Below are positions 1 to 64,000 of a stretch of DNA of 64,000 bases, in pieces; within the stretch, counting starts at the first letter, position 1; each line of letters starts with the position of its first letter. The position numbers and the translations under genes are program-made. This stretch comes from Bdellovibrionia bacterium (GTDB lineage: Bacteria; Bdellovibrionota; Bdellovibrionia; Bdellovibrionales; JAGQZY01). Under the pieces are notes generated by a model. It saw only the letters and a program-made list of their open reading frames with translations. It searched no databases and was not told the origin of the DNA. The DNA lies in NCBI GenBank assembly GCA_030427805.1, contig JAUICP010000006.1:202364-266363 (forward strand), written 5' to 3'.

Positions 1-11
1 TTAACTATCTG

Positions 12-341
12 GTGAAGCTTTTTAGTGAACCACAGTACAAATTTTTGAGTCCAATCCTTTTAACAAAAAACAAAGAACTCAAAACAAAATGTCATCCCGC
101 ACTTTTTGGCAAAGAAATCTGGATCACTAATAGTGACCAAAGTTCACTTAACTTTTGCAAAAAGAATATTGATTCAGCCTCGAGGTATTTTTTAGAACCT
201 CGAAATCAAACTGAATGGGATCGACTCCGAATGAGTTTAAAAGTCAAATGCCTCGGCAAAGAGGATTGCATCCAGTTTTACAAAAAACTGTCTCGACTCA
301 ATAAAAAAGTCATTCGTATTCTTACCCGGAAAAAGAAATGA
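12..341 (+). CDS. Hypothetical protein, possibly 5'-truncated by window edge
   Basis: The 109-residue product is basic and Lys-rich, with no recognised domain, signal peptide or membrane segment. The first in-window start is a GTG at 12, but the frame stays open to the left edge, so the true start may lie outside the window. Its stop codon overlaps the ATG of the next gene (ATGA), so the two are probably translated together. Four cysteines are scattered without a metal-site pattern. Function unknown. Confidence 0.5.
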   Translation: MKLFSEPQYKFLSPILLTKNKELKTKCHPALFGKEIWITNSDQSSLNFCKKNIDSASRYFLEPRNQTEWDRLRMSLKVKCLGKEDCIQFYKKLSRLNKKVIRILTRKKK

Positions 342-1309
342 CTTGTATTAAAGTCACCCTCGTCTTGCTTATTTTACTTTTCTTCCTCCCTCTTAATGGA
401 GCCAAGGCATGTAACTTTGAAAGTCAGGGCAACGGTGTCAATGTCGCTACTATTAATGGCGGTCAAGTTTTTACGCGCTTTAACCGTCATCTCAGGGGCC
501 AGGGAGAGGAATTAATGGCATTACTTGGAGCCACTACAAGTCCCGAAGACTATGAAAAAACCGTTAGAGAATTCTTTCAAAGACCTGACATTGTTCAAGT
601 TATCGAAAGAGAGAGGGCAGAAACTTCCGCCCTTCGTGAACTTCTTCAATCTCAATCTATTAGCTGGGTGGGAATCGAAGCTACGCCCGAAATGGAAGCC
701 AATCACTCACTTGAGGCTTCCATTGCCGAATATCGCCAAATGAAGCAACAACTATCTACGGTTCCAAACCTCCCGCCTGAAAGACTGAGTGATATTCTTC
801 ACTTATTTTACAGCTCAGACTCAATTGCTCTTGGAGAGTTACCACCGGAAGTCACCAATAGAATCCGAACGATTCCCCTCGAGACCGAAGAGGCAAGAGT
901 TCCTTACTACCAAGCACAAAGACTCAACGAAGAAACATTCGATCAATTAGTAACACTCGCTCCCAACGGAATTAGTCACGAACACATCGACCGGGCCGAA
1001 GAAATTTATTACGTGGCAAGAAGCGAAAATCGAGCTCTCACTCAAGCCGAAATCGACCGGGCCCTTGAAGGTGTCGATCCTTCGGCCCACGACGCTCTTA
1101 GGGCCTACTTCAACAATGCTGGATCCTACGCCGAGGCCAACGCTGGCAGGGAACAAGTTATTGCTGAGAGAGCATTTGCCCAAGGCGGTGACGGAGTTAT
1201 TCTAATGGGTGAAATTCACCGCAATGGTGTCCAACGCAACCTTGAAGCTCTATGCAATGGAGCTGCTTTACCTACTCCTACAGGAACTCAAGGCCCCGAC
1301 GAAACTTAA
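338..1309 (+). CDS. Exported protein with weak TraB/GumN-like C-terminal motif
   Basis: The 323-residue protein begins with a clear signal peptide: a Lys near the N-terminus, a long Leu/Phe core, then AKA before Cys25, giving a signal peptidase I site. The body is hydrophilic and rich in Glu, Arg and Ala. Near the C-terminus the stretch VILMGEIHRNGVQRNLEALC resembles the closing 'GxxHxxG...L' strand-helix of the TraB/PrgY/GumN superfamily, and the preceding helix with ERAFAQ fits that pattern. The N-terminal 'GTIH' half of that family is not evident, so this is a weak fold guess. The gene is coupled by ATGA overlap to the one upstream. Probably periplasmic; function unknown. Confidence 0.6.
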   Translation: MTCIKVTLVLLILLFFLPLNGAKACNFESQGNGVNVATINGGQVFTRFNRHLRGQGEELMALLGATTSPEDYEKTVREFFQRPDIVQVIERERAETSALRELLQSQSISWVGIEATPEMEANHSLEASIAEYRQMKQQLSTVPNLPPERLSDILHLFYSSDSIALGELPPEVTNRIRTIPLETEEARVPYYQAQRLNEETFDQLVTLAPNGISHEHIDRAEEIYYVARSENRALTQAEIDRALEGVDPSAHDALRAYFNNAGSYAEANAGREQVIAERAFAQGGDGVILMGEIHRNGVQRNLEALCNGAALPTPTGTQGPDET

Positions 1310-1310
1310 A

Positions 1311-1332
1311 AAGGGCAGATTTCTCTGCCCTT
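1311..1332 (-). terminator. Stem-loop between convergent genes, likely terminator
   Basis: A perfect 9-bp stem (AAGGGCAGA / TCTGCCCTT) encloses a 4-nt loop. Read on the minus strand the stem runs straight into a short T run, so it fits a rho-independent terminator for the minus-strand gene at 1383-1838. On the plus strand it follows the stop of the 338-1309 gene but lacks a good T run, so its effect there is less certain. Confidence 0.65.
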
Positions 1333-1382
1333 GCGGTTTAGGAAATTGCATAGACATGCAATATTTCAATAACACTCAAAAG

Positions 1383-1838
1383 TTAGGGCTGAATGTCATC
1401 AGAAGAGTTGCAAAAACGCGGTCGCATGATGACTTTAGAATGAGGTCCGAGTGCACGGGATATTGTATCTCCTAAAGAGCTTCCATCTTTAGTTACGATC
1501 GATACGCCATCAACGTAAGTCCAAGGAAGTATTTTCACTTCAAAGGACAATTTATTCACAATGTGAACAGGAGTCGCGTTACTTCCCGAAAGCATAGTGT
1601 AAACATCAAGGTTTTGAACCAATTGATCAATAGTTTGCATAGTTCCATAGCGACTTGCGATCACTTGAACCGCGCAAATGCCCCATTCATTTTGTCCAGG
1701 ATAATGAAAAACCGCAGAAACTGAAGAATCGGCTACGTTTAGACTTTTCTGTTCAGTGATATCCATTCCGTTGAAATCTTGCGCTTGAGCTGAAAGAGTA
1801 AAAAGACTGATTAATATGAGAGTTAAAAATTGATTCAT
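1383..1838 (-). CDS. Small secreted protein of unknown function
   Basis: I chose the ATG at 1838 because AAAGGGGG lies just upstream and the protein then opens with a textbook signal peptide (MNQF, a Leu/Ile core, then AQA before Gln). A 23-codon upstream extension would bury this signal. The mature part is about 130 residues with two or three cysteines and no recognised domain. It faces the gene at 338-1309 and shares a stem-loop with it. Periplasmic or secreted; function unknown. Confidence 0.65.
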   Translation of the reverse strand: MNQFLTLILISLFTLSAQAQDFNGMDITEQKSLNVADSSVSAVFHYPGQNEWGICAVQVIASRYGTMQTIDQLVQNLDVYTMLSGSNATPVHIVNKLSFEVKILPWTYVDGVSIVTKDGSSLGDTISRALGPHSKVIMRPRFCNSSDDIQP

Positions 1839-1951
1839 GTATGCCCCCTTTATTGGTTTACGGGAGACTATTAAAACTACAGGATTAAATACAATTAATA
1901 GATTCAATTTTAACTATAGGTAAATCCTATGCTCAAACCTTCATACAGGGC

Positions 1952-3169
1952 TCAATCGACGTGAAAGCCATCCATTTGGTTGAGGTGGTCCTTGATTTCT
2001 TTAACGTGATCAAGAGACTTGGTTTCGAGTGTGAATATAATTCGAGTTTGCCGCAACAGAAGATCTGTCGAAGCTCGATCGTGATCCACGTCGAGGACAT
2101 TGGCCTTTTTCTCAGCAATAACATGAGTTAATAGGTCAAGAGAGCCAGGCAGGTCATCAACGACGACTGCAATTCGTGCGAGGCGACCGCGCGTGCGAAG
2201 TCCCGTCTCAATCACCCGAGAAACAGTATTGAGATCGATATTGCCTCCGCAGAGAAGAGCACAAGTATTCTTAATGGGTTTAATTTTTCCAGAGAGAAGG
2301 GCTGCAAATCCTGCCGCCCCCGAGCCCTCAGTCATGGTCTTTAAGTGCTCTAATAAGTAGACGATGGCTTGTGACACCTCTTGATCGGTGACCGATACAA
2401 TTTCATCAACATATTTAGAAATAAAGTTCTCATACATTTCTGGGCTTGGATTCTTAACCGCAATCCCGTCACATATTGTCGGCTGCACTTTCATTTTAGA
2501 AAGGTCCTCACCTTCGAAAAACCTTTTCATTCCAGGGGCCGCAGCAGAAACAACACCTACCACTCTAATTTTGGGATTCAAGGTTTTAAGTACCATAGAA
2601 ATACCACTGATGAGGCCGCCGCCGCCGATCGGAATTATAACTTGTCCCAAGTTTTCGACTTGTTCCAAAAGTTCAAGACCGATAGTCCCTTGCCCTGAAA
2701 TCACATAGGGGTCTTGATAGGGATGAACAAAAAAGTATCCCTTTTCTTTTTCTAGAAAACGCGCATGCTTGTAGGCATCGTCGTACATTTCACCCTTTAA
2801 AATGACTTCTCCACCGTATTTCTGAGTCGCCAAAATCTTTACCAAGGGTGAGTTCTCGGGCATGACAATATGACTTTTCACACCAAGTTGAGTCGCTGAA
2901 TAGGCCACTCCTTGGGCGTGATTACCGGCACTCGATGCGATAACCCCGGTTTTTCTTTGTTCGCTTGAAAGATTGTTCATGCGATTAAGTGCACCACGGA
3001 TTTTAAAACTTCCGGTTAACTGTTGATTTTCTAATTTTACAAAACAATCTTCCGGAAAGAAGTCTTTAGAATTATTCAGTTTAAAAACAGGAGTGCGAAC
3101 GATCGTAGAGTCAATAAGCTCACGAGCCTTCTTGACCGAGTCTAAAGAGACGTCAGAAATATTCTTCAT
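1952..3169 (-). CDS. ilvA: Threonine ammonia-lyase (PLP) with C-terminal ACT domain
   Basis: This enzyme deaminates L-threonine to 2-oxobutanoate in the cytoplasm, the first step toward isoleucine or a catabolic route. PLP fold-type II hallmarks are clear: the Schiff-base Lys56 in SFKIRGA, SAGNHAQG, the phosphate-cupping PIGGGGLISG, and LLCGGNID. The final ~75 residues (RIAVVVDDLPGSL onward) form a single ACT-type regulatory domain. At 405 residues it matches the short 'one-ACT' class rather than the ~510-residue E. coli IlvA. The ATG at 3169 follows AGGAGG. No other isoleucine genes are nearby, so biosynthetic versus catabolic use cannot be told. Confidence 0.93.
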   Translation of the reverse strand: MKNISDVSLDSVKKARELIDSTIVRTPVFKLNNSKDFFPEDCFVKLENQQLTGSFKIRGALNRMNNLSSEQRKTGVIASSAGNHAQGVAYSATQLGVKSHIVMPENSPLVKILATQKYGGEVILKGEMYDDAYKHARFLEKEKGYFFVHPYQDPYVISGQGTIGLELLEQVENLGQVIIPIGGGGLISGISMVLKTLNPKIRVVGVVSAAAPGMKRFFEGEDLSKMKVQPTICDGIAVKNPSPEMYENFISKYVDEIVSVTDQEVSQAIVYLLEHLKTMTEGSGAAGFAALLSGKIKPIKNTCALLCGGNIDLNTVSRVIETGLRTRGRLARIAVVVDDLPGSLDLLTHVIAEKKANVLDVDHDRASTDLLLRQTRIIFTLETKSLDHVKEIKDHLNQMDGFHVD

Positions 3170-3208
3170 AGAACCTCCTGTTTCGTCCCTTTATAAACTG
3201 GATAGGCC

Positions 3209-3439
3209 CTACCAACAAACACTTAATCCCCGGACCGGGAGATTAAATTCTTTGTGATTAGGACGCGGTCTAAGCCGATCGTCACTCAGTGGTTCAATTT
3301 CAGTTTCTCGGAAAAAGTAATATAGACCTAGTGATCTTCCGCAAGAGTCGCAACGCTCTACTGGTTGCCCTTGCCTTTCTGTGATCGCCTCACAGTGATG
3401 GCACTTACGAATAAAAAGACGATGATCGTGGTCGCTCAT
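3209..3439 (-). CDS. Small zinc-ribbon protein
   Basis: The ATG at 3439 is preceded by AGGAGG and gives a 76-residue protein; a longer reading from 3526 starts with unlikely sequence. Two CxxC knuckles (CHHC and CDSC), about 14 residues apart, form a typical rubredoxin-like zinc ribbon. No further domain is seen. Such small ribbon proteins are common in this bacterial group, with unknown roles in nucleic-acid or protein binding. It is co-directional with ilvA but 39 bp upstream of it, so it may share a transcript. Confidence 0.7.
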   Translation of the reverse strand: MSDHDHRLFIRKCHHCEAITERQGQPVERCDSCGRSLGLYYFFRETEIEPLSDDRLRPRPNHKEFNLPVRGLSVCW

Positions 3440-3616
3440 GGATCCTCCTAAAAACAACCACCCACAGATTAAGCCCATCCTTAGTCTAGCAAAGGGCTCT
3501 AGAAAAAATCGAGCTTTTTCTTGCAAACCCCTAATTTTATTGAATTTTGTGTCTAATGACTTTTCGCGTTACAAGTTTTTGTTCGGATATTTTGCCTACT
3601 TAGAATCAATCTTATT

Positions 3617-4369
3617 TCAGTACTGGGCTGTGCAAATCTGGGAGAAGCTCTCCACCTTGAGTGAAGCTCCTCCTACGAGAAAGCCATCAATATTAGGCAT
3701 TTTCGCAAGATTCTCACAGTTATCTGGTTTCACACTTCCACCGTACAGAATAGAAGTCTTCTCGGAAAAAGCACTCCCTTTAAGCTCATTCATTTGCGAA
3801 CGCAAAAAAGAATGGGCTTCTTCTGCCAGTTCTGGAGTGGCAACTTCACCTGTTCCGATGGCCCATACTGGCTCGTAAGCAAGAGTTACTTTTTGCTCAG
3901 GATCAACTTGGCTCAAAGCGGCCTTCAATTGACGACCAATGACTTCATTGGTTTTTCCAGTCTTTCTCTCTTCAAGAGACTCCCCTAAACAAATTACGGG
4001 ATGCAAGTTTTGCTCGAGTGCCGTTTTAACCTTCTCGGCAATCAGCTCATCGCTTTCAAAAAAGAGACTTCGTCTTTCACTGTGCCCAACGAGAGCATGG
4101 GTACATCCAATTTCTTTAGATACACTCGCTGAATTTTCACCAGTAAAAGCACCATCATTTTTTGAATATATATTTTGCGGCCCAAAACCAATCTCTGTAT
4201 CGCGCAAGATTTCTTGGCTCACCCATAAATCAATGGCAGGAACAAAAAATAAAATCTTGGACTGGGAATTAGACTTTTCTACAATAGGTAGAAACTCCTT
4301 AAAGAAACTAACGGCTTCTCTCGGACTTTTATTGAGTTTCCAATTGGCTGCACAGATAAAGTCACGCAT
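3617..4369 (-). CDS. tpiA: Triosephosphate isomerase
   Basis: Interconverts dihydroxyacetone phosphate and glyceraldehyde 3-phosphate in cytosolic glycolysis and gluconeogenesis. Catalytic residues are all present: Asn9 and Lys11 in ANWKLN, His96 in VGHSERR, and Glu166 in YEPVWAIGTG, followed by the phosphate-binding YGGSVKPDN. The 250-residue length is normal. The ATG at 4369 follows GGAG. It is the last gene of gap-pgk-tpiA, 14 bp after pgk, with no clear terminator before the zinc-ribbon gene. Confidence 0.97.
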   Translation of the reverse strand: MRDFICAANWKLNKSPREAVSFFKEFLPIVEKSNSQSKILFFVPAIDLWVSQEILRDTEIGFGPQNIYSKNDGAFTGENSASVSKEIGCTHALVGHSERRSLFFESDELIAEKVKTALEQNLHPVICLGESLEERKTGKTNEVIGRQLKAALSQVDPEQKVTLAYEPVWAIGTGEVATPELAEEAHSFLRSQMNELKGSAFSEKTSILYGGSVKPDNCENLAKMPNIDGFLVGGASLKVESFSQICTAQY

Positions 4370-4383
4370 GGGAGTCTCCTTTA

Positions 4384-5583
4384 TTATTTTTTGAATACGC
4401 TGATGCCAGGGAGCTCATTACCCTGGAGGAATTCTAAACTCGCACCACCACCGGTAGAGATGTGGCTGAAACGATCGCTAAGACCAGACTGATTGACAGC
4501 CGCCGCGGAATCCCCACCACCAATGAGAGTAAAGGCATCCGGAAGTTCCGCTAAGCTGTTGGCCAAGCTCATTGTACCCTTAGCAAAGTTAGGATTTTCA
4601 AAAACCCCCATCGGTCCATTCCACAAAATGGTCTTGGCGTTCTTGAGTTCCTCACGATAAAGCATTTGCGTCTTAGGGCCAATATCTAGTCCCATCCACT
4701 CAGGTGGAATGGCGGAGCTTTCCGTCGATTTACATGGGGCTGACTCATCTAAACTCTGGGCAACAACATGATCGATCGGCAATAAAATCTTTTTGTCGCG
4801 GGCCTCAACTCGACTGATGAGTTCTCCTGCAAATTTGACTTTATCCCCTTCAACGAGCGAAGCTCCGACTTCGATACCCTGGGCTTTCAAAAAAGTATAA
4901 GCCATAGCGCCGCCTATAATGAAGCCGTCAACACGATCAATCAGGTTTTCGATCAACTGAATCTTATCACTGACTTTTGATCCGCCGAGAATAGCCCAAT
5001 AAGGAGATTCTGGAGATTCGAGAATTTGACTCAGCTTCTCCACTTCATTGAACATCAAGAAGCCAAGGGCTTTTGTCTCAACTGATTCGGCCAAGGCCAC
5101 AATGCTTGCGTGGGCCCTGTGACTGGCACCGAAGGCATCGTTAATATAAACGTCGGTATAGGAAGCCCACTGGTGTGCGAGCTCTACATCGTTTTTCTTT
5201 TCACCTTTGTGAAAGCGCAAATTTTCTAAAAGAATAATTTGATTTTGATTCAAACCAATATGGAGATTTTTGGGGCCGTCGGATGCAGGGTCTTCCATAA
5301 GAAGAACTTCCATACCCAGAAGTTCATTCAATCGCTCTGCCACCGGCTCTAAAGAGTACTGTTTATCGGCGGCCGACTCGGGACGCCCCAAGTGAGAGGC
5401 CAAAACCAATTTTGCACCTTGCTCGATCGCATACTTTATACTCGGCAAGGCTGCTTTGATTCTTGTGTCATCCGCGACTTTACCATCCTTAATCGGACAG
5501 TTCAGATCAAGACGCATAAAAACTCTTTTATTCTTAAGATCGACTTGATCGATACGCGGAATACCATCCAGAAATCGAGCCAT
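4384..5583 (-). CDS. pgk: Phosphoglycerate kinase
   Basis: Transfers phosphate between 1,3-bisphosphoglycerate and ADP. The N-terminal substrate domain shows MRLDLNCP and ASHLGRP, the hinge and nucleotide domain shows [18 protein letters not shown] and the C-terminal GGGDSAAAV and [11 protein letters not shown] motifs. The 399-residue length is normal for the family. The ATG directly abuts the gap stop codon (TAAATG), so translation is likely coupled to gap. Confidence 0.97.
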
Positions 5584-6588
5584 TTACAGACCTTTCTCAG
5601 CCATGTGTAGAGCTAGATCCACCATGCGGTGACTAAAACCAGCTTCGTTATCATACCAAGAAAGAACCTTAACCATATTTTCACCTATAACCATAGTGCT
5701 TTGTAAATCAACAATCGAACTATGGGTATTACCGTTAAAATCGATAGAAACAAGTGGCGCCGATTCACAGGCAAGGATTCCCTTAAGGTCACCTAATGAA
5801 GCTGTAAGAAGTTTTTCATTTACTTCTTCTTTTGTAACGGCTTTCTGTAATTCAACAGTGAGATCCACTAGAGATACATTGGGAGTGGGAACGCGAACAG
5901 CCATGCCGTCGAGCTTTCCTTTCAGCTCAGGCAATACTAAACTGACAGCCTTCGCAGCCCCAGTCGTGGTCGGAACCATTGACATGGCAGCAGCTCGTCC
6001 TCGGCGAAGATCCTTGTGCCCATTATCGAGAATTCGCTGATCACCGGTGTAAGAGTGAACCGTTGTCATCATTCCCCGTTCAATTCCAAATTGATCGTTA
6101 AGAACCATCGCGACGGGAGCCAAACAATTGGTCGTACATGAAGCATTACTCACCACATGGTGTTTACCCGGGTCATAATTTGTGTGATTGATTCCGACAA
6201 CGGCTGTTAAGTCAGCTTCTGGAGCCGGTGCAGAAACGATGACTCGCTTTGCTCCACCATCAACGTGTTTTAAGAAGTCTTCCTTCTTTTTAAAAGCACC
6301 GGTGCACTCAAAAACCACATCGGCGCCCCATTCTTTCCAAGGAATATTGGATGGGTCTCGCTCACTACTAATTGGAATGGTTTTGCCATTCACCTGCATG
6401 GTGCTGCCTTCGCCCTGGATATTCCAAGGAAGAGTACCATGAGTACTGTCATACTTAAGGAGGTGAGCTGTCCGCTCTCCGTCACCGGATAAGTCGTTAA
6501 TTCCAACAATTTCTACTTTTTCAAAACCTGCTCTGAAAGCAATTCGACCAATTCGGCCAAAGCCATTAATTCCGACTCGCAAAGCCAC
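5584..6588 (-). CDS. gap: Glyceraldehyde-3-phosphate dehydrogenase, type I
   Basis: Oxidises glyceraldehyde 3-phosphate to 1,3-bisphosphoglycerate with NAD. The N-terminal Rossmann motif GINGFGRIGR and the catalytic Cys151 in SNASCTTNC are present, with the His in TVHSYTGDQ and the C-terminal SWYDNE. Translation starts at a GTG at 6588, supported by AAAGGAG seven bases upstream. Asp32 after the Rossmann strand (GINDL) suggests NAD rather than NADP use. It heads the gap-pgk-tpiA run, and the ~100 bp upstream, after tatD, is the likely promoter region. Confidence 0.96.
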   Translation of the reverse strand: MALRVGINGFGRIGRIAFRAGFEKVEIVGINDLSGDGERTAHLLKYDSTHGTLPWNIQGEGSTMQVNGKTIPISSERDPSNIPWKEWGADVVFECTGAFKKKEDFLKHVDGGAKRVIVSAPAPEADLTAVVGINHTNYDPGKHHVVSNASCTTNCLAPVAMVLNDQFGIERGMMTTVHSYTGDQRILDNGHKDLRRGRAAAMSMVPTTTGAAKAVSLVLPELKGKLDGMAVRVPTPNVSLVDLTVELQKAVTKEEVNEKLLTASLGDLKGILACESAPLVSIDFNGNTHSSIVDLQSTMVIGENMVKVLSWYDNEAGFSHRMVDLALHMAEKGL

Positions 6589-6691
6589 CGTGACTCCTTT
6601 GTTAGTGAAGCTCGGAAATTGACACGGTTAGAAAAAAAAAGCAAGTGATTACAATGGGTGAGAAGGGCTCTAGCGGCTTTTGAGAAGGGTC

Positions 6692-7477
6692 TTAAACTGG
6701 ATTTACCCACTGAATCCGCGGAAAAAGCCCAGCGGCATTCTTACGGGTCTGCTCTTTGAGTTCTTCAAGACTGACGGACTTCAACTGAGAAATAAGTTCA
6801 GCCGTGTGTACGACATAGGCTGGAGTATTTTTCTTACCTCGCTTTGGCACTGGAGCGAGAAAGGGAGCATCTGTCTCAACATGGAGGCGATCCAAGGGCA
6901 CTTCCACGGCAAAGTCCCGCAAATTCTCAGCTTTTTTAAAGGTGCAAACGCCACTAAAAGAAATATCGAAACCGCAGTCCAAAGCCGCTCGGCCCAATTC
7001 AGCCGATCCGGTAAAGCAATGGATCAAACCTTTCACTTTCGATTTATAATCTTTAAGAACCTCTATCGTTTCCGCTTCTGCGTCCCGAGTATGAATCTGA
7101 ACCGGCAAATCAAACTCTATTGCCAAATCCATTTGTCGGCGAAAGGCTTCGATCTGCTCCTGTTTTGGCGAATGATTGTAATAAAAATCCAAGCCAATTT
7201 CGGCCACGGCTACAACCTTGGGATTGACCAAATAAGAGCGAATACTCTTTTCGACCTCATCATTGTACTGAATTCCCTCATGGGGATGAACACCGATCGT
7301 ACAGTGGACCTGAGGAAAGTATTTCTCGGCAAGTTCGATAACTATGGGGTGATCTTTGGGTTCGGTACCGATCGTAATAACCTGGTCAACACCGCTTTCT
7401 TTGGCTTTTTTTAAAGCCTCTGCAGGTTCATCTTCGAGAAAATTGAGGTGTGTATGGACATCAATCCATCCCGCCAC
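6692..7477 (-). CDS. tatD: TatD-family metal-dependent hydrolase (DNase-like)
   Basis: TIM-barrel metallohydrolase. Metal ligands are visible: His8 and His10 in DVHTH, Glu in AEIGLDF, His in QIHTRDAE, His in IHCFTGS, and Asp in ETDAPFLAP. At 261 residues it fits the YcfH/TatD family, known for 3'-5' nuclease and sometimes D-aminoacyl-tRNA activity; the exact substrate cannot be told. The start is a GTG at 7477 after GGGAG, 12 bp from the PSP1 gene. The holB-tatD neighbourhood mirrors the E. coli tmk-holB-ycfH order. Confidence 0.92.
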   Translation of the reverse strand: MAGWIDVHTHLNFLEDEPAEALKKAKESGVDQVITIGTEPKDHPIVIELAEKYFPQVHCTIGVHPHEGIQYNDEVEKSIRSYLVNPKVVAVAEIGLDFYYNHSPKQEQIEAFRRQMDLAIEFDLPVQIHTRDAEAETIEVLKDYKSKVKGLIHCFTGSAELGRAALDCGFDISFSGVCTFKKAENLRDFAVEVPLDRLHVETDAPFLAPVPKRGKKNTPAYVVHTAELISQLKSVSLEELKEQTRKNAAGLFPRIQWVNPV

Positions 7478-7489
7478 TTTGAAACTCCC

Positions 7490-8626
7490 TTAACTCTTTT
7501 TTTCTTCTTGGTTCTCACTATCGACATCGGCAGATTGGGACTTTTCAGGGACCTCTTTCGATTTATCATTGGCCCCACGATCCTCTTTTGCCTTCTCTAT
7601 TTGCTGAAGAAGCTCGCCCTGATCCGTCGTCGCCACCATTTTTTCGTTCTTATGTTCGTACTTCTCAGTCTTTTTTCCGTCCCTAAAAAGGTCCTTCACA
7701 TCAACTCGAGAAACATGACCATCCTCAAATTGAACCACGACAAATTGTCTGAGAACATCAACATCAGAAACCCGACCACAGCCCTTCGAACATTTAACTT
7801 TTTGCCCGACGTGGGGAGTTCCTTTGATGAGAGACCTGTAGGCGTCATTTTCATATTGCAAACAACACTTCAGGCGTCCACACATACCCGAAACCCGAGT
7901 GGGCTTTAGGGAAAGCTTTTGATCTTTAGCCATTTTAATATTTACGGCATGGAAGCGTTTGATATGGCGACTACAACAAAGCTCCTCGCCACAGGGCCCG
8001 ATTCCACCCTTCATCTTAGCTTGATCGCGGACACCGATTTGACGTAATTCAACCTTGGCACGCAGATCGTGAACTAGTTCTTTAAGAAGATTTCTAAAGT
8101 CCACGCGGTTTTCACTGGCAAAATACACAATGGCTTTTCGCATATCGAGCGTATATTCCACATTTAGAATTTGCATATCTAAATTGAGTCGTGCGACATG
8201 CTCTTTAGTTTTCATAAGGGCACGTTCTTGTTGCGCCATTAAATGCTCATATTGGTCAACATCGGCATCCGAAGCCATTCTTTGAATTCTTTTGAGCCGC
8301 AATTTGATCTCGCTATTGTCAAAGCGAATAGGTTCTTTTGCCACCCAGCCGAGCATTACTCCCTTGCCCGGGCATTCCGCGACAACAGGATCATCAACCA
8401 TAATATCTTCGTCATCGTCACAGAAAAAATCATGAACCTTTCCGAACTCGCCAAAACGCACACCCACAGATCGAACCATGCGAGGAGCTTTTTCATTTTC
8501 GGTGAGGCTTTCTGGAATATCGCCCAATTCCCACTTGTAGGATTTGAGCGAAGGTAAAGGCTTCAAGTTTGGTGGGTTATCCAAAAAGTCGTCGTCTATA
8601 TCTACATCAAAATCATCTTCACGCAT
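7490..8626 (-). CDS. ricT: PSP1-domain protein, RicT (YaaT)-like
   Basis: Residues ~50-290 match the PSP1 family, including its paired cysteine motifs PCGEELCC and GMCGRLKCC. In Bacillus subtilis RicT these cysteines help hold a 4Fe-4S cluster in the RicAFT complex, which affects RNase Y and mRNA maturation. The first ~45 residues are very acidic and the last ~70 are a low-complexity Lys/Glu tail, both extra to the core. RicA and RicF are not in the window, so a matching complex is unproven. The family is commonly found next to holB and tmk, as here. Confidence 0.88.
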   Translation of the reverse strand: MREDDFDVDIDDDFLDNPPNLKPLPSLKSYKWELGDIPESLTENEKAPRMVRSVGVRFGEFGKVHDFFCDDDEDIMVDDPVVAECPGKGVMLGWVAKEPIRFDNSEIKLRLKRIQRMASDADVDQYEHLMAQQERALMKTKEHVARLNLDMQILNVEYTLDMRKAIVYFASENRVDFRNLLKELVHDLRAKVELRQIGVRDQAKMKGGIGPCGEELCCSRHIKRFHAVNIKMAKDQKLSLKPTRVSGMCGRLKCCLQYENDAYRSLIKGTPHVGQKVKCSKGCGRVSDVDVLRQFVVVQFEDGHVSRVDVKDLFRDGKKTEKYEHKNEKMVATTDQGELLQQIEKAKEDRGANDKSKEVPEKSQSADVDSENQEEKKS

Positions 8627-8631
8627 GATCT

Positions 8632-9588
8632 CTATATTTCCCTTAGGTCATTATTTCGAAAGTCGGCCACTAAGTCTTCTAAAGATAGGAGTCGGTCGAC
8701 GTTAAATTCCATATCTTTCAATATTCTCGATAATCCCCAAAAAAAGCCATTTAAATTTTGCTCGTCCAAGGACCTATAATTTTGAAATTGCTCAACCTGG
8801 TCCCTGTGAATGAGTGGCTGCAGGTTTTTCTTCACAAAGAGGAGGTCCCGCGTGAGTTGTTGCCATGTCTCAAGAAGTTTTTGAGTATTTTCCTTATCTC
8901 CCAACCAGTCTTTCATTGAGTTAATGTTTCCCTGGGGGTGCATGACAGAAAAGAACATATTGATGAAATCACTTCTTTGGTGACTCTCCCCTTCATTGAG
9001 CAACTGCTGGACAATATCCATTCGCCCTTGGCTCGAGTACAAGGCCCATTCAGGCGCTTTTGGCGCAATCGCCTTAAGCTCATCAATTGAAAGCGGTGAA
9101 AAGTGCACTTGTTGAGACCGGGAGCGAATTGTCGGCAAAATCATTCCAACCTGGGAAGTTACAAAAATAAAGTGACTGTTCTCGGGAGGCTCTTCGACCG
9201 ACTTCAAAAGCGCATTGGCCGTTTGTTGGTTCATCTTATGGGCATCGTGAATTATAACAGTTCGTCCCCGACTCAGACTGCGCAACGAAAGAAATTGAAT
9301 AATCTTTTGCGCACTTTCGATCTTGATCATAGAGGACTGGGGTTTGATTTCTAAAAGCGCTTCGCTTTGGCCTTTTTCGATACGTATACACGATCCACAT
9401 TGTCCACATGCTATATTTGCTGTTTCACAGGCCAGGGACTGGGCCATATGCTTGGCCACTAATTGTTTTCCAATTCCAGGAAGCCCAACAAATAAATAGG
9501 CCGGAGCCAAGCTCTCACTACTCAGAGAGGCATTGAGATGCTTGATATTTTTCTCATGTCCTTTGATTCGCTCGACTATTTTAGCCAA
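8632..9588 (-). CDS. holB: DNA polymerase III subunit delta'
   Basis: Clamp-loader subunit that helps load the sliding clamp during replication. It has an AAA+ P-loop (VGLPGIGKQ), a four-cysteine zinc module (CETANIACGQCGSC), the DnaX/HolB signature NALLKSVEEPP, and sensor-1 region RSRSQ. The 318-residue length is typical. Translation begins at a TTG (9588) with GGAG upstream, and the start overlaps the end of tmk by 13 bp. Confidence 0.92.
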   Translation of the reverse strand: MAKIVERIKGHEKNIKHLNASLSSESLAPAYLFVGLPGIGKQLVAKHMAQSLACETANIACGQCGSCIRIEKGQSEALLEIKPQSSMIKIESAQKIIQFLSLRSLSRGRTVIIHDAHKMNQQTANALLKSVEEPPENSHFIFVTSQVGMILPTIRSRSQQVHFSPLSIDELKAIAPKAPEWALYSSQGRMDIVQQLLNEGESHQRSDFINMFFSVMHPQGNINSMKDWLGDKENTQKLLETWQQLTRDLLFVKKNLQPLIHRDQVEQFQNYRSLDEQNLNGFFWGLSRILKDMEFNVDRLLSLEDLVADFRNNDLREI

Positions 9589-10199
9589 TTTCTTCGCTCC
9601 AACTCAGCTAGTACCTTGGCTTGTAACTTTTCGGGGGAATCCATTGCGTCGAGAACGAGCCAGGATTCGGGGTTTTCATTGGCCTGGGCCAGATACCCTT
9701 CTCGCACCTTTTTGTGAAACTCAGTGGGCTCACTTTCCATGCGATCTTTTTCATCATTTCTTGAGTTTTGCCTTTTAAAGGATTCATCGGTACTGAGATC
9801 TAAAAGTATCGTTAAATCGGGATGGGTTCCACCAACAGCATAATTGTTTAGCCAGTCCGTCGACTCTCGATCGAGTCCCCTTGCGAAACATTGAAAGGCC
9901 ACTGTACTACCATAAAATCGGTCGCAAAGGACCCAATCCCCTTTTTGCAAAGCGGGCTTGATTTTATAGTCCACATGTTGCGCCCTGGACGCTTCATAAA
10001 GCAAAAGTTCGCAACGATCCACGGGCTTTTCATCGCCAATTTTTAAAAGGAGTCCGCGAATCTCCTCGGCCAAGGGAGTTCCCCCGGGCTCTCTAGTGAT
10101 CATTCGCGAAATATTTTTTGATTCTAACTCTTGGTCTAGTGCCTTAATAAGAGTCGATTTTCCGGAACCATCCAGTCCCTCAAATACGATAAAAGCCAT
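9576..10199 (-). CDS. tmk: Thymidylate kinase
   Basis: Phosphorylates dTMP to dTDP. P-loop FEGLDGSGKST near the N-terminus, the substrate loop TREPGGTPLAEE, and DRFYGST are all canonical. The ATG at 10199 follows AGAAGG, giving 207 residues; an in-frame start 12 codons earlier adds a poor N-terminus before the first strand. It precedes holB in an overlapping pair and starts the replication/PSP1/tatD operon. The next gene is divergent, leaving ~118 bp for promoters. Confidence 0.94.
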   Translation of the reverse strand: MAFIVFEGLDGSGKSTLIKALDQELESKNISRMITREPGGTPLAEEIRGLLLKIGDEKPVDRCELLLYEASRAQHVDYKIKPALQKGDWVLCDRFYGSTVAFQCFARGLDRESTDWLNNYAVGGTHPDLTILLDLSTDESFKRQNSRNDEKDRMESEPTEFHKKVREGYLAQANENPESWLVLDAMDSPEKLQAKVLAELERRNWLK

Positions 10200-10317
10200 A
10201 ACCTTCTTTTTGCTGGACCAAAGCAAGGCTGTCATTCTTTTTCAGAACGTCGTGGCGCGTAAGTTCCTGTGCTGCAATATATCTCAAATCACGAGCCATT
10301 TATTCCGATATTTATAT

Positions 10318-11271
10318 ATGGATTTAAAAGATGTGCGAGTCATTATAGCCGCAGACGACGGCCCCATATCGAGAAGATTGCGCGATTTTCTGACCGAAAA
10401 TGGAATGCTCGTCAATGTGGTGGAAGATCCAAAGCAGTTAAAAACTCTGCTTTTGGAATGGAACCCTAAATTCCTCATCGTCGACTACATGTTCCCCAAT
10501 TGGAATGCCGTGCATATTTTGAAATTTATGAAAGAGTCGGGAATTATGCACGAAGATGGCTGCCGCGTCTTTGTCGTTTCAGCCCACAGTCATGAAACCA
10601 ACGTGAATGAAGCTCTCAAAAGAGGAGCCAGCGATTATATCGTTCGCCCCTATCAGCCCACCGAAATACTTTCACGGATCGTACTTCACTTGCAAAAGAA
10701 CAAACAGATCCCGTTGATTAATGAAGACGACCGCGAAAAGGAACAATTCTACCTTCACCTGACTGACCTCGCCCTTAAAGAAGTTCTCAACTCTGAAAAC
10801 CTTCACAGGAGTCTTTTCAATCTCACAAACATGCTGGCCATGGCACTCAAAGCAGTGCGTGTGTCGGTCATACAGTGTGACAGTAACTTGATGATCGGAA
10901 AAGTTCGTGCCTCGAGCGATGATCGTGACCTCAATGATCTAAAGATCGACTTGCAAAAATATCCCGAGGTCAATTACGTGCTCAATGGTAAAAAAATGTT
11001 GGCTCTGGACAATCTGAAAAACGAACCGCAGATGCAGGAAGTCCTTAAAAAAGTTCAGAGCATTAGCTTCAATTCCATGATCGTCTGCCCTATTTTTAGC
11101 TCTAAAGAACACCTTTTTGGAGTTCTATCGGCACGCCTTCCAGACAAGGCCCCCATCCTTAACGACTACCATCTTCGCTTTGCCCAACTCACGGCTCGAA
11201 GCTTGGGAATCCTGCTCAAGAGCTTTGCCGCTCCGGAAAACCTTCTCGAAGAATGGCCTAAAGCCTCATAA
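10318..11271 (+). CDS. Response-regulator receiver fused to GAF-like domain
   Basis: From the ATG at 10318 the product has 317 residues. Residues 1-125 form a CheY-like receiver with the acidic pair, the phospho-acceptor Asp in FLIVDYMF, and the Ser/Thr-position switch in VFVVSA. The usual conserved Lys of the 'KP' motif is Arg (YIVRPY). Residues ~145-310 look like a GAF-type sensor fold (alternating strands, MLALDNLKNEP, MIVCPIFS) with no DNA-binding or enzymatic output. The ribosome site is weak, and in-frame sequence upstream lies opposite tmk and is probably not coding. Likely a cytoplasmic signalling adaptor; partner kinase unknown. Confidence 0.75.
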   Translation: MDLKDVRVIIAADDGPISRRLRDFLTENGMLVNVVEDPKQLKTLLLEWNPKFLIVDYMFPNWNAVHILKFMKESGIMHEDGCRVFVVSAHSHETNVNEALKRGASDYIVRPYQPTEILSRIVLHLQKNKQIPLINEDDREKEQFYLHLTDLALKEVLNSENLHRSLFNLTNMLAMALKAVRVSVIQCDSNLMIGKVRASSDDRDLNDLKIDLQKYPEVNYVLNGKKMLALDNLKNEPQMQEVLKKVQSISFNSMIVCPIFSSKEHLFGVLSARLPDKAPILNDYHLRFAQLTARSLGILLKSFAAPENLLEEWPKAS

Positions 11272-11368
11272 ATACTAAGCTTTTACTTGAAGGCTCCAAT
11301 CGAAAAAAAAAGTTTACTAGACCTCCTTGAACCCCTATACTGCTGCTCTGTTTAATTGAAGGAGATCC

Positions 11369-11728
11369 ATGGAAACTCTACTTTCTATTTTTCATATACT
11401 CGTTGCACTTGGTCTACTCGGAATCATTCTTATCCAAGACCCAAAAGGTGGCGGAGCTGGCATGTTCTCGTCGGGCGGCGGTGGAAATAGTTTGTTTGGA
11501 GCAACTGGTGCGCCGACGTTTCTTTCAAAAGTCACTAAGTGGCTCGGTATCTTCTTCGCAGTGAGCTCGATTGCACTCACAATCATCACTAAAAAGCCCG
11601 AGACTTCTGTTACGGATCGTCTTGTTCCCAATAGTGCTGGAACTCAACAAATGGTTCCTGAGGCTGGTGAAACAGAAAAGCCGACTGAAGAAACGGCTCC
11701 AGCACCCGAAGCCGAAACAAACAAGTAA
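11369..11728 (+). CDS. secG: Preprotein translocase subunit SecG
   Basis: Small inner-membrane subunit of the SecYEG channel. Two membrane helices (residues ~3-22 and ~52-70) flank the conserved GGGGAGMFSSGGGGNSLFGA-type loop and FLSKVTKW. The C-terminal ~40 residues are an acidic Thr/Pro/Glu-rich tail typical of proteobacterial SecG. GAAGGAG precedes the ATG. In many genomes secG sits near tpiA; here it is about 7 kb from it. Confidence 0.95.
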   Translation: METLLSIFHILVALGLLGIILIQDPKGGGAGMFSSGGGGNSLFGATGAPTFLSKVTKWLGIFFAVSSIALTIITKKPETSVTDRLVPNSAGTQQMVPEAGETEKPTEETAPAPEAETNK

Positions 11729-11746
11729 TTTAAGAGGTTCCCTCTA

Positions 11747-12607
11747 GTGAAGCAGATTCTCGTTCTGTTGGGATTGGCTCTGGGAGTTTATCTCATTTTG
11801 CAAACTCCAAGTAGTAACGATGAAGAGCAAGGCCCTAGCTCGGTGGCATTGGGTTACACGGCTAAATCTGTAAAAGAACTCTTTGTTCGAAGAGAGGGCC
11901 AACTCAAAGATCAAGAAGTCAATTTTCGAAGTGAAATTTACGATCTCGATACTTGGGAGACCGGCTCAGGTGGATCGGCCATATTACAATTTAATTCTGG
12001 TGCCGTACTCGAGATGAAAGCAAGTTCCCGACTGATCGTCGATTATTTCGTCAAAGAAAGAAAAGTGGAAGTGACCGTCCTGCAAGGGCAAGTGAAACTC
12101 GTCACACAAGTCGATCAAAATGTTTTTGAACTCATTCAAAGTCCCTCGGGATTTATAGATGGAGATACTTCTGTATCCGATATCCACATTAAGCTTCCCG
12201 CCGAAACACCGAGACCCACACCGATTCAAGTCGTCGAAGAGCAACAGACCCCTGTTCCTGCGCCGACGGCCCCTAAAACTCTTCCCCCTCGCCCCAAAGA
12301 ACCAAAGGGCAGTCTCTCCATGGACTACATCGACAAAGTCATCGCTGGACAAAGACGATTTATCCAGCGCTGCTACATCAAGTACTTCAATCGCAATAAG
12401 GGTCAGGTCAAATTAGGGCAAGTGACTCTTGGTTTTATCATCGAGCCATCCGGTCGAGTGAATGCAGCTAACATTGTTAACAGTGAAATCGAAGATAAGA
12501 AGTACCAATCCTGTCTCCTTCGAGTCATCGAAAGGGCGAGATTTAAGTCTTTCGAAGCCCAGCCAATCGAAGTTGAATACCCTATTCAAATGGCCCTACA
12601 AAATTAA
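11747..12607 (+). CDS. Membrane-anchored FecR-like protein with AgmX/TonB-type C-terminus
   Basis: The 286-residue product starts at GTG 11747 after AGAGG. It has a single N-terminal membrane helix (ILVLLGLALGVYLIL), then a FecR-like beta domain (SGGSAILQFNSGAVLEM, residues ~70-130), a Pro-rich linker (~160-185), and a C-terminal module beginning IDKVIAGQRRFIQRCYIKYF. That last part matches the TonB-related domain of myxobacterial AgmX/PglI gliding proteins. Topology suggests a periplasmic, energy-transducing or envelope-spanning role. It lies 18 bp after secG. Its stop codon TAA sits exactly at the left junction of the IS1-like element, so the protein is unharmed by the insertion. Confidence 0.7.
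   Translation: MKQILVLLGLALGVYLILQTPSSNDEEQGPSSVALGYTAKSVKELFVRREGQLKDQEVNFRSEIYDLDTWETGSGGSAILQFNSGAVLEMKASSRLIVDYFVKERKVEVTVLQGQVKLVTQVDQNVFELIQSPSGFIDGDTSVSDIHIKLPAETPRPTPIQVVEEQQTPVPAPTAPKTLPPRPKEPKGSLSMDYIDKVIAGQRRFIQRCYIKYFNRNKGQVKLGQVTLGFIIEPSGRVNAANIVNSEIEDKKYQSCLLRVIERARFKSFEAQPIEVEYPIQMALQN
12597..12605 (+). repeat. Left target-site duplication of the IS1-like element
   Basis: TACAAAATT directly precedes the element and is repeated exactly at 13783-13791. The match can be extended to ten bases (TACAAAATTA), so the duplication is nine or ten bases long. That size is characteristic of IS1-family transposition. Confidence 0.85.
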
Positions 12608-12676
12608 AACTGACCCCGTTTAGTGTGTGTGTCTCTATCAATATGCTTGGCACCCTAAATGCAGTATCTCTAATCC

Positions 12677-13561
12677 ATGAAGAGATACTGCCCGAAATGC
12701 CCCCACCAACACAGCGAAATTCGAAAACACGGATTTTTCAAACGAAAGTCAGACTACAAATCTATGCAACGATTTAAATGTATTCGTTGCAATACCACTT
12801 TTTCTAAGGCTTCAACACAAAAGTGCATCCATCAAAACAAAAGGCACCTAAATTCAACCATCCTAAAACTCATCGCCAGCAAGAACTCCCAAAGACGAAT
12901 CGCACTTCTTCTAGGCATTAGTAAAAATACAGTCGCTAGGAAAATTCAATTTCTAGCCCGGATGGCCCGAGAAAAAAATCGACAACAGTTAATCCAAAGT
13001 TCGTCAGTTCAAGAGATTATTTTCGATGACATGGAAACCTTCGAGCACAGTAAAATGAAACCCATAAGCATTACGGTTGTCGTCGAAAAGTACACTCAAA
13101 GAATCTTGGGAGCCAGAGCCTCCATCATGCCCGCCAAGGGCCTCCTTGCAAAAAGGTCTCGAAAAAAATACGGAAGAAGAAAGGACCAAAGGCACAAAAC
13201 GAGAGAGCAACTTTTTCAGGACCTTAAAAACACAATTGGGTCTCCTGCTACGATCGAATCCGACCAAAATCCCCATTACATTAAAAGTGTTACTCGACAT
13301 TTCCCTGAGGCTAACTACATCCAGTATCGAGGGAGAAGAGGATGTGTCGTTGGTCAAGGCGAACTCAAAGAAGGAGGCTTCGATCCTCTTTTTTACCTCA
13401 ATCACACCTGTGCCATGATTCGAGATAATTTGGGTTGTTTGGTAAGAAGAACCTGGTGCACATCTAAAACAATTCACTATCTTCAGGATCGTCTTGATAT
13501 CTACACTTATTTTCACAACAACTTCCTATTGAAAAGCCGAAAGAAAGCAGCCCACACTTAG
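12677..13561 (+). CDS. IS1-family-like transposase (zinc ribbon, HTH, DDE)
   Basis: The 294-residue protein has an N-terminal zinc ribbon (CPKC and CIRC, residues 5-37), a helix-turn-helix (SQRRIALLLGISKNTVAR, ~75-92), and a catalytic domain with Asp in FDDMETF and Asp in IESDQNPHY. Its last third, FYLNHTCAMIRDNLGCLVRRTW and onward, resembles the terminal N-H...R...L...R-T/S pattern of IS1 InsB. Here the InsA-like and InsB-like parts form a single unshifted frame, as in the archaeal and environmental single-ORF IS1 subgroups. It appears intact. The ribosome site is weak. Family assignment rests on this pattern plus the 9-10 bp target duplication. Confidence 0.8.
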   Translation: MKRYCPKCPHQHSEIRKHGFFKRKSDYKSMQRFKCIRCNTTFSKASTQKCIHQNKRHLNSTILKLIASKNSQRRIALLLGISKNTVARKIQFLARMAREKNRQQLIQSSSVQEIIFDDMETFEHSKMKPISITVVVEKYTQRILGARASIMPAKGLLAKRSRKKYGRRKDQRHKTREQLFQDLKNTIGSPATIESDQNPHYIKSVTRHFPEANYIQYRGRRGCVVGQGELKEGGFDPLFYLNHTCAMIRDNLGCLVRRTWCTSKTIHYLQDRLDIYTYFHNNFLLKSRKKAAHT

Positions 13562-13633
13562 TTCAGTTTATAAATTGAATCTGAATTCTTTGTTTGTGGG
13601 ATGATGAGAATCATTCTTTGTGGAAAGTATTAT

Positions 13634-13715
13634 GGGGGTTCATTTTTAGGGCTCTTGCCAGCCGGATGCGATGTGGGCAAGAAGGGCAGGAGCCCGGCCC
13701 TAAAAATGGACTCCC
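13634..13715. other. Large hairpin in the non-coding right arm of the IS
   Basis: Perfect 12-bp arms CATTTTTAGGGC (13641-13652) and GCCCTAAAAATG (13697-13708) enclose a second, competing pairing (GGGCTCTTGCC with GGCAGGAGCCC, one G-T pair) and an inner CTTGCC/GGCAAG stem. No gene overlaps it. It could be a terminator-like or regulatory structure of the IS, or a structured RNA. Its role is unknown. Confidence 0.6.
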
Positions 13716-13782
13716 AGAATACTTGGAACAACTTGAACCTGATTCTCCTCGCACCAAAAACACAAGAATATGGGTCAGTTTA

Positions 13783-13791
13783 TACAAAATT
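13783..13791 (+). repeat. Right target-site duplication of the IS1-like element
   Basis: TACAAAATT repeats the sequence at 12597-12605. It includes part of the stop codon (TAA on minus) of the HAD-family gene that follows. Confidence 0.85.
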
Positions 13792-14872
13792 AACGGTAGT
13801 CGTGAAGGTAGTCGATGCGCTCGGGAACCCATGGTTCGTGCTCGCCATCGAGCTCAAAAACTCGACTTCCAACGCGGGAGACTTCTTTAGCCGGCTGAAG
13901 ACTCGGTTCAAAGTCTGAAGCAATAAGATCGTGCTCTTTTAATGCTGGTAAAATCTTTTCAACACTATTGGCCCCAAGAATCCTTCTTCGAACGAGATCA
14001 TCGAAACTATTTTCTAACTCATCAAAAGAAAAACCATAGTTCATCGTAATGTCGAGAGCGACACGCAGAACCTGCTCGGTGTTCAATCGTCCATCCTGAA
14101 ACAAATCAAGAGCCGTCTGAAAGGTATTGTAGGAAGGAACAAGACGCCTTCCAAATTTAATGTAGTAGTCAGGATCCGTGTCGGTCGCCAAGTTGATGTA
14201 AACCTTCTCTACGGGATCTCCAGTCGGAATTTTATCTTGTAATTCAAGAATGGTTTCAGTCTGCCCCCCGATCACTCGAAGGTTTTTTAAAATATGGCGC
14301 AGTTCAGTTTCAGACCAGCGACGGGCACAGATATCTGAATAGAGGGAGTAGATAATCGCATCTGACTCCGAATCATCCCCCCATAAAACTTGGCGAACGT
14401 TTTCATTGAGGTTCAAGCGCAATTGCAGCAATGCTTGGATTTTATAGCCAATCTGCTGAGTGAGACGCCAAAGGCGACTGGGTTTTAAGTTGCGAAGGTT
14501 GTCCTTATAGAAACTCCCAAAGGGTAAAATCTCGTCGATTTCTAACTTCTCTCGAATCTTCCCCTCGATTTGCGGTGGGCTCGCTGTGATGAAAAAGATC
14601 GGCAGTCGGTCCCGCCCGGTTCTTTGAATATAGGAATTTTTAAGAGCCGTTACCAATGTAGCCGTGCCGGGTACATTCTTTTTCTGGAAGGCTTTTTCGA
14701 GAGCCGTTCTCATTAGGTCCCTGAGGTTTCCAAAGCTCGTGTCCAAATAGGTCTTATCCAGGTCCCAAACAAAAACCTCTTCACTAGCGGCTTCTAAACC
14801 ACTAGAAACATAAGAAAAATAGACTACGTCCCCTGAAATTTCAGCGCGGGATTTCCAATCGGCCATACTCAA
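13790..14872 (-). CDS. HAD-superfamily protein, App1 phosphatidate phosphatase-like
   Basis: The 360-residue protein shows the HAD catalytic motif I as VFVWDLDKTYLDT (residues ~32-45), motif II in FFITASPPQI, and motif IV in LWGDDSESD. This arrangement resembles the App1 catalytic domain (DUF2183), whose yeast member dephosphorylates phosphatidate; the bacterial substrate is unknown. The last ~120 residues are helical without a known domain. An ATG two codons in (14866) is an alternative start. It has no signal peptide and is probably cytoplasmic. Its stop codon lies in the right target duplication of the IS. Confidence 0.72.
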   Translation of the reverse strand: MSMADWKSRAEISGDVVYFSYVSSGLEAASEEVFVWDLDKTYLDTSFGNLRDLMRTALEKAFQKKNVPGTATLVTALKNSYIQRTGRDRLPIFFITASPPQIEGKIREKLEIDEILPFGSFYKDNLRNLKPSRLWRLTQQIGYKIQALLQLRLNLNENVRQVLWGDDSESDAIIYSLYSDICARRWSETELRHILKNLRVIGGQTETILELQDKIPTGDPVEKVYINLATDTDPDYYIKFGRRLVPSYNTFQTALDLFQDGRLNTEQVLRVALDITMNYGFSFDELENSFDDLVRRRILGANSVEKILPALKEHDLIASDFEPSLQPAKEVSRVGSRVFELDGEHEPWVPERIDYLHDYR

Positions 14873-14955
14873 AATCTATGCACTTTTTACACGGATGTCA
14901 CTGATAAGTCTCCTCCAATTATAGACCTTCAGCCGGGGCCGTGGTATCTAGCCCC

Positions 14956-15771
14956 ATGGTTTTACAAGATATCGATCGCCTTAGTCGTGACATGAACTTT
15001 TCTCCCAGTACTCCTTGGAGCCCTCTTCTTCCGGCCGTTGCCTGGCGGGGAACCCTCATAGCCGGGTTTGAACACGAGGGAATGGCTGTTGATCACTCGG
15101 ATAAGGAAATAGCCAGTCTCTTTAAAGAACTCTATTCTGAACTCAACCTTATAGAGTTGGCCAAGATCTATCGAAATTGGACGCTCCTTGTTGCTCACCA
15201 AAAACAAGAATGGTTGAAGTTTTGGCCTGAGCTTCAGAGACATTATCATTTTAAAGATAATGAAACCTTTCGCAGTTTTTTGCTCACTCTCCTGCAGACC
15301 CCCTTTGAGTTCCAAGAGTGGTTAGCGGCGAAAAAACCAAGTTATAAAGAGTTATCGATATTGTCGCAACTTGAAGATCGATGTGCTTTTAACAAAGTAC
15401 TCCTACAGATCAGTGACCTAAAATTATCCCGGTCCGAAGCGATTTCTCTTCTGGAACTGGCGATCGAATGTTTTCTTATCCACGAAACTCCCCTAGATGA
15501 GCTTGAAGCGCAAAAATCAGAATCCAAAGCTCAGTGGCTGCAAAGAATTAAAAAACTGAGATTTCCAAATACGAATGAAATCGACTCGTCGAAAAAAGAA
15601 GAGATCGAAAAACTATCTCTTCCACAGTTTGTACAGGCGCGGTGGACACGAATTGGTGATGAGGCAGGAATCGAATTAAAGTTCTTAGCCAAGAATAGCA
15701 AAGACCTCGAAAACAAAATGCAGGCTGTTAAACGGTCCTCAGAAAATATTAAAGCATGGCAGGATCTATGA
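14956..15771 (+). CDS. Hypothetical protein coupled to SPL-like gene
   Basis: I prefer the ATG at 14956 over the GTG five codons upstream. The 271-residue product is soluble, helical, Glu/Leu/Lys-rich and rich in Trp in its first half, with no recognised domain. Its TGA overlaps the ATG of the radical SAM gene (ATGA), so it is very likely co-translated and may work with that enzyme. Function unknown. Confidence 0.6.
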   Translation: MVLQDIDRLSRDMNFSPSTPWSPLLPAVAWRGTLIAGFEHEGMAVDHSDKEIASLFKELYSELNLIELAKIYRNWTLLVAHQKQEWLKFWPELQRHYHFKDNETFRSFLLTLLQTPFEFQEWLAAKKPSYKELSILSQLEDRCAFNKVLLQISDLKLSRSEAISLLELAIECFLIHETPLDELEAQKSESKAQWLQRIKKLRFPNTNEIDSSKKEEIEKLSLPQFVQARWTRIGDEAGIELKFLAKNSKDLENKMQAVKRSSENIKAWQDL

Positions 15772-16901
15772 ATTTAGCCACCAAGCTCGCCGCAAAATTT
15801 GAAAAAGTCTATATTTCCGAAGAGAGCTGGGAAAGCCGTGTCGCCGAACGTTTTCGAGCCGTTTTTCCGAACGAAAAAATATTTAAGGTCGATGATCACC
15901 CTTATGCAAATCACAAAGGTACTTTGAGTTCTGAGGAATTCGATCAGAGCAAGAAAGAAATATTCTTAACTCATTTTAAGGGTAGCTTCTTTAAGCGCTG
16001 TCCCGGAGCCAAAAAGGGTTTAGCCTGCTGTAACTATTTTGTACTCAACCTTGGACTTCAATGCGATATGAACTGTAGCTACTGCTACTTACAGTCTTAC
16101 CTCAACACGCCAGTTCTCACTTTTTATTCAAATATCGAAGATGCAATATCTGAAATGCGTGAAATGGCTGTAGAGCACCCCGAAAAAAGTTATCGCGTCG
16201 GAACAGGTGAAACCATCGACTCATTGAGTTTAGATCCAATCACTCTCTACTCAAAAGATCTCATGGAGTTCTTTTATGATTTCCCCCAATGGAAATTAGA
16301 ATTTAAAACAAAGTCAGACCATGTCGATCAGTTTCTCAACTTTAAACATCAATCGAATATCATTGTGTCTTGGTCAATTAACCCCGAGATGATCGTGAGT
16401 AATGAAGAACACGGAACCGCTTCACTAAAAAAACGCCTTCAAGCGGCAAGAAAGTGTGTTGAGAAAGGCTTTCCGATTGCCTTCCATATTGATCCCGTAA
16501 TTTGGTCGCCCGATTGGAAAGAAAACTATTTGGGCCTTGTCGACGAAATCTGTGAACAATTTAGCCCCGAACAACTACCCTATATCTCCCTTGGGGCACT
16601 AAGGTATCAGCCGGAGCAGAAGCTAATGATGAGAGAACGTTTTGGTTACAACTCTCAAGTTCTTCGCGGCGAAATGCACCCAGGTAAAGACGGTAAACTT
16701 CGCTATGACTCTCAACTTCGGACTCAGATGTTTCAGACAATTCTTGATCGCTTCAAGTCCCACAGTCCTCTGTGGAAGGTGTTTCTATGCATGGAGACCC
16801 CAGAGAATTGGCTCAACACTTTTAGCGAAGTCCCCCATCGAATTGATGAAATGAATGAGCTATTTAAGCCCTTGCCAAAAATAAAATCTCTGAATCTCTA
16901 G
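15768..16901 (+). CDS. SPL-like radical SAM protein (spore photoproduct lyase family)
   Basis: The start at 15768 follows AGGA and makes an ATGA overlap with the gene upstream; an ATG four codons earlier is possible. The 4Fe-4S/SAM motif is CDMNCSYCYLQ (CxxxCxxC) near residue ~100, preceded by a CPG...CC segment, and the order of motifs matches the spore photoproduct lyase family. Where true SPL has the hydrogen-donor Cys (Cys141 in B. subtilis, in a CTSD context) this protein has VGTGETIDSLSLD, with no Cys. So it is probably a paralogue with another role, perhaps DNA repair, rather than a spore enzyme. No spore genes are present. Confidence 0.75.
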   Translation: MNLATKLAAKFEKVYISEESWESRVAERFRAVFPNEKIFKVDDHPYANHKGTLSSEEFDQSKKEIFLTHFKGSFFKRCPGAKKGLACCNYFVLNLGLQCDMNCSYCYLQSYLNTPVLTFYSNIEDAISEMREMAVEHPEKSYRVGTGETIDSLSLDPITLYSKDLMEFFYDFPQWKLEFKTKSDHVDQFLNFKHQSNIIVSWSINPEMIVSNEEHGTASLKKRLQAARKCVEKGFPIAFHIDPVIWSPDWKENYLGLVDEICEQFSPEQLPYISLGALRYQPEQKLMMRERFGYNSQVLRGEMHPGKDGKLRYDSQLRTQMFQTILDRFKSHSPLWKVFLCMETPENWLNTFSEVPHRIDEMNELFKPLPKIKSLNL

Positions 16902-17852
16902 TTAGAATGCAAGTATAAGAAGAATAGCCAGGCTCGAAACCCAACTGAGGACCGTAGAAAGAGATCGTTCTTCGTCTTCTTTTTCTTTTTCCATGGCTGC
17001 CTCTGGGCTCAATAGCTTTGTGTCCAAGTTTAAACGGCTGGGAATACCTTTTTCAATGGCATAGAGTTCTTGAAGCTTTTTAACTTGCTTGGGGAATCTC
17101 ACCAAAGCACCTTCAACCAAAAACTTATTACCCGCGGATCGAAGCACTTCTACTGTTACAACTCCCTCTTCGTATTTTAAAACCTTGCCGAGGGCAACGA
17201 CTTCCATTTTTGCACCCGACTCAAAAAGCGGGAGCGTCGAGCTATGAAAAATTTGAATCCACTGAACCTCATCACCCTCGTTAAAATCACCATTACTACC
17301 AACGTTAACTCTAGCGACTTTGAGGTCACCTTCATTGACTAAACTGGTTTTCATGACCGGGTCTAATATTTGAAACCCTTGATAAGGAACTTGTGAAATG
17401 AAGTCGCCCATAAGGCGCTCCGAAGCCGGCCCAATTTGCTCTTTCATCGTTTGCGAAGGTTGAAAGTTCAAACTTCGCTCCCAAAGCTTGAGTCCACTAT
17501 AACCGTCGTAAACGATCATAGACATCTTTCGATCTTTTATAAATGTGACGACAACAGCGTGAGCGTCGAGCAGCTTCCCGAGAATAATCACATCTGAAGG
17601 CTCCAATTCTTTACGAGCTTGATAAACATCATTCTTCAAAAGAAATCTCTTGGTCGCGACAAGAAAGCGCTCATTTTTTGCCAGCAGGTCGCGCATCTTC
17701 CACCAGGCCTCTTCGGCTGCCTTTGATTCACGGGATGGAGAATCAATCGGAAAGACGGCAACCCTTCGAATCAGTTTGTGCTCTATTTGCGCTTCTAAAA
17801 AAAGCGGAAACAGGCACATCAGGACTATGATCGTGCTTGGAATTCTCAGCAT
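16902..17852 (-). CDS. Exported protein with C-terminal membrane segment
   Basis: The 316-residue product has a signal peptide (MLRIPSTIIVLMCLFPLFLEAQ) and a second hydrophobic stretch at the extreme C-terminus (VLSWVSSLAILLILAF). The start of the mature part (RRVAVFPIDSP) resembles the opening strand of periplasmic lipoprotein domains such as CsgG/LpoB-type folds, but the match is only suggestive. It lies 35 bp after the DUF429 gene on the same strand and probably ends the ABC operon. It overlaps no neighbour; the convergent radical SAM gene ends at the adjacent base. Function unknown. Confidence 0.6.
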   Translation of the reverse strand: MLRIPSTIIVLMCLFPLFLEAQIEHKLIRRVAVFPIDSPSRESKAAEEAWWKMRDLLAKNERFLVATKRFLLKNDVYQARKELEPSDVIILGKLLDAHAVVVTFIKDRKMSMIVYDGYSGLKLWERSLNFQPSQTMKEQIGPASERLMGDFISQVPYQGFQILDPVMKTSLVNEGDLKVARVNVGSNGDFNEGDEVQWIQIFHSSTLPLFESGAKMEVVALGKVLKYEEGVVTVEVLRSAGNKFLVEGALVRFPKQVKKLQELYAIEKGIPSRLNLDTKLLSPEAAMEKEKEDEERSLSTVLSWVSSLAILLILAF

Positions 17853-17887
17853 AATTTATTGTACAAATTTAAGGCGCGAATTTCTAT

Positions 17888-18754
17888 TTAAAACCATTGA
17901 ATTTCTTGATGGGGAAACTCGACCCAAGCCTCGGACCTTGGAAAGCCCGTGGGACGCTTTACAGTTCTACCGCGGAATTTAAGGTAGGCGGTAATGGCCC
18001 CTAAGAACGCATCAAAGCTGTGTGGGCGATCAATCATCTTGCGTAAATCCTGTTCGTATATAAACACGATTTCATTTTCTACGAGTTGTCTTAAAATAAA
18101 CTCACGACATTCGTCTGAATCAATTGCGTGCCTATGAAATCGCAAATAACTTTTCTGAATCCGTAAATCGCAACCGATTCTCCAGAGACTCAGCTTGGGG
18201 TAAAACTCAATACACGGGGTTTTGATCCGACGAACCAAAAACTGAGCCCTTGCTCCGAGCGGAGCTCCATTAGCCCCTAAAGCTGCCGGAGGAAAAAACT
18301 GTTCTTCGAGTTCATTTGAAATATAGTGCTCAACACATCTTTCTGTATAGGGCGTAAATATTTTATTGGGTCTCTTCTTTTTAGCTCTCTTACGATGAAC
18401 TTTCCAAAGCCATTTAATCTCGGGTTCGTCACAAGCTTCGTAACCCGGACATTTCAATCGACAACGCATACATTTGGGCATCTTTAAGGGGGCATCAAAA
18501 GCGATTAATTCGAGATTCTTTTCTTCTTTTTCGAGTAAACTGTAAAGGTAGTAATCCGAAGACTTTTCTTTTGAGGCTTTTATGGGTTCGTGGAGATCCC
18601 GCATAAACAATTTCTCTTCAGAGGGATAATACTCTAAAACCGAAACAGCGGTCTTATCAGACTTCCCGCCGCCGAGACAAACTCCCGCAAAGCGATGGAC
18701 CTTTAGTTTTTTCTTTTTAGAAGATGCAGCCTTCTTAGTCGTCTTCTTCGCCAT
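17888..18754 (-). CDS. DUF429-like protein (RNase H-fold predicted nuclease)
   Basis: Chosen start: the ATG at 18754, which overlaps the stop of the GHMP kinase gene as TAATG; a start five codons earlier is possible. A ~20-residue Lys/Ala-rich N-terminus precedes an RNase H-like fold with GVCLGGGKSDKTAVSVLEY and LELIAFDAPL, as in the DUF429 family of predicted nucleases. A Cys cluster (CMRCRLKCPGYEAC) inserted after the second strand could bind zinc. C-terminal DAFLGAITAYL fits the family's last acidic helix. No biochemical function is established for the family. Confidence 0.65.
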   Translation of the reverse strand: MAKKTTKKAASSKKKKLKVHRFAGVCLGGGKSDKTAVSVLEYYPSEEKLFMRDLHEPIKASKEKSSDYYLYSLLEKEEKNLELIAFDAPLKMPKCMRCRLKCPGYEACDEPEIKWLWKVHRKRAKKKRPNKIFTPYTERCVEHYISNELEEQFFPPAALGANGAPLGARAQFLVRRIKTPCIEFYPKLSLWRIGCDLRIQKSYLRFHRHAIDSDECREFILRQLVENEIVFIYEQDLRKMIDRPHSFDAFLGAITAYLKFRGRTVKRPTGFPRSEAWVEFPHQEIQWF

Positions 18755-19740
18755 TAATGAGTTCGCCAAATCTTATAGTCGAGCACCGAGAAGTCGGCTT
18801 CTGACAGGTGGTCTTCGACTTTCTTTTTTACTTCAGGAGGACTTAAAACTAAAACACAACCTCCACCACCAGCACCACATACCTTAATCGCCTTGGCCCC
18901 ACTATCTAAAGCAAGTTCTTTTAATTTAAGAATGCGTTCATTAATATAAGAGGTCGAAAGTTCCATGCGTGCCGAAAACTCGTGGGTAAAAAGTCGGCCC
19001 ATTTCTTCGATATCAAAATTTTTGACCAAGGAACTCATCTGCTCTGCTACTTGATTAATCTGATTCAATGCACCTAAGACTTTTTCATCTCCTTCGAGTG
19101 CACCTTTAATTATCTCCCAGTTATTCAAACCCGAATGATGGGGTTGCCCCGTATAAACCAGCGAGAGGCAAGACTCTAAGGGACTCATGTCGATCGTCGG
19201 ACTCTCCCATTCCACTGAACCCATTTTATAGTCAATAAGACACAAGCCACCTTTAAGGGCCGGAATATAATCTTGAGTTCCAGCTGGCTTTCCTAAAATT
19301 TGAGTCTCTAGGTCTCGAGCTAAACTGACCATCTCCCAGTCAGATAAATTTTTGTCGTAAAAATCAGTAAATGCTTTTATCAATGAAATACAAAGAGATG
19401 AACTTCCCCCTAGGCCACCACCAATGGGACTCTCCGAATGAAGTTCAATGGTAACCCCATCGGGCTTCCAATAGGAAATATGTGGCTTGAGCAAAGTGAG
19501 TTCATTATCTGGACAGCCAAGCAAATCCAACCATGAATTAAAACTCTTCTGATACTTCAGGTCCGGGCAATTCACCAAGACCTTTTCTTGATCATTAGAT
19601 GACAAGTGAACCTCTGTTTTTACATCGATCCCCAAGTTGATGGTTTTTGCGCCCCCGAATAGGCAATATAAAGGCCAACAGTCTATAGTTCCACCGGCTA
19701 AATCAATTCTCGTAGGCGATTGATAGCTCACTTTTTTCAT
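18754..19740 (-). CDS. GHMP-family sugar/mevalonate-type kinase
   Basis: The 328-residue protein has all three GHMP motifs: PTRIDLAGGTID at the N-terminus, the ATP loop SPIGGGLGGSSSL (~105-117), and KVCGAGGGGCVLV near the C-terminus. The AGGTID opening resembles heptose-7-phosphate, fucose or related sugar kinases more than galactokinase; the substrate is unassigned. Its ATG overlaps the stop of the DUF4340 gene (ATGA) and its stop overlaps the DUF429 start (TAATG). A small-molecule kinase embedded in a gliding-type ABC operon is unusual. Confidence 0.82.
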   Translation of the reverse strand: MKKVSYQSPTRIDLAGGTIDCWPLYCLFGGAKTINLGIDVKTEVHLSSNDQEKVLVNCPDLKYQKSFNSWLDLLGCPDNELTLLKPHISYWKPDGVTIELHSESPIGGGLGGSSSLCISLIKAFTDFYDKNLSDWEMVSLARDLETQILGKPAGTQDYIPALKGGLCLIDYKMGSVEWESPTIDMSPLESCLSLVYTGQPHHSGLNNWEIIKGALEGDEKVLGALNQINQVAEQMSSLVKNFDIEEMGRLFTHEFSARMELSTSYINERILKLKELALDSGAKAIKVCGAGGGGCVLVLSPPEVKKKVEDHLSEADFSVLDYKIWRTH

Positions 19741-21137
19741 TTCACGTCTTTCGTTTCTTTTGACTTATCTTCTGGCTTGTTCGTCGACTCACCTTTTTGC
19801 CCACTGCTATTTTTTGCTACGAGCAATCCTTGCAAGAGTGGCTCAATATCACCACCAGGTATGGCCACAACGTCGCTTCCGAGGTTTGTTTTTACTGGAT
19901 AGTAATCTTCTTTACCCTGCTGAGGGCTTAAATTCTTTTTAAACTTCTTGCCCCAAACTAATTCAAAAAGAATCTGCCCCTTTTTATCTTTTATCTTAAT
20001 TTGAGGATCTTTCGGAAAAGTCTTCGGATTATCCTTTAGAAGACGAATGGGCCGCAGGTTCACAATTTGATTTAAAAGACTGTCGACTCGAGCGGTATTG
20101 AGGCCACTCTTTCCCGCTGGCTCTTTTAGCTTCCAATCACTTTCCTCTTTTACAATGGTAAACTGGTTACTCTCGTTGATATCGATTTGATCAATTTCTG
20201 ACCTCTTCAGCTTAAACAAGTAATTGAGATCATAGTAATCGGCCTCAGGCTTTAAAAACGACTCTATGACGTTACTGTATACTTTTCCGACGGCAGATTT
20301 ACCCGTTGCTTTTACATAGGTGTATTTGTTTTCGTCAGCATTTGCCCCAAATCCGATTCGATATTCTCCGTTTAACTCGATTTCTAACTTTGGTTTTCTC
20401 AAGCCAAACTGCTTCTTATTAAAGTCCTCATCAATCAAGTCAATGAGTCTCAGGTCATTAAGACTTCGCAGGAGTTTATCGACTTCCTTTGAATTTAACT
20501 TTCTTTCGGCATTTCCTTTGAGCTGCCACTGCTCCTCATTCTGACTGAGATTAAGTAAGGTATCCCCTTCAAAATCTATCTTAATTTCTTGAATAGGATT
20601 CACCACTACCAAACGTTTATCTCTAAACTCAAAAAGTGGCTTCTTGTAGTAAGAATCAATTTGATTGTTAAAAATCATAAGACGTTTATTGCTCAAATCG
20701 AAAATATACGAATTTCCATCGTAGGTCTTTTGCGTCCCGATGTGGAACTCATAAACCTTGCCATCGCTCGTTCCAATCGCAAACTTCTTAAATCCACCGG
20801 TCAGCCCGTAATCTTCTTTAGAAAACTCTTCACCGGTATCAAAGGCAATCGATTGACTCTTCATTACAATCAAGCTCTTAACGAGACTCGTGACTCTTTG
20901 TTGATCGGCAACCTCTTCGACAGGAGTATGTATAAACCACTGCCCGTCTTTATATGAAAATTCTTTAATATCCTTTCCATTGGCGAGACTAAAACTGCTG
21001 ACGTCTTTTTCCTCGACATTAATAAGGCGCGCTTGTTCCTGCTCTTCTTCGGCTTCTTTCTTGTCTTGTTCGTATACCCCAAAGTATCCGTAGGCGACTA
21101 CTGATAGAACAATAGCAGCAAAAACTAGAGTTCTCAT
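19737..21137 (-). CDS. DUF4340 protein of Gld-type ABC operon
   Basis: The 466-residue protein has one N-terminal membrane helix (residues ~3-20), a charged Glu/Gln linker, and then repeated beta-rich modules typical of DUF4340 (FSYKDGQWFIHTPVEEVADQQRV, with similar modules beginning near 175 and 330). It ends in a Lys/Asp/Glu-rich tail. DUF4340 genes regularly follow GldG-type permeases, and this protein is coupled to the permease by an ATGA overlap. It is probably periplasmic and membrane-tethered, as an accessory part of the transporter. Confidence 0.85.
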   Translation of the reverse strand: MRTLVFAAIVLSVVAYGYFGVYEQDKKEAEEEQEQARLINVEEKDVSSFSLANGKDIKEFSYKDGQWFIHTPVEEVADQQRVTSLVKSLIVMKSQSIAFDTGEEFSKEDYGLTGGFKKFAIGTSDGKVYEFHIGTQKTYDGNSYIFDLSNKRLMIFNNQIDSYYKKPLFEFRDKRLVVVNPIQEIKIDFEGDTLLNLSQNEEQWQLKGNAERKLNSKEVDKLLRSLNDLRLIDLIDEDFNKKQFGLRKPKLEIELNGEYRIGFGANADENKYTYVKATGKSAVGKVYSNVIESFLKPEADYYDLNYLFKLKRSEIDQIDINESNQFTIVKEESDWKLKEPAGKSGLNTARVDSLLNQIVNLRPIRLLKDNPKTFPKDPQIKIKDKKGQILFELVWGKKFKKNLSPQQGKEDYYPVKTNLGSDVVAIPGGDIEPLLQGLLVAKNSSGQKGESTNKPEDKSKETKDVK

Positions 21138-23482
21138 GAGCTCCTCCTTCTAAACCAAGTCACGGCCCCTCCACCAAGAAATAAAAGCGGCAAAGGGAGA
21201 ATGAATGCTAGAAGATAAATAGAAGCTTCGGTTTGCAACATATTGATCTGGGTTGTTTCGGCCATTTTAGGTCGAATCCCTATGACATCGGTATCATCCG
21301 TTAGGTAGTTAATGCTATTCAGAGCTAAGTTGTAGTTAAGCTGGTTCTTAATATCAACATTCGAGAGAAAATCACTATCCCCAAAAATAATGGCCTTAAA
21401 CTCGCTATCTGAAGTTTTGAGAGTTGGCGTACCATCTTCGGGCTCGAGACGCTTTAGCTTTCCTGTAACTAGGTAGCCTAGAGTAAAAGGACCATTTCCA
21501 ACAACCGGTGCATCTTCTTTTAACTCCGACACACTCTGGGTCTTGGTTTGAGAAGTAATCAACTCCTCATATTTAAAGTTTTTAGCGTCAGCCGTTTTCT
21601 TAAGTGGGGATGCTATTGTGTGAAGCGAAGGTGACTCAGGAAAGTCTCTGGTAATTTCGCTGGCTTTTGAGGGGATTCCAAAAGATGTCGTCGGGCCACG
21701 ACCCACTAACTGGCCAGTATCATCGAGAACAATATGGTCTGCAAACTCAACACCTAATTTTTCAGTGAGCTCACCTACATTATGTTCTTGCGCCGGATCT
21801 GCTGCGATCAAAAGTCGCCCACCATTAAAGGCAAAGTCCGTTAGCTTCTTAATCTCCCCGTCTAAAAGAGCCCTTTGCGGGCCAATGATAGCGATGAGAC
21901 TCGCATTCTCAGGCACATCCTGATTTCGCAAATTAAGTGACTTAACTTTATAAAACACGCTCTCTAGCTCTTCCTTTAAGAAGGAAAGAGCCTGTGGTTC
22001 GTTCTCTTTGGCATCAAGTGGAAACTCGCCATGGCCAGTGACAAAGTAAATGACCTTTTCTTCATCCTTCGTCAATTTTGTCATGACTTTTGTGAAGTCT
22101 TCTTCGGAGACATTCTTCACAACTTTCTTGCGACCCTTATAGCTCATAAAAAGTCCATAGGCTCCTCGATTGAACCCAAACTCCTTTGCTATATTAGGTT
22201 TTTTAACCACGTTGTGGTTTTCGTAAACGACTTTCTTTGTATAGTTCTCGTAATTTCGAATTAATGGGCCAACTTGTTGCTCAACTTCAGTTCTCACACG
22301 AGGGTCAGCAAATAAAAGAACAATTCGCAAGTGATCATCGAGAGCCGCAAGCACTTTTTGCGTTTGACTGGACAATGTATTGACTTGATTAGGAGTTACA
22401 TCCCAAGTGACATCTCTTTTATAGGTTATGTAATTGATTGCAACCAAAAGCACAAATATTAAAGCTCCAACCGCGCCCACGTTGATTCCCCGTCTCGTGG
22501 TCTTTAGAGCTAAGAAAGAACTAAAGAGTGTAAACTCGAGTGCTACCGCCAGGCCCAGGAACATAATGGCCAGACCTAAAAGAACCCACAAAAAGTCATA
22601 CCAGGCACCCATTAAAAATGAGGAAACGAGGGTTGTAACACCAAAAATTCCAGACAAAATAAACAGAATTTTCGACGCCAGTCCGACCTTCTTTCCTTCA
22701 AGGGACACCATTGAAAATTTAATGGCGTTCTCTGCTAACATCCCGAGAAACAAACACAAACTCAAAAACAAAACCAAAGAACTGAGTTTGATAACACCGC
22801 TGAGGAGATCATTGAAATGGGTCATGATAGCGATATGTTTAAAAATTGAAATCACTACAGGGTTTGTCGAAAGGTCCGCCCCAATGGCCACAAGGAATAA
22901 ACTTAAATTAAAAACAAGTGCTATAAAAACACTGAGCACACTACTTTGAGTTAAGGCCGAGGCAAACAGGCCTGCAGCGACATAGCAAGCCGCCACCATA
23001 GCCATCCCGATGTATGAAGAGAGTAATGGCCCCCAGGCAAAGTCTGCAAATAATGATGCGCTTATTGGGTAAAGCGACGAGACAAAAATCAAAACCCAAG
23101 AAGCAGCAACACCACTGAGAAACTTGGCAAAAACAATCTGCCAGGCTTCAACCGGACTCGTCCAAAGAAGGTCGAACGTCTTTTGCCTTTTTTCTTCTGA
23201 AATAAGACGCATGGTTAAAGCTGCCACGGCAAAAATCATCAGGAAATTGACGAGACCCACGTGATTTTTAAAAAGGTGTTCTTGGATATTCAGCCCCTGC
23301 ATTTCTCCTCGCGAACGACTCGCTACTTGGAGTGATAGTTGAGAAAACTGCCAAATGCCCGTGTAAAACATAAGTGACCAGATGGCCGTACAAAAAAATG
23401 TAATTATATAAAAGAGAGGACTTACAAAAATCGCCTTAAAGTCTTTCCAAAACAATGTGGCAACACTTCGAATTGCATTCAT
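21134..23482 (-). CDS. Fused ABC permease GldF-GldG
   Basis: The 782-residue protein joins an ABC-2-type permease (residues ~1-260, six hydrophobic segments, FWKDFKAIFVSPLFYI at the start) to a GldG-like auxiliary part. The second half has another membrane helix (GALIFVLLVAINYIT), the GldG-type periplasmic domain (DVTPNQVNTLSSQTQKVL, VTGHGEFPL, FNGGRLLIAADPA), and a final helix with LLFLGGGAVTWFRRR. In Flavobacteria, GldF and GldG are separate and act with GldA in gliding and secretion; here they are one polypeptide. It overlaps both neighbours by ATGA. Confidence 0.88.
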   Translation of the reverse strand: MNAIRSVATLFWKDFKAIFVSPLFYIITFFCTAIWSLMFYTGIWQFSQLSLQVASRSRGEMQGLNIQEHLFKNHVGLVNFLMIFAVAALTMRLISEEKRQKTFDLLWTSPVEAWQIVFAKFLSGVAASWVLIFVSSLYPISASLFADFAWGPLLSSYIGMAMVAACYVAAGLFASALTQSSVLSVFIALVFNLSLFLVAIGADLSTNPVVISIFKHIAIMTHFNDLLSGVIKLSSLVLFLSLCLFLGMLAENAIKFSMVSLEGKKVGLASKILFILSGIFGVTTLVSSFLMGAWYDFLWVLLGLAIMFLGLAVALEFTLFSSFLALKTTRRGINVGAVGALIFVLLVAINYITYKRDVTWDVTPNQVNTLSSQTQKVLAALDDHLRIVLLFADPRVRTEVEQQVGPLIRNYENYTKKVVYENHNVVKKPNIAKEFGFNRGAYGLFMSYKGRKKVVKNVSEEDFTKVMTKLTKDEEKVIYFVTGHGEFPLDAKENEPQALSFLKEELESVFYKVKSLNLRNQDVPENASLIAIIGPQRALLDGEIKKLTDFAFNGGRLLIAADPAQEHNVGELTEKLGVEFADHIVLDDTGQLVGRGPTTSFGIPSKASEITRDFPESPSLHTIASPLKKTADAKNFKYEELITSQTKTQSVSELKEDAPVVGNGPFTLGYLVTGKLKRLEPEDGTPTLKTSDSEFKAIIFGDSDFLSNVDIKNQLNYNLALNSINYLTDDTDVIGIRPKMAETTQINMLQTEASIYLLAFILPLPLLFLGGGAVTWFRRRSS

Positions 23483-24447
23483 GACAGGGCCTCCGAATCA
23501 TCACTTTTTTCGTTCGCTGAATCACGGTTTGTTAGTTTAATAAAGATGTCTTCTAGATTAACAGATGCGGCTTTTAACTCTAATAAGCCCAATCCTTTTT
23601 TTACAACTCGACTGGCAATATCTGATTGTAACTCTTCGGAGCCATTGAATTCGAGAGTCAAATGGGTTCCCTTGCCATTAGCTCGAGAATTCAAAGAGTA
23701 AACTCCGTCCAGTGCCATCAACTCATCTTCAATATCTTTTTTATAATCGAGAACTCGAATTTCTAAACTCTTATGCCCCTGAACTTTTTTGGTCAGTTCC
23801 TCGAGGCTGTCTTTAGCAACAATTCGCCCCTTATTGATGATAATGATTCGTTCACAGGTCGCTTGAACCTCGGGCAGTATATGAGTTGAAAGAATAATTG
23901 TATGTTCTCCGCGCAAGCTCTTTATCAGCTCTCTGACTTCAGCGACCTGCCGCGGATCGAGCCCAACCGTGGGTTCATCAAGTATTAAAACCTTTGGATT
24001 CGATACGAGAGCTTGAGCAATTCCCACCCTTTGACGAAATCCCTTAGAAAGGTGACCAATGATTCGATTTTTAACTTCACCGAGATTGGTTTTTTCTATG
24101 GCCCCATCGACCAACTTCTTAATTTGGTCCTTAGGGGTGAGTTTAATATTCGCAACAAAATAAAGGAATTCCTCCACACGCTGCTCAAGATAAAGAGGGG
24201 GCGTCTCAGGTAGATAACCGATGCGCTTTTTGACCTCTATTGGATTGTCAAAGACATCCAACCCATCGAGTTTGACCTCGCCACTCGACGGCCCCATGAA
24301 ACCTGAAATGATTTTCATGGTCGTTGTTTTTCCGGCACCATTAGGCCCGAGAAAACCAACGACTTCCCCTTTCTTTACTTCAAAACTAATATCGTCGACG
24401 GCAAGAATACGCCCATAACGCTTTGTGAGATTTTTAATTTCAATCAC
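23479..24447 (-). CDS. ABC transporter ATPase, GldA-like
   Basis: The GTG at 24447 follows GGAGG at nine bases; a TTG three codons earlier sits directly on the Shine-Dalgarno sequence and is less likely. Walker A GPNGAGKTTT, the Q-loop region GYLPETPPLY, signature LSKGFRQRVG (variant of LSGGQ), Walker B VLILDEPTVGLDP and the switch His in STHILPEV are intact. The C-terminal ~90 residues match the DUF4162-like extension of this ABC-2 subfamily. It energises the fused permease encoded directly downstream. Confidence 0.92.
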   Translation of the reverse strand: MIEIKNLTKRYGRILAVDDISFEVKKGEVVGFLGPNGAGKTTTMKIISGFMGPSSGEVKLDGLDVFDNPIEVKKRIGYLPETPPLYLEQRVEEFLYFVANIKLTPKDQIKKLVDGAIEKTNLGEVKNRIIGHLSKGFRQRVGIAQALVSNPKVLILDEPTVGLDPRQVAEVRELIKSLRGEHTIILSTHILPEVQATCERIIIINKGRIVAKDSLEELTKKVQGHKSLEIRVLDYKKDIEDELMALDGVYSLNSRANGKGTHLTLEFNGSEELQSDIASRVVKKGLGLLELKAASVNLEDIFIKLTNRDSANEKSDDSEALS

Positions 24448-24544
24448 GAGCTCCAACCTCCGAAGAAAACTGTATCAAGTTACCTTAATAAGCTAATTCT
24501 TCGGGGTCATTAGTCAAGATTGTCCTTTTTGACAGTCCGTGCCT

Positions 24545-25819
24545 TTATAGGGCTTTAAAACGGATTCTGAGGTTTCGATCGTTCTTGATCGTCACCCGGC
24601 CATGCTTATCACCCTTAATGGGCTGGACATAACGAATTTCCGTGACAATGAGGTCGATAATCTCCCCGTCGCGAAACTCCTTTTTTCCGCCAAGACTGGC
24701 TGAAGCCACGAACTGCCCAGCCTCTTCGAGCTCATGATCTTTAATTTTTCGCCCTTTGTTGCGTCGGAGAATGCCATGACTTCCCGGTAAATCTCGAATG
24801 TGAAGCCAATAGTCCCAGGCCTTTGCTCGGCGCAGTAGTTGAAGATTGTCCTTTCCTGACTTTCCGACATAGAGAAAGAGGTCTTCGGCAATATGACGCT
24901 TTCGCCCTTTTGCCCCCGTCTCCTTAAAAAGATCACCCTTCTCTTTGCTCGATGAACCTGCTTGAATTGAAATTTCCCCGGCTTTGACGCCTTCAAGCTC
25001 TACTTTTAAATCTTCGAGTCGATCATTGAGACCTGCCAATTTTTTACGCTGACTCTTGGCCTTCTCAAAACAGTTATTGATATTCCAAGATAGAGATTCT
25101 TTTGAATCATATAACTCGATAAATTCATCGGCTAGAGCATCGCCTCCCTGGGAAGATAGAATTTCCCCAAGCCTTTGCCAGGTTTCGGGCTTCTTTGCTT
25201 CAATGTCTTTTTCGACTTTAAGAATAGCCTTTTCAATCTTTTTAATGCGCGCTTTTCTAATCTTTTCAGGATCACTCTTTGCTGTTCTATTTTGTTTTTT
25301 CGCAAAGTATTGGTCCCAAATCTCTTGCCTGGACCGAGGCTTTGAGTCCTCCACTAAGGAATCATTAGGATGGGCTTCCAGTTCTTTTGGCTTGAACAAG
25401 TGGACTTCTTTTTCAGGAGTTCTCACACTGAGATTCATCCCGTGTGGAAACATTCGAAAGTCTATATAGGTAGCCTCCTCGTGGCCCAATTGGATTTCAA
25501 TAACCCGACCAAACTCGGCCAACCTTTGAACCTTAAAGACTCTTCTCCCTCGTCCATGGGCTTTTAAAAATAGAAGCACAGGGCTCGATAGATTCTTGTC
25601 TTTGCGCGGGCGTTCAGTGTGGAGAAATACCAGTGGGCAGAGCTTATCGAGAACCAACTGCAGCCACAGGCTTTGAGAATTATTGTAAATCTCTATGAAT
25701 AAACTCGCTCCCGCCATGAAGACATCTTGAAGTTGCCCCCCGACCAAGGGCTGCAAGCTCTCTATAAGTTCGTCAATTTCCAGATTACTGAGTGCTTTCA
25801 AGCAGATACTCCACGCCAT
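24545..25819 (-). CDS. NFACT-family protein, RqcH-like
   Basis: The 424-residue protein has an NFACT-N-like region (LIESLQPLVGGQLQDVFM and following, ~1-150), a charged coiled-coil segment (~170-280), and a C-terminal NFACT-R (DUF814) domain (FLYVGKSGKDNLQLL, DYWLHIRDLPGSHGILRR). RqcH binds 50S subunits with stalled chains and directs alanine tailing. This version is shorter than the ~570-residue B. subtilis protein. The 'DR' pair needed for tRNA recognition appears as GR (EFGRVIEIQ), although the Arg remains. It may be a divergent RqcH or a fibronectin-binding-like paralogue. Confidence 0.8.
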   Translation of the reverse strand: MAWSICLKALSNLEIDELIESLQPLVGGQLQDVFMAGASLFIEIYNNSQSLWLQLVLDKLCPLVFLHTERPRKDKNLSSPVLLFLKAHGRGRRVFKVQRLAEFGRVIEIQLGHEEATYIDFRMFPHGMNLSVRTPEKEVHLFKPKELEAHPNDSLVEDSKPRSRQEIWDQYFAKKQNRTAKSDPEKIRKARIKKIEKAILKVEKDIEAKKPETWQRLGEILSSQGGDALADEFIELYDSKESLSWNINNCFEKAKSQRKKLAGLNDRLEDLKVELEGVKAGEISIQAGSSSKEKGDLFKETGAKGRKRHIAEDLFLYVGKSGKDNLQLLRRAKAWDYWLHIRDLPGSHGILRRNKGRKIKDHELEEAGQFVASASLGGKKEFRDGEIIDLIVTEIRYVQPIKGDKHGRVTIKNDRNLRIRFKAL

Positions 25820-25888
25820 CGGTCTAAAAATTCATTCTTACTGTAAAAGTTTAGCAGGCCCTTCCCGAAACGGAAAGTAGGAGAACGA

Positions 25889-26152
25889 ATGCAAAAAGAG
25901 ACCGACCTACTCTTTCAAATACTTGAGGATTACCTCTACAGCGATCTTTTCGCTGGCGACAGCGAGTCAGAGCTGATCGCAAGGGTCGCCGACGCCTATT
26001 TGGCCCATTTGCTCGATCTAGGAACAATTACCGAAATGTACATCGCAGAAGTCAGAGAAGACATCGAACAAGAGGTACGAGAGATGTACCTCAAGAAAAC
26101 CTATGGTCATTTTAGCTTAAAAGATTTTCGCCGAGCAAAGCCCTTAAAGTAA
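25889..26152 (+). CDS. Small acidic hypothetical protein
   Basis: The 87-residue product has a good ribosome site (AGGAGA, 6 bp before ATG), is acidic and probably all-helical, and lacks cysteines, membrane segments and any known domain. It is divergent from the RqcH-like gene and its stop lies two bases from the convergent lipoprotein gene. Function unknown. Confidence 0.6.
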   Translation: MQKETDLLFQILEDYLYSDLFAGDSESELIARVADAYLAHLLDLGTITEMYIAEVREDIEQEVREMYLKKTYGHFSLKDFRRAKPLK

Positions 26153-26154
26153 GA

Positions 26155-27675
26155 TTACCCACCGGCTGCATCAAAAGCGTCTTGAGCTTCATCAGCTGCC
26201 CCTTGATTACAACGAGGTTCGCCCGCATCACAAGCATTTAGGTTGTGCTGAAGCCAACCAGCTCTGTAACTAATTTGACACGTAAGCATCGCCGCAAAAT
26301 TCGCAGTAGCATGATCAGAAGGAATTGGATTCCCCTCTTGATCGGTATCGCCATTACACTCAGAGCTATCAATAGCAAAACCATCTTCATTAAGACCTGT
26401 AGCTTCCGGGCCATCAACGATAGCATCGGCCATCAACTCATTCTTTTCTTCATTCAATCCATCAAGAGTCGACTGACAAGACGAATCCGGTGATCCAGCT
26501 GATTCTTGTCTACGACAATAACCTTCAACCAATGCAATTAAGGTATCAATAACAGTGACATCACCGCCATGACCCATTCCAATTTGCTCTCTATAGTGAG
26601 CACGACACTGCTCGAGAATAGGAAGAGGGTTTCCGTCCATACATTGGTTATCCATACTGACTTCAGGCTCGGGCTCTGTCGCCGGTGCCTCGCGCATTCC
26701 GAAGAGTTCTGTGCACACAGGGTCAGAGTTTCTTTCTTCAATATCAGTTATAGCATCACAACGAGGTTGCTCTTCTTGCCGTCTTAATTCAAGGTCATCT
26801 CCAGATAAAGTCGGGTCCACAGGAGCCAACTCGGCAGGGAGGGCCTCAAGCAAATCATCACAATTAAAGAGATCCGCAGCGACGTCTCGGTTGGCCTGAC
26901 AAGCGGCAACCTTGTTTTCATCAGACATATTCAATTGAAGCTCTTCCCAGCAGTCGGGACGACTGACTACCTGTTCGGATTGAACGGCCCGGCAGGCAGC
27001 TCTTTCTTCTTCGGGAGCAGCGGCTTCGGGGTCAGCTCCTTCGCGCTCTCTTCGCGCTTGTTCAATTGTTTTAATTCCCGCAGGAAAAGCCGTCTGAATC
27101 ACGAAAGATCCATTCTGCTCAACAATCTTAGCGAGGATAGCCAATCGGCTTACGGCTTCACCATTGCCCTGAACAAGACCATCAATCATCACGAAAATAA
27201 AGTTACAGGAATCAAAACAAATGATCTCTACTTTTTGCAACTGAACTTCTGATCCCTCAGGGTTGCTATTCGAATCACTGGCTGTCATTTCGAGGGGCTG
27301 GTGGGTCGTTCCTACTCGACGACTGAAACTCAAACTAGCATCTCTTCCCATCAATAGGATTTCTAGGGTTATATCAGAGGCGACCGCAGTTTCGCTCGCT
27401 TCGTCTTCGGTGATATCTCTTCCTGTAAAACTGATCCCTTCAACCTTGTTCTTAAGGGCTAAGTTGACCGAAGCATTCATCTCATAATCTGAATAGTACC
27501 GTTCAATAACTTGATTGAATCGATCGCGATCCTGGGTCAGTGCTTTAAGGTTAACAGGGGCTCTACCGCCAATGAGATCAGCTCTTTTGGGCCTCATCGT
27601 ACCCGGTCCACAGGCAACGATGAGCAAACAACATGTCACCATAAAGCAGTAAAATTTGATAATTCCAGTATTCAT
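26155..27675 (-). CDS. Cys-rich lipoprotein of unknown function
   Basis: The 506-residue protein has a lipoprotein signal: a hydrophobic core ending LLIVAC, with Cys22 as the lipidated residue. Residues ~70-200 are beta-rich. From ~220 on the sequence is acidic and carries about 20 cysteines in a spaced pattern (for example CRAVQSEQVVSRPDC), suggesting disulfide-bonded modules in the periplasm or at the surface. No domain is recognised. GGGAG precedes the ATG. Likely envelope-anchored and specific to this lineage. Confidence 0.65.
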   Translation of the reverse strand: MNTGIIKFYCFMVTCCLLIVACGPGTMRPKRADLIGGRAPVNLKALTQDRDRFNQVIERYYSDYEMNASVNLALKNKVEGISFTGRDITEDEASETAVASDITLEILLMGRDASLSFSRRVGTTHQPLEMTASDSNSNPEGSEVQLQKVEIICFDSCNFIFVMIDGLVQGNGEAVSRLAILAKIVEQNGSFVIQTAFPAGIKTIEQARREREGADPEAAAPEEERAACRAVQSEQVVSRPDCWEELQLNMSDENKVAACQANRDVAADLFNCDDLLEALPAELAPVDPTLSGDDLELRRQEEQPRCDAITDIEERNSDPVCTELFGMREAPATEPEPEVSMDNQCMDGNPLPILEQCRAHYREQIGMGHGGDVTVIDTLIALVEGYCRRQESAGSPDSSCQSTLDGLNEEKNELMADAIVDGPEATGLNEDGFAIDSSECNGDTDQEGNPIPSDHATANFAAMLTCQISYRAGWLQHNLNACDAGEPRCNQGAADEAQDAFDAAGG

Positions 27676-27806
27676 TATAAAACTCCCAGCTTGCTCGCTA
27701 CCCTCTATAAGAGCAACATAGATGCCATAAACCCCTATAAATAGAGCTTATTCCTCGGAATGATTCTGTTTATAAATCAGACAGAACAGACAATTTGGGC
27801 GCACAA

Positions 27807-29000
27807 TTAAAAACTGTAACCCATCCCAAATCTGAATATTTGGCGGTACTGATCGACAAACCACAGGGTAACACCTGGGTCGTCGGCATAACTACCATTT
27901 CTAAAACTTAGACTGGCAGAGAAGGCTTGAATTGAATAAGAAAGACTCGCACCGTTATTATAAGAATAGATCCAAGAACTATCGAGGTAGTGAGTCGCAT
28001 CGATACCGAAGCTAAGACTAAACCGAAATCCTAAACCCAACTTAAACGAGTTACCAAATGAATAGGATGTGGAAAGGTCTGAGTTAATGGCATCCGAAAC
28101 AGGAGAGTACTCAAAAGTATTTATAATGTATGAACTACTTAAAGAGTGACTCATGCTGTAGATTCCGTCAAAAAACGGAAGGCTCACCGAAGTACTTCCA
28201 GATACGATTCCCTTGTAACCTTCATACTGAGCCGTTTCACTGGTAGGAACCACGTAGCCAGCGCTCCCGCTCCAAGTATACGACTTGTCCTTTTTCATAA
28301 TCGGAAATGACAGGCCTAGATTGATGTTTGATATCCCCGCACTAAAATCCCGGTCATTATTATCAACTCGAACAACATCTCCAGCGGAGACATAACGCAT
28401 TCCGAATCCAAGAGACGTTGAATACTTCCCTAAAAATCGATAGGAGCCTCTAACACCCATTGAGTGGTTGTAAAGACGGGGTTCAACATCATCTGTAAAG
28501 TCGGTTGAAACACCGTACTTCAAATTAATGGCCCAGTTCTTTTTCGGCTTTTTAGGTTTTATTGATTTAGCACTCGTAACAAGCTTAGCTGGCATCTTGT
28601 GGGACTCGGCTTTCTTGCGATTGAGTTTCTTCTTTCGCGCTATTTTCTTACGCTTTTCTTTTTTGATTTTAGCGAGCTTTTTTGCTCGAGCAATTTTTTG
28701 CAAACGTTTTAATCGCTCTTTAGAAATAGGCTTTTTTGCAAGTTTTTTCGTTTTTGGCACTTTCTTAATCGACTTCTTTTTAGCTAAAGTCTTCTTCTTT
28801 TTGCCGGTCTTCTTGCCTTTTTTTGTCTTCTTAGAAAGCTTCGCCCCCGCCTTTTGACTGAGGCCCGATTCAGATTTTACACGCTCAATGGCGGCTGACC
28901 CAGGTTCCACATCCGACTTTTTTGCCTTAGCTGCAACCAAGAGGCTACAGGCAAACAAACAGATTAAAATGATCGAAAATGGCGAATTTCCTGTCTTCAT
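27807..29000 (-). CDS. Outer-membrane beta-barrel protein with Lys-rich N-terminal segment
   Basis: The ATG at 29000 follows AGGAAAGGA; an upstream GTG-type extension is less likely. After a signal peptide (FSIILICLFACSLLVAAKA) comes a ~100-residue stretch very rich in Lys, Arg and Ala. From ~155 the protein is a series of amphipathic strands with alternating aromatics, ending in Phe (RFGMGYSF), which fits an outer-membrane barrel recognised by BamA. The Lys-rich part would lie in the periplasm and could contact peptidoglycan or another polyanion. No homologous family recognised. Confidence 0.7.
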   Translation of the reverse strand: MKTGNSPFSIILICLFACSLLVAAKAKKSDVEPGSAAIERVKSESGLSQKAGAKLSKKTKKGKKTGKKKKTLAKKKSIKKVPKTKKLAKKPISKERLKRLQKIARAKKLAKIKKEKRKKIARKKKLNRKKAESHKMPAKLVTSAKSIKPKKPKKNWAINLKYGVSTDFTDDVEPRLYNHSMGVRGSYRFLGKYSTSLGFGMRYVSAGDVVRVDNNDRDFSAGISNINLGLSFPIMKKDKSYTWSGSAGYVVPTSETAQYEGYKGIVSGSTSVSLPFFDGIYSMSHSLSSSYIINTFEYSPVSDAINSDLSTSYSFGNSFKLGLGFRFSLSFGIDATHYLDSSWIYSYNNGASLSYSIQAFSASLSFRNGSYADDPGVTLWFVDQYRQIFRFGMGYSF

Positions 29001-29190
29001 TGAGTCCTTTCCTCGATCCATTTAAACAATGCACAGGCCAGACCAAACTCAGATTCCATGGATTCCCGTTCATCCCCAATTGACCCCGACTGACTTTCGA
29101 TCCAGTGTCTGTTTTGTTTTCATTACCGCCGAAATTGTCACTGTAAATATCGAAAATCTCGTATTAAATTAGATGTTTAAGGAGTGACCT

Positions 29191-30783
29191 ATGGATTCGA
29201 TGAAAAGACGAGACTTTATAGAGTTTATTGGAGGAGCAAGCTTAAGCGTGGCCCTCGGCACAAGCCTCCCGGGATGTATTAGCCAAAGTACATCGAGTAA
29301 AAAGATCGTTCCCCTTGAAGTGGGCTCCCATGATCAACTCGTCACTCACAAAGAACTCGATTATTACATTCTTAATAGTTACGGCGATTCACTCGGTAGA
29401 GGAAAGGTCTTTGGTTTTAATTGTGATTACAATTGCATTATACCTCTTCCAGGAAAGTCAAACGAAGCCCTTCTGTGGACTAATCATGAATTCATCGACC
29501 CTTACTTCGTAAATCTCGGCCAAAAAAATCCGTTTGTGAGAAGTAAAGAACAAGTGGAACTCGAACAAAAAATGGTTGGAGGGTCAATTTGCCATATAAA
29601 GAACGTGGCAGGTCAATGGACTGTTCTTCGTGACAGTCATTTCAACGCCCGCATTGACGGTACCACTCCTATTCCCTTTTCTGGGGGAGCCGAGGTTCTT
29701 GGCGCGAAAACGGCCAAGGGCACCCTCGCTAATTGCGCCGGCGGAAGAACTCCATGGAACACCGTTTTAACCTGTGAGGAAAATTACGAAGACTTCTATG
29801 GAGAGGTTAGTTATGAGGGAACAAATAGAAAAGTATCAAAAAGTAAAGAGTTCTCTTGGGAAGACGTGGACCCACAAGCTCCTGAGCACTATGGCTGGGT
29901 CGTTGAAATTGATCCTCTGAATAATGCTCGAGCAAAGAAGCTCTTACCCCTTGGACGATTTGCCCATGAAAGTGCCACCTGTGTCCGCGCTAAAGACGGA
30001 AGAGTGGTTGTCTATATGGGTGATGACAAAGTTAACGAGTGCTTCTACAAATTTATCTCCGATCAACCCGACTCCCTTGAAAGCGGAAAACTCTACGTCG
30101 CCAACATCGAAAAAGGACGATGGGAGATTTTAGATGCTCGCGAAAACCCAATTCTAAAGAAACATTTTTCGGAACAAAAGCAACTTCTTATAGAAACGAG
30201 AAAGGCCGCCAAACTCGCTGGCGGAACTCCTCTCGATCGCCCCGAAGATGTTGAAGTCCATCCTTTTACTAAAGACATCTATTTAAGTTGCACGAATAAT
30301 AAAACAAAAGATGTTTTTCACGGCTCTATAATGCGATTTCAAGAAGACCAATCCGATTTTACCAGCCTGACCTTTAAGGCAACTGCTTGGAAAGAAGGGG
30401 GACTCCAAGAAGGTTTTTCTTGCCCAGACAACCTTTGCTTCGACCCTAAAGGAAACCTTTGGATGACTTGTGATATATCTGAGTCATTGATGAATCGGTC
30501 CCATTGGAAAAGCTTCGGCAATAACTCTCTGTTTGTTATCCCTTTTAGTGGTCCACAAAAAGGCGAAGTGATTCGCGTTGCCAATGGCCCCGTAGACAGC
30601 GAACTCACAGGCCCCTGTTTTAGTGAAGACGGGAAAACTCTTTTTCTCTCGGTTCAACACCCTGGCTCCGGCTCCCACGAGGCCGGAAAGCTCACTAGTC
30701 ATTGGCCAAAGGGTAAAAACGCAAAACCTTTGCCTTCGGTCGTCGCCATGAAGGGCCCTCTTCTCGACAACTTAATGCGTTAG
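29191..30783 (+). CDS. phoX: PhoX-family (DUF839) phosphatase, Tat-exported
   Basis: A twin-arginine signal (MKRRDFIEFIGGASL) is followed by a Cys that could be lipidated (SLPGC). The body has the conserved blocks of the PhoX family: TNHE, NCAGGRTPWNT, LTCEENYEDF, GRFAHESAT, VVYMGDD, RPEDVEVHP, DNLCFDPKGNLW and SVQHPG. PhoX enzymes are calcium- and iron-dependent phosphomonoesterases folded and exported by Tat. The length of 530 is within range. It starts at ATG 29191 after AAGGAG. No pho-box or phosphate-uptake genes are nearby, so regulation by phosphate is unproven. Confidence 0.88.
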   Translation: MDSMKRRDFIEFIGGASLSVALGTSLPGCISQSTSSKKIVPLEVGSHDQLVTHKELDYYILNSYGDSLGRGKVFGFNCDYNCIIPLPGKSNEALLWTNHEFIDPYFVNLGQKNPFVRSKEQVELEQKMVGGSICHIKNVAGQWTVLRDSHFNARIDGTTPIPFSGGAEVLGAKTAKGTLANCAGGRTPWNTVLTCEENYEDFYGEVSYEGTNRKVSKSKEFSWEDVDPQAPEHYGWVVEIDPLNNARAKKLLPLGRFAHESATCVRAKDGRVVVYMGDDKVNECFYKFISDQPDSLESGKLYVANIEKGRWEILDARENPILKKHFSEQKQLLIETRKAAKLAGGTPLDRPEDVEVHPFTKDIYLSCTNNKTKDVFHGSIMRFQEDQSDFTSLTFKATAWKEGGLQEGFSCPDNLCFDPKGNLWMTCDISESLMNRSHWKSFGNNSLFVIPFSGPQKGEVIRVANGPVDSELTGPCFSEDGKTLFLSVQHPGSGSHEAGKLTSHWPKGKNAKPLPSVVAMKGPLLDNLMR

Positions 30784-30816
30784 GTCAGTGAACATTATGA
30801 AATTCTTGTTGAAAAC

Positions 30817-30845
30817 TTGATTTTTCAATAAGGCTCTACTCTAAT
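30817..30845 (+). promoter_or_regulatory. Predicted sigma-70 promoter for the mobile mystery protein A gene
   Basis: TTGATT (30817-30822) and TCTAAT (30840-30845) are separated by 17 bp, close to the -35/-10 consensus. Transcription would begin near 30852, leaving a leader of only about 15-20 nt before the ATG at 30867. Confidence 0.45.
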
Positions 30846-30847
30846 CA

Positions 30848-30861
30848 CCTCCAAGGGGAGG
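30848..30861 (+). promoter_or_regulatory. Small hairpin covering the Shine-Dalgarno of the regulator gene
   Basis: CCTCC (30848-30852) can pair with GGAGG (30857-30861) across an AAGG loop. The right arm is the Shine-Dalgarno for the ATG at 30867, so folding would hide it. If transcription starts at ~30852, most of the left arm is absent from the mRNA, so the effect depends on the exact start. Confidence 0.35.
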
Positions 30862-30866
30862 GGAAT

Positions 30867-31376
30867 ATGGACACTGATACTAAGAAACAAATCGAAGGGC
30901 TGCGTGATCTCAAAGCACAAATCCCAAATATCGGTTCATGGATTAGAAATTTCCGAAGAATACTGGGGATGACTCAGAAACAACTTGCTGCAAGGCTAGG
31001 CATATCAAGTCCGAGTCTTTATCAACTCGAACAAAATGAGATTGAGGGGAAAATCTCAATTAAAAATCTAGATCGAGTCGCTCAGGCAATGGATTGCGAA
31101 CTTGTTTATTTTCTAGTTCCAAAACAAAAGTTTAAGAAGATTAGAAAAGAACAGGCTCACAAACTCGCTTCTAAATTCTTAGAAGAATCATCATCACAAG
31201 CCTTACTCAACGACAATCCACTTGAAAAGGAAGAGGCCATCGAAAAACTCGTGGAGAAACTCGTTCAATCAAAACACTTGTGGAATGACGATCCAGAGGC
31301 TTTAAAGTCTATTTGGGCTGCCAAAAGTAGCGAAGCTACGACTACGCCGACGAGCAGTGAAAACTTAATGAATTAA
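30867..31376 (+). CDS. Mobile mystery protein A-like XRE regulator, without its usual partner
   Basis: The 169-residue protein matches the 'mobile mystery protein A' family in order and wording: WIRNFRRILGMTQKQLAARLGIS (HTH), LEQNEIEGKISIKNLDRVAQAMDCELVYFLVPK, then a helical QAHKLASKF region and a C-terminal LVEKLVQSKHLW. These proteins usually sit directly upstream of mobile mystery protein B, a Fic-domain protein, in a toxin-antitoxin-like pair. Here the next gene is an unrelated membrane protein, so it is orphaned. The last ~20 residues are low-complexity Ser/Thr. Confidence 0.8.
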   Translation: MDTDTKKQIEGLRDLKAQIPNIGSWIRNFRRILGMTQKQLAARLGISSPSLYQLEQNEIEGKISIKNLDRVAQAMDCELVYFLVPKQKFKKIRKEQAHKLASKFLEESSSQALLNDNPLEKEEAIEKLVEKLVQSKHLWNDDPEALKSIWAAKSSEATTTPTSSENLMN

Positions 31377-31444
31377 TATTTTTATGGATTGATGGGGCTT
31401 CAATGTGTTTAATGGGTTAAACCCCAGCAGTTGAAGTCTCAGTC

Positions 31445-32059
31445 ATGAAAACGATCTTTCAAATTTGTCTTAGCATTTGGCCACTGATTGTCTTGGGAAT
31501 CAGTCTCGTTTATTGGGCCAAAAAAGATCTTCGTGAAAAGTACAAAATCGATTACCCCAGTCTACTTTGGTGGTCATACACCTTGATCTCTTGGTTTCCA
31601 ATGGGACTCGTTTACTTTGTACTCCCACAACTCGATGAGAGTTTTTATTTTCTCCTCGGCTTAAACGTCTTTGTTTCCTCGATCTTGATAGCTCTTGAAA
31701 TTTATCTCCATATAAAAGGAAAGTTAGATCAGTTAAGACTCCGGGCCGTTGTAAGGATCATTGGTGCTCTTACAGTCATAGTGAGTTTGAGATTTATAGT
31801 GAGACAAGATCTCGATTTAAGTATCAGTGACCTTTTTGCCAGTTTTTATTTGATTGCGGTGGTGTGCTCCCTGGCGGTGGATGCCTATTTCCTACACACG
31901 ACTTACAATCATATCGACTTCGAACCCGGTTATAATCGCTACGCCTGGTACTCTCCCCTAGTCACCCATAGATACGGACTAGAGAAATTAAAACTCATAG
32001 GCTCTTACTTCTTAGTATTTCACCTATTTGCTCAGTTATTTTTTGCAGTCATTATTTAG
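31445..32059 (+). CDS. Multi-pass membrane protein of unknown function
   Basis: The 204-residue protein has five to six hydrophobic segments (about residues 5-25, 40-60, 65-90, 105-120, 130-150 and 185-204), with the charged loop YWAKKDLREKYK after the first. No recognised family. It follows the regulator gene by ~68 bp on the same strand and its stop codon overlaps the stop of the frameshifted ankyrin gene on the other strand. The ribosome site is weak. Function unknown. Confidence 0.6.
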   Translation: MKTIFQICLSIWPLIVLGISLVYWAKKDLREKYKIDYPSLLWWSYTLISWFPMGLVYFVLPQLDESFYFLLGLNVFVSSILIALEIYLHIKGKLDQLRLRAVVRIIGALTVIVSLRFIVRQDLDLSISDLFASFYLIAVVCSLAVDAYFLHTTYNHIDFEPGYNRYAWYSPLVTHRYGLEKLKLIGSYFLVFHLFAQLFFAVII

Positions 32060-32600
32060 GGAGCGTTGACCGTCCCCAAGAAACTAATCACTTCTGACTT
32101 GTTACGAAGTTTGGCCGCGCCTAAGGCTGTTAACCCATTACTCGTTTTCTTAGTGAGATCCGCACCCTTCTGCACTAAAAATTTTACGACATCGAGCTGC
32201 CCATCGGAGCACGCGAATATCAAACTGGTAAAGCCTTCCGTCGACTGTTCGTTTAAGGTCGCCCTTTATCGAGAAGCAGTTTAACCGCTTCTATGTGCCC
32301 TTGCTTTGAGGCTGCCATGAGAGCCGTCATTCCTCGAGCATCTTTGGCGTTGATGTCGGCATTTTTGTTAATTAAAAAATCACTGACCTCTTTATGACCC
32401 TTAAGGGATGCGAGTATAAGCGGCGTTAAGCCTTTGTTTGTCGAGCTATTGACATCAGCTCCCTGGCCAACCAGGTTTTTTACTGTGTCGACATCACCCT
32501 TCATAGCTGATTTTAGAAGATCTTTTCCCAGGTCACCATAGGCACTGACCGAGAATGAAAGTAGGAATACCGCGGTTGTTAGAAGCCGTAACAATTTCAA
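32056..32600 (-). pseudogene. Ankyrin-repeat secreted protein with a frameshift
   Basis: The first 115 codons (32600 down to 32253) give a signal peptide (LLTTAVFLLSFSVSAYG) and about three ankyrin repeats with GLTPLILASLKGH and GMTALMAASKQGH. The frame then stops just after LLLDKG. Re-reading one base, the other frame continues the repeat pattern without a stop: NEQSTEGFTSLIFACSDGQ, then FLVQKGADLTKKTSNGLTAL, ending at TAA (32058-32056). So a single base, probably one G of a GGGG run near 32258, has been lost. It is either a real mutation or a sequencing error. The codons do not fit a -1 slippery heptamer. The intact protein would have about 180 residues. Confidence 0.85.
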
Positions 32601-32689
32601 TTTTCACTCCAATTACCCAAGGTGTCTCTGTAATGGGTAATAATTTACTTGTTTTAGCTTAACAAACCTTGTTGAATAAAGACAATAGC

Positions 32690-34279
32690 CTAAGCAGTCA
32701 TTGTTTCGTCAAAACCACCGTCGTCGTCGTTGTCATCCTCTTCAAATCCAGAATAATCGTCTTGGAATGAGTCATCATTAAGGTCCTCTCCTCCAGAGAT
32801 ATCATCGCCAGAAATAAGACCGTTTAGATTAGAGATCGTCGCCACGAGTGAGTTGGCCTGAGCTCTCAAGGCTTCTGATAAATCCGTTATTGAACGAGCC
32901 ATATCTTTAGTTTCTTCAGCAGATTGATTCAACTCACTCATTGCATCACCAACTTGCTGGATACCAATAGATTGCTCTTTGGCCGAATCCGAAATGGAAT
33001 TGACCATGTTCTTCACTTGGCCTGATCTGTCGTTCAATCCCGTAAACACGCCCGAAGCCTTTTGAGAAATATCATTCGCTGCATTCACCTTTTCTTTGGT
33101 GTTCTCGATGGTCTCAGCAATTCGTTTGGCCGAGTCCTCAAGGAGCTGACCAATTTCGTAAGATGCACTCCCCGAAAGTTCTGCGAGCTTACTCACTTCT
33201 TGGGCAACAACGGCAAAACCTTTACCATACTGTCCTGCACGGGCGGCCTCAATAGATGCGTTAAACGATAGGAGCTGCGTTTTAAAAACGATGTCGTTGA
33301 TGACATCAGTCTTATTGCGAATTAGGTCAACCATATCGTTCACCTCTTGCAGGCGATCATAAATAGCTTCAACCTCTTCCATACTGTCTCGAAGCTCATC
33401 AACAACCACCGTTCCGTTTCTGGCTTCTTCGTAACTGTCTTCTGAAATCTGCACAGCCTGTGTTGAATTATTGAGGGTTTCATCCATCAGAGATTTCATC
33501 TCTGACATACTCGACACAGTTTTGTTGGCCACTTCGGATTGCTCAGTCGACCGCGAGGCCAATTCAACCGAAGCAGAGTTCGCTTGCTCTGAGATTTTCA
33601 GAACTCGTTCCGCCGCTGACTTCAATCGTTCACCCGCCTGAAGAAGTGACTGGTTGATCACAGAGTAAAAGAAAAACGAAAATGGAATCGCAGAAATTAA
33701 AATTACAATTCCGACAATGAGTAGCAAGGTTCCACCAAAGTTTACTGACTCTATCGCAGACCGCATGTTTTTATCGGCTCTTCTCTTAATCGTGGCTAAC
33801 TCTTGCTCCCTCTGAATGAGGTCTTTTGAGTAAGTTCCGATTTTCAATTGAACCGCTGAAAGTTCTTCAAGACCTGCGATTACATTTTGAATGAGTTCGT
33901 TCATTTCAGTAAAGGTCGATGAGTACTTACTTTCGATAACTTTAAAGCGCGTGCTAAATTCCTCATCAATCTGTTTTGCTTTTTGAAACTCTGCAAGCAC
34001 TTCTCGGTTGACCTGATCCAACTCTCCGATCCCTTCCATGTTCTGTGAAAGGGCAGTTTCAACGACGGCAGAGCGGACGGCATTAATTTTATTGGCGAGA
34101 ATTTCTGATTGTTCGATGATTGGTAAGTGGGTATCGACGATGGATTTCAAGTTACTTCGATTGTTTTGTGAAATGACACCATTACTAAGAAAGTAAACCA
34201 GTAGAACCATTAATCCAGAACTTAGAATCGTAATAAACTTCTTCCGGATCGACCAATCTGAAATTTGTCGGCTTATCAT
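32690..34279 (-). CDS. Methyl-accepting chemotaxis protein
   Basis: The 529-residue receptor has an N-terminal helix (~14-34), a four-helix-bundle-like periplasmic sensor (~35-180), a second helix ([21 protein letters not shown]), and a long cytoplasmic coiled coil. The hairpin tip [14 protein letters not shown] and [14 protein letters not shown], which contacts CheA and CheW, is present. No clear HAMP domain is seen. The tail is an unusual ~35-residue Asp/Glu-rich stretch with no NWETF-type CheR tether. GGAGA precedes the ATG. No che genes are in the window. Confidence 0.92.
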
Positions 34280-34611
34280 ACTATTTCTCCATTGAGAGTG
34301 ACGCTCTCTACTATATTAGAGTAAGTCCCTTTGCCCTAAGCCACCACCAGACCGGACTTTTATTAGCCCTTGACCCAGATAGAATAAAGTCTATGAAAAG
34401 CGGAGTATCTTCGAGGATTTGAAGGGTTTTCTCGACCCAAAAAACTAATTATTACACTTCAACCTTATTGGTCTCGTTTTTCGGAGAGACACATAGCATC
34501 AACCCCTTAAATTAATTGCCATTTACACAAATTATACAAAAACTAAACCTATTAAAACAGAGGACTTAAGTCTTTAAAGAACAACCTATCGTTAATGAGG
34601 GAGACAAACGT
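34280..34611. other. Intergenic region upstream of TonB-dependent receptor
   Basis: This 332-bp stretch separates the divergent chemoreceptor and TonB-receptor genes. I see no gene. It holds a small stem (GAGAG/CTCTC, 34294-34308), an AT-rich stretch from ~34440, and a perfect 10-bp palindrome GACTTAAGTC (34563-34572), ~40 bp before the receptor ATG. The palindrome could be an operator. Promoters must lie here, but no strong consensus match stands out. Confidence 0.35.
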
Positions 34612-36720
34612 ATGAGCATCAAAAGAATTTTGGCATTAGTGCTCACTCTAGTAAGTGTTAATGCCTTTGCCGACGACAGCGACCTAATTGAGATGTCCCT
34701 TGGTGACCTACTCAATATGGAAGTCGAGTCTGCATCCAGACAGAAAGAGAGTTTAAGGGAAGCACCGGTTCCTGTGACGGTTATTACGAAAGAAATGATC
34801 AAACAGGCTGGTATTCGAAACATTCACGAAGCTTTAATCACTTTTGTACCGGGCTACACCGATGCGGAAGATAGAAACGAGCTTAACTTTGCACCTCGTG
34901 GTATTTACGCTACGTCTCAGCAAAAAGTTCTGATCATGATCAATGGTCACAGAATCAACTCAAGATCTTACCTAACAGCCCAACCTGACTACGGTATAGC
35001 TCTTCACAATGTTGAGCGTATCGAGATCCTTCGTGGTCCTGGTTCTTCACTCTATGGTAACGTTGCCCTTTCAGGAGTGGTAAACCTCATCACAAAAAAG
35101 GGTAAAGACGTTAACGGTACAATGGTTGACGGCTCTTTCGGAAACGCTGGCCAAGGACGCCTCCGTTTTCTACACGGGTCAGGTAGTGATGACTCAGATA
35201 CTCTACTTTGGGGCCAGTTCTATCGTGCTGATGGAACTAAACAAGAGCTTAAGGCTGACGATCCTCACATCGGTGGAGCTGCCAATACTGGCGACTTGCA
35301 AATTGATCGCGTAGACGATCCTCCTGCACATGATTTCGGTATCACTCACTCTAGAGGAAATTGGACATTCTTTGGTGCTTCTCGCCAGACAAATTGGGGC
35401 GAACCCTATGCCAACAACGGTGCATCTGGTGCTTACGAGTACAACGGCTTTAGAACTTTCCGCGGAACGGGCCCTGGACTGGCGATCGGACATCAGCACC
35501 TCGGCGGTAAGTATGTAGGTGAGCTTGGCGGTGGCTGGGGAATTACCGTCAACCCTTACTACGACAACACAAATATTGAAGGAATCCTTGCTACTGCAAA
35601 TGCTACAGGTACAGTTGGCAGCCAGGGCGGCCTTATGATTAGCTGGCAAGATCAAAACATGGGTCTTACTACAACTGTAGACAAAGGCTATGACGACTTC
35701 ATGGGCGGCAAAGGAACTTTCCTCGCTGGTGTCCAAGTTGATACTTTCGAAGTTATTGATTCTATCATCATGGGTATGACGGGCGGTAATTTTAATGGTT
35801 CTGTCGGTAACGCCGGAGTTGGTCTGCCCGACCCTGCGAACACTCCGGGTGCACAACTTCTTGCTCCGGGTTCTGAGGCTATATACTCAGCATTCTTTCA
35901 GAATAAACACTTTTTTAGCGACGAGTTGATTCTGAACTTTGGAGTTCGCTACGACGAAAAAGTGAGAAGAACTGGAAACAACAGGCAGAAAGTCTCTCCA
36001 CGACTCGCTTTTATTTATCTTCCAAGCGATAACTGGGAATTCAAACTTTCTTACTCTCAGTCTTTTGTTGATTCACCTTATTGGTATCGCTACAACTCTT
36101 TGGTTCTTTTTGGTGGAGCAGAAAATACCGATCCAGAAGTTCTTGGAGCAACTCAAGGTGTTGTTACATACACATCTGACGACAAGAAAATCAAGAACAC
36201 ATCTGTTCTCTACTACCAAAACGCAAGTGATTTACTTACGGCTCAAACAACGAACCCGAGATACATCAACTCCGGTCGTGTTGAGAGTATTGGTCTCGAG
36301 AATGAATTTGCTTACCTTGAAGCGAACTGGCAAGCCTTTTGGAACTTCCAGTACTACCAAGCAACTTCGACTATTGATTATACAAAATTCGATGATGCTT
36401 TCGCTCACGTTCCGCAAATTACCAGTAACTTGATTTTTAACTACTACTTCAGCAAAGACTTCCTAACCAACGTAACAGTTCGTTACATTGGTGAACAGAA
36501 GTACGCTGATGGCTCTGCTGATGGAAAAACTGTTGATGCAGCTACCATCTTTAATCTCGGTGCTCGATACGAAAACCTTCTTCTTGAGGGACTTTCACTC
36601 GACGCACGTATTTATAACGTTGGAGATTCTGAGTATCATCAGGGTGGGCAAACTGGATCCGCTCTTCCATTCCTTCAAGCCGGTATGTGGTACATGGCTA
36701 CCGTCGGTTACGAATGGTAG
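34612..36720 (+). CDS. TonB-dependent outer-membrane receptor
   Basis: The 702-residue protein has a signal peptide (RILALVLTLVSVNAFA), a plug domain (~25-160: MSLGDLLNMEVESAS, APVPVTVITKEMI, VERIEILRGPGSSLYG, GVVNLITKKG), and a large barrel ending in Trp (ATVGYEW). It resembles the colicin I/vitamin B12-receptor-like class of siderophore or cofactor importers. The ligand is unknown, and no TonB, ExbB or periplasmic binding protein is adjacent. GAGGGAGA lies before the ATG and a strong terminator follows. Confidence 0.92.
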   Translation: MSIKRILALVLTLVSVNAFADDSDLIEMSLGDLLNMEVESASRQKESLREAPVPVTVITKEMIKQAGIRNIHEALITFVPGYTDAEDRNELNFAPRGIYATSQQKVLIMINGHRINSRSYLTAQPDYGIALHNVERIEILRGPGSSLYGNVALSGVVNLITKKGKDVNGTMVDGSFGNAGQGRLRFLHGSGSDDSDTLLWGQFYRADGTKQELKADDPHIGGAANTGDLQIDRVDDPPAHDFGITHSRGNWTFFGASRQTNWGEPYANNGASGAYEYNGFRTFRGTGPGLAIGHQHLGGKYVGELGGGWGITVNPYYDNTNIEGILATANATGTVGSQGGLMISWQDQNMGLTTTVDKGYDDFMGGKGTFLAGVQVDTFEVIDSIIMGMTGGNFNGSVGNAGVGLPDPANTPGAQLLAPGSEAIYSAFFQNKHFFSDELILNFGVRYDEKVRRTGNNRQKVSPRLAFIYLPSDNWEFKLSYSQSFVDSPYWYRYNSLVLFGGAENTDPEVLGATQGVVTYTSDDKKIKNTSVLYYQNASDLLTAQTTNPRYINSGRVESIGLENEFAYLEANWQAFWNFQYYQATSTIDYTKFDDAFAHVPQITSNLIFNYYFSKDFLTNVTVRYIGEQKYADGSADGKTVDAATIFNLGARYENLLLEGLSLDARIYNVGDSEYHQGGQTGSALPFLQAGMWYMATVGYEW

Positions 36721-36769
36721 AAGCTTCCATTTGGTAGCGCTGCCGCGTTATTCAAAACTTGAATTTAAG

Positions 36770-36797
36770 GCAGACCTTTCGAGGTCTGCTTTTTTTT
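36770..36797 (+). terminator. Rho-independent terminator after the TonB receptor
   Basis: A perfect 8-bp stem GCAGACCT/AGGTCTGC with a TTCG tetraloop is followed by eight T residues. It lies 50 bp after the receptor stop. Its T run overlaps the stop codon of the convergent receiver gene. Confidence 0.92.
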
Positions 36798-37191
36798 ATG
36801 CCGCAAGCTTCCCCTGCTGGGGCTCTAGAATTTCATTTACTTTGTCGAAGACCTGTTTTTTCTCGCAAGGCAATAGCAACAAACCCGATATTTTTAAGGA
36901 TAGAACTGAGTTGATTATCTCTCGGTCTTTTAGATCAGTAATAATCAAAACCTGAGTATCACATTTCATTTTAATTCTCATTTTTCTTAGAAGCTCTATG
37001 CCCGTCATCCCTCGCATATTGATGTTAAACACCAGCAGGTCATAGGCCTTAGGCGCACTCCTCAGCTTTTGATAGGCATGGAGCCCATTACCCGCTTTAA
37101 AGTACTCATAGGAATTGCATTTTGCTATTGTGGACTCATATAGGGAGCCCAGTGTGCGACCGTCGTCGATACACAAGATTTTACTTCTCAT
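36796..37191 (-). CDS. Degenerate receiver-domain protein
   Basis: The stand-alone 131-residue protein has a CheY-like fold: CIDDG with the acidic pair, LLVFNINMRGMTG, and VLIITD. But the phospho-acceptor Asp is replaced by Asn (FNINM), and the conserved Lys of the 'KP' motif is Leu (LLLLPCEKK). Phosphorylation in the usual way is therefore unlikely, and it may act as a phosphorylation-independent pseudo-receiver. AGGAGAGGG precedes the ATG. The next gene on this strand is pilR, ~290 bp upstream, so a link to pilus control is only a possibility. Confidence 0.8.
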   Translation of the reverse strand: MRSKILCIDDGRTLGSLYESTIAKCNSYEYFKAGNGLHAYQKLRSAPKAYDLLVFNINMRGMTGIELLRKMRIKMKCDTQVLIITDLKDREIINSVLSLKISGLLLLPCEKKQVFDKVNEILEPQQGKLAA

Positions 37192-37322
37192 ACCCTCTCC
37201 TAGACCAAGGTTAAGGTATTGTTAGTGGAACTGAAAGTATATCTTGATACGATACATTCTTTTTCGATTATTCGAATCATAATACGACGAATAGAGATTG
37301 GCGCTTAAACGAGAAACTAGGA

Positions 37323-37483
37323 GGCGGTAGTAGACCTACTACACCGCCGACGCAGTGACGAAGTTAGAACCTGAAGATTTAATTCTTTTAAGGATTTCAT
37401 TGATCGAGGAGCAAGCTTGCAGCTGTGGATTTAACCACTGCAAAAGCGAAGCGACAAAGAAGAATGGAATCCTTAAAAGAATT
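37323..37483. repeat. Nested inverted repeats between pilR and the receiver gene
   Basis: A perfect 16-bp inverted repeat (AATTCTTTTAAGGATT at 37381-37396 and its complement at 37468-37483) encloses 71 bases. Inside is a second hairpin with arms TTGCA/TGCAA and GTGG/CCAC and a 6-nt loop, and a palindrome GCAAGCTTGC. About 30 bp to the left is a separate hairpin (37323-37348, GGCG and GTAGTAG arms). The right 16-bp arm includes the pilR stop. No good T run follows on either strand. It could be a structured 3' UTR, small RNA or small mobile repeat. Confidence 0.7.
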
Positions 37484-38888
37484 ATTCATCGTCGATGTCT
37501 TCGTCGGACATGGAGCCCAGGTTGTATTTCTCAACCCGATACCGCATGGATCTAAAAGTAATCCCAAGTAGCTTAGAGGCTTTTTTCTTCACGCCACCAG
37601 AAGCGTGAATGGCCTTTATGATGAGCTCTTTTTCGATCTGGCCGATGACCTTATCGAGATCGATTCCGTCATCCGTAATTTCGATACCTTCACTGGAAGC
37701 CATCTTACGACCAGAAGGGGTTTGTACGAAAGGTGGCAAACTCTCCGGTAGGATCGTTGCACCAGCTTCAAGAGCCACGGTTCTTTCGATAATGTTTTCG
37801 AGTTCTCGTACGTTACCTGGATAGTCGTACTTTTTAAGAATATCCATGGCTTCTTTACTGATGCTTCCAATGGCCTTATTCAGGCGATCGTTGTACTTCT
37901 TTAAAAAGTGACCTGCAAGAAGACCAACATCATCACGACGATCGCGAAGTGAAGGTGTTTTAATATTAATAACATTAAGACGGTAGAATAAATCCTGTCT
38001 AAATGTTTGATCTTTAACCATGTCCTCAAGGTTTCTATTTGTGGCTGCAATAATTCGAACATTGACGCTCGTATCATCTGTCGAACCGACTCTTCGAATA
38101 ACCCGCTCTTGAATGGCTCTTAATAGTTTTACCTGAATCGAAAGTGGAAGTTCACCGACCTCATCCAAAAATAGAGTTCCGCCATCAGCGACTTCGAACA
38201 TACCTGATTTGTCAGCCACTGCACCCGTAAATGAACCCTTCTTGTGACCAAACATCTCTGATTCCATCAACGATTCAGGGATAGCACCACAGTTTACGGT
38301 AACAAAAGGACGCTCTTTGAGGGGGCCGTTGTAATGAATGGCTTTTGCCACCATTTCCTTACCGGTACCGCTCTCACCAGTGATTAATACATTTGTTGGA
38401 GTCGAAGATACACGCTTGATCAAGTCATAGATCCGATGCATTTCTTCTGAGTTACCAACTAAATTTTGAAAACTATATTCGCGCTCCAATTCTCTTTTGA
38501 GTGAGCGGTTTTCAACTTCTAAGTTCTGAGATTTTAATGCGTTTTGAATATTGATTCGAACTTCATCAATCTTAAAAGGCTTAGTGATATAGTCATAAGC
38601 CCCCATTTTCATCGCTTCTACAGCTGACTCTGTGGTTCCAAAAGCCGTAATCATCATGAAAAGGAGATCGGGGTAATTTTCTTTAACAAATTTTAAAAGT
38701 TCAATCCCAGTGACATTGGGCATCTGTAAATCGGAGATGACCATATCAAATGACTTCTTGCCGAGAATATCTATCGCCTTTTGCCCGTCTTCAACGCAGG
38801 TGACATCATATCCTTCTTTTCGCAGCATTATGTCGAGGAATTCGCGAATAGATTCTTCGTCGTCAACAACTAGGATTCTAGATTTCAT
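37482..38888 (-). CDS. pilR: Sigma-54-dependent response regulator PilR
   Basis: The 468-residue protein is an NtrC-type activator: receiver with phospho-acceptor Asp in MVISDLQMP (~52), AAA+ domain with Walker A GESGTGKE, the sigma-54 contact loop GSFTGA, Walker [14 protein letters not shown]-finger region, and a C-terminal Fis-type HTH ([19 protein letters not shown]). GSFTGA is also the form found in Pseudomonas PilR. Its ATG directly follows the pilS stop (TAAATG). Likely activates pilin and pilus genes; the pilin gene itself is not in the window. Confidence 0.93.
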
Positions 38889-40634
38889 TTAAGTCCCCTT
38901 TACCTTCAGACCTCTATCATCCTTTGATGGACTAAATTCTGCAAGTAATTTTGAGTCTTTAGAGGTTTCACCTGCACCTTCGCCCGACTCTGCACTGGAC
39001 TCTTCAAACTTGGGAAACTCCAAAATAAACTCGGTTCCGACACCAACAGCACTATCTACAAAGATTTTAGCTTGGTGGGATTCTAAAATCTTATGCGTGA
39101 CAGCAAGACCTAGGCCTGTCCCTTTTGGCTTGGTGGTAAGGAAGGGTTCGAAAATTCTTTTCAGGGTTCTTTCGTCCATACCACAACCACTGTCTTTTAC
39201 TTTGAGGAGTATTTTTTGATCAAAGTCTTGGGATTCAACAATAAGGACTGGTTTTTCCGAGGAATCCATCGCTTGGCAGGCATTTATAATAATATTCAAG
39301 AGCGCTTGCTTTAGCTTATCTTGATCTCCCTCAATAAAAGCTGAACCGTCTAACTTCACTTGAAAGTCGATATCGGCACGCAATTTACTATCGACTTTTA
39401 CCATCTCTAGAATATTTCGCACGAGGAGGTTGAGATCCATTTTCTTTAGTTGAGTTTTGTCGGGACGAACAAAGTCCAAAAACTCTGTAATCATATTATT
39501 GAGGCGGTCTATTTCTTTGAGAGTAATTCTCATCAACTTTTTCTCATCACTCATCTCATTGGCTTCGAGCAAACCTTCCATCATTTGAATCGATCCACTG
39601 ATGCTGGCTAAAGGGTTGCGAATTTCATGGGCAATCCCGGCGGCCAATTGCCCAACAGCAGCAAGTTTTTCAGACTGCCTCATAGCACTCTCAAGCCTTC
39701 GAATTTTGGTTAAATCTTGAAAGGTTAAGATGTAGCCAGTGAGCCGACTTTCCTCGTCGCGAAGTGGAGAAACTGTGAGCCCAATGAGCTTTTTTTCTCC
39801 GAATCCGGCTTCGTAGTTAAAGTCTCTCTCGACCCGCCGCTTTCCAGTATCGATAAAATTCTGCTCTTTAATCCAATCAACAAATCCATCGAGAAGTAGA
39901 TCCACGGAGCGGCCTAAATAATCTGATTCATTAATTTCGAGTATTTCTTCACCCGCAGAATTAACTTGCAGCATCTCCCCTTCGGAATCCACCGTAATCA
40001 TTCCCGTTGCCATATTCTGAATGACCAGCTGATTGAAGTTCTTTAGGGCTCTTAAGTCCTTACCCCGAGCCTGGAGCTCACTTCCCATAAAATTTAATTG
40101 TTCAGAGAGGTAGCCAGCGAGTCCTGCCACAGCAAAAAAGGCCAGGTTATTGACTCCCACAGCGAAGTACAATGTCTGGCCTCTGACTTCCGGCCCAAAA
40201 ATGAGGAGCAAACTAAAGAGCATGGACGTCCAAAGAGCGAGAATTAATGCTCCCTTTCTCTGAAAGACAAATCCACAAAGAATAATATTTACGAGATATA
40301 GAAATAAAAAAATCGACTGATTGATTCCAGAAAAGAATATCAAGAGCGTTATATAGAATGTGTCGAAGGCAAAAACTAGGGAGACGGCTGTTTTGCTCGA
40401 TATAACCTTCTCAAAAAATAGAAGAACAAGGATATCGATTATGAAAGTCGAAGTCAGGACGACAAAAACTGGAAACAGAACATCAAAATTGACGAAGTCA
40501 GCCTGAAGGGACTGAAAGGCAATTGCTATGAATAAAACTGCAACCTGAAACAGAATCCGAACTGCAGTAATGATCAGCATTTGCGAGCGGTTTTTTGAAA
40601 AACCAAATTTTGTGAGTTGTTCCGCCTCAATCAA
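38889..40634 (-). CDS. pilS: Sensor histidine kinase PilS
   Basis: The 581-residue kinase has about six membrane helices (~20-180), a PAS domain (~205-310), a HisKA domain with phospho-acceptor His in GIAHEIRNPLAS, and an HATPase domain with GSGCGM (GMDERTLKRIFEPF) and GTGLGLAV. The order matches PilS, partner of PilR. A short Ser/Glu/Lys tail follows. Translation probably starts at a TTG. It lies 31 bp after pilC and abuts pilR, so it is translated in the same operon. Confidence 0.92.
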   Translation of the reverse strand: MIEAEQLTKFGFSKNRSQMLIITAVRILFQVAVLFIAIAFQSLQADFVNFDVLFPVFVVLTSTFIIDILVLLFFEKVISSKTAVSLVFAFDTFYITLLIFFSGINQSIFLFLYLVNIILCGFVFQRKGALILALWTSMLFSLLLIFGPEVRGQTLYFAVGVNNLAFFAVAGLAGYLSEQLNFMGSELQARGKDLRALKNFNQLVIQNMATGMITVDSEGEMLQVNSAGEEILEINESDYLGRSVDLLLDGFVDWIKEQNFIDTGKRRVERDFNYEAGFGEKKLIGLTVSPLRDEESRLTGYILTFQDLTKIRRLESAMRQSEKLAAVGQLAAGIAHEIRNPLASISGSIQMMEGLLEANEMSDEKKLMRITLKEIDRLNNMITEFLDFVRPDKTQLKKMDLNLLVRNILEMVKVDSKLRADIDFQVKLDGSAFIEGDQDKLKQALLNIIINACQAMDSSEKPVLIVESQDFDQKILLKVKDSGCGMDERTLKRIFEPFLTTKPKGTGLGLAVTHKILESHQAKIFVDSAVGVGTEFILEFPKFEESSAESGEGAGETSKDSKLLAEFSPSKDDRGLKVKGT

Positions 40635-40665
40635 TTGATGATCCTAAGTAAATTCGTTGAGCCTA

Positions 40666-41880
40666 TTAGCCGCCGGCCATAGCTCCAGCCATGTTGAATA
40701 TCGGCAAGTACATCGCAATAACTAGGACTGCGATAATTCCACCAAGAACAACCATCAGCAAAGGCTCCATGGCTGCAGTCAACGCTCCAACAGATGCATC
40801 AACCTCATCTTCATAAAAATCCGCAATTTTACTTAACATAGTATCGAGCGCACCAGTTTGCTCTCCAACACCAACCATCTGAGTCACCATTGAAGGAACA
40901 TACTTCTCTTTAGAAAGTGGAACAGTCATAGATTTACCTTGAGAGATGGCATCTTTAGCTCTGAAAAATGCCTGCTCAAGAACGATATTTCCAGCGACTC
41001 GAGCCGCAATATCCATTGACTCCATAATCCCCACACCGGCGGCAACAAGCGTGCTCAGTGTTCGAGAAAATTTCGCAATCGCACCCTTTTGAATAACATC
41101 ACCAATAAGAGGAACATCAATTAGAATTGCATCAACCGTATTTTTCCCGTCTGGAGTTCTGTAGTAGTTACGCAACAGAAAGACGGCAAATCCGGCACCA
41201 CCAAAAATTATATACCAGTAAGAAACAAAGAACCGACTTGCATCGACCACGTACTGGGTTAATGCTGGTAATTCTTGGTTCATTGAAGCAAAAAGTTCCT
41301 CAAAGTTTGGAATCACAAAAATCATAATCGCGGCAATAACTAGAAACGCGACAACAATAATTGCTGCGGGATAAATCATTGCACCTTTGATTTTACCAGT
41401 TAACTTAACGTTTTTCTCGATATACTCCGCCAGACGTTCGAGAACAATATCGAGCACACCACCCTCTTCCCCAGCTTTCACCATATTGACATAAAATGTG
41501 TCAAAAACGAGTGGATACTGAGCAAGAGCATCTCCAAGCCGTTTACCAGAACCAATGAGATTCACTACTTCTTGAAGAGTATTTGCTAAGGATACGTTTT
41601 TAGATCCTTTTGCGAGGACCTCGAGACTTTGAACAACGGGAATACCAGCACCCAATAGGGTTGAGAACTGGCGAGTTAAAATTTGTAAATCTTTGGCTTT
41701 AACTTTTTTAACACCGTATGATTTAGAAAGAGCTGCTCGCTCCTCTTTTGATGTTACTTTTACCGGTATTAACTTTTGTGCACGAAGCTTTACTCGGGCT
41801 TCAGCCTCATTAGAGGCTTCGATCTCACCCTTGAGACTTTTTCCCGTCATCGATTTTGCTTCGAACACAAAACTTGCCAT
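40666..41880 (-). CDS. pilC: Type IV pilus inner-membrane platform protein PilC
   Basis: The 404-residue protein has the two GspF/PilC domains (~70-195 and ~275-400), each with RQFSTLLGAGIPVVQSL- and FSRTLSTLVAAGVGIM-type motifs and following membrane helices (three in total). It anchors the PilB and PilT motors. Its ATG overlaps the pilT stop as TAATG, indicating coupling. Confidence 0.96.
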   Translation of the reverse strand: MASFVFEAKSMTGKSLKGEIEASNEAEARVKLRAQKLIPVKVTSKEERAALSKSYGVKKVKAKDLQILTRQFSTLLGAGIPVVQSLEVLAKGSKNVSLANTLQEVVNLIGSGKRLGDALAQYPLVFDTFYVNMVKAGEEGGVLDIVLERLAEYIEKNVKLTGKIKGAMIYPAAIIVVAFLVIAAIMIFVIPNFEELFASMNQELPALTQYVVDASRFFVSYWYIIFGGAGFAVFLLRNYYRTPDGKNTVDAILIDVPLIGDVIQKGAIAKFSRTLSTLVAAGVGIMESMDIAARVAGNIVLEQAFFRAKDAISQGKSMTVPLSKEKYVPSMVTQMVGVGEQTGALDTMLSKIADFYEDEVDASVGALTAAMEPLLMVVLGGIIAVLVIAMYLPIFNMAGAMAGG

Positions 41881-42950
41881 TATAATAATCCGGCCTTCTT
41901 AATCATGGTGTTTAATTGATCAGGATCGGGACTCGCCCCAAATGCTGACTTAAACTCTATTTTTTTCTGCATTAATAATGATAACAGAGATTGGTTCATT
42001 GTTACCATACCTGTATTCTCTTGCCCGACTTGCATCATACTTTGGATCTGATGAAGTTTGTTTTCACGTATCAAATTGCGAATATTGGGGCTCAAAACGA
42101 GAAACTCAATGGCCACAGCTCGACCACCACCTATTGTCGGTAAAAGTCTCTGACTGATCACTCCCTGGAGGGTAAAGCTCAGCATAACCCTAATTCTCTC
42201 TTGTTGATCGGACGGAAACACCGAAACAATACGATTTATCGTTTGAACAGCGGAGTTTGTGTGAAGAGTGGCAAAAACAAGGTGACCCGTTTCTGCCAAG
42301 GTCAGCCCAGTTTCAATTGTTTCAAGATCTCGAAGCTCCCCGATCATACAGTAATCGGGATCCTGTCGCAGAATGTGCTTAAGTGCCGACTGATAGGTCT
42401 CTGTATCCGTTCCCACCTCTCTCTGGTTGACGATACAGTTTTTGTGGCTGTGTAAAAATTCGATGGGATCTTCAAGGGTGATGATGTGACCCCATTTGTC
42501 CTGGTTAATTTTATCCACGAGAGAGGCAATGGTTGTCGACTTACCCGAACCCGTTGGCCCCGTTACTAAAACCATTCCGTAGGGTAAATTGGTTAGCTCA
42601 GCGACTGCCGACGGAAGGCCTAGGTCTTCGTACTTAGGAACAAAAACGGGAACTCGACGAAAAACTCCAGACACAGAATTTCTTTGAAAAAAGTAATTGG
42701 AACGAAACCGCGCCATATTTTTTACATCAAAAGAAAAATCCAATTCCTTCTTTTCTTCGAATCGACTCTTTTGATAATCGTTAAGAACTGAGTAGCACAG
42801 TCTTCGAGTTTGCTCTTTTGTTAATTTATCAGTTTTTACTCTAACAATTCGACCATCGACTCGAAGAGCTGGTTGTGAGCCAGCCACAATATGAAGATCC
42901 GAAGCTCCTTGCTCGGTTGCAAATTTCAAAAGTTGGAGAAGCGTAATCAT
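41880..42950 (-). CDS. pilT: Type IV pilus retraction ATPase PilT
   Basis: The 356-residue hexameric motor has an N-terminal PAS-like ASDLHIVAGSQPALRVDG segment, Walker A TGPTGSGKST, Asp box EDPIEF, Walker B GELRDLETIETGL, and His box TGHLVFATLHTNSA. The C-terminal retraction-linked AIRNLIRE-type motif appears as NIRNLIRENK. Depolymerises pili, driving twitching movement. Located between pilB and pilC. Confidence 0.96.
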   Translation of the reverse strand: MITLLQLLKFATEQGASDLHIVAGSQPALRVDGRIVRVKTDKLTKEQTRRLCYSVLNDYQKSRFEEKKELDFSFDVKNMARFRSNYFFQRNSVSGVFRRVPVFVPKYEDLGLPSAVAELTNLPYGMVLVTGPTGSGKSTTIASLVDKINQDKWGHIITLEDPIEFLHSHKNCIVNQREVGTDTETYQSALKHILRQDPDYCMIGELRDLETIETGLTLAETGHLVFATLHTNSAVQTINRIVSVFPSDQQERIRVMLSFTLQGVISQRLLPTIGGGRAVAIEFLVLSPNIRNLIRENKLHQIQSMMQVGQENTGMVTMNQSLLSLLMQKKIEFKSAFGASPDPDQLNTMIKKAGLL

Positions 42951-42993
42951 AGACGTATCATATCAATATGACTCAGTAAAAAGCTATCAGAAT

Positions 42994-44700
42994 CTAATCA
43001 AGCTCGTCCTTTAAAGTCACACTTAGGACTTGCTCAATTGAGGTTTCCCCCTTCTTAAGCTTTTCTAAAGCAGCCATCCTTAGAGTTCTTGTTCCACTCT
43101 CGACCGCCGCCCGCTTAATACCTACAGGAGTCGCTCCGGTGATAATAGCCTCTCTAAGGTGATCCGTCATATTGACGAGTTCGTAGATTGCCATACGACC
43201 CACATAGCCCGTGTCATTACATTCGCGACAACCAACTGGCTTGTGAATTTTGTAAAAGTCGACCTCTGCCTCCTCTACACCTAAGTCCAGGAGCAGTTGG
43301 CGCTCTACTCGGTGCTCCGCCTTACAGTGATTACACAGTCGACTAATTAGACGCTGGGCTAAAATTACTGAAATCGAGGAAGTAATTAAGTATGTCGGAA
43401 CTCCCATATCCATCAAACGAACAATGGTCGAAGGCGCATCGTTCGTGTGAAGTGTACTCATCACCATATGCCCTGTCGAAGCCGCCTTAAATGCGATATC
43501 GGCAGTTTCTTTGTCACGAATCTCACCGACTAGAACGATATCGGGATCTTGACGAAGAAAGGCCCTGAGAGCGTGAGCAAATCCAAACTCAATTTTGGGA
43601 TTAATTTGTACCTGGTTAACACCATCAATGCTAAATTCGACCGGATCCTCGGCTGTCGAAATATTTTTAGTCGGATTATTAAGTTCTTGAAGTGAAGAGT
43701 ACAAGGTCGTCGTCTTACCAGAACCCGTAGGACCAGTCACTAAAACCATTCCCTGGGGCCTATGAATGGCCTCGAGAAATACTTTGAGTTCCTTTTCTTC
43801 AAATCCGAGATCTCTTAAATCAAGTTTCAAATTACTCTTATCAAGAATCCTCATCACAATTTTCTCACCGTGAATTGTCGGCAAACAATTCACACGAAAA
43901 TCGACATAGACACCTTGATTCGTCTTAATTCGAATTCGACCATCTTGAGGTTTTCTACGCTCGGCGATGTCCATATTGGCCATGATCTTAATACGACTGG
44001 CAAGGACATCTTTAATACCTTTTGGTGGTTGAACTTTTTCAATGAGCTTGCCATCTTTTCGAAAGCGAACTCGCAAGTTCTTTTCGTAGGGCTCAACATG
44101 GATATCAGAAACACCGAGCTTAATAGCCTCAGCTAATGTCATATTCACGAATTTGATAACGGCACTATTGGTCTCATCATCAATTTGGTGAATATCAACT
44201 GCTTTTTGTCCTTCGACATCTTGGTCGTCTTCAATTTCAGAAATGACGTTGTCATATTCCTCTTGCTTGCTTCGATCGTAATAGCGCTCAATCGCTCTAA
44301 GAATAGCAACTTCACTGGCGACCATGACTTCAATTTTATGACGAGTTAAAAATTGAAGATCATCTTTGACAAAAATATTACTGGGATCGGCAAAGGCAAC
44401 AACGAGTGTGTTTCCTGCTTTCGAAACGGGGAAAACCATATGTTTTAAACAAATTTCTCGAGGCATTAATTCGGTCAGCTCTTCATCGATTTCGAAGCTT
44501 TCGAGATCAATCGCAGGTACACCGTACTGCTCTGAAAGAAATTGAGTTAATTGAGAGTCTTCGACATATCCGAGTCTAACAAGAGCTTTCGCAAGTGATT
44601 CACCGTCGTTACGACGAACTGCCTTTTTCGCCTTCTCTAACTGCTCGGAGTCTATTAGCTCCTTTTGGACCATTAAAGGACCGAGATCTCTTTCTTTCAT
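42994..44700 (-). CDS. pilB: Type IV pilus extension ATPase PilB
   Basis: The 568-residue protein has an N-terminal MshEN-like domain (~1-150), a PAS-like SDIHVEPYEKNLRVRFRKDG segment, Walker A TGPTGSGKTTT, Asp box EDPVEF, Walker B GEIRDKETADIAF, and a tetracysteine zinc motif (CNHC...CREC). Powers pilus assembly. It is first in the pilB-pilT-pilC-pilS-pilR operon; AGGCC-preceded ATG (GGAGG upstream). The MshEN region in many bacteria binds c-di-GMP; whether the binding residues are kept here was not resolved. Confidence 0.96.
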   Translation of the reverse strand: MKERDLGPLMVQKELIDSEQLEKAKKAVRRNDGESLAKALVRLGYVEDSQLTQFLSEQYGVPAIDLESFEIDEELTELMPREICLKHMVFPVSKAGNTLVVAFADPSNIFVKDDLQFLTRHKIEVMVASEVAILRAIERYYDRSKQEEYDNVISEIEDDQDVEGQKAVDIHQIDDETNSAVIKFVNMTLAEAIKLGVSDIHVEPYEKNLRVRFRKDGKLIEKVQPPKGIKDVLASRIKIMANMDIAERRKPQDGRIRIKTNQGVYVDFRVNCLPTIHGEKIVMRILDKSNLKLDLRDLGFEEKELKVFLEAIHRPQGMVLVTGPTGSGKTTTLYSSLQELNNPTKNISTAEDPVEFSIDGVNQVQINPKIEFGFAHALRAFLRQDPDIVLVGEIRDKETADIAFKAASTGHMVMSTLHTNDAPSTIVRLMDMGVPTYLITSSISVILAQRLISRLCNHCKAEHRVERQLLLDLGVEEAEVDFYKIHKPVGCRECNDTGYVGRMAIYELVNMTDHLREAIITGATPVGIKRAAVESGTRTLRMAALEKLKKGETSIEQVLSVTLKDELD

Positions 44701-44912
44701 TAGGCCTCCAGATACGAACCGCGCTTACCTAATTTTACGCTTCTTGGCTATTTTACTACAGTAGACAAAGGTCGAGTAATCTTCAGAATGCCCTATTTTA
44801 TAACTGAAACATATATTGAAAGTCTAATTTTTATAAAATGTATCAAATTGAATTCATTGAGTCGGTAAATTTAAACATTACATATAAATACTTCTCAAGT
44901 CCTAGGTAGTAG

Positions 44913-46820
44913 ATGAACAATTATCGAAGTGAGTTAGACGGCATAAGAGGCATTTCCATCATTGCCGTACTATTTTATCATCTCGATCTCAACACCTTCC
45001 ATTTTTCAAATGGCTACCTTGGCGTGGATGTTTTTTTAGTCTTATCAGGCTATTTGATCTCCAGAAATATTATCAGGGAACTCCGAGATAATGGAAAACT
45101 CAACCTCAGTACTTTTTTTGAAAAGAGAACTCGAAGAATTCTACCTCTGCTTGTGACTCTCACCCTATTCTGTCAAATATTGTTCTACTTTTACCTTCTA
45201 CCGGATCAATTGATCGATTTGGCAAAATCATCATTGGCAGCTTTAACTCTCACATCAAATTTTTATTGGGTGAATGAGTTTAGTGAGTACAGTGCCGTTG
45301 GAGCAAGCTTTAGGCCTCTACTTCATACATGGTCTCTTTCTCTAGAAGAACAATTTTATATTACGGCACCCTTCTTTTATATATTGGCTTTTAAGAGAGA
45401 AAAAAGCAGTCTCTTAAAAGTTCTAATCCTAATCACTATTGCTGGGGTCTCAACAAATACACTACCTTTAATCTTTTCTTGGGGTGGCGATTTAGATTTC
45501 TATCTTTATCCATTTCGAATTTGGCAATTCGCTATTGGAGCTATAGCTGCTTACTTAGAATGCACTAAAAAAGATCTACTCTTGAATTTGAAGGCAAGAC
45601 TAGCGGCAACATTGACCTCTTTACTTATTTTACTAGCGACTCTCTTCCTAGGTCGGCTCTTTTTGGAAAATGAACATTTAGCTCGTCTAACGGTCACACT
45701 ATCGAGTTTTTTACTAATTATCGCTTCAAGAGAGGGTATGCTGGTCACTTCCCTTTTAAAGGTCAAACCCTTGACTTACATTGGCCTATTTTCGTACTCC
45801 ATTTATGTTTGGCACTACCCCCTCTTTTTTCTTGCAAGGATTAAGGAATTTTTTACAACTCCTTCTCAAAAAATTGTCGTTGTCGCTATTACATTGCTTA
45901 TTGCTACAGTCAGCTACTTCTGTTTAGAAAACGTTTTCCGAAATCGCGAGAAAATCAAGAAGTCTACCATTTATATGAGTCTTGCATTTGGATTTATTGT
46001 TTCAATAGCTCTATCAATGTTTATTATAATTAACAGGGGATATCCAGAACGTTTCGGACAATTTCACTACACAATCGATCAAATGCACAACGATCAACAA
46101 CGGTATTGGGATGAAAACTCTTACTTTACGGACATCGATTGGGAGGATCAAAAGCGCTTAAAGGTAGTGGTCATAGGTAATAGTTATGCACTTGATATTG
46201 CTACAGCCATTAAGCATGAGGACCATCGTGCTCAAGTCCTATTCGAGGGTAAAACAGAGCACCACTGCATCTCGATTACTTTACCCGGATCTAACGAACA
46301 GGCTGACAAATGCTTAGATAATATCCCTCTCTTTAAAAAGGACTACAAAGAATACGACGTAATTGTTATTACCGACAATCATTCCTTTCTTGATATAGGA
46401 AACACCCAGGCCGTTGATGAAATATTGAAAAATGTCAGTTATTTGCGAACCTCAGGATTTCAAGGTCCCATTGTTTTAGTTGGTTTTCGGCCTGAATGGG
46501 ACAAAACTCCTTTCGAAATTGCACTAAACTACGGGGCTCTCGACGAGGGCGTTAATATTTTTGCTACCAGCTTCCTTACCTATTCTCCCGAGCAGATCCG
46601 AGAACTCGATGAAAATGCAAAAAAGGTTTACAATATCGAAGGACTCTTTTACTTTGAACTAGTCGATACAATTTGTAAAATTGACCATTGCCCTATTATT
46701 AAAGACCAAAAACTTCTTTACTCAGATAGCTATCATTTTTCTCTCGCCGGAGCCCATTACATTTCAAAGGACCTCGTCGATTACCTGTTTAAAGTGGCAG
46801 AGCAGCACAAGAAAAATTAA
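44913..46820 (+). CDS. Membrane acyltransferase with C-terminal SGNH domain (OafA/OatA type)
   Basis: The 635-residue protein has an acyltransferase-3 domain of ~10 helices (residues ~1-365), opening with ELDGIRGISIIAVLFYHLD, where the His is catalytic, and FLVLSGYLISR. Beyond residue ~400 an SGNH-like domain follows (VVIGNSYALDIATAI, and DSYHFSLAGAHYIS with the Asp and His). Such proteins move acyl groups across the membrane onto O-antigen, peptidoglycan or other surface sugars. The target is unknown. Its stop overlaps the convergent AroE-like gene by 4 bp. Confidence 0.87.
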   Translation: MNNYRSELDGIRGISIIAVLFYHLDLNTFHFSNGYLGVDVFLVLSGYLISRNIIRELRDNGKLNLSTFFEKRTRRILPLLVTLTLFCQILFYFYLLPDQLIDLAKSSLAALTLTSNFYWVNEFSEYSAVGASFRPLLHTWSLSLEEQFYITAPFFYILAFKREKSSLLKVLILITIAGVSTNTLPLIFSWGGDLDFYLYPFRIWQFAIGAIAAYLECTKKDLLLNLKARLAATLTSLLILLATLFLGRLFLENEHLARLTVTLSSFLLIIASREGMLVTSLLKVKPLTYIGLFSYSIYVWHYPLFFLARIKEFFTTPSQKIVVVAITLLIATVSYFCLENVFRNREKIKKSTIYMSLAFGFIVSIALSMFIIINRGYPERFGQFHYTIDQMHNDQQRYWDENSYFTDIDWEDQKRLKVVVIGNSYALDIATAIKHEDHRAQVLFEGKTEHHCISITLPGSNEQADKCLDNIPLFKKDYKEYDVIVITDNHSFLDIGNTQAVDEILKNVSYLRTSGFQGPIVLVGFRPEWDKTPFEIALNYGALDEGVNIFATSFLTYSPEQIRELDENAKKVYNIEGLFYFELVDTICKIDHCPIIKDQKLLYSDSYHFSLAGAHYISKDLVDYLFKVAEQHKKN

Positions 46821-47653
46821 CCAATTTTACTTTTGTACAAATCTTCTATTTCAGTTTGGGAGAAATTGAGATCTTTCAAGTTATGGTTGAGCCAACAATG
46901 ATCGGCCAGTGAGAATAGATGATAGGCATCGATTGTGAGAGCTCCGATCTTCTGAGCCTCTTTTATAAATCGAATTTCCTTTTCCATACGAAAATCCAAT
47001 ATGACACCATCGCTCGCTAGAAAATTAAAGTAGCTCATTTCATCAATGATTGACGCCTCGTCTTCCATTTCTAACGTATTTACGACCACCGAAAAGATCC
47101 CCGGAAGTTGTGTGACCATTGCATTTGAAGCCTTATTGATTTCGGCTCCAAAGTTTTGAGACTTCAAAAGATCGAGCTTTGTATCGACAATATTTTGCTC
47201 AGGATGGGGATCTACGAAGGTAAACCGAGAGAAACCAAGGGCGTTGAGGGCTCCGAAACAGCTGTGGGCCACAGGACAGGTGCCGAAAATCAATACACTT
47301 CCCGAAATGTCCGTGGGAATTTTTTCTTGAGTCATACAGTATTTGACGGCATCCATAACGTAGTTTCTCGGCAACCAAGTTGAATCATAGGATTCGATGG
47401 TATCATGGGCCTTGATATTTAAAAGATTAGAAGGGTAAGGATATTCCTGATCGAGAGAGTAAAACCCGAACTCCTTTGCTATCCTCATAGTATTAACAGA
47501 TCTCTGAAGCCCTTTTATTGTTTCGACGAGTTCATCTCCAATACAGGTAACAAACTCAAAAGTATTTTGATGGGATTTCTCCTGAAGAAACTGATGGAGC
47601 GCTCTGTAACGCGGGTCCTCCTCTGTTTGACCAATTTCAACCCATCTAAACAT
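46817..47653 (-). CDS. Shikimate dehydrogenase-like Rossmann protein, probably divergent
   Basis: The 278-residue product has a Rossmann segment, VLIFGTCPVAHSCFGALNALGFSRFTFVDPHPEQ (shown in part), where shikimate dehydrogenases have the GxGGxA nucleotide loop; here it is GTCPVA. The C-terminal half follows the family pattern too (VVNTLEM, GVILDFRMEKE, AQKIGALTIDAYHLF). The N-terminal substrate site lacks clear NVTxPxK and NTD motifs. It may be an AroE-fold protein with another role. It overlaps ribF by 8 bp. Confidence 0.5.
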   Translation of the reverse strand: MFRWVEIGQTEEDPRYRALHQFLQEKSHQNTFEFVTCIGDELVETIKGLQRSVNTMRIAKEFGFYSLDQEYPYPSNLLNIKAHDTIESYDSTWLPRNYVMDAVKYCMTQEKIPTDISGSVLIFGTCPVAHSCFGALNALGFSRFTFVDPHPEQNIVDTKLDLLKSQNFGAEINKASNAMVTQLPGIFSVVVNTLEMEDEASIIDEMSYFNFLASDGVILDFRMEKEIRFIKEAQKIGALTIDAYHLFSLADHCWLNHNLKDLNFSQTEIEDLYKSKIG

Positions 47654-48578
47654 CTTTCAATGATTCCTTTGCGACTTCAATATCTTTACCAATCTGCTTT
47701 ACGAGCTGGTCAACGCCTTCAAACTTTTTCTCATCTCGAATTTTCTTATAAAAATGAACCCGTATTCGTTTGCCGTAAATATCTGAATCAAAATCAAAAA
47801 GATGAACCTCAATGGTCGAGTTCATTTTTCCGGGAATGTGAAAGGTGGGTTTAGTACCAATATTACAAACACCTTTCACTCTCTTTCCATTGATATCAGC
47901 AACAACGCTGTAGACACCCATCTGCGGAACGAGGGTCCAAGTACTTTCGACATTCGCCGTCGGAACATTAATCGTTCGACCCCGTCCCTCTCCGTGTACA
48001 ACAATCCCTTCGACATAAAAGGGTCGTCCCAACAAACTACAGACTAATTCAGTATCGCCATCAAATAGCAGGTTTCGAATTTTGCTACTAGAGACCAAAA
48101 TATCCTTAACCTTATGGGGATTGACCACTTCGAGCTGGTATCCAAAATCATTCGAGTGCTTTTTCAGAAAATCGGTATTTCCCTTTTTTTCTGAGCCAAA
48201 ACTAAAGTCGTAACCAACAACTAAGGCCTTGGGATGCAAACGAGGAATTAGCCATTCCTCAAGAAACTGCATAGGACTCTGCTCTGAAAAAGAGCGCGAA
48301 AATGGTTCGATCAAGAGATAATCAACTCCCAACTTTTCTAGCTGTTCGACCTGATCCTCGAACGGAAAAAGTCGCTTTAACTCTCTTTCAGGATATAGGA
48401 CTTGGACAGGGTGTGGATTGAAAGTCATTACCATCGAAGGAAGGCCCATAGATTTCGAAAACTCCAGGACTTTAGATACCAATTTCTGGTGTCCGGCATG
48501 AACACCATCAAAATTTCCTATGGTTAAAGCACAGGTAAAGTCCTTTTCTAAATTTCTTACTCCTCTAACAACTTTCAT
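47646..48578 (-). CDS. ribF: Bifunctional riboflavin kinase/FAD synthetase
   Basis: Makes FMN from riboflavin and then FAD. The N-terminal nucleotidyltransferase half has TIGNFDGVHAGHQKLV and VGYDFSFGSEKKG; the C-terminal flavokinase half (~185-300) has GRPFYVEGIVVHGEGRGR, NVPTAN, VCNIGTKPTF and the EVHLFDFD strand. The 310-residue length is typical. It overlaps the AroE-like gene downstream and is divergent from the CHASE2 kinase. Confidence 0.95.
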   Translation of the reverse strand: MKVVRGVRNLEKDFTCALTIGNFDGVHAGHQKLVSKVLEFSKSMGLPSMVMTFNPHPVQVLYPERELKRLFPFEDQVEQLEKLGVDYLLIEPFSRSFSEQSPMQFLEEWLIPRLHPKALVVGYDFSFGSEKKGNTDFLKKHSNDFGYQLEVVNPHKVKDILVSSSKIRNLLFDGDTELVCSLLGRPFYVEGIVVHGEGRGRTINVPTANVESTWTLVPQMGVYSVVADINGKRVKGVCNIGTKPTFHIPGKMNSTIEVHLFDFDSDIYGKRIRVHFYKKIRDEKKFEGVDQLVKQIGKDIEVAKESLKDV

Positions 48579-48653
48579 AAAGGTAAAATACCAATAATAT
48601 CGGAAACATCCAACAAATAGCTCGAAAGGTGCAAAAACTACGCAGAACAGAAA

Positions 48654-50555
48654 ATGTGGGTAAAAATTAAGGACCGCTTAAAATCAACAGTCAGCTGGAT
48701 TTGGCAACAACGAATGTACTGGTCCCGCGTCCTCCTTTGCTGGCTCGCCGGCACAGCAGTTCTCACCGGAACTGAACCGGACAACTACGACTTCAGGTTC
48801 GTACTAAGATCAAAACAAGCTGTCCGAGAACCCATCGTCATCATCGAAATTCCCGAAAGAGATTGGCGGCGCTATGTTGGAACTCCCGAAGTTAATATCG
48901 ATTCGCGTCCCCTCAAAGAAACAAGCAACTTTAAAGACGAGTACTTTTGGGATACTGAGGTATGGACGCAACTTCTCAAGGGTATTCAGAAAGCTGAACC
49001 AAAAGTTATTGGGGTCACCTTCTTCTTCACCAATATTAAGCTCCCCTCCGAAGAGCTCATGACCGAAGTCTTTGAAAAAGACAATATTGTTTGGTCCGGC
49101 GACATCGACAATTCAGGGCGCCCCATTCTTCCGGCCCTCGCCAGTTCCTTCACTTACAACGTCGGAATCAATCGCATGAGTACCGATGACGACGGCATCA
49201 CTAGACGCTTCACTTCTCCCCTCATTCAAATCCCCCACTTTGGTATTCAGGTGGCTAAAATGGCGATCGGCGATGAACCCCTCGAACCTGAAAATTTCTG
49301 GCAAGGATATCAACTGATAAATTTTCGAGGCCCCAGAGGAACGTTTGAGAAAATTCACTTTCAAGACATTATCGAAGGAAAGTACAAGACTGAACGTCTT
49401 AAGGGAAAAATTGTACTTATCGGAGCTACAGGTATCGCAGGATTTGATACCCAGTCACCTTTTGGAAAAATGAGTTTATCCGAAGTACACGCGAACATCA
49501 TCGACAACATTATTAATAATCGCTGGATCGAAAAATCTCCCTTGTGGATAAACGCTCTTTCACTCCTATTTCTAGTAATCCTTCTTATGATGGTTGCTTT
49601 ATTTTACCCCCAGGGCATGTCCCTCGCCTTTCTTCTCTTAATCGGTACGAGCGTTTGTGCGGCCTCCGCCTTCTTTTTTGACATTTACTCACTGTGGATT
49701 CCGGCCCTTGCACCTGTCATTCAATTGCTAATTACCTATGTGGTCTTTTTGAGTTTCCAAGTGACCATTAATGAACAGAAAAACTGGGTTCTTGAACAAG
49801 AAAAGAAATATTTAGAAGAAATCGAGCAACTTAAACATAATTTTGTCAGTCTTTTTAGTCACGATCTCAAAACTCCCATTGCGAAAATTCAAGGAATCGT
49901 AGATCGAATTCTCACACAAAAAGATCGATCAAATATTGAGTCCGACCTCATTGCTCTTCGAAAATCCAGCGATGAGCTCCACAAGTACATTCAAAATGTT
50001 CTCAATGTTATTCGCGTCGAATCATCAGAATTTCGACTTCGCAAAGAAGCCGCAGATATCAATGAACTCATACAAAATGTCGTGGTTCAGACCCAACCTT
50101 TAGCATTAGAAAAAAATATTAGTTTAGAAACTGACCTTGAACCCATGTTTTCTGTGGAGATTGACACTCTTTTAGTACAAGAAATCCTTCTCAATTTGGT
50201 AGAAAATGGCATAAAATATACAAATGAAGGCGGAAATGTTAAAATATCGTCTTCAGAAGTAGATGACTTTGTAAAGGTTGTAATTAAAGATAATGGTATA
50301 GGTATTAGCCCCGAGGACCAAAAAACAATTTGGGGAAAGTTTAATCGCGGCAACCAAAGCCATTCAAATATCAAAGGAACTGGGTTAGGATTGTATTTAG
50401 TGAAGTTTTTTACTGAATTACATGGCGGAAGTGTTAGCTTAAAAAGTGAACTCGGTAAGGGAACTACTTTCATACTTTCAATTCCTGTGCAGTCAGAAAC
50501 TAATGAACCGAGTCTACCAATTGCATTTACTGGAGATCAATTATGGAAAAACTAG
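48654..50555 (+). CDS. CHASE2-domain sensor histidine kinase
   Basis: The 633-residue protein has an N-terminal membrane helix, a periplasmic CHASE2 sensor (~45-300, with KGKIVLIGATG and SEVHANIIDNI), three further membrane helices (~300-375), a coiled linker, a HisKA domain with phospho-acceptor His in FSHDLKTPIAK, and an HATPase domain (NLVENGIKYTNEGG, GTGLGLYLVK). Its last 13 bp overlap the following response-regulator gene, its evident partner. The signal is unknown. Confidence 0.92.
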   Translation: MWVKIKDRLKSTVSWIWQQRMYWSRVLLCWLAGTAVLTGTEPDNYDFRFVLRSKQAVREPIVIIEIPERDWRRYVGTPEVNIDSRPLKETSNFKDEYFWDTEVWTQLLKGIQKAEPKVIGVTFFFTNIKLPSEELMTEVFEKDNIVWSGDIDNSGRPILPALASSFTYNVGINRMSTDDDGITRRFTSPLIQIPHFGIQVAKMAIGDEPLEPENFWQGYQLINFRGPRGTFEKIHFQDIIEGKYKTERLKGKIVLIGATGIAGFDTQSPFGKMSLSEVHANIIDNIINNRWIEKSPLWINALSLLFLVILLMMVALFYPQGMSLAFLLLIGTSVCAASAFFFDIYSLWIPALAPVIQLLITYVVFLSFQVTINEQKNWVLEQEKKYLEEIEQLKHNFVSLFSHDLKTPIAKIQGIVDRILTQKDRSNIESDLIALRKSSDELHKYIQNVLNVIRVESSEFRLRKEAADINELIQNVVVQTQPLALEKNISLETDLEPMFSVEIDTLLVQEILLNLVENGIKYTNEGGNVKISSSEVDDFVKVVIKDNGIGISPEDQKTIWGKFNRGNQSHSNIKGTGLGLYLVKFFTELHGGSVSLKSELGKGTTFILSIPVQSETNEPSLPIAFTGDQLWKN

Positions 50556-51949
50556 TGAGAGCCTTAATCGTTGATGATGAAGACGAACTCAGAAAGTCGC
50601 TTAGAACTATCTTAACTAGTCAATTTGAAGATATGAAAATAGAAGTTTCAGAAGCGACTAATGGTCTCGAGGCTTTGGATCAACTTAGAAATCAAGATTT
50701 TGATCTCGTAATGATGGATGTTCGCATGCCAGAGATGGATGGTCTTGAAGCCCTAGAAAAAATAAAAACCCTTGATCCAAAAACCTTTGTAGTGATTATG
50801 ACCGCACACTCCAATGTGCAGGATGCAATTTCGGCAATAAAACACGGTGCTTTCGATTACCTCTCAAAGCCCGTACAGCCAGAGCAACTCAAAAAAATCG
50901 TTACTAGCGCCCTTGATGCCTCGCAACTGGTATCGGATATAGCGATCGCGAATCCAATTTTTGATGACGACATCGATAGTGAATTCGTTGGCTCATCATC
51001 AAAAATGCGAGATGTATACGACCTTATCTACAAGCTTTGCAAAGTCGATACGACCGTTCTTATTCGTGGAGAAAACGGAACGGGCAAGGAGCTTGTCGCT
51101 CGAGCCATTCATTTCAACTCTCCTCGCAAGTCAGGGGACTTCATCGCTGTTAACTGTGGTGCAATTCCAGAAAATCTAATGGAAAGTGAGTTTTTTGGTC
51201 ACGAGAAAGGGGCTTTTACAGGAGCCATTGAACGAAAAATTGGAAAGTTTCAACTTGCCAATAACGGGACAATTTTCTTGGACGAAATTGCTGAGCTAAA
51301 GCTTGATATGCAAGTCAAACTCCTAAGAGTCCTGCAAGAGAAGAAATTTGTTCCTGTCGGTGGAACTCGCGAAGTAAAAACCAATGCACGTATCATCGCT
51401 GCAACAAATAGAAATTTGGAGAAAATGATTGAAGACGGAGAATTCCGAGAGGATCTCTTCTATCGCCTCAACGTCATGCCTATTTTTCTTCCACCGCTGA
51501 GAGAGAGGCGCGACGATATAGAAAACCTCGTAAACTTTTTCATTAAGAAGTTTGCCAAACAACATAGTAAAAACTTTCAAGGACTCGACGACTCAGCTCT
51601 CAATATTTTGAAGAACTATCGATGGCCGGGGAATATTCGAGAATTAGAAAATGTTGTCGAGCGATGCTTTATTGTCGAAAATTCGGATACAATTACTGAG
51701 AATTCACTTCCTGAAAATATTGTCAAAGACTCCAAAGAGCAAATAGACATTCAGATGCCGCAAAACTACAGCGGCCCAATGGATTTCGATGCTTTTAAAA
51801 ACCAAGCGGAAAAGGAATTTATCGTAAACGCCTTAAAGGCCAATAAAGGTAAAATAAACAAAACGGTGGCCTCGGCAAATATTCCAAAAAATACGCTCCT
51901 GAGAAAGATTAAAAAGTACGAAATTAACGTTAAAGACTTTCAAGATTAA
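50543..51949 (+). CDS. Sigma-54-dependent response regulator (NtrC family)
   Basis: The 468-residue protein has a receiver domain with phospho-acceptor Asp in LVMMDVRMPEMDG, an AAA+ domain with Walker A GENGTGKE, canonical GAFTGA, Walker B GTIFLDEIAEL, and a Fis-type HTH (TVASANIPKNTLLRKIKKY). GGAGAT precedes the ATG within the kinase gene. It differs from PilR in its loop and partner. Its 3' end overlaps the convergent glycosyltransferase gene by 20 bp. Target genes unknown. Confidence 0.93.
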   Translation: MEKLVRALIVDDEDELRKSLRTILTSQFEDMKIEVSEATNGLEALDQLRNQDFDLVMMDVRMPEMDGLEALEKIKTLDPKTFVVIMTAHSNVQDAISAIKHGAFDYLSKPVQPEQLKKIVTSALDASQLVSDIAIANPIFDDDIDSEFVGSSSKMRDVYDLIYKLCKVDTTVLIRGENGTGKELVARAIHFNSPRKSGDFIAVNCGAIPENLMESEFFGHEKGAFTGAIERKIGKFQLANNGTIFLDEIAELKLDMQVKLLRVLQEKKFVPVGGTREVKTNARIIAATNRNLEKMIEDGEFREDLFYRLNVMPIFLPPLRERRDDIENLVNFFIKKFAKQHSKNFQGLDDSALNILKNYRWPGNIRELENVVERCFIVENSDTITENSLPENIVKDSKEQIDIQMPQNYSGPMDFDAFKNQAEKEFIVNALKANKGKINKTVASANIPKNTLLRKIKKYEINVKDFQD

Positions 51950-53006
51950 ATTTCTTGAGGGTATGAATGACTTGGCTCGCAGTTAGGTCGACCATACACT
52001 TGTGATTTCCGATCGGGCATGATCGATGCCCGTGACTTCCACAAGGACGACAACCCAGATCGACCTGCTCAACTCTAGCTTTAGGGTTCCAGGGCCTGTA
52101 GCCAAATTCTAAAATGGTCGGGCCAAAAAGACTCAGTGTCGGAGTTTCACTGAGAGAGGCCATGTGCATCGCGCCCGAGTCATTACAAACGAGAATTCGA
52201 GCGGCGGCAATAATTTCAACCGCTTCCATGAGATTTGTCTGACCACTGAGATTAATAGCTCCTTCTAATTGATCCGACAGGTCCCGGCAAACATCAGACT
52301 CCTCGGGTGCGCCTAAAACGACGATTTCAAATTTTTTTGTTGTTAAAAATTTCCCAACTTCGATAAACCCCTCTAAACTCCATCGCTTCGTCTGCCAAAC
52401 ACTGCCGGGCGCAAGAATAGCAAAGCGTCTATTTTCGAGGGCAAATTTTTCGAGCGTACTTTTGATTTTCCCATCTGAAGGACCTTTTAGTAAAAATTCA
52501 ATACTCGTAGAGCAAGACTTCGGAATTTCATTGAGCCCCGTAAAAGAATTCATCGCCCCATTTGTATAGGCTTCCAAGTCTTTCTTCAAAGGAGCTTTGT
52601 CATCGGCGTAGAGAGCAACTTGTCTCATTGCCTCTGGAAGTTCCATGGGCCTTCGTATTCTCCGATCAATGCCTAGAAAATTCCACCACTGCTTATAGCT
52701 CACTTTTTTCTTGGCTTTGACGCTCTTTAAAATCTGATAAGAGGTAAAACTCTCATGGGGACAGAGAACGAGATCAAATTCTTCGTTACCCAATTTTTCG
52801 GTATAAAATGACGGTGATTTTTTTTTCTTCTTATCAATTTCAACAACTTGATCAACCAATTTCAGTGACTTCATAACGTCACCTAATCCCGAACGACAGA
52901 GTAAAACGATTTCAGAACTCGGGTGATCTCTACGTATCAGTTTTAAAGTCGGTATCGATAGAAGCAAATCTCCGACAAAGGCTGTTTGAATATACAAAAC
53001 TCTCAT
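51930..53006 (-). CDS. Family 9 glycosyltransferase (heptosyltransferase-like)
   Basis: From the ATG at 53006 the product has 358 residues; a GTG four codons upstream is an alternative. GT9/WaaF-type motifs include MRVLYIQTAFVGDLLLSIPTL, LAPGSVWQTKRW, and the C-terminal CNDSGAMHMASLSETPTLSLFGPT, where sugar-nucleotide binding occurs. A late Cys-rich stretch (CRPC, then two more Cys) resembles other members of the family. It adds heptose or a similar sugar to the LPS core at the inner membrane. It is followed upstream by a second GT9 gene. Confidence 0.88.
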   Translation of the reverse strand: MRVLYIQTAFVGDLLLSIPTLKLIRRDHPSSEIVLLCRSGLGDVMKSLKLVDQVVEIDKKKKKSPSFYTEKLGNEEFDLVLCPHESFTSYQILKSVKAKKKVSYKQWWNFLGIDRRIRRPMELPEAMRQVALYADDKAPLKKDLEAYTNGAMNSFTGLNEIPKSCSTSIEFLLKGPSDGKIKSTLEKFALENRRFAILAPGSVWQTKRWSLEGFIEVGKFLTTKKFEIVVLGAPEESDVCRDLSDQLEGAINLSGQTNLMEAVEIIAAARILVCNDSGAMHMASLSETPTLSLFGPTILEFGYRPWNPKARVEQVDLGCRPCGSHGHRSCPIGNHKCMVDLTASQVIHTLKKFNLESL

Positions 53007-53065
53007 AGAGGAATCCACCGATTAACTGTCTTGATTAAATGGACATACCATTTGATTTAGTCATA

Positions 53066-54202
53066 TCAAGGTCTCGATATGAGTGTCATCCGTTGAAAAT
53101 TATTTTCATGGAGGGCCGACTTGATTCCCGAAATGACCTTCTCAAATGGAACCAGGTCATAGCACATGGGATCCTTGCTACAATGCCTCTTCCAACAAGG
53201 TGAGCATGATGCCTCGGTGAGAACCTTAACCCCTCGGTCATAGAGATCGATTTCTTGGTGGCAGGTCGGGCCAAACCAGGCCACTACCCACTTCTTAAGA
53301 GCAATAGCCATGTGCATACCCAGGGAGTCCCCAGAGAAAACAATGTCACAGGCCTCAATCGAGCAAAGACCGTCGCGAATTCCCTGATTTACAGGTGATT
53401 GCAGGGCTCTCAGCCCTTTGGCGATCGTTTTATTCATGTCCTCTTCGGTAGGGCCACCAAGAAGGACAATTTGCACATTGAGCTCATTATTAATTTTCTG
53501 AATCAGCTCCCGGTATCCAGAAATTGATAGTTTTTTGTAGGGAATCGTCGGTGCACATCCGGTGTTAATCCCCAGAATCGGCTTACCTCGACTCCAGGTT
53601 TTCTTTCTCTCCCTCGCAAGAGAGCGTTCTTCGTCACTCAAGCCAATGATATAGGAATCTCTCTTATACTCTCCAAGTTTGAGCGCTTCATGGCAAAGTT
53701 GAATCTCGGTTTTTTCATTCTCAAAAAACTTTTTATGATTCGATAGACCAATTTGCCAGAGCTCCACCGCCTCATCTGTAGCAGGGACAATGCTTCCTGT
53801 TCGAGCTTCCACTTTAAAGCCATAGAGTAAATCAAATTCAATTTTTTTGAGCAGACCACTACTCAATTTGCTTTTATCGATATTTAAAACGACGTCGAAT
53901 TGCCTTCCTTCGAGTTGCAATAGACCGGAAAAGCTATTCACAACGATTTCATCGATAAGAGGGTTGTCCCGTAAAAGTTGGTCACCGGGTCGGTCCGTAA
54001 GCCAAGTAATATGACAATTGAAATATTTCCTTCGAATGGCCCGCAAAAGGGCCGTGGACCGCAAAACCGCCCCCAATGCACCTAAGTGAATGAGTAATAT
54101 ACGAGACCGAGGAATATCCTTCGAAGGACATTCATCAGAACAAACCTCGTTATATCCACAGGGCTTATATCCATTGAAATGCCTGCAACCCGTAACTGCC
54201 AT
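53066..54202 (-). CDS. Family 9 glycosyltransferase with N-terminal Cys motif
   Basis: The 378-residue protein starts with a four-cysteine segment (Cys6, Cys15, Cys21, Cys25; CRHFNGYKPC) before the GT9 fold (ILLIHLGALGAVLRSTALLRAI, GINTGCAPT, VFSGDSLGMHMAIALKKWVVAWFGPT). Near the C-terminus is a second cluster (CSPCWKRHCSKDPMC). The cysteines could bind zinc or an iron-sulfur cluster; this N-terminal type is seen in some GT9 proteins of delta-type and anaerobic bacteria. Likely LPS core or other envelope-sugar assembly. Confidence 0.85.
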   Translation of the reverse strand: MAVTGCRHFNGYKPCGYNEVCSDECPSKDIPRSRILLIHLGALGAVLRSTALLRAIRRKYFNCHITWLTDRPGDQLLRDNPLIDEIVVNSFSGLLQLEGRQFDVVLNIDKSKLSSGLLKKIEFDLLYGFKVEARTGSIVPATDEAVELWQIGLSNHKKFFENEKTEIQLCHEALKLGEYKRDSYIIGLSDEERSLARERKKTWSRGKPILGINTGCAPTIPYKKLSISGYRELIQKINNELNVQIVLLGGPTEEDMNKTIAKGLRALQSPVNQGIRDGLCSIEACDIVFSGDSLGMHMAIALKKWVVAWFGPTCHQEIDLYDRGVKVLTEASCSPCWKRHCSKDPMCYDLVPFEKVISGIKSALHENNFQRMTLISRP

Positions 54203-54268
54203 GGAATTATTGTATCAATTTAGAATAAATTCGTTGGCCATTCTGTAGACAACTAGCCAAAGGCCAAG

Positions 54269-55618
54269 CTATTTCTGACCCCGACTCCAGGAGTCGAGAG
54301 AGCCAACGATGGTCCCGATCTTAATTTTAGCTTCCATTCTTACAACGAGCTTTTGATCATCATCAGTGTGCCAAAAGACAATATCGCCTACGGGCTTGAA
54401 ATCGCCATCGATAATAAATTTCGGCTTTATCACAACCGTATTAATCGTTCCCATTTTAGTTTTCAGCTTTTCTTTTCGAAGAACCTGAGCGGTCATCTCG
54501 ATATTCTCACCTCTATGACCGACAAGGACTTTTAAGTTTTTACCAGGCTTTAGAGTAAATGACCTTAGGTAAAAGGGAGCACTAAAAACATTCTGGGCCC
54601 ATGGTATGAGGTCCCATTCGTAGTTCTTCTCCTGTTTTCCCTTTTTCTTATCGATCTTCCGTTCCCAAGTATAAGCCTTATAGTTTTTCCAATCGAATAA
54701 AGCTTTATTTTCGCCAACCTTATTTGTTTCATCCATTCGAATCACATAGTTAAAGGGAACCATCCTCTCATAATCAATAAAGGTCTCAGCGTAGTCTTCG
54801 ACTTTGTAAAACAATGAGAACGTCGAACTCGATTTAATCGTCATGCGAAAGTGATAGGCCTTTCGGCCATTTACTTTTTTAAAAGGCAAAGTTTCCATAG
54901 TCATGTAGCCGGCTGTTACACCAAAATAGCTAATTTCTAGTTTCACCTTTTCGTTAATTCGATAGGGGTCGTTAATCGGCCTCCTGTGAGAGAAGTTTTC
55001 GGTATCCTCATAATTGGGCCATCGCTTCTTCAACGGAAATTCGAGAAGAGGCCCCGGTGGCCACTCTATATCAAAAGTGACCTTCTTCTTTTTATCTTCC
55101 TCTTTACTTTCAGATATCTTTTCGTCACCCTCTGATGGCTTCTTATCCTTAGGCTCGACCTGGTCTTTTTTGACCTGCTTCTTCTTTGCTTCTTCAGCCT
55201 TTTTTTTCTTGGCGGCTTCTGCTGCTTTCTTTGCCTCGGCTGCTCTCTTCGCTTCAGCTGCTTTCTTTTTCTTTAGGGCTTCGGCCGCCTTCTTTGCCGC
55301 CTCTGCCTTTTTCTTTTTGAGGGCTTCGGCGGCCTTCTTCGCAGCGGCAGCTTTCTTCTTTTTTTCTGCTTCAGTTTCTTTAGGAGATGTCTTTTTTTCG
55401 TCTCCTTTTTTATCGTCTCCCTGATCAGTATCTTTTTTGTCTTTTTGGTCGATACTCTGGGGTGTCTGTGGAGTCTCAGCCTCTATCGTCAGAAGGTCTT
55501 CATATTGCTTATTACTTCGGATTTCTTTGAGCTCCGCCTCTTTGACCTCAATAGCCGCACAAGAAATCAATAGCATTGAAAAGCATAGATAGAATAGAAG
55601 GCGCGCCCTAAGAAAAAT
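54269..55618 (-). CDS. DUF3108 lipoprotein with Lys/Ala-rich repeats, likely non-ATG start
   Basis: From residue ~180 of the ATG-based frame the protein matches DUF3108 (YRINEKVKLEISYFGVTAGYM, FKPVGDIVFWHTDD), a family found in periplasmic proteins. Before it is a ~75-residue Ala/Lys/Glu repeat (~60-135), probably a rigid helix. The first ATG (55576) leaves only five residues before Cys (MLLISC), too short for a signal. The same frame continues upstream through FLRARLLFYLCFS to ATT codons (55624-55616) just behind GGAGAG, giving a proper lipoprotein signal with LISC. I place the start at ATT 55618, but 55621 or 55624 are possible. It lies 27 bp after lpxL. Confidence 0.75.
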   Translation of the reverse strand: MFLRARLLFYLCFSMLLISCAAIEVKEAELKEIRSNKQYEDLLTIEAETPQTPQSIDQKDKKDTDQGDDKKGDEKKTSPKETEAEKKKKAAAAKKAAEALKKKKAEAAKKAAEALKKKKAAEAKRAAEAKKAAEAAKKKKAEEAKKKQVKKDQVEPKDKKPSEGDEKISESKEEDKKKKVTFDIEWPPGPLLEFPLKKRWPNYEDTENFSHRRPINDPYRINEKVKLEISYFGVTAGYMTMETLPFKKVNGRKAYHFRMTIKSSSTFSLFYKVEDYAETFIDYERMVPFNYVIRMDETNKVGENKALFDWKNYKAYTWERKIDKKKGKQEKNYEWDLIPWAQNVFSAPFYLRSFTLKPGKNLKVLVGHRGENIEMTAQVLRKEKLKTKMGTINTVVIKPKFIIDGDFKPVGDIVFWHTDDDQKLVVRMEAKIKIGTIVGSLDSWSRGQK

Positions 55619-55644
55619 AATAATCTCTCCATTTACTATTAAAA

Positions 55645-56520
55645 TCAGTCCCTAAAGACTTTCCATCGCTTGTGGATCCACATCCATTGCTCTGGATACA
55701 TCCTTACCACCTTTTCAATATGGTTGGTGTATTCTTGAGTCATATGCTGAATCGACATTGGTCGAGTCTCTTTAGACTCAAAAGGGATTTCAGGTTCAAT
55801 AATAACATGGGTTTTATAATTTTCGTCACGAAAAACATAGGACAACACTACCGGAGCATGGGACCTTTCGGCTAGGGTCGCCAGACCAGCGGCAGTTCCA
55901 GTTTCATGGCCAAAAAACTGGGTTCGAACTCCTACCGGCGGGCCCATAAATTGATCGAGTACAAATGCAACGACCGCATTTGACTTTAATGCCTTTAGAA
56001 CTTGAAAACTGGATTTTTCAGGGGCAATAAAGCGAGTACCGTGCTGCCCTCGAACTCGAAACCAATAATCATTGAGCCACTTAGATTTGAAAAGTTTCGA
56101 AATCACATAAAGATCAACTCCACTGAGGGAGAGCCCCATGGCCCCCATATCAGGGTTGGATAAATGAAGAGTCAGTAAAAAAGCACCCTTTTCTTTTTTC
56201 AATGATTCTCGGAGGTTTTCAAGCCCTTCGATATGAATATAAGAATCCATCCATGATTTTCGAAAGTGCGGAAAAATACATAATTCGATGATGGTCAATC
56301 CCATGTGGTGGAGCGAGCGCCGTGCAATTTGTGTCTTTTCTTTTTCGGAGAGATCGGGAAAAGCTCGAGCCACGTTGTCGATGGCGACCTTTCTACGGAT
56401 TCTCAAAATATCAAACCAAAGGGTTCCGAGAAGAAAGCCCAAAAAAACCTGGAATCTTCGAGGAGAATGACTAATTAGAAAACTAAAGATCCAAAATGGA
56501 ATTCGAAATAGGTAGGTCAT
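55645..56520 (-). CDS. lpxL: Lipid A acyltransferase, LpxL/HtrB family
   Basis: Adds a secondary acyl chain to lipid A at the inner membrane. A single N-terminal helix region precedes the HxxxxD catalytic motif HLSNPD (near residue ~120), followed by the VLDQFMGPPVGVRTQFFGHE block and HKRWKVF at the end. I use the ATG at 56520; a TTG four codons upstream is possible. It overlaps lpxK by ~38 bp. Which acyl chain or position it modifies cannot be told; a late acyltransferase (LpxM) role is an alternative. Confidence 0.88.
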   Translation of the reverse strand: MTYLFRIPFWIFSFLISHSPRRFQVFLGFLLGTLWFDILRIRRKVAIDNVARAFPDLSEKEKTQIARRSLHHMGLTIIELCIFPHFRKSWMDSYIHIEGLENLRESLKKEKGAFLLTLHLSNPDMGAMGLSLSGVDLYVISKLFKSKWLNDYWFRVRGQHGTRFIAPEKSSFQVLKALKSNAVVAFVLDQFMGPPVGVRTQFFGHETGTAAGLATLAERSHAPVVLSYVFRDENYKTHVIIEPEIPFESKETRPMSIQHMTQEYTNHIEKVVRMYPEQWMWIHKRWKVFRD

Positions 56521-57571
56521 TACTCTTTGCAAAGCCTTTGAAAAGTTCTGTTAGAGGGGACCGAGGATAAAGTTTTACCGAGGCGACTAGGACCTCAAGA
56601 TCTTTCGGTTCCCACTTGAGTAGTTTAACAATATCTTTTTCAGTGACAACGATTTTACGAATACCAAGAGCCTGACATTCACTCTCAATTCGTCGCAAAT
56701 CTCGGTCCGTATAGTAATAATGATCCTTGAACGCAAAACTTTTGGCGACGACAAGTCCCATCTCGACCAAACTCTGCTGATAGGTATCTGGGCGAGCAAT
56801 CGCACAGAGACTCGCTAATTTTTCAGATTTAAGTTTTTCAAGGTCCTCCGGCATCCACGCGCCAATTTCGCCCTTATGACTTTCTGAAAATCGGCAAATT
56901 TCAGCAATCTTAAAATCAAAGACGTAAATCGGTGGAGTATCCATCTCATACTCCTTGATTCTCTCGAGAACAAACTTCATAACCCTTTGTAAGTGAAGAT
57001 CGTCACACCAATTGGCTTTCGTGATAAAAATAATGTCAGCTCGTTCAACGGCCTGAAAAGACTCTCTCGCTCTTCCCGAAGGAAGAAGTTCGTAATTATT
57101 CAAATCTTCAGTCGCATCAATAAGGAGAACGTTGAGATCCCTTTGCAGTTTCAGGTGTTGATAGGCATCGTCTGCAATAATGAGATCGACCTCATCTTCT
57201 GCCAAGAGACTCTCGCAGGCTTTAACTCGATCCTTGCCCAAATAAACTGGAGTCAGGGGGTTCTTCATAGAGAGTAAAAGTGGTTCATCACCAAATCGTT
57301 TTGGGTTTTTACTACTGGGGTCCACTTTTACAACGCCTTTATAATCTCCCTTGTAACCACGACTCACAATTCCAGCTTTGAGGCCGTACTCTCTAAATTC
57401 GTTTACAAGAAAATCCACTACTGGCGTCTTTCCTGTTCCCCCTGCTGTAATATTACCCACCGAAACCACAGGAATATTGACCTTCTGAGATCCGAGAACT
57501 CCATCCTTATAAAGCCCTGATCTCAGGTCAGTTAACCCCTTGTATATGTGAGACAAAAAACTCGTTATCAT
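56483..57571 (-). CDS. lpxK: Tetraacyldisaccharide 4'-kinase
   Basis: Phosphorylates the 4' position of the lipid A disaccharide. It has the P-loop GNITAGGTGKTP (residues ~37-48), an N-terminal membrane-associating helix, the DAYQHLKLQRDL motif (family DDGFQH variant: Gly and Phe replaced by Ala and Tyr), and the C-terminal VVTEKDIVKL. The 362-residue length is normal. Its ATG immediately follows the lpxB stop (TAAATG). Confidence 0.93.
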   Translation of the reverse strand: MITSFLSHIYKGLTDLRSGLYKDGVLGSQKVNIPVVSVGNITAGGTGKTPVVDFLVNEFREYGLKAGIVSRGYKGDYKGVVKVDPSSKNPKRFGDEPLLLSMKNPLTPVYLGKDRVKACESLLAEDEVDLIIADDAYQHLKLQRDLNVLLIDATEDLNNYELLPSGRARESFQAVERADIIFITKANWCDDLHLQRVMKFVLERIKEYEMDTPPIYVFDFKIAEICRFSESHKGEIGAWMPEDLEKLKSEKLASLCAIARPDTYQQSLVEMGLVVAKSFAFKDHYYYTDRDLRRIESECQALGIRKIVVTEKDIVKLLKWEPKDLEVLVASVKLYPRSPLTELFKGFAKSNDLPISNSILDL

Positions 57572-58732
57572 TTAAAAATAATCTCTCTTCAGACTCTCGT
57601 AGACCCGTTTCATCGCCCCTTTTGACCCAAGCCGAGGTCTTAACCCTTTTAACTTTGATTTTAAAGAGTCACGATAGGGCTCATCATCAAGTATCTTTGC
57701 AATCTGAGAGCTCAACTCTTCAACACTAGCTTCTTTTTGAAAGCGCTCTGGAAGTGCCTCTTCTCCGAGAATTAAGTTTGGAAGACCGAAGTACTTAACT
57801 TTATTCACCAACTTTTTAGCGATATAAGCCGTCAGCCGGTTCATCTTATACATTATAACCATTGGTTTTTCTAAAAGGCCCACCATGAGTGTGGCTGTTC
57901 CCGAAGCACAAAGTAGAACATCCGCAATAGCAATCATTTCTAAAGGGTCCTCTTTAACGATTCTAACGGGAGCATTGAGTTCATCAATTCGACTCTCAAT
58001 AAGTTCATCGTCTAAACTCGGCGCCAACAATAAAACAATCTGTAGGTAAGGGTATTTTTCTGATAGATTCTTTGCCACTTTTAGTTGCGTATCCAAGTGA
58101 AAAGAAATCTCAGAGTTTCGACTCCCTGGCATGAGTCCCAAAACCATAGACTCATTGTTTAAATTTTGCTTCTTTCTGAATTGAGCCATCTGATTCTTAT
58201 CGAAATACTTATCATCTAATTCGTCGAGAAGGGGATGTCCTACAAAGTCAACGGCCACCCCATGGCTCTGATAAAATCCCTCTTCAAATGGAAAGAGTAC
58301 CAGCATCTTGGCAATGTTTTTTTGAATCTCTTTGATTCGACCCGTTCTCCACGCCCAGAGCTGAGGGGAAATAAAATAAACGACGGGTATTCCCATTTTT
58401 TTTAATTTTTTCGCCAGTCTTAAGTTGAAGTCAGGATAATCGAGCAAGAGAGCGCACTTTGGCGGGTTCTTTTCACACCTTTCGAGGATGCCATTAAAAG
58501 TCTCACGTATTTGCCCAAAATGCTTCAAGACCTCGACGAGTCCTACGACAGCTAACTCTTCACTACGACCTAAACACTGAAAACCCAGGTCCTCCATGGC
58601 TCTACTGCCAATGCCAAAGCACTCAATATCTTCGGACTGTTCCTTGAAAATTTCTAGAAGTCGCTGACCATAAAGAGCGCTGGAAGCCTCTGCAGCGACA
58701 ATTAGGAGACTAGAGCCGTCTTTGGATGTCAT
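57572..58732 (-). CDS. lpxB: Lipid A disaccharide synthase
   Basis: Condenses UDP-2,3-diacylglucosamine and lipid X. Family motifs: FGIGSRAMEDLG, LLDYPDFNLRLAKKLKKMG, SPQLWAWRTGRIKEI, FVGHPLLDE, LMPGSRNSEI, and SGTATLMVGLLEKPMVIMYK. At the N-terminus the usual 'GExSGD' loop reads AEASSA, so Gly-Asp is Ser-Ala. The ATG at 58732 is preferred; a TTG six codons upstream is possible. It overlaps the Gfo/Idh gene. Confidence 0.93.
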   Translation of the reverse strand: MTSKDGSSLLIVAAEASSALYGQRLLEIFKEQSEDIECFGIGSRAMEDLGFQCLGRSEELAVVGLVEVLKHFGQIRETFNGILERCEKNPPKCALLLDYPDFNLRLAKKLKKMGIPVVYFISPQLWAWRTGRIKEIQKNIAKMLVLFPFEEGFYQSHGVAVDFVGHPLLDELDDKYFDKNQMAQFRKKQNLNNESMVLGLMPGSRNSEISFHLDTQLKVAKNLSEKYPYLQIVLLLAPSLDDELIESRIDELNAPVRIVKEDPLEMIAIADVLLCASGTATLMVGLLEKPMVIMYKMNRLTAYIAKKLVNKVKYFGLPNLILGEEALPERFQKEASVEELSSQIAKILDDEPYRDSLKSKLKGLRPRLGSKGAMKRVYESLKRDYF

Positions 58733-59669
58733 TTCGAATGGCTTCCGCAAGTTTTAGCGCCTTCAATCCATCTTCACCTGACACGACACATTCCGTATCT
58801 TCGAGAATAGATCTGGCAAAGGACTGAGTTTCATCGAGAAGAGCATCACCCTTTTCTAAATTCCACGCCTCAAACTCAAGCGGAAGGTTTTCTTCGTCGA
58901 GCTCTTCACCTCGAAAAACCCAATCTCCTGTTTTAGTAGTTAGGTTGAGTTCTCCAGAGCCAAAATCAATCGATAGATACTGGGATGACTGAAAAACTCG
59001 GAACTTTCTCGTTGCCGATTGAGAAACACGGCTTGCTGTGACGTTCGCTACTGTACCGCTTTTAAATTCGATTCGAGCGTTGGCAATATCAACCATCTCC
59101 GTTAACACCGGAGTTCCCACGGCACTCACCGATTCGATCTCAGAATCTACTAGGGATAAAATCACATCGAGATCATGGATCATCAAATCCAGCACAACAT
59201 CGACATCAACCCCTCGAGGCTTGAACGGCGCTAGTCGATGACACTCGATAAACAAAGGTTTATTGAGTTTTTCTTGGGCCGAACTCAAGGCTTTATTAAA
59301 CCTTTCAACGTGGCCGACCTGCAGCTTTAAAGAGTTCTTCTTAGCAATCTCTACGAGCTCTTCCCCTTGAGGAACCGTCGTCGTCATGGGTTTTTCAACG
59401 TGAACATGAATGCCATTTTCTAGAAAGAACTTTGCAATTTCATAGTGAGTTTGTGTCGTTGAGGCTACTGTAACAGCATCAACCTGCCCGACGAGTTCTT
59501 TGTAATTATCGAAAGCTTTACAAGATAACTCGGTGGCCACTTCTTTAGCTCGATCGAGGTTATTATCACAAACACCTACCAAATCGATCTCTTCTAGCTT
59601 TGCATATTTTTGGGCGTGGAAACGACCGAGATAGCCGACTCCAACTACGGCCCCTCTCAACTTTTTCAT
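58710..59669 (-). CDS. Gfo/Idh/MocA oxidoreductase in the lipid A operon
   Basis: The 319-residue protein has the N-terminal Rossmann motif VVGVGYLGRFHAQKY, the family EKPMTTT motif with its catalytic Lys (~95), and the C-terminal substrate half with MIHDLDVIL. It lies between lpxA (ATGA overlap) and lpxB (overlap), so it belongs to the same operon. In Leptospira and Acidithiobacillus, GnnA of this superfamily oxidises UDP-GlcNAc so GnnB can make the 3-amino sugar used by LpxA. A GnnA role is an inference; no GnnB aminotransferase is nearby. Confidence 0.85.
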   Translation of the reverse strand: MKKLRGAVVGVGYLGRFHAQKYAKLEEIDLVGVCDNNLDRAKEVATELSCKAFDNYKELVGQVDAVTVASTTQTHYEIAKFFLENGIHVHVEKPMTTTVPQGEELVEIAKKNSLKLQVGHVERFNKALSSAQEKLNKPLFIECHRLAPFKPRGVDVDVVLDLMIHDLDVILSLVDSEIESVSAVGTPVLTEMVDIANARIEFKSGTVANVTASRVSQSATRKFRVFQSSQYLSIDFGSGELNLTTKTGDWVFRGEELDEENLPLEFEAWNLEKGDALLDETQSFARSILEDTECVVSGEDGLKALKLAEAIRNDIQRRL

Positions 59670-60451
59670 CGCGCTAATCCTCTTTCAGAAGTTTTAATGA
59701 AATCCACAAAAGTCGCGATCGACTTTGAAGGTGGACACTCCTGTTCAATTTTGGAGAGAACTTCTTCAAGGGTCAAATTACCCTTTGTTAAGAATCGAAC
59801 AGCTCTTCGAACGGCATCGATTTCTTCTTTATCAATTCCAGCTCGTTCCATACCGATCTGATTAGCAGCCCTCATTACAGCGTACTTGCCCTGGGCAATT
59901 GTAAATGGAGCAACGTCTTTATTAACCGTACTATCTCCCGCAATATAGGCATGCTCACCAAGGCGTACAAATTGATTCACACAAACGACTCCGCCAATTT
60001 TTACATCGTCGCTTATTTTTACATGACCCGCCAGTTGGCAAGAGTTAGCAAGCACCACTCGATCTCCAAGGGCGCAGTCGTGAGCCACGTGGCTGTATGC
60101 CATGATCAGGTTACCATTACCGATTCGTGTTATTCCCTTTTCTTTGAAGGTTCCACAATTTAGGGTCGCACACTCACGAATCTCATTATTATCACCAATA
60201 ACGAGTTCCGTAGGATCCCCTTTATAACTCAAATCTTGAGGAGGCCCTCCGACAACTGAGCCAGGACTCATTCGATTATTTTTACCGATAGTCACTTTTC
60301 CGAATTCATTACCGACGCTCACATGGGATTCGAGGCGAGTGCCTGAGTCGATTTTCACTTTACCAGTGATGACACAAAAGGGACCAACATACACATCATC
60401 GGCTAATTCAGCTTCTTTAGAGATCACACTGGAAGAGTGAACCTGGGCCAT
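59666..60451 (-). CDS. lpxA: UDP-GlcNAc acyltransferase
   Basis: Adds the first hydroxyacyl chain in lipid A synthesis. The left-handed beta helix of hexapeptide repeats (VYVGPFCVIT, IGNGNLIMAYSHVAHDC, VVLANSCQLAGHVKI) includes the catalytic His in SHVAHDC. The C-terminal helical part (LRRAGIDKEEI-like, here MERAGIDKEEIDAV) is typical. The length of ~261 is normal. The ATG at 60451 follows an in-frame TTG. Confidence 0.95.
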   Translation of the reverse strand: MAQVHSSSVISKEAELADDVYVGPFCVITGKVKIDSGTRLESHVSVGNEFGKVTIGKNNRMSPGSVVGGPPQDLSYKGDPTELVIGDNNEIRECATLNCGTFKEKGITRIGNGNLIMAYSHVAHDCALGDRVVLANSCQLAGHVKISDDVKIGGVVCVNQFVRLGEHAYIAGDSTVNKDVAPFTIAQGKYAVMRAANQIGMERAGIDKEEIDAVRRAVRFLTKGNLTLEEVLSKIEQECPPSKSIATFVDFIKTSERGLAR

Positions 60452-60466
60452 CAAAATCCTCTCAAA

Positions 60467-60952
60467 CTAATTACTTTTCTCTTTGCCACCAGGAAAAACT
60501 CGAGCCATCAGTTCAGCTTCAGAGACAAGCTTGCCTTTGACATAAATTTCACCTTTGGCTGAAAACATCATTCCTCGGTCCTTGACTATTTCAGCAACAA
60601 TTTCAAGGGTATCGCCGGGTACAACCGGCTGGCGAAAACGAGCCTTATCGCAAGCGACAATTGCCACATCAAAAGAGCCGTCGCCCTCAATAATCGCACC
60701 GAGAGCGGCCGCTTGAGCCATTGTCTCTAATTGCAAAACTCCGGGCATAACTTTCCAACTCGGAAAATGTCCTTGAAAAAAAGGTTCATTGACCGTCACG
60801 TTTTTAATGGCGCGGATCTTACGCCCGAGTCTCTTTTTTGGATCGGGCCCAGGAAGGATTTCGTCAACTCGATCAACTAACAAAAAAGGATATCGATGGG
60901 GTAAGATTGATTCGATATCCTCACAAGTCATTACTGGCTCTTGAGATTCCAT
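60467..60952 (-). CDS. fabZ: 3-hydroxyacyl-ACP dehydratase
   Basis: Dehydrates hydroxyacyl-ACP in fatty acid synthesis, balancing the pool used by LpxA. The hot-dog fold motifs HRYPFLLVDRV and GHFPSWKVMPGVLQLETMAQA, with catalytic His and Glu, are intact. The 161-residue length is slightly longer than E. coli FabZ, with an extra basic loop (GPDPKKRLGRKIRAI). It lies between skp and lpxA, the standard order. Confidence 0.96.
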   Translation of the reverse strand: MESQEPVMTCEDIESILPHRYPFLLVDRVDEILPGPDPKKRLGRKIRAIKNVTVNEPFFQGHFPSWKVMPGVLQLETMAQAAALGAIIEGDGSFDVAIVACDKARFRQPVVPGDTLEIVAEIVKDRGMMFSAKGEIYVKGKLVSEAELMARVFPGGKEKSN

Positions 60953-60979
60953 AAAATGTACCTAACTATAAAGTAAATA

Positions 60980-61495
60980 CTACTTCATCTTTTCGTATTT
61001 TTTGATGACGTCACTAGTAAGGTCTACTTCGTCAGAGGCCCATAAAACAGTCTGGAAGTTTCTATTTTGATTGAGGACCATAGTCACTTTCTTTTCTGTG
61101 GCCACTTCCTTAACTGCTTTCTGCAATTTTTCTACAATGGGGCGAGTGAGTTCTTGCTCGCGCTTTCTGATATTCTGCTCAGACTGCTGAACCATCTGAC
61201 GGAACTTAAGAATTTCTTGCTGGAGTTCAGCACCTTTTCTTTGCTTCACGTCTTCAGAAAGAACCAACTTCTTTTTCTCAAAGTCCTCTGTCATTTTCTT
61301 GAGATCTTTTTCTTTCGACTCTAACTCTTTCTTTTTAGCCTTAAATTCTTTTTCTAGTTCGGTCCGAGCTTTTTTTCCGGTACTTGTCCCTTCAATCGCT
61401 TTCTGCAAATCAACGAAACCAACTTTCAACTCTGCATGGGCACTGAAACTAAAAAAGCCAACAGACAACATTACTAAAAGGGCTAATTTCTTCAT
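60980..61495 (-). CDS. skp: Periplasmic chaperone Skp (OmpH)
   Basis: Holds unfolded outer-membrane proteins for BamA. The ATG at 61495 follows AGAGGAGA and gives a clear signal peptide (KKLALLVMLSVGFFSFSAHA). The mature protein begins LKVGFVDLQKAI, then forms the long charged helical hairpin of Skp and ends in a short strand region (VTMVLNQNRNFQTVLWASDEVDLT). At ~171 residues it is normal. It lies 16 bp after bamA in the same direction. Confidence 0.93.
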   Translation of the reverse strand: MKKLALLVMLSVGFFSFSAHAELKVGFVDLQKAIEGTSTGKKARTELEKEFKAKKKELESKEKDLKKMTEDFEKKKLVLSEDVKQRKGAELQQEILKFRQMVQQSEQNIRKREQELTRPIVEKLQKAVKEVATEKKVTMVLNQNRNFQTVLWASDEVDLTSDVIKKYEKMK

Positions 61496-61511
61496 AGCTT
61501 TCTCCTCTGTA

Positions 61512-63878
61512 TTAGAATGGTGAGCCAATAGAAAATTCAAAATTCACCGGCTCTTCACCCAGTTCAGCATTGCGATCGAGAGGGAATCCCCACTCAAAAC
61601 GCAGTGGACCGATTGGTGAAAACCATCTAAATCCAAATCCTATGTTACTTCTAAAATCATCTATTCGAAGAGTATCAGCGGCATTACCGATATCAAAGAA
61701 TAGAACACCTTTAATTTTTGCTTCACTAATCAAAGGGAACTCAAGCTCTGCATTGTAAAAAAGCTGCTGTTCCCCACCAAATGGCCTATTGGCGAGACGA
61801 CGGGCTTCCGCGTCACTCACATCATCCGGAGTGCCGAGAATCTGATCCTCTCCCGCTCGAACACGATCATAGATGGCCTGTGAGAACACCCGCTCACCTA
61901 TGGTCGCAAATTCATAACCTCGAAGGTTGTAAGGTCCACCAAGAAGGAACCGTTCGTTAAATGGAACCTCTTCGTCAGAGTTTGATTTAATAAATCCGTA
62001 GGTCAGGTTATTTCGAAACACCACTTCCCAGAACACTTTACGATAAATTCTGAAAGTCGTAAATCCTTTGGTGTACTTAAGGTCTCCACCGAGTCCTGCG
62101 TACTCCAATGAACTACTGATAAACATCCCTTTACTTGGAGTATAACGATCATTTCGTTTGTCGTATTCGATCGTAGCTGTAATCGAGCTGGTGACACCAT
62201 TCACAGTCTCTACAGGGTAGAGTGCCGGGTCAATGAAATCGTCTTCGACATCAACTTCGGTTTCATCGAGTTTGTAGCGCAAGAACCCTCGCAAGTAAGG
62301 TCCGAGTGGATGACCCACTCGAAGGGCTCCACCTTTTTTTGTCTCCGTATAATCGCGAAGAATTCGTCGACTTTGATAGGCATCAAAACCGAGACTCCAC
62401 TCTGTATCCAAAAAGTAAGGCTCTGTGAAATTGACGTTGAATAAAGATTGGCGATCAGAAAGGTCGACCGAGACACCGAGTCGTTGGCCCTTACCAAAAA
62501 GGTTAATCTGATTAACCTGTCCATTAAAGATAAAACCTGAAAAAGAAGAATAACCAGCACCGACCTGAATACTTCCAGTGTTTCTTTCCTTAACCACAAT
62601 TTCTAGATCCATGAGATCCGGATTGCCTTCGGGAGTGACCTGATTAAAATTCACTTCTTCGAAATAACCAAGACGTTGAACATTAGCGACCGACTCGCGC
62701 TTTCGCGTCTCATTATAAAGTTCGCCTTCTTTAATTCGGAGTTCTCTTCGAACCACCTTATCGCGAGTCTTTGTGTTCCCGACGACATTAATCTTTCCGA
62801 AGTAAACTTTATTCCCTTTATCGATCTCGTAAGTGATGTCGACAATCTTTTCTTTCTCCCTCGGGCGAACTCGCGGGATAATGTTGGCGTAAGCATAACC
62901 TAAGTCACCAAACTTGGCTTGCAGACCTTTAATATCAAGTTGTGACTTTTCCCAAATGAAAACATCGAGCTCATCAACCTCGGTCACGTCATAAAGTTCA
63001 TCTTTGGTAAAGAGAAGGTCGCCGGCAAAGTCCACATTTCCTACGCGAAACTGATCGCCTTCCTCTATGCGAATCGTTATGTAAATTCCCTTTTTATCTG
63101 GAGTGACATAAACTTCAGGTCGACCCACTTTTACTTGGATGTAACCCTCGTTAAAGTACCTGTATGTGAGAATCTGTACATCGCGATCGAAGATCTCTTG
63201 CTTGTAAGAACCACTCCCAGAAACAAAGCTAAAGAAGCCACCTTCTTGAGTTTGCATCACAGCCTTAAGATCACCATCGGTGAGGTTGCGGTTACCAAGA
63301 AAATTGATTTTCTTTACCTGAACCTTGTCATTTTCTTTGATGATAAATTGCAAGGTGACTGAGTTGTTCTTTTTGTTATCAATAATTTTAGAGTCAACTT
63401 CAGCTAAGAAGTACCCCTTCTCTTCGTACTGGGCTTTTATGATATCAACTGCCTTACGAATTTTTTGCGTATTCAGAATTTCGAAGAGTTGAATTTCAAT
63501 GGCTTCTTTTAAATCATCGTCATCGATTTCATCATTACCAAGAAATGCAATCTTAGAAATCGCCGGCTTCTCTGTAAGGCGATAAACGAGAACGGTTCCA
63601 CCCTTTACGGCCTTTTCTTCGACTTTAATATTATAGAAATAGCCCGTGTTAAAAAGAGTTTTCACATCTTTCTTAACGAGGTTGGAATTGATTCGTTGTC
63701 CAACTTTAGATTCAAGGCGCTCGAGAACGGCGGCCTTCTCAATTTTTTTAGAGCCAATAACTTGGATGTCTTTAATGACTTTGCCCTTAGCTCGAGCCGG
63801 CTCACGATCACTCGTGTTAGGACTTTGGGCCAATACAGAAAACGAAAATAAAAAAGTGAAGATAAATAGAAGTCGCAT
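61512..63878 (-). CDS. bamA: Outer-membrane protein assembly factor BamA
   Basis: Central Omp85 subunit of the BAM complex. After a signal peptide (RLLFIFTFLFSFSVLA), about five POTRA domains (residues ~30-430) precede the barrel. Barrel markers are GAGYSSFSGF, the conserved LRGYE near residue 660 (family VRGF/Y loop), and a C-terminal Phe (FEFSIGSPF). The length (~788) is typical. I chose the ATG at 63878 over the adjacent TTG. It leads the bamA-skp-fabZ-lpxA operon. Confidence 0.96.
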   Translation of the reverse strand: MRLLFIFTFLFSFSVLAQSPNTSDREPARAKGKVIKDIQVIGSKKIEKAAVLERLESKVGQRINSNLVKKDVKTLFNTGYFYNIKVEEKAVKGGTVLVYRLTEKPAISKIAFLGNDEIDDDDLKEAIEIQLFEILNTQKIRKAVDIIKAQYEEKGYFLAEVDSKIIDNKKNNSVTLQFIIKENDKVQVKKINFLGNRNLTDGDLKAVMQTQEGGFFSFVSGSGSYKQEIFDRDVQILTYRYFNEGYIQVKVGRPEVYVTPDKKGIYITIRIEEGDQFRVGNVDFAGDLLFTKDELYDVTEVDELDVFIWEKSQLDIKGLQAKFGDLGYAYANIIPRVRPREKEKIVDITYEIDKGNKVYFGKINVVGNTKTRDKVVRRELRIKEGELYNETRKRESVANVQRLGYFEEVNFNQVTPEGNPDLMDLEIVVKERNTGSIQVGAGYSSFSGFIFNGQVNQINLFGKGQRLGVSVDLSDRQSLFNVNFTEPYFLDTEWSLGFDAYQSRRILRDYTETKKGGALRVGHPLGPYLRGFLRYKLDETEVDVEDDFIDPALYPVETVNGVTSSITATIEYDKRNDRYTPSKGMFISSSLEYAGLGGDLKYTKGFTTFRIYRKVFWEVVFRNNLTYGFIKSNSDEEVPFNERFLLGGPYNLRGYEFATIGERVFSQAIYDRVRAGEDQILGTPDDVSDAEARRLANRPFGGEQQLFYNAELEFPLISEAKIKGVLFFDIGNAADTLRIDDFRSNIGFGFRWFSPIGPLRFEWGFPLDRNAELGEEPVNFEFSIGSPF

Positions 63879-63929
63879 CAAAAATTGTCTCTTAAAAGTC
63901 TTTCAAAGAAGTCATACCCGGTTTCTAAC

Positions 63930-63976
63930 ACTTTAAGTCATTATGCGAAGCTAGCCTGATTTTATAGACTTGTCAA
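63930..63976 (-). promoter_or_regulatory. Possible promoter of the bamA operon
   Basis: On the minus strand, ~93 bases before bamA, there is an exact TTGACA (63971-63976), but only a poor -10 (TAGCTT) at 17 bp. An overlapping alternative is ATGACC, 17 bp, TATAAA. This is the only promoter-like DNA before bamA inside the window, so it is a weak call. Confidence 0.25.
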
Positions 63977-64000
63977 AAGTATAGGTCATCCCTATTTCAG

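Follow-up and report, generated by a model that had tools for sequence, protein, structure and literature searches.

The window, the whole 64 kb stretch of DNA analysed, comes from a Bdellovibrionia bacterium (genome G000, 4.5 Mb in 11 contigs, 98.9% complete). It carries a broken ankyrin-repeat gene that lies on the same strand as a gene encoding a methyl-accepting chemotaxis protein (MCP), 89 bp downstream of it. The features of this region are the following, with coordinates given in the window:

31445–32059, plus strand: protein of 204 aa that lacks a Pfam match; its gene converges on the ankyrin gene, and the stop codons of the two overlap
32056–32265, minus strand: tail of the ankyrin gene, in the -1 frame, with the remaining repeats (Pfam Ank_4 1.4e-8)
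32253–32265, minus strand: overlap of both open frames, with the one-base shift here or at its edge
32253–32600, minus strand: head of the ankyrin gene, a 115-aa ORF with a TTG start after GGAG and a premature stop
32690–34279, minus strand: methyl-accepting chemotaxis protein, 529 aa (MCPsignal 3.1e-34)
34612–36720, plus strand: TonB-dependent outer-membrane receptor, divergent from the MCP gene

The head ORF has an N terminus that resembles a signal peptide when judged by eye, contains three ankyrin repeats (Pfam Ank 1.8e-20) and ends in ...LLLDKGRP* at its C terminus. The -1 frame is open for 69 residues, from 32265 to a stop at 32056 that overlaps the 3' end of the convergent gene for the 204-aa protein, and independently of the head it matches Ank_4 and also Ank_2 (2.3e-8). 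The ankyrin-repeat content is thus taken from Pfam, and export of the product is read from the signal peptide by eye. Because head and tail each match ankyrin profiles alone, the tail is not a chance frame, and since the two open frames overlap at 32253–32265, the shift is located there. A tail-only search of four genomes returned the C-terminal portions of the same intact relatives whose corresponding portion was returned by a head-only search. An earlier reading of this DNA from the sequence alone (the sequence-only reading) had described an ankyrin gene split by a one-base frameshift, with a first frame ending after LLLDKG and a second frame continuing the repeats. This description is borne out and its coordinates are right; the strand, which it did not give, is minus. 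Its wording of a perfect ankyrin sequence in the tail is overstated, as tail identity to the 11 aligned relatives is 33–47%, and its proposed loss of one G from GGGG near 32258 is not established; the sequence has three G at the site.

The frame is broken here, whereas each of 11 aligned full-length relatives, which entered the alignment as ORFs from fetched loci, has one open frame. A search of 143 genomes of the class with the protein from genome G040 gave matches below E 1e-25 only in G040, G120, G032, G001, G141 and G000. Two paralogue rows of this search include an internal stop, which is the natural stop codon of the gene, reached at the end of the match. Three full-length paralogues of 170–172 aa, each in a single open frame, are encoded in the genome of the window itself, two in tandem on contig C1 close to a cytochrome oxidase gene (COX1/FixO) and the third on contig C7 adjoining a carbonic anhydrase gene. 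Their dN/dS values against the orthologues in the sister genome G001 are 0.040, 0.054 and 0.056, which indicates purifying selection on them. In a tree of 21 selected rows from fetched loci, the window gene, represented by its head only, forks with four MCP-linked ankyrin proteins and with a second G040 protein, G040b, at moderate support (82/90), and lies outside the clade of the same-genus paralogues (100/98). G040b has no MCP gene beside it.

The neighbourhood of the ankyrin gene is conserved. An intact ankyrin gene is found directly 3' of a homologous MCP gene on the same strand in G040 and G120 (both family f4) and in G032 (family f10), with gaps of 16, 33 and -4 bp, respectively, as measured by longest ORF, versus 89 bp in the window. 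The ankyrin gene of G141 (family f11) is divergent from an MCP N-terminal fragment at a contig end, which matches the MCP N terminus with pairwise E values of 1e-7 and 1e-9, and is followed by a response-regulator gene and a CheA-type gene. Relatives of the MCP at E<=1e-55 are present in 7 of the 143 class genomes, among the best 10 candidates per genome. The match in G128 spans residues 182–491 only, and no ankyrin gene was seen beside this MCP-like gene. The other six genomes (G000, G001, G014, G032, G040 and G120) encode a full-length MCP, with a TonB-dependent receptor gene near it in four of them; the MCP gene of G014 has neither an ankyrin gene nor this TonB receptor gene beside it. A genome-contig search with the window MCP returned the sister G001 alone.

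The TonB receptor of the window is found in 6 of the 143 class genomes at 1e-40 and in 6 of 368 phylum genomes at E<=1e-100, and these are the same six genomes from four genera (G000, G001, G032, G044, G120 and G124). All six receptor genes adjoin chemotaxis genes or sit within about 1.5 kb of them. The chemotaxis neighbour is the MCP gene in G000, G001, G032 and G120, the distance in G120 being about 1.4 kb with a methionine sulfoxide reductase gene between; the neighbours are an MCP gene and a CheR/CheB gene in G044, and CheW and CheA in G124. Three of the six genomes combine receptor, MCP and ankyrin gene, intact or broken, and the receptor loci of G044 and G124 end at contig edges, beyond which an ankyrin gene may or may not lie. 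The MCP-linked ankyrin gene of G040 has no such TonB receptor gene beside it. Among 59 relatives searched, the 204-aa protein turned up in two, both members of this genus. On a separate contig of G040 (C31; L063 4565–7230), a second ankyrin gene is followed by a gene for a different TonB-type receptor with a Plug domain.

The sister comparison was made with G001 alone, a metagenome-assembled Bdellovibrionia bacterium and the only same-genus genome compared. In G001, 107 bp lie between the stop of the MCP gene and the convergent gene for the 204-aa protein, and the ankyrin gene is missing between these conserved flanks. The best ankyrin match elsewhere in G001 is 50% identical and is a paralogue. 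Within the gap lies a 30-bp stretch like the middle of the ankyrin gene (25/30 identical, E 0.002 in a local blastn comparison). When a 36-base core was mononucleotide-shuffled 2000 times, the observed score was reached in 5 cases. This similarity makes a deletion that left a remnant likely, and the gap probably retains about 30 bp of the ankyrin gene. Gain of the gene in the window lineage was set aside, given the MCP-ankyrin pair in families f4 and f10 and the probable remnant in G001. The ankyrin gene is dispensable in a close relative, as it is absent in G001, the one same-genus genome.

The flanking genes were compared with those of G001 by identity and by dN/dS. The MCP is identical at 527 of 529 positions (rank 12 among 150 gene pairs with products of 150 aa or more), the TonB receptor at 536 of 541 over the part on the sister's contig (rank 31), and the 204-aa neighbour at 182 of 204 (rank 138), with dN/dS values of 0.0037, 0.012 and 0.196, respectively. 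The identity and low dN/dS of MCP and receptor indicate that both are strongly maintained though the ankyrin gene is gone in G001. As G001 lost the gene apparently by deletion, the genus seems to tolerate or favour this loss while keeping receptor and MCP. In the same comparison, the MCP gene (window 32690–34279; L056 1958–3547) has the highest dS of six window genes compared, 0.55, in strong and unexplained contrast with its dN of 0.002.

The age of the break was judged from the conservation of the two halves. The tail is 47, 45, 47 and 33% identical to the MCP-linked orthologues G040a, G032, G120 and G141, and the head 58, 51, 55 and 56%; these four orthologues show 30–48% identity among themselves in their tails and 44–53% in their heads. 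The head shows no sign of relaxation (51–58% versus 44–53%), a pattern that either an error or continued use of the truncated protein would produce. Conservation of the tail equals that seen within the intact orthologues, which makes the break look much younger than the separation of the two species. Neutral drift was simulated with 2000 runs per value of d, started from three intact tails with G141 left out. For d=0.02, 0.05, 0.10, 0.17 and 0.25, the fraction of runs with a still open tail whose mean identity was at least that observed was 0.0835, 0.0195, 0.0020, 0.0005 (1/2000) and 0, respectively, and the simulated mean tail identity at d=0.17 was 0.340 versus 0.464 observed. This test is somewhat harsh, in that intact undrifted controls gave 0.445, 0.461 and 0.469, of which only one reaches 0.464; since the observed value is above two of three controls, the fractions are small even at little drift. 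The dS between the species is 0.15–0.64 in nine genes compared, and with a typical dS of 0.35, d=0.17 corresponds to about half of the species divergence. The suggestion that the tail was coding until recently is supported both by its similarity to the intact controls and by the simulation at d=0.17. The break is probably much younger than the species split, or it is not real.

One observation points the other way. The remnant in G001 can be aligned to the window straight through the shift site with no gap, which taken alone would make the frameshift older than the species split. This alignment is not decisive because the left deletion end of G001 lies at the same spot, and an origin of the frameshift before the split was set aside on tail conservation, despite the gapless remnant.

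The explanation that we favour, and consider likely on these sequence comparisons, is that an exported ankyrin protein has been lost by a recent one-base frameshift here and by deletion in the sister, and that this loss is tolerated in the genus. The frame break is known from one assembly of one strain, and a sequencing or assembly error, with the gene intact in the organism, is an unlikely but serious competitor, to which the apparently full constraint on both head and tail lends weight. Against an error, the 167 comparable genes in the assembly parts examined, with 175,584 aligned coding bases, show no frame break. By the rule of three this bounds the error rate (95%) at about one per 58 kb and still permits about one in a stretch as long as the window. 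This control used 172 ORFs of G001, of which 167 matched at least 75% in fetched stretches of G000. Six were flagged and all are otherwise explained: two giant ORFs match partly, three have a stop upstream of the likely start, within a 5' extension, and the sixth encodes a lysine-rich protein for which both ORFs are open. The reverse control flagged 19 of 166 G000 ORFs against G001, 7 to 8 of them at stretch ends, and includes at least two apparent frame breaks in G001 (C1_13172 and C1_49441); a smaller version of the control flagged 4 and 14. Real frame breaks are rare in the shared genes of G000. The shift site also contains no long homopolymer, and the absence of the gene from the only sister genome, G001, makes a real loss more likely than an error and tips the balance. 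The frameshift is probably real, recent and gene-inactivating. Among the origins listed in the sequence-only reading, namely a fresh mutation, phase variation at a short G run or a sequencing error, the fresh mutation is thus favoured and phase variation finds no support, with no tandem repeat at the three-G site.

The giant ORFs met in this comparison are an observation in their own right. An ORF of 2632 aa on contig C11 of G000 (about 109295–117193) has a sister counterpart of 2456 aa, and the two are alike only in part, with 77–81% identity in the matching pieces. A further ORF of 2693 aa in G001 matches over 29 residues only.

A functional truncation or split, in which the 115-aa head functions by itself or re-initiation yields a separate tail, is very unlikely. 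The head does retain its signal-peptide-like start and three repeats, and a TTG at 32223 in the tail frame, with a purine-rich stretch upstream, could serve for re-initiation. Against this, the 11 aligned relatives are full length, a separate tail would be without a signal peptide, and the sister is without nearly the whole gene. In 32000–32760, promoter- and terminator-like sites stayed near the mean of shuffled sequences. Programmed -1 frameshifting or phase variation yielding some full-length protein is the least probable explanation and hardly credible: both frames are open and overlapping at the site, but there is no tandem repeat tract at the frame break, the longest G/C run in the window is 6, the site codons form no standard slippery heptamer by eye, the downstream RNA (80 nt) has a z of 0.62 with 148 of 200 shuffles folding at least as well, and the 11 aligned relatives use a single frame with no conserved frame switch, so that neither a mutable tract nor a slippery site nor a stimulatory structure was found.

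Under loss by recent frameshift, the intact gene product would be an exported ankyrin-repeat protein of about 180 residues, with export predicted from the signal peptide seen by eye, and would probably be made together with the adjacent chemoreceptor. The one-base frameshift in the window lineage would truncate this protein after the third repeat and probably abolish its function, giving a young pseudogene or a null allele that still segregates. In the sister species a deletion seems to have removed this gene, and the genus would then tolerate or favour loss of the ankyrin protein while receptor and MCP stay. The locus resembles ordinary frameshifted pseudogenes in its single small indel, its recognisable halves and the missing gene in a relative, and differs from them only in its chemosensory context.

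A known counterpart is Bd3460 of Bdellovibrio bacteriovorus, a periplasmic ankyrin self-protection protein (PMC4686830; PDB 5cea) that has six repeats, binds DD-endopeptidases and is encoded directly downstream of its partner gene, a DD-endopeptidase (PMC4686830). The window protein is likewise a small, predicted-exported ankyrin protein of the same bacterial group whose gene lies 3' of that of its presumed partner; unlike Bd3460, it is paired with an MCP and not with a DD-endopeptidase. By this likeness, the intact protein would most likely be a periplasmic binding partner of a protein encoded in its own gene group, much as Bd3460 binds the DD-endopeptidase, and from gene order only, it may bind the MCP or the TonB receptor. 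AnkB of Pseudomonas aeruginosa, a periplasmic ankyrin protein encoded beside its partner gene, a catalase, is similar in adjoining the gene of a presumed partner, which here is a chemoreceptor. A Bd3460-type self-protection ankyrin was set aside, as the upstream gene encodes an MCP and, in the tree, in which Bd3460 itself was not included, the clade with the Bd3460-like G054 protein (97/93) does not contain the window head. The G054 protein matches Bd3460 end to end (3–219, E 9.7e-33), and longer ankyrins score higher. Three further candidates were rejected: NCBIfam matches to type IV secretion system ankyrin effectors are far below the cut-offs and cover repeats only, the NCBIfam match to MzaA is far below its cut-off, and matches to ankyrin-containing PADLOC models, which are without curated cut-offs, are read as repeat matches (the strongest, to PDC-M72A at 2.7e-17, covers a portion of the model).

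As a mutation the frameshift is ordinary and of little weight by itself; its context matters more. The TonB receptor-ankyrin-MCP set is conserved within Bdellovibrionia and is more interesting than the frameshift, and among the titles and abstract openings listed in literature searches there is no description of such a gene set. Its composition suggests a putative periplasmic relay from the outer-membrane receptor to the chemoreceptor. In a more specific and rather doubtful version, a periplasmic adaptor would link the TonB receptor to the chemoreceptor so that ligand capture steers motility, with receptor and MCP in this genus now independent of the adaptor, which is being lost separately in two species. 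If the three proteins act together, they would form an unusual example of a chemotaxis pathway that receives input from an outer-membrane receptor, and this genus, by its loss of the ankyrin gene, would offer a natural test of the need for the ankyrin part.

Beyond the receptor gene, the window encodes type IV pilus-like regulatory and assembly proteins at 37482–44700, comprising a sigma-54 response regulator, a PilS-like kinase, a T2SSF protein and two T2SSE ATPases.
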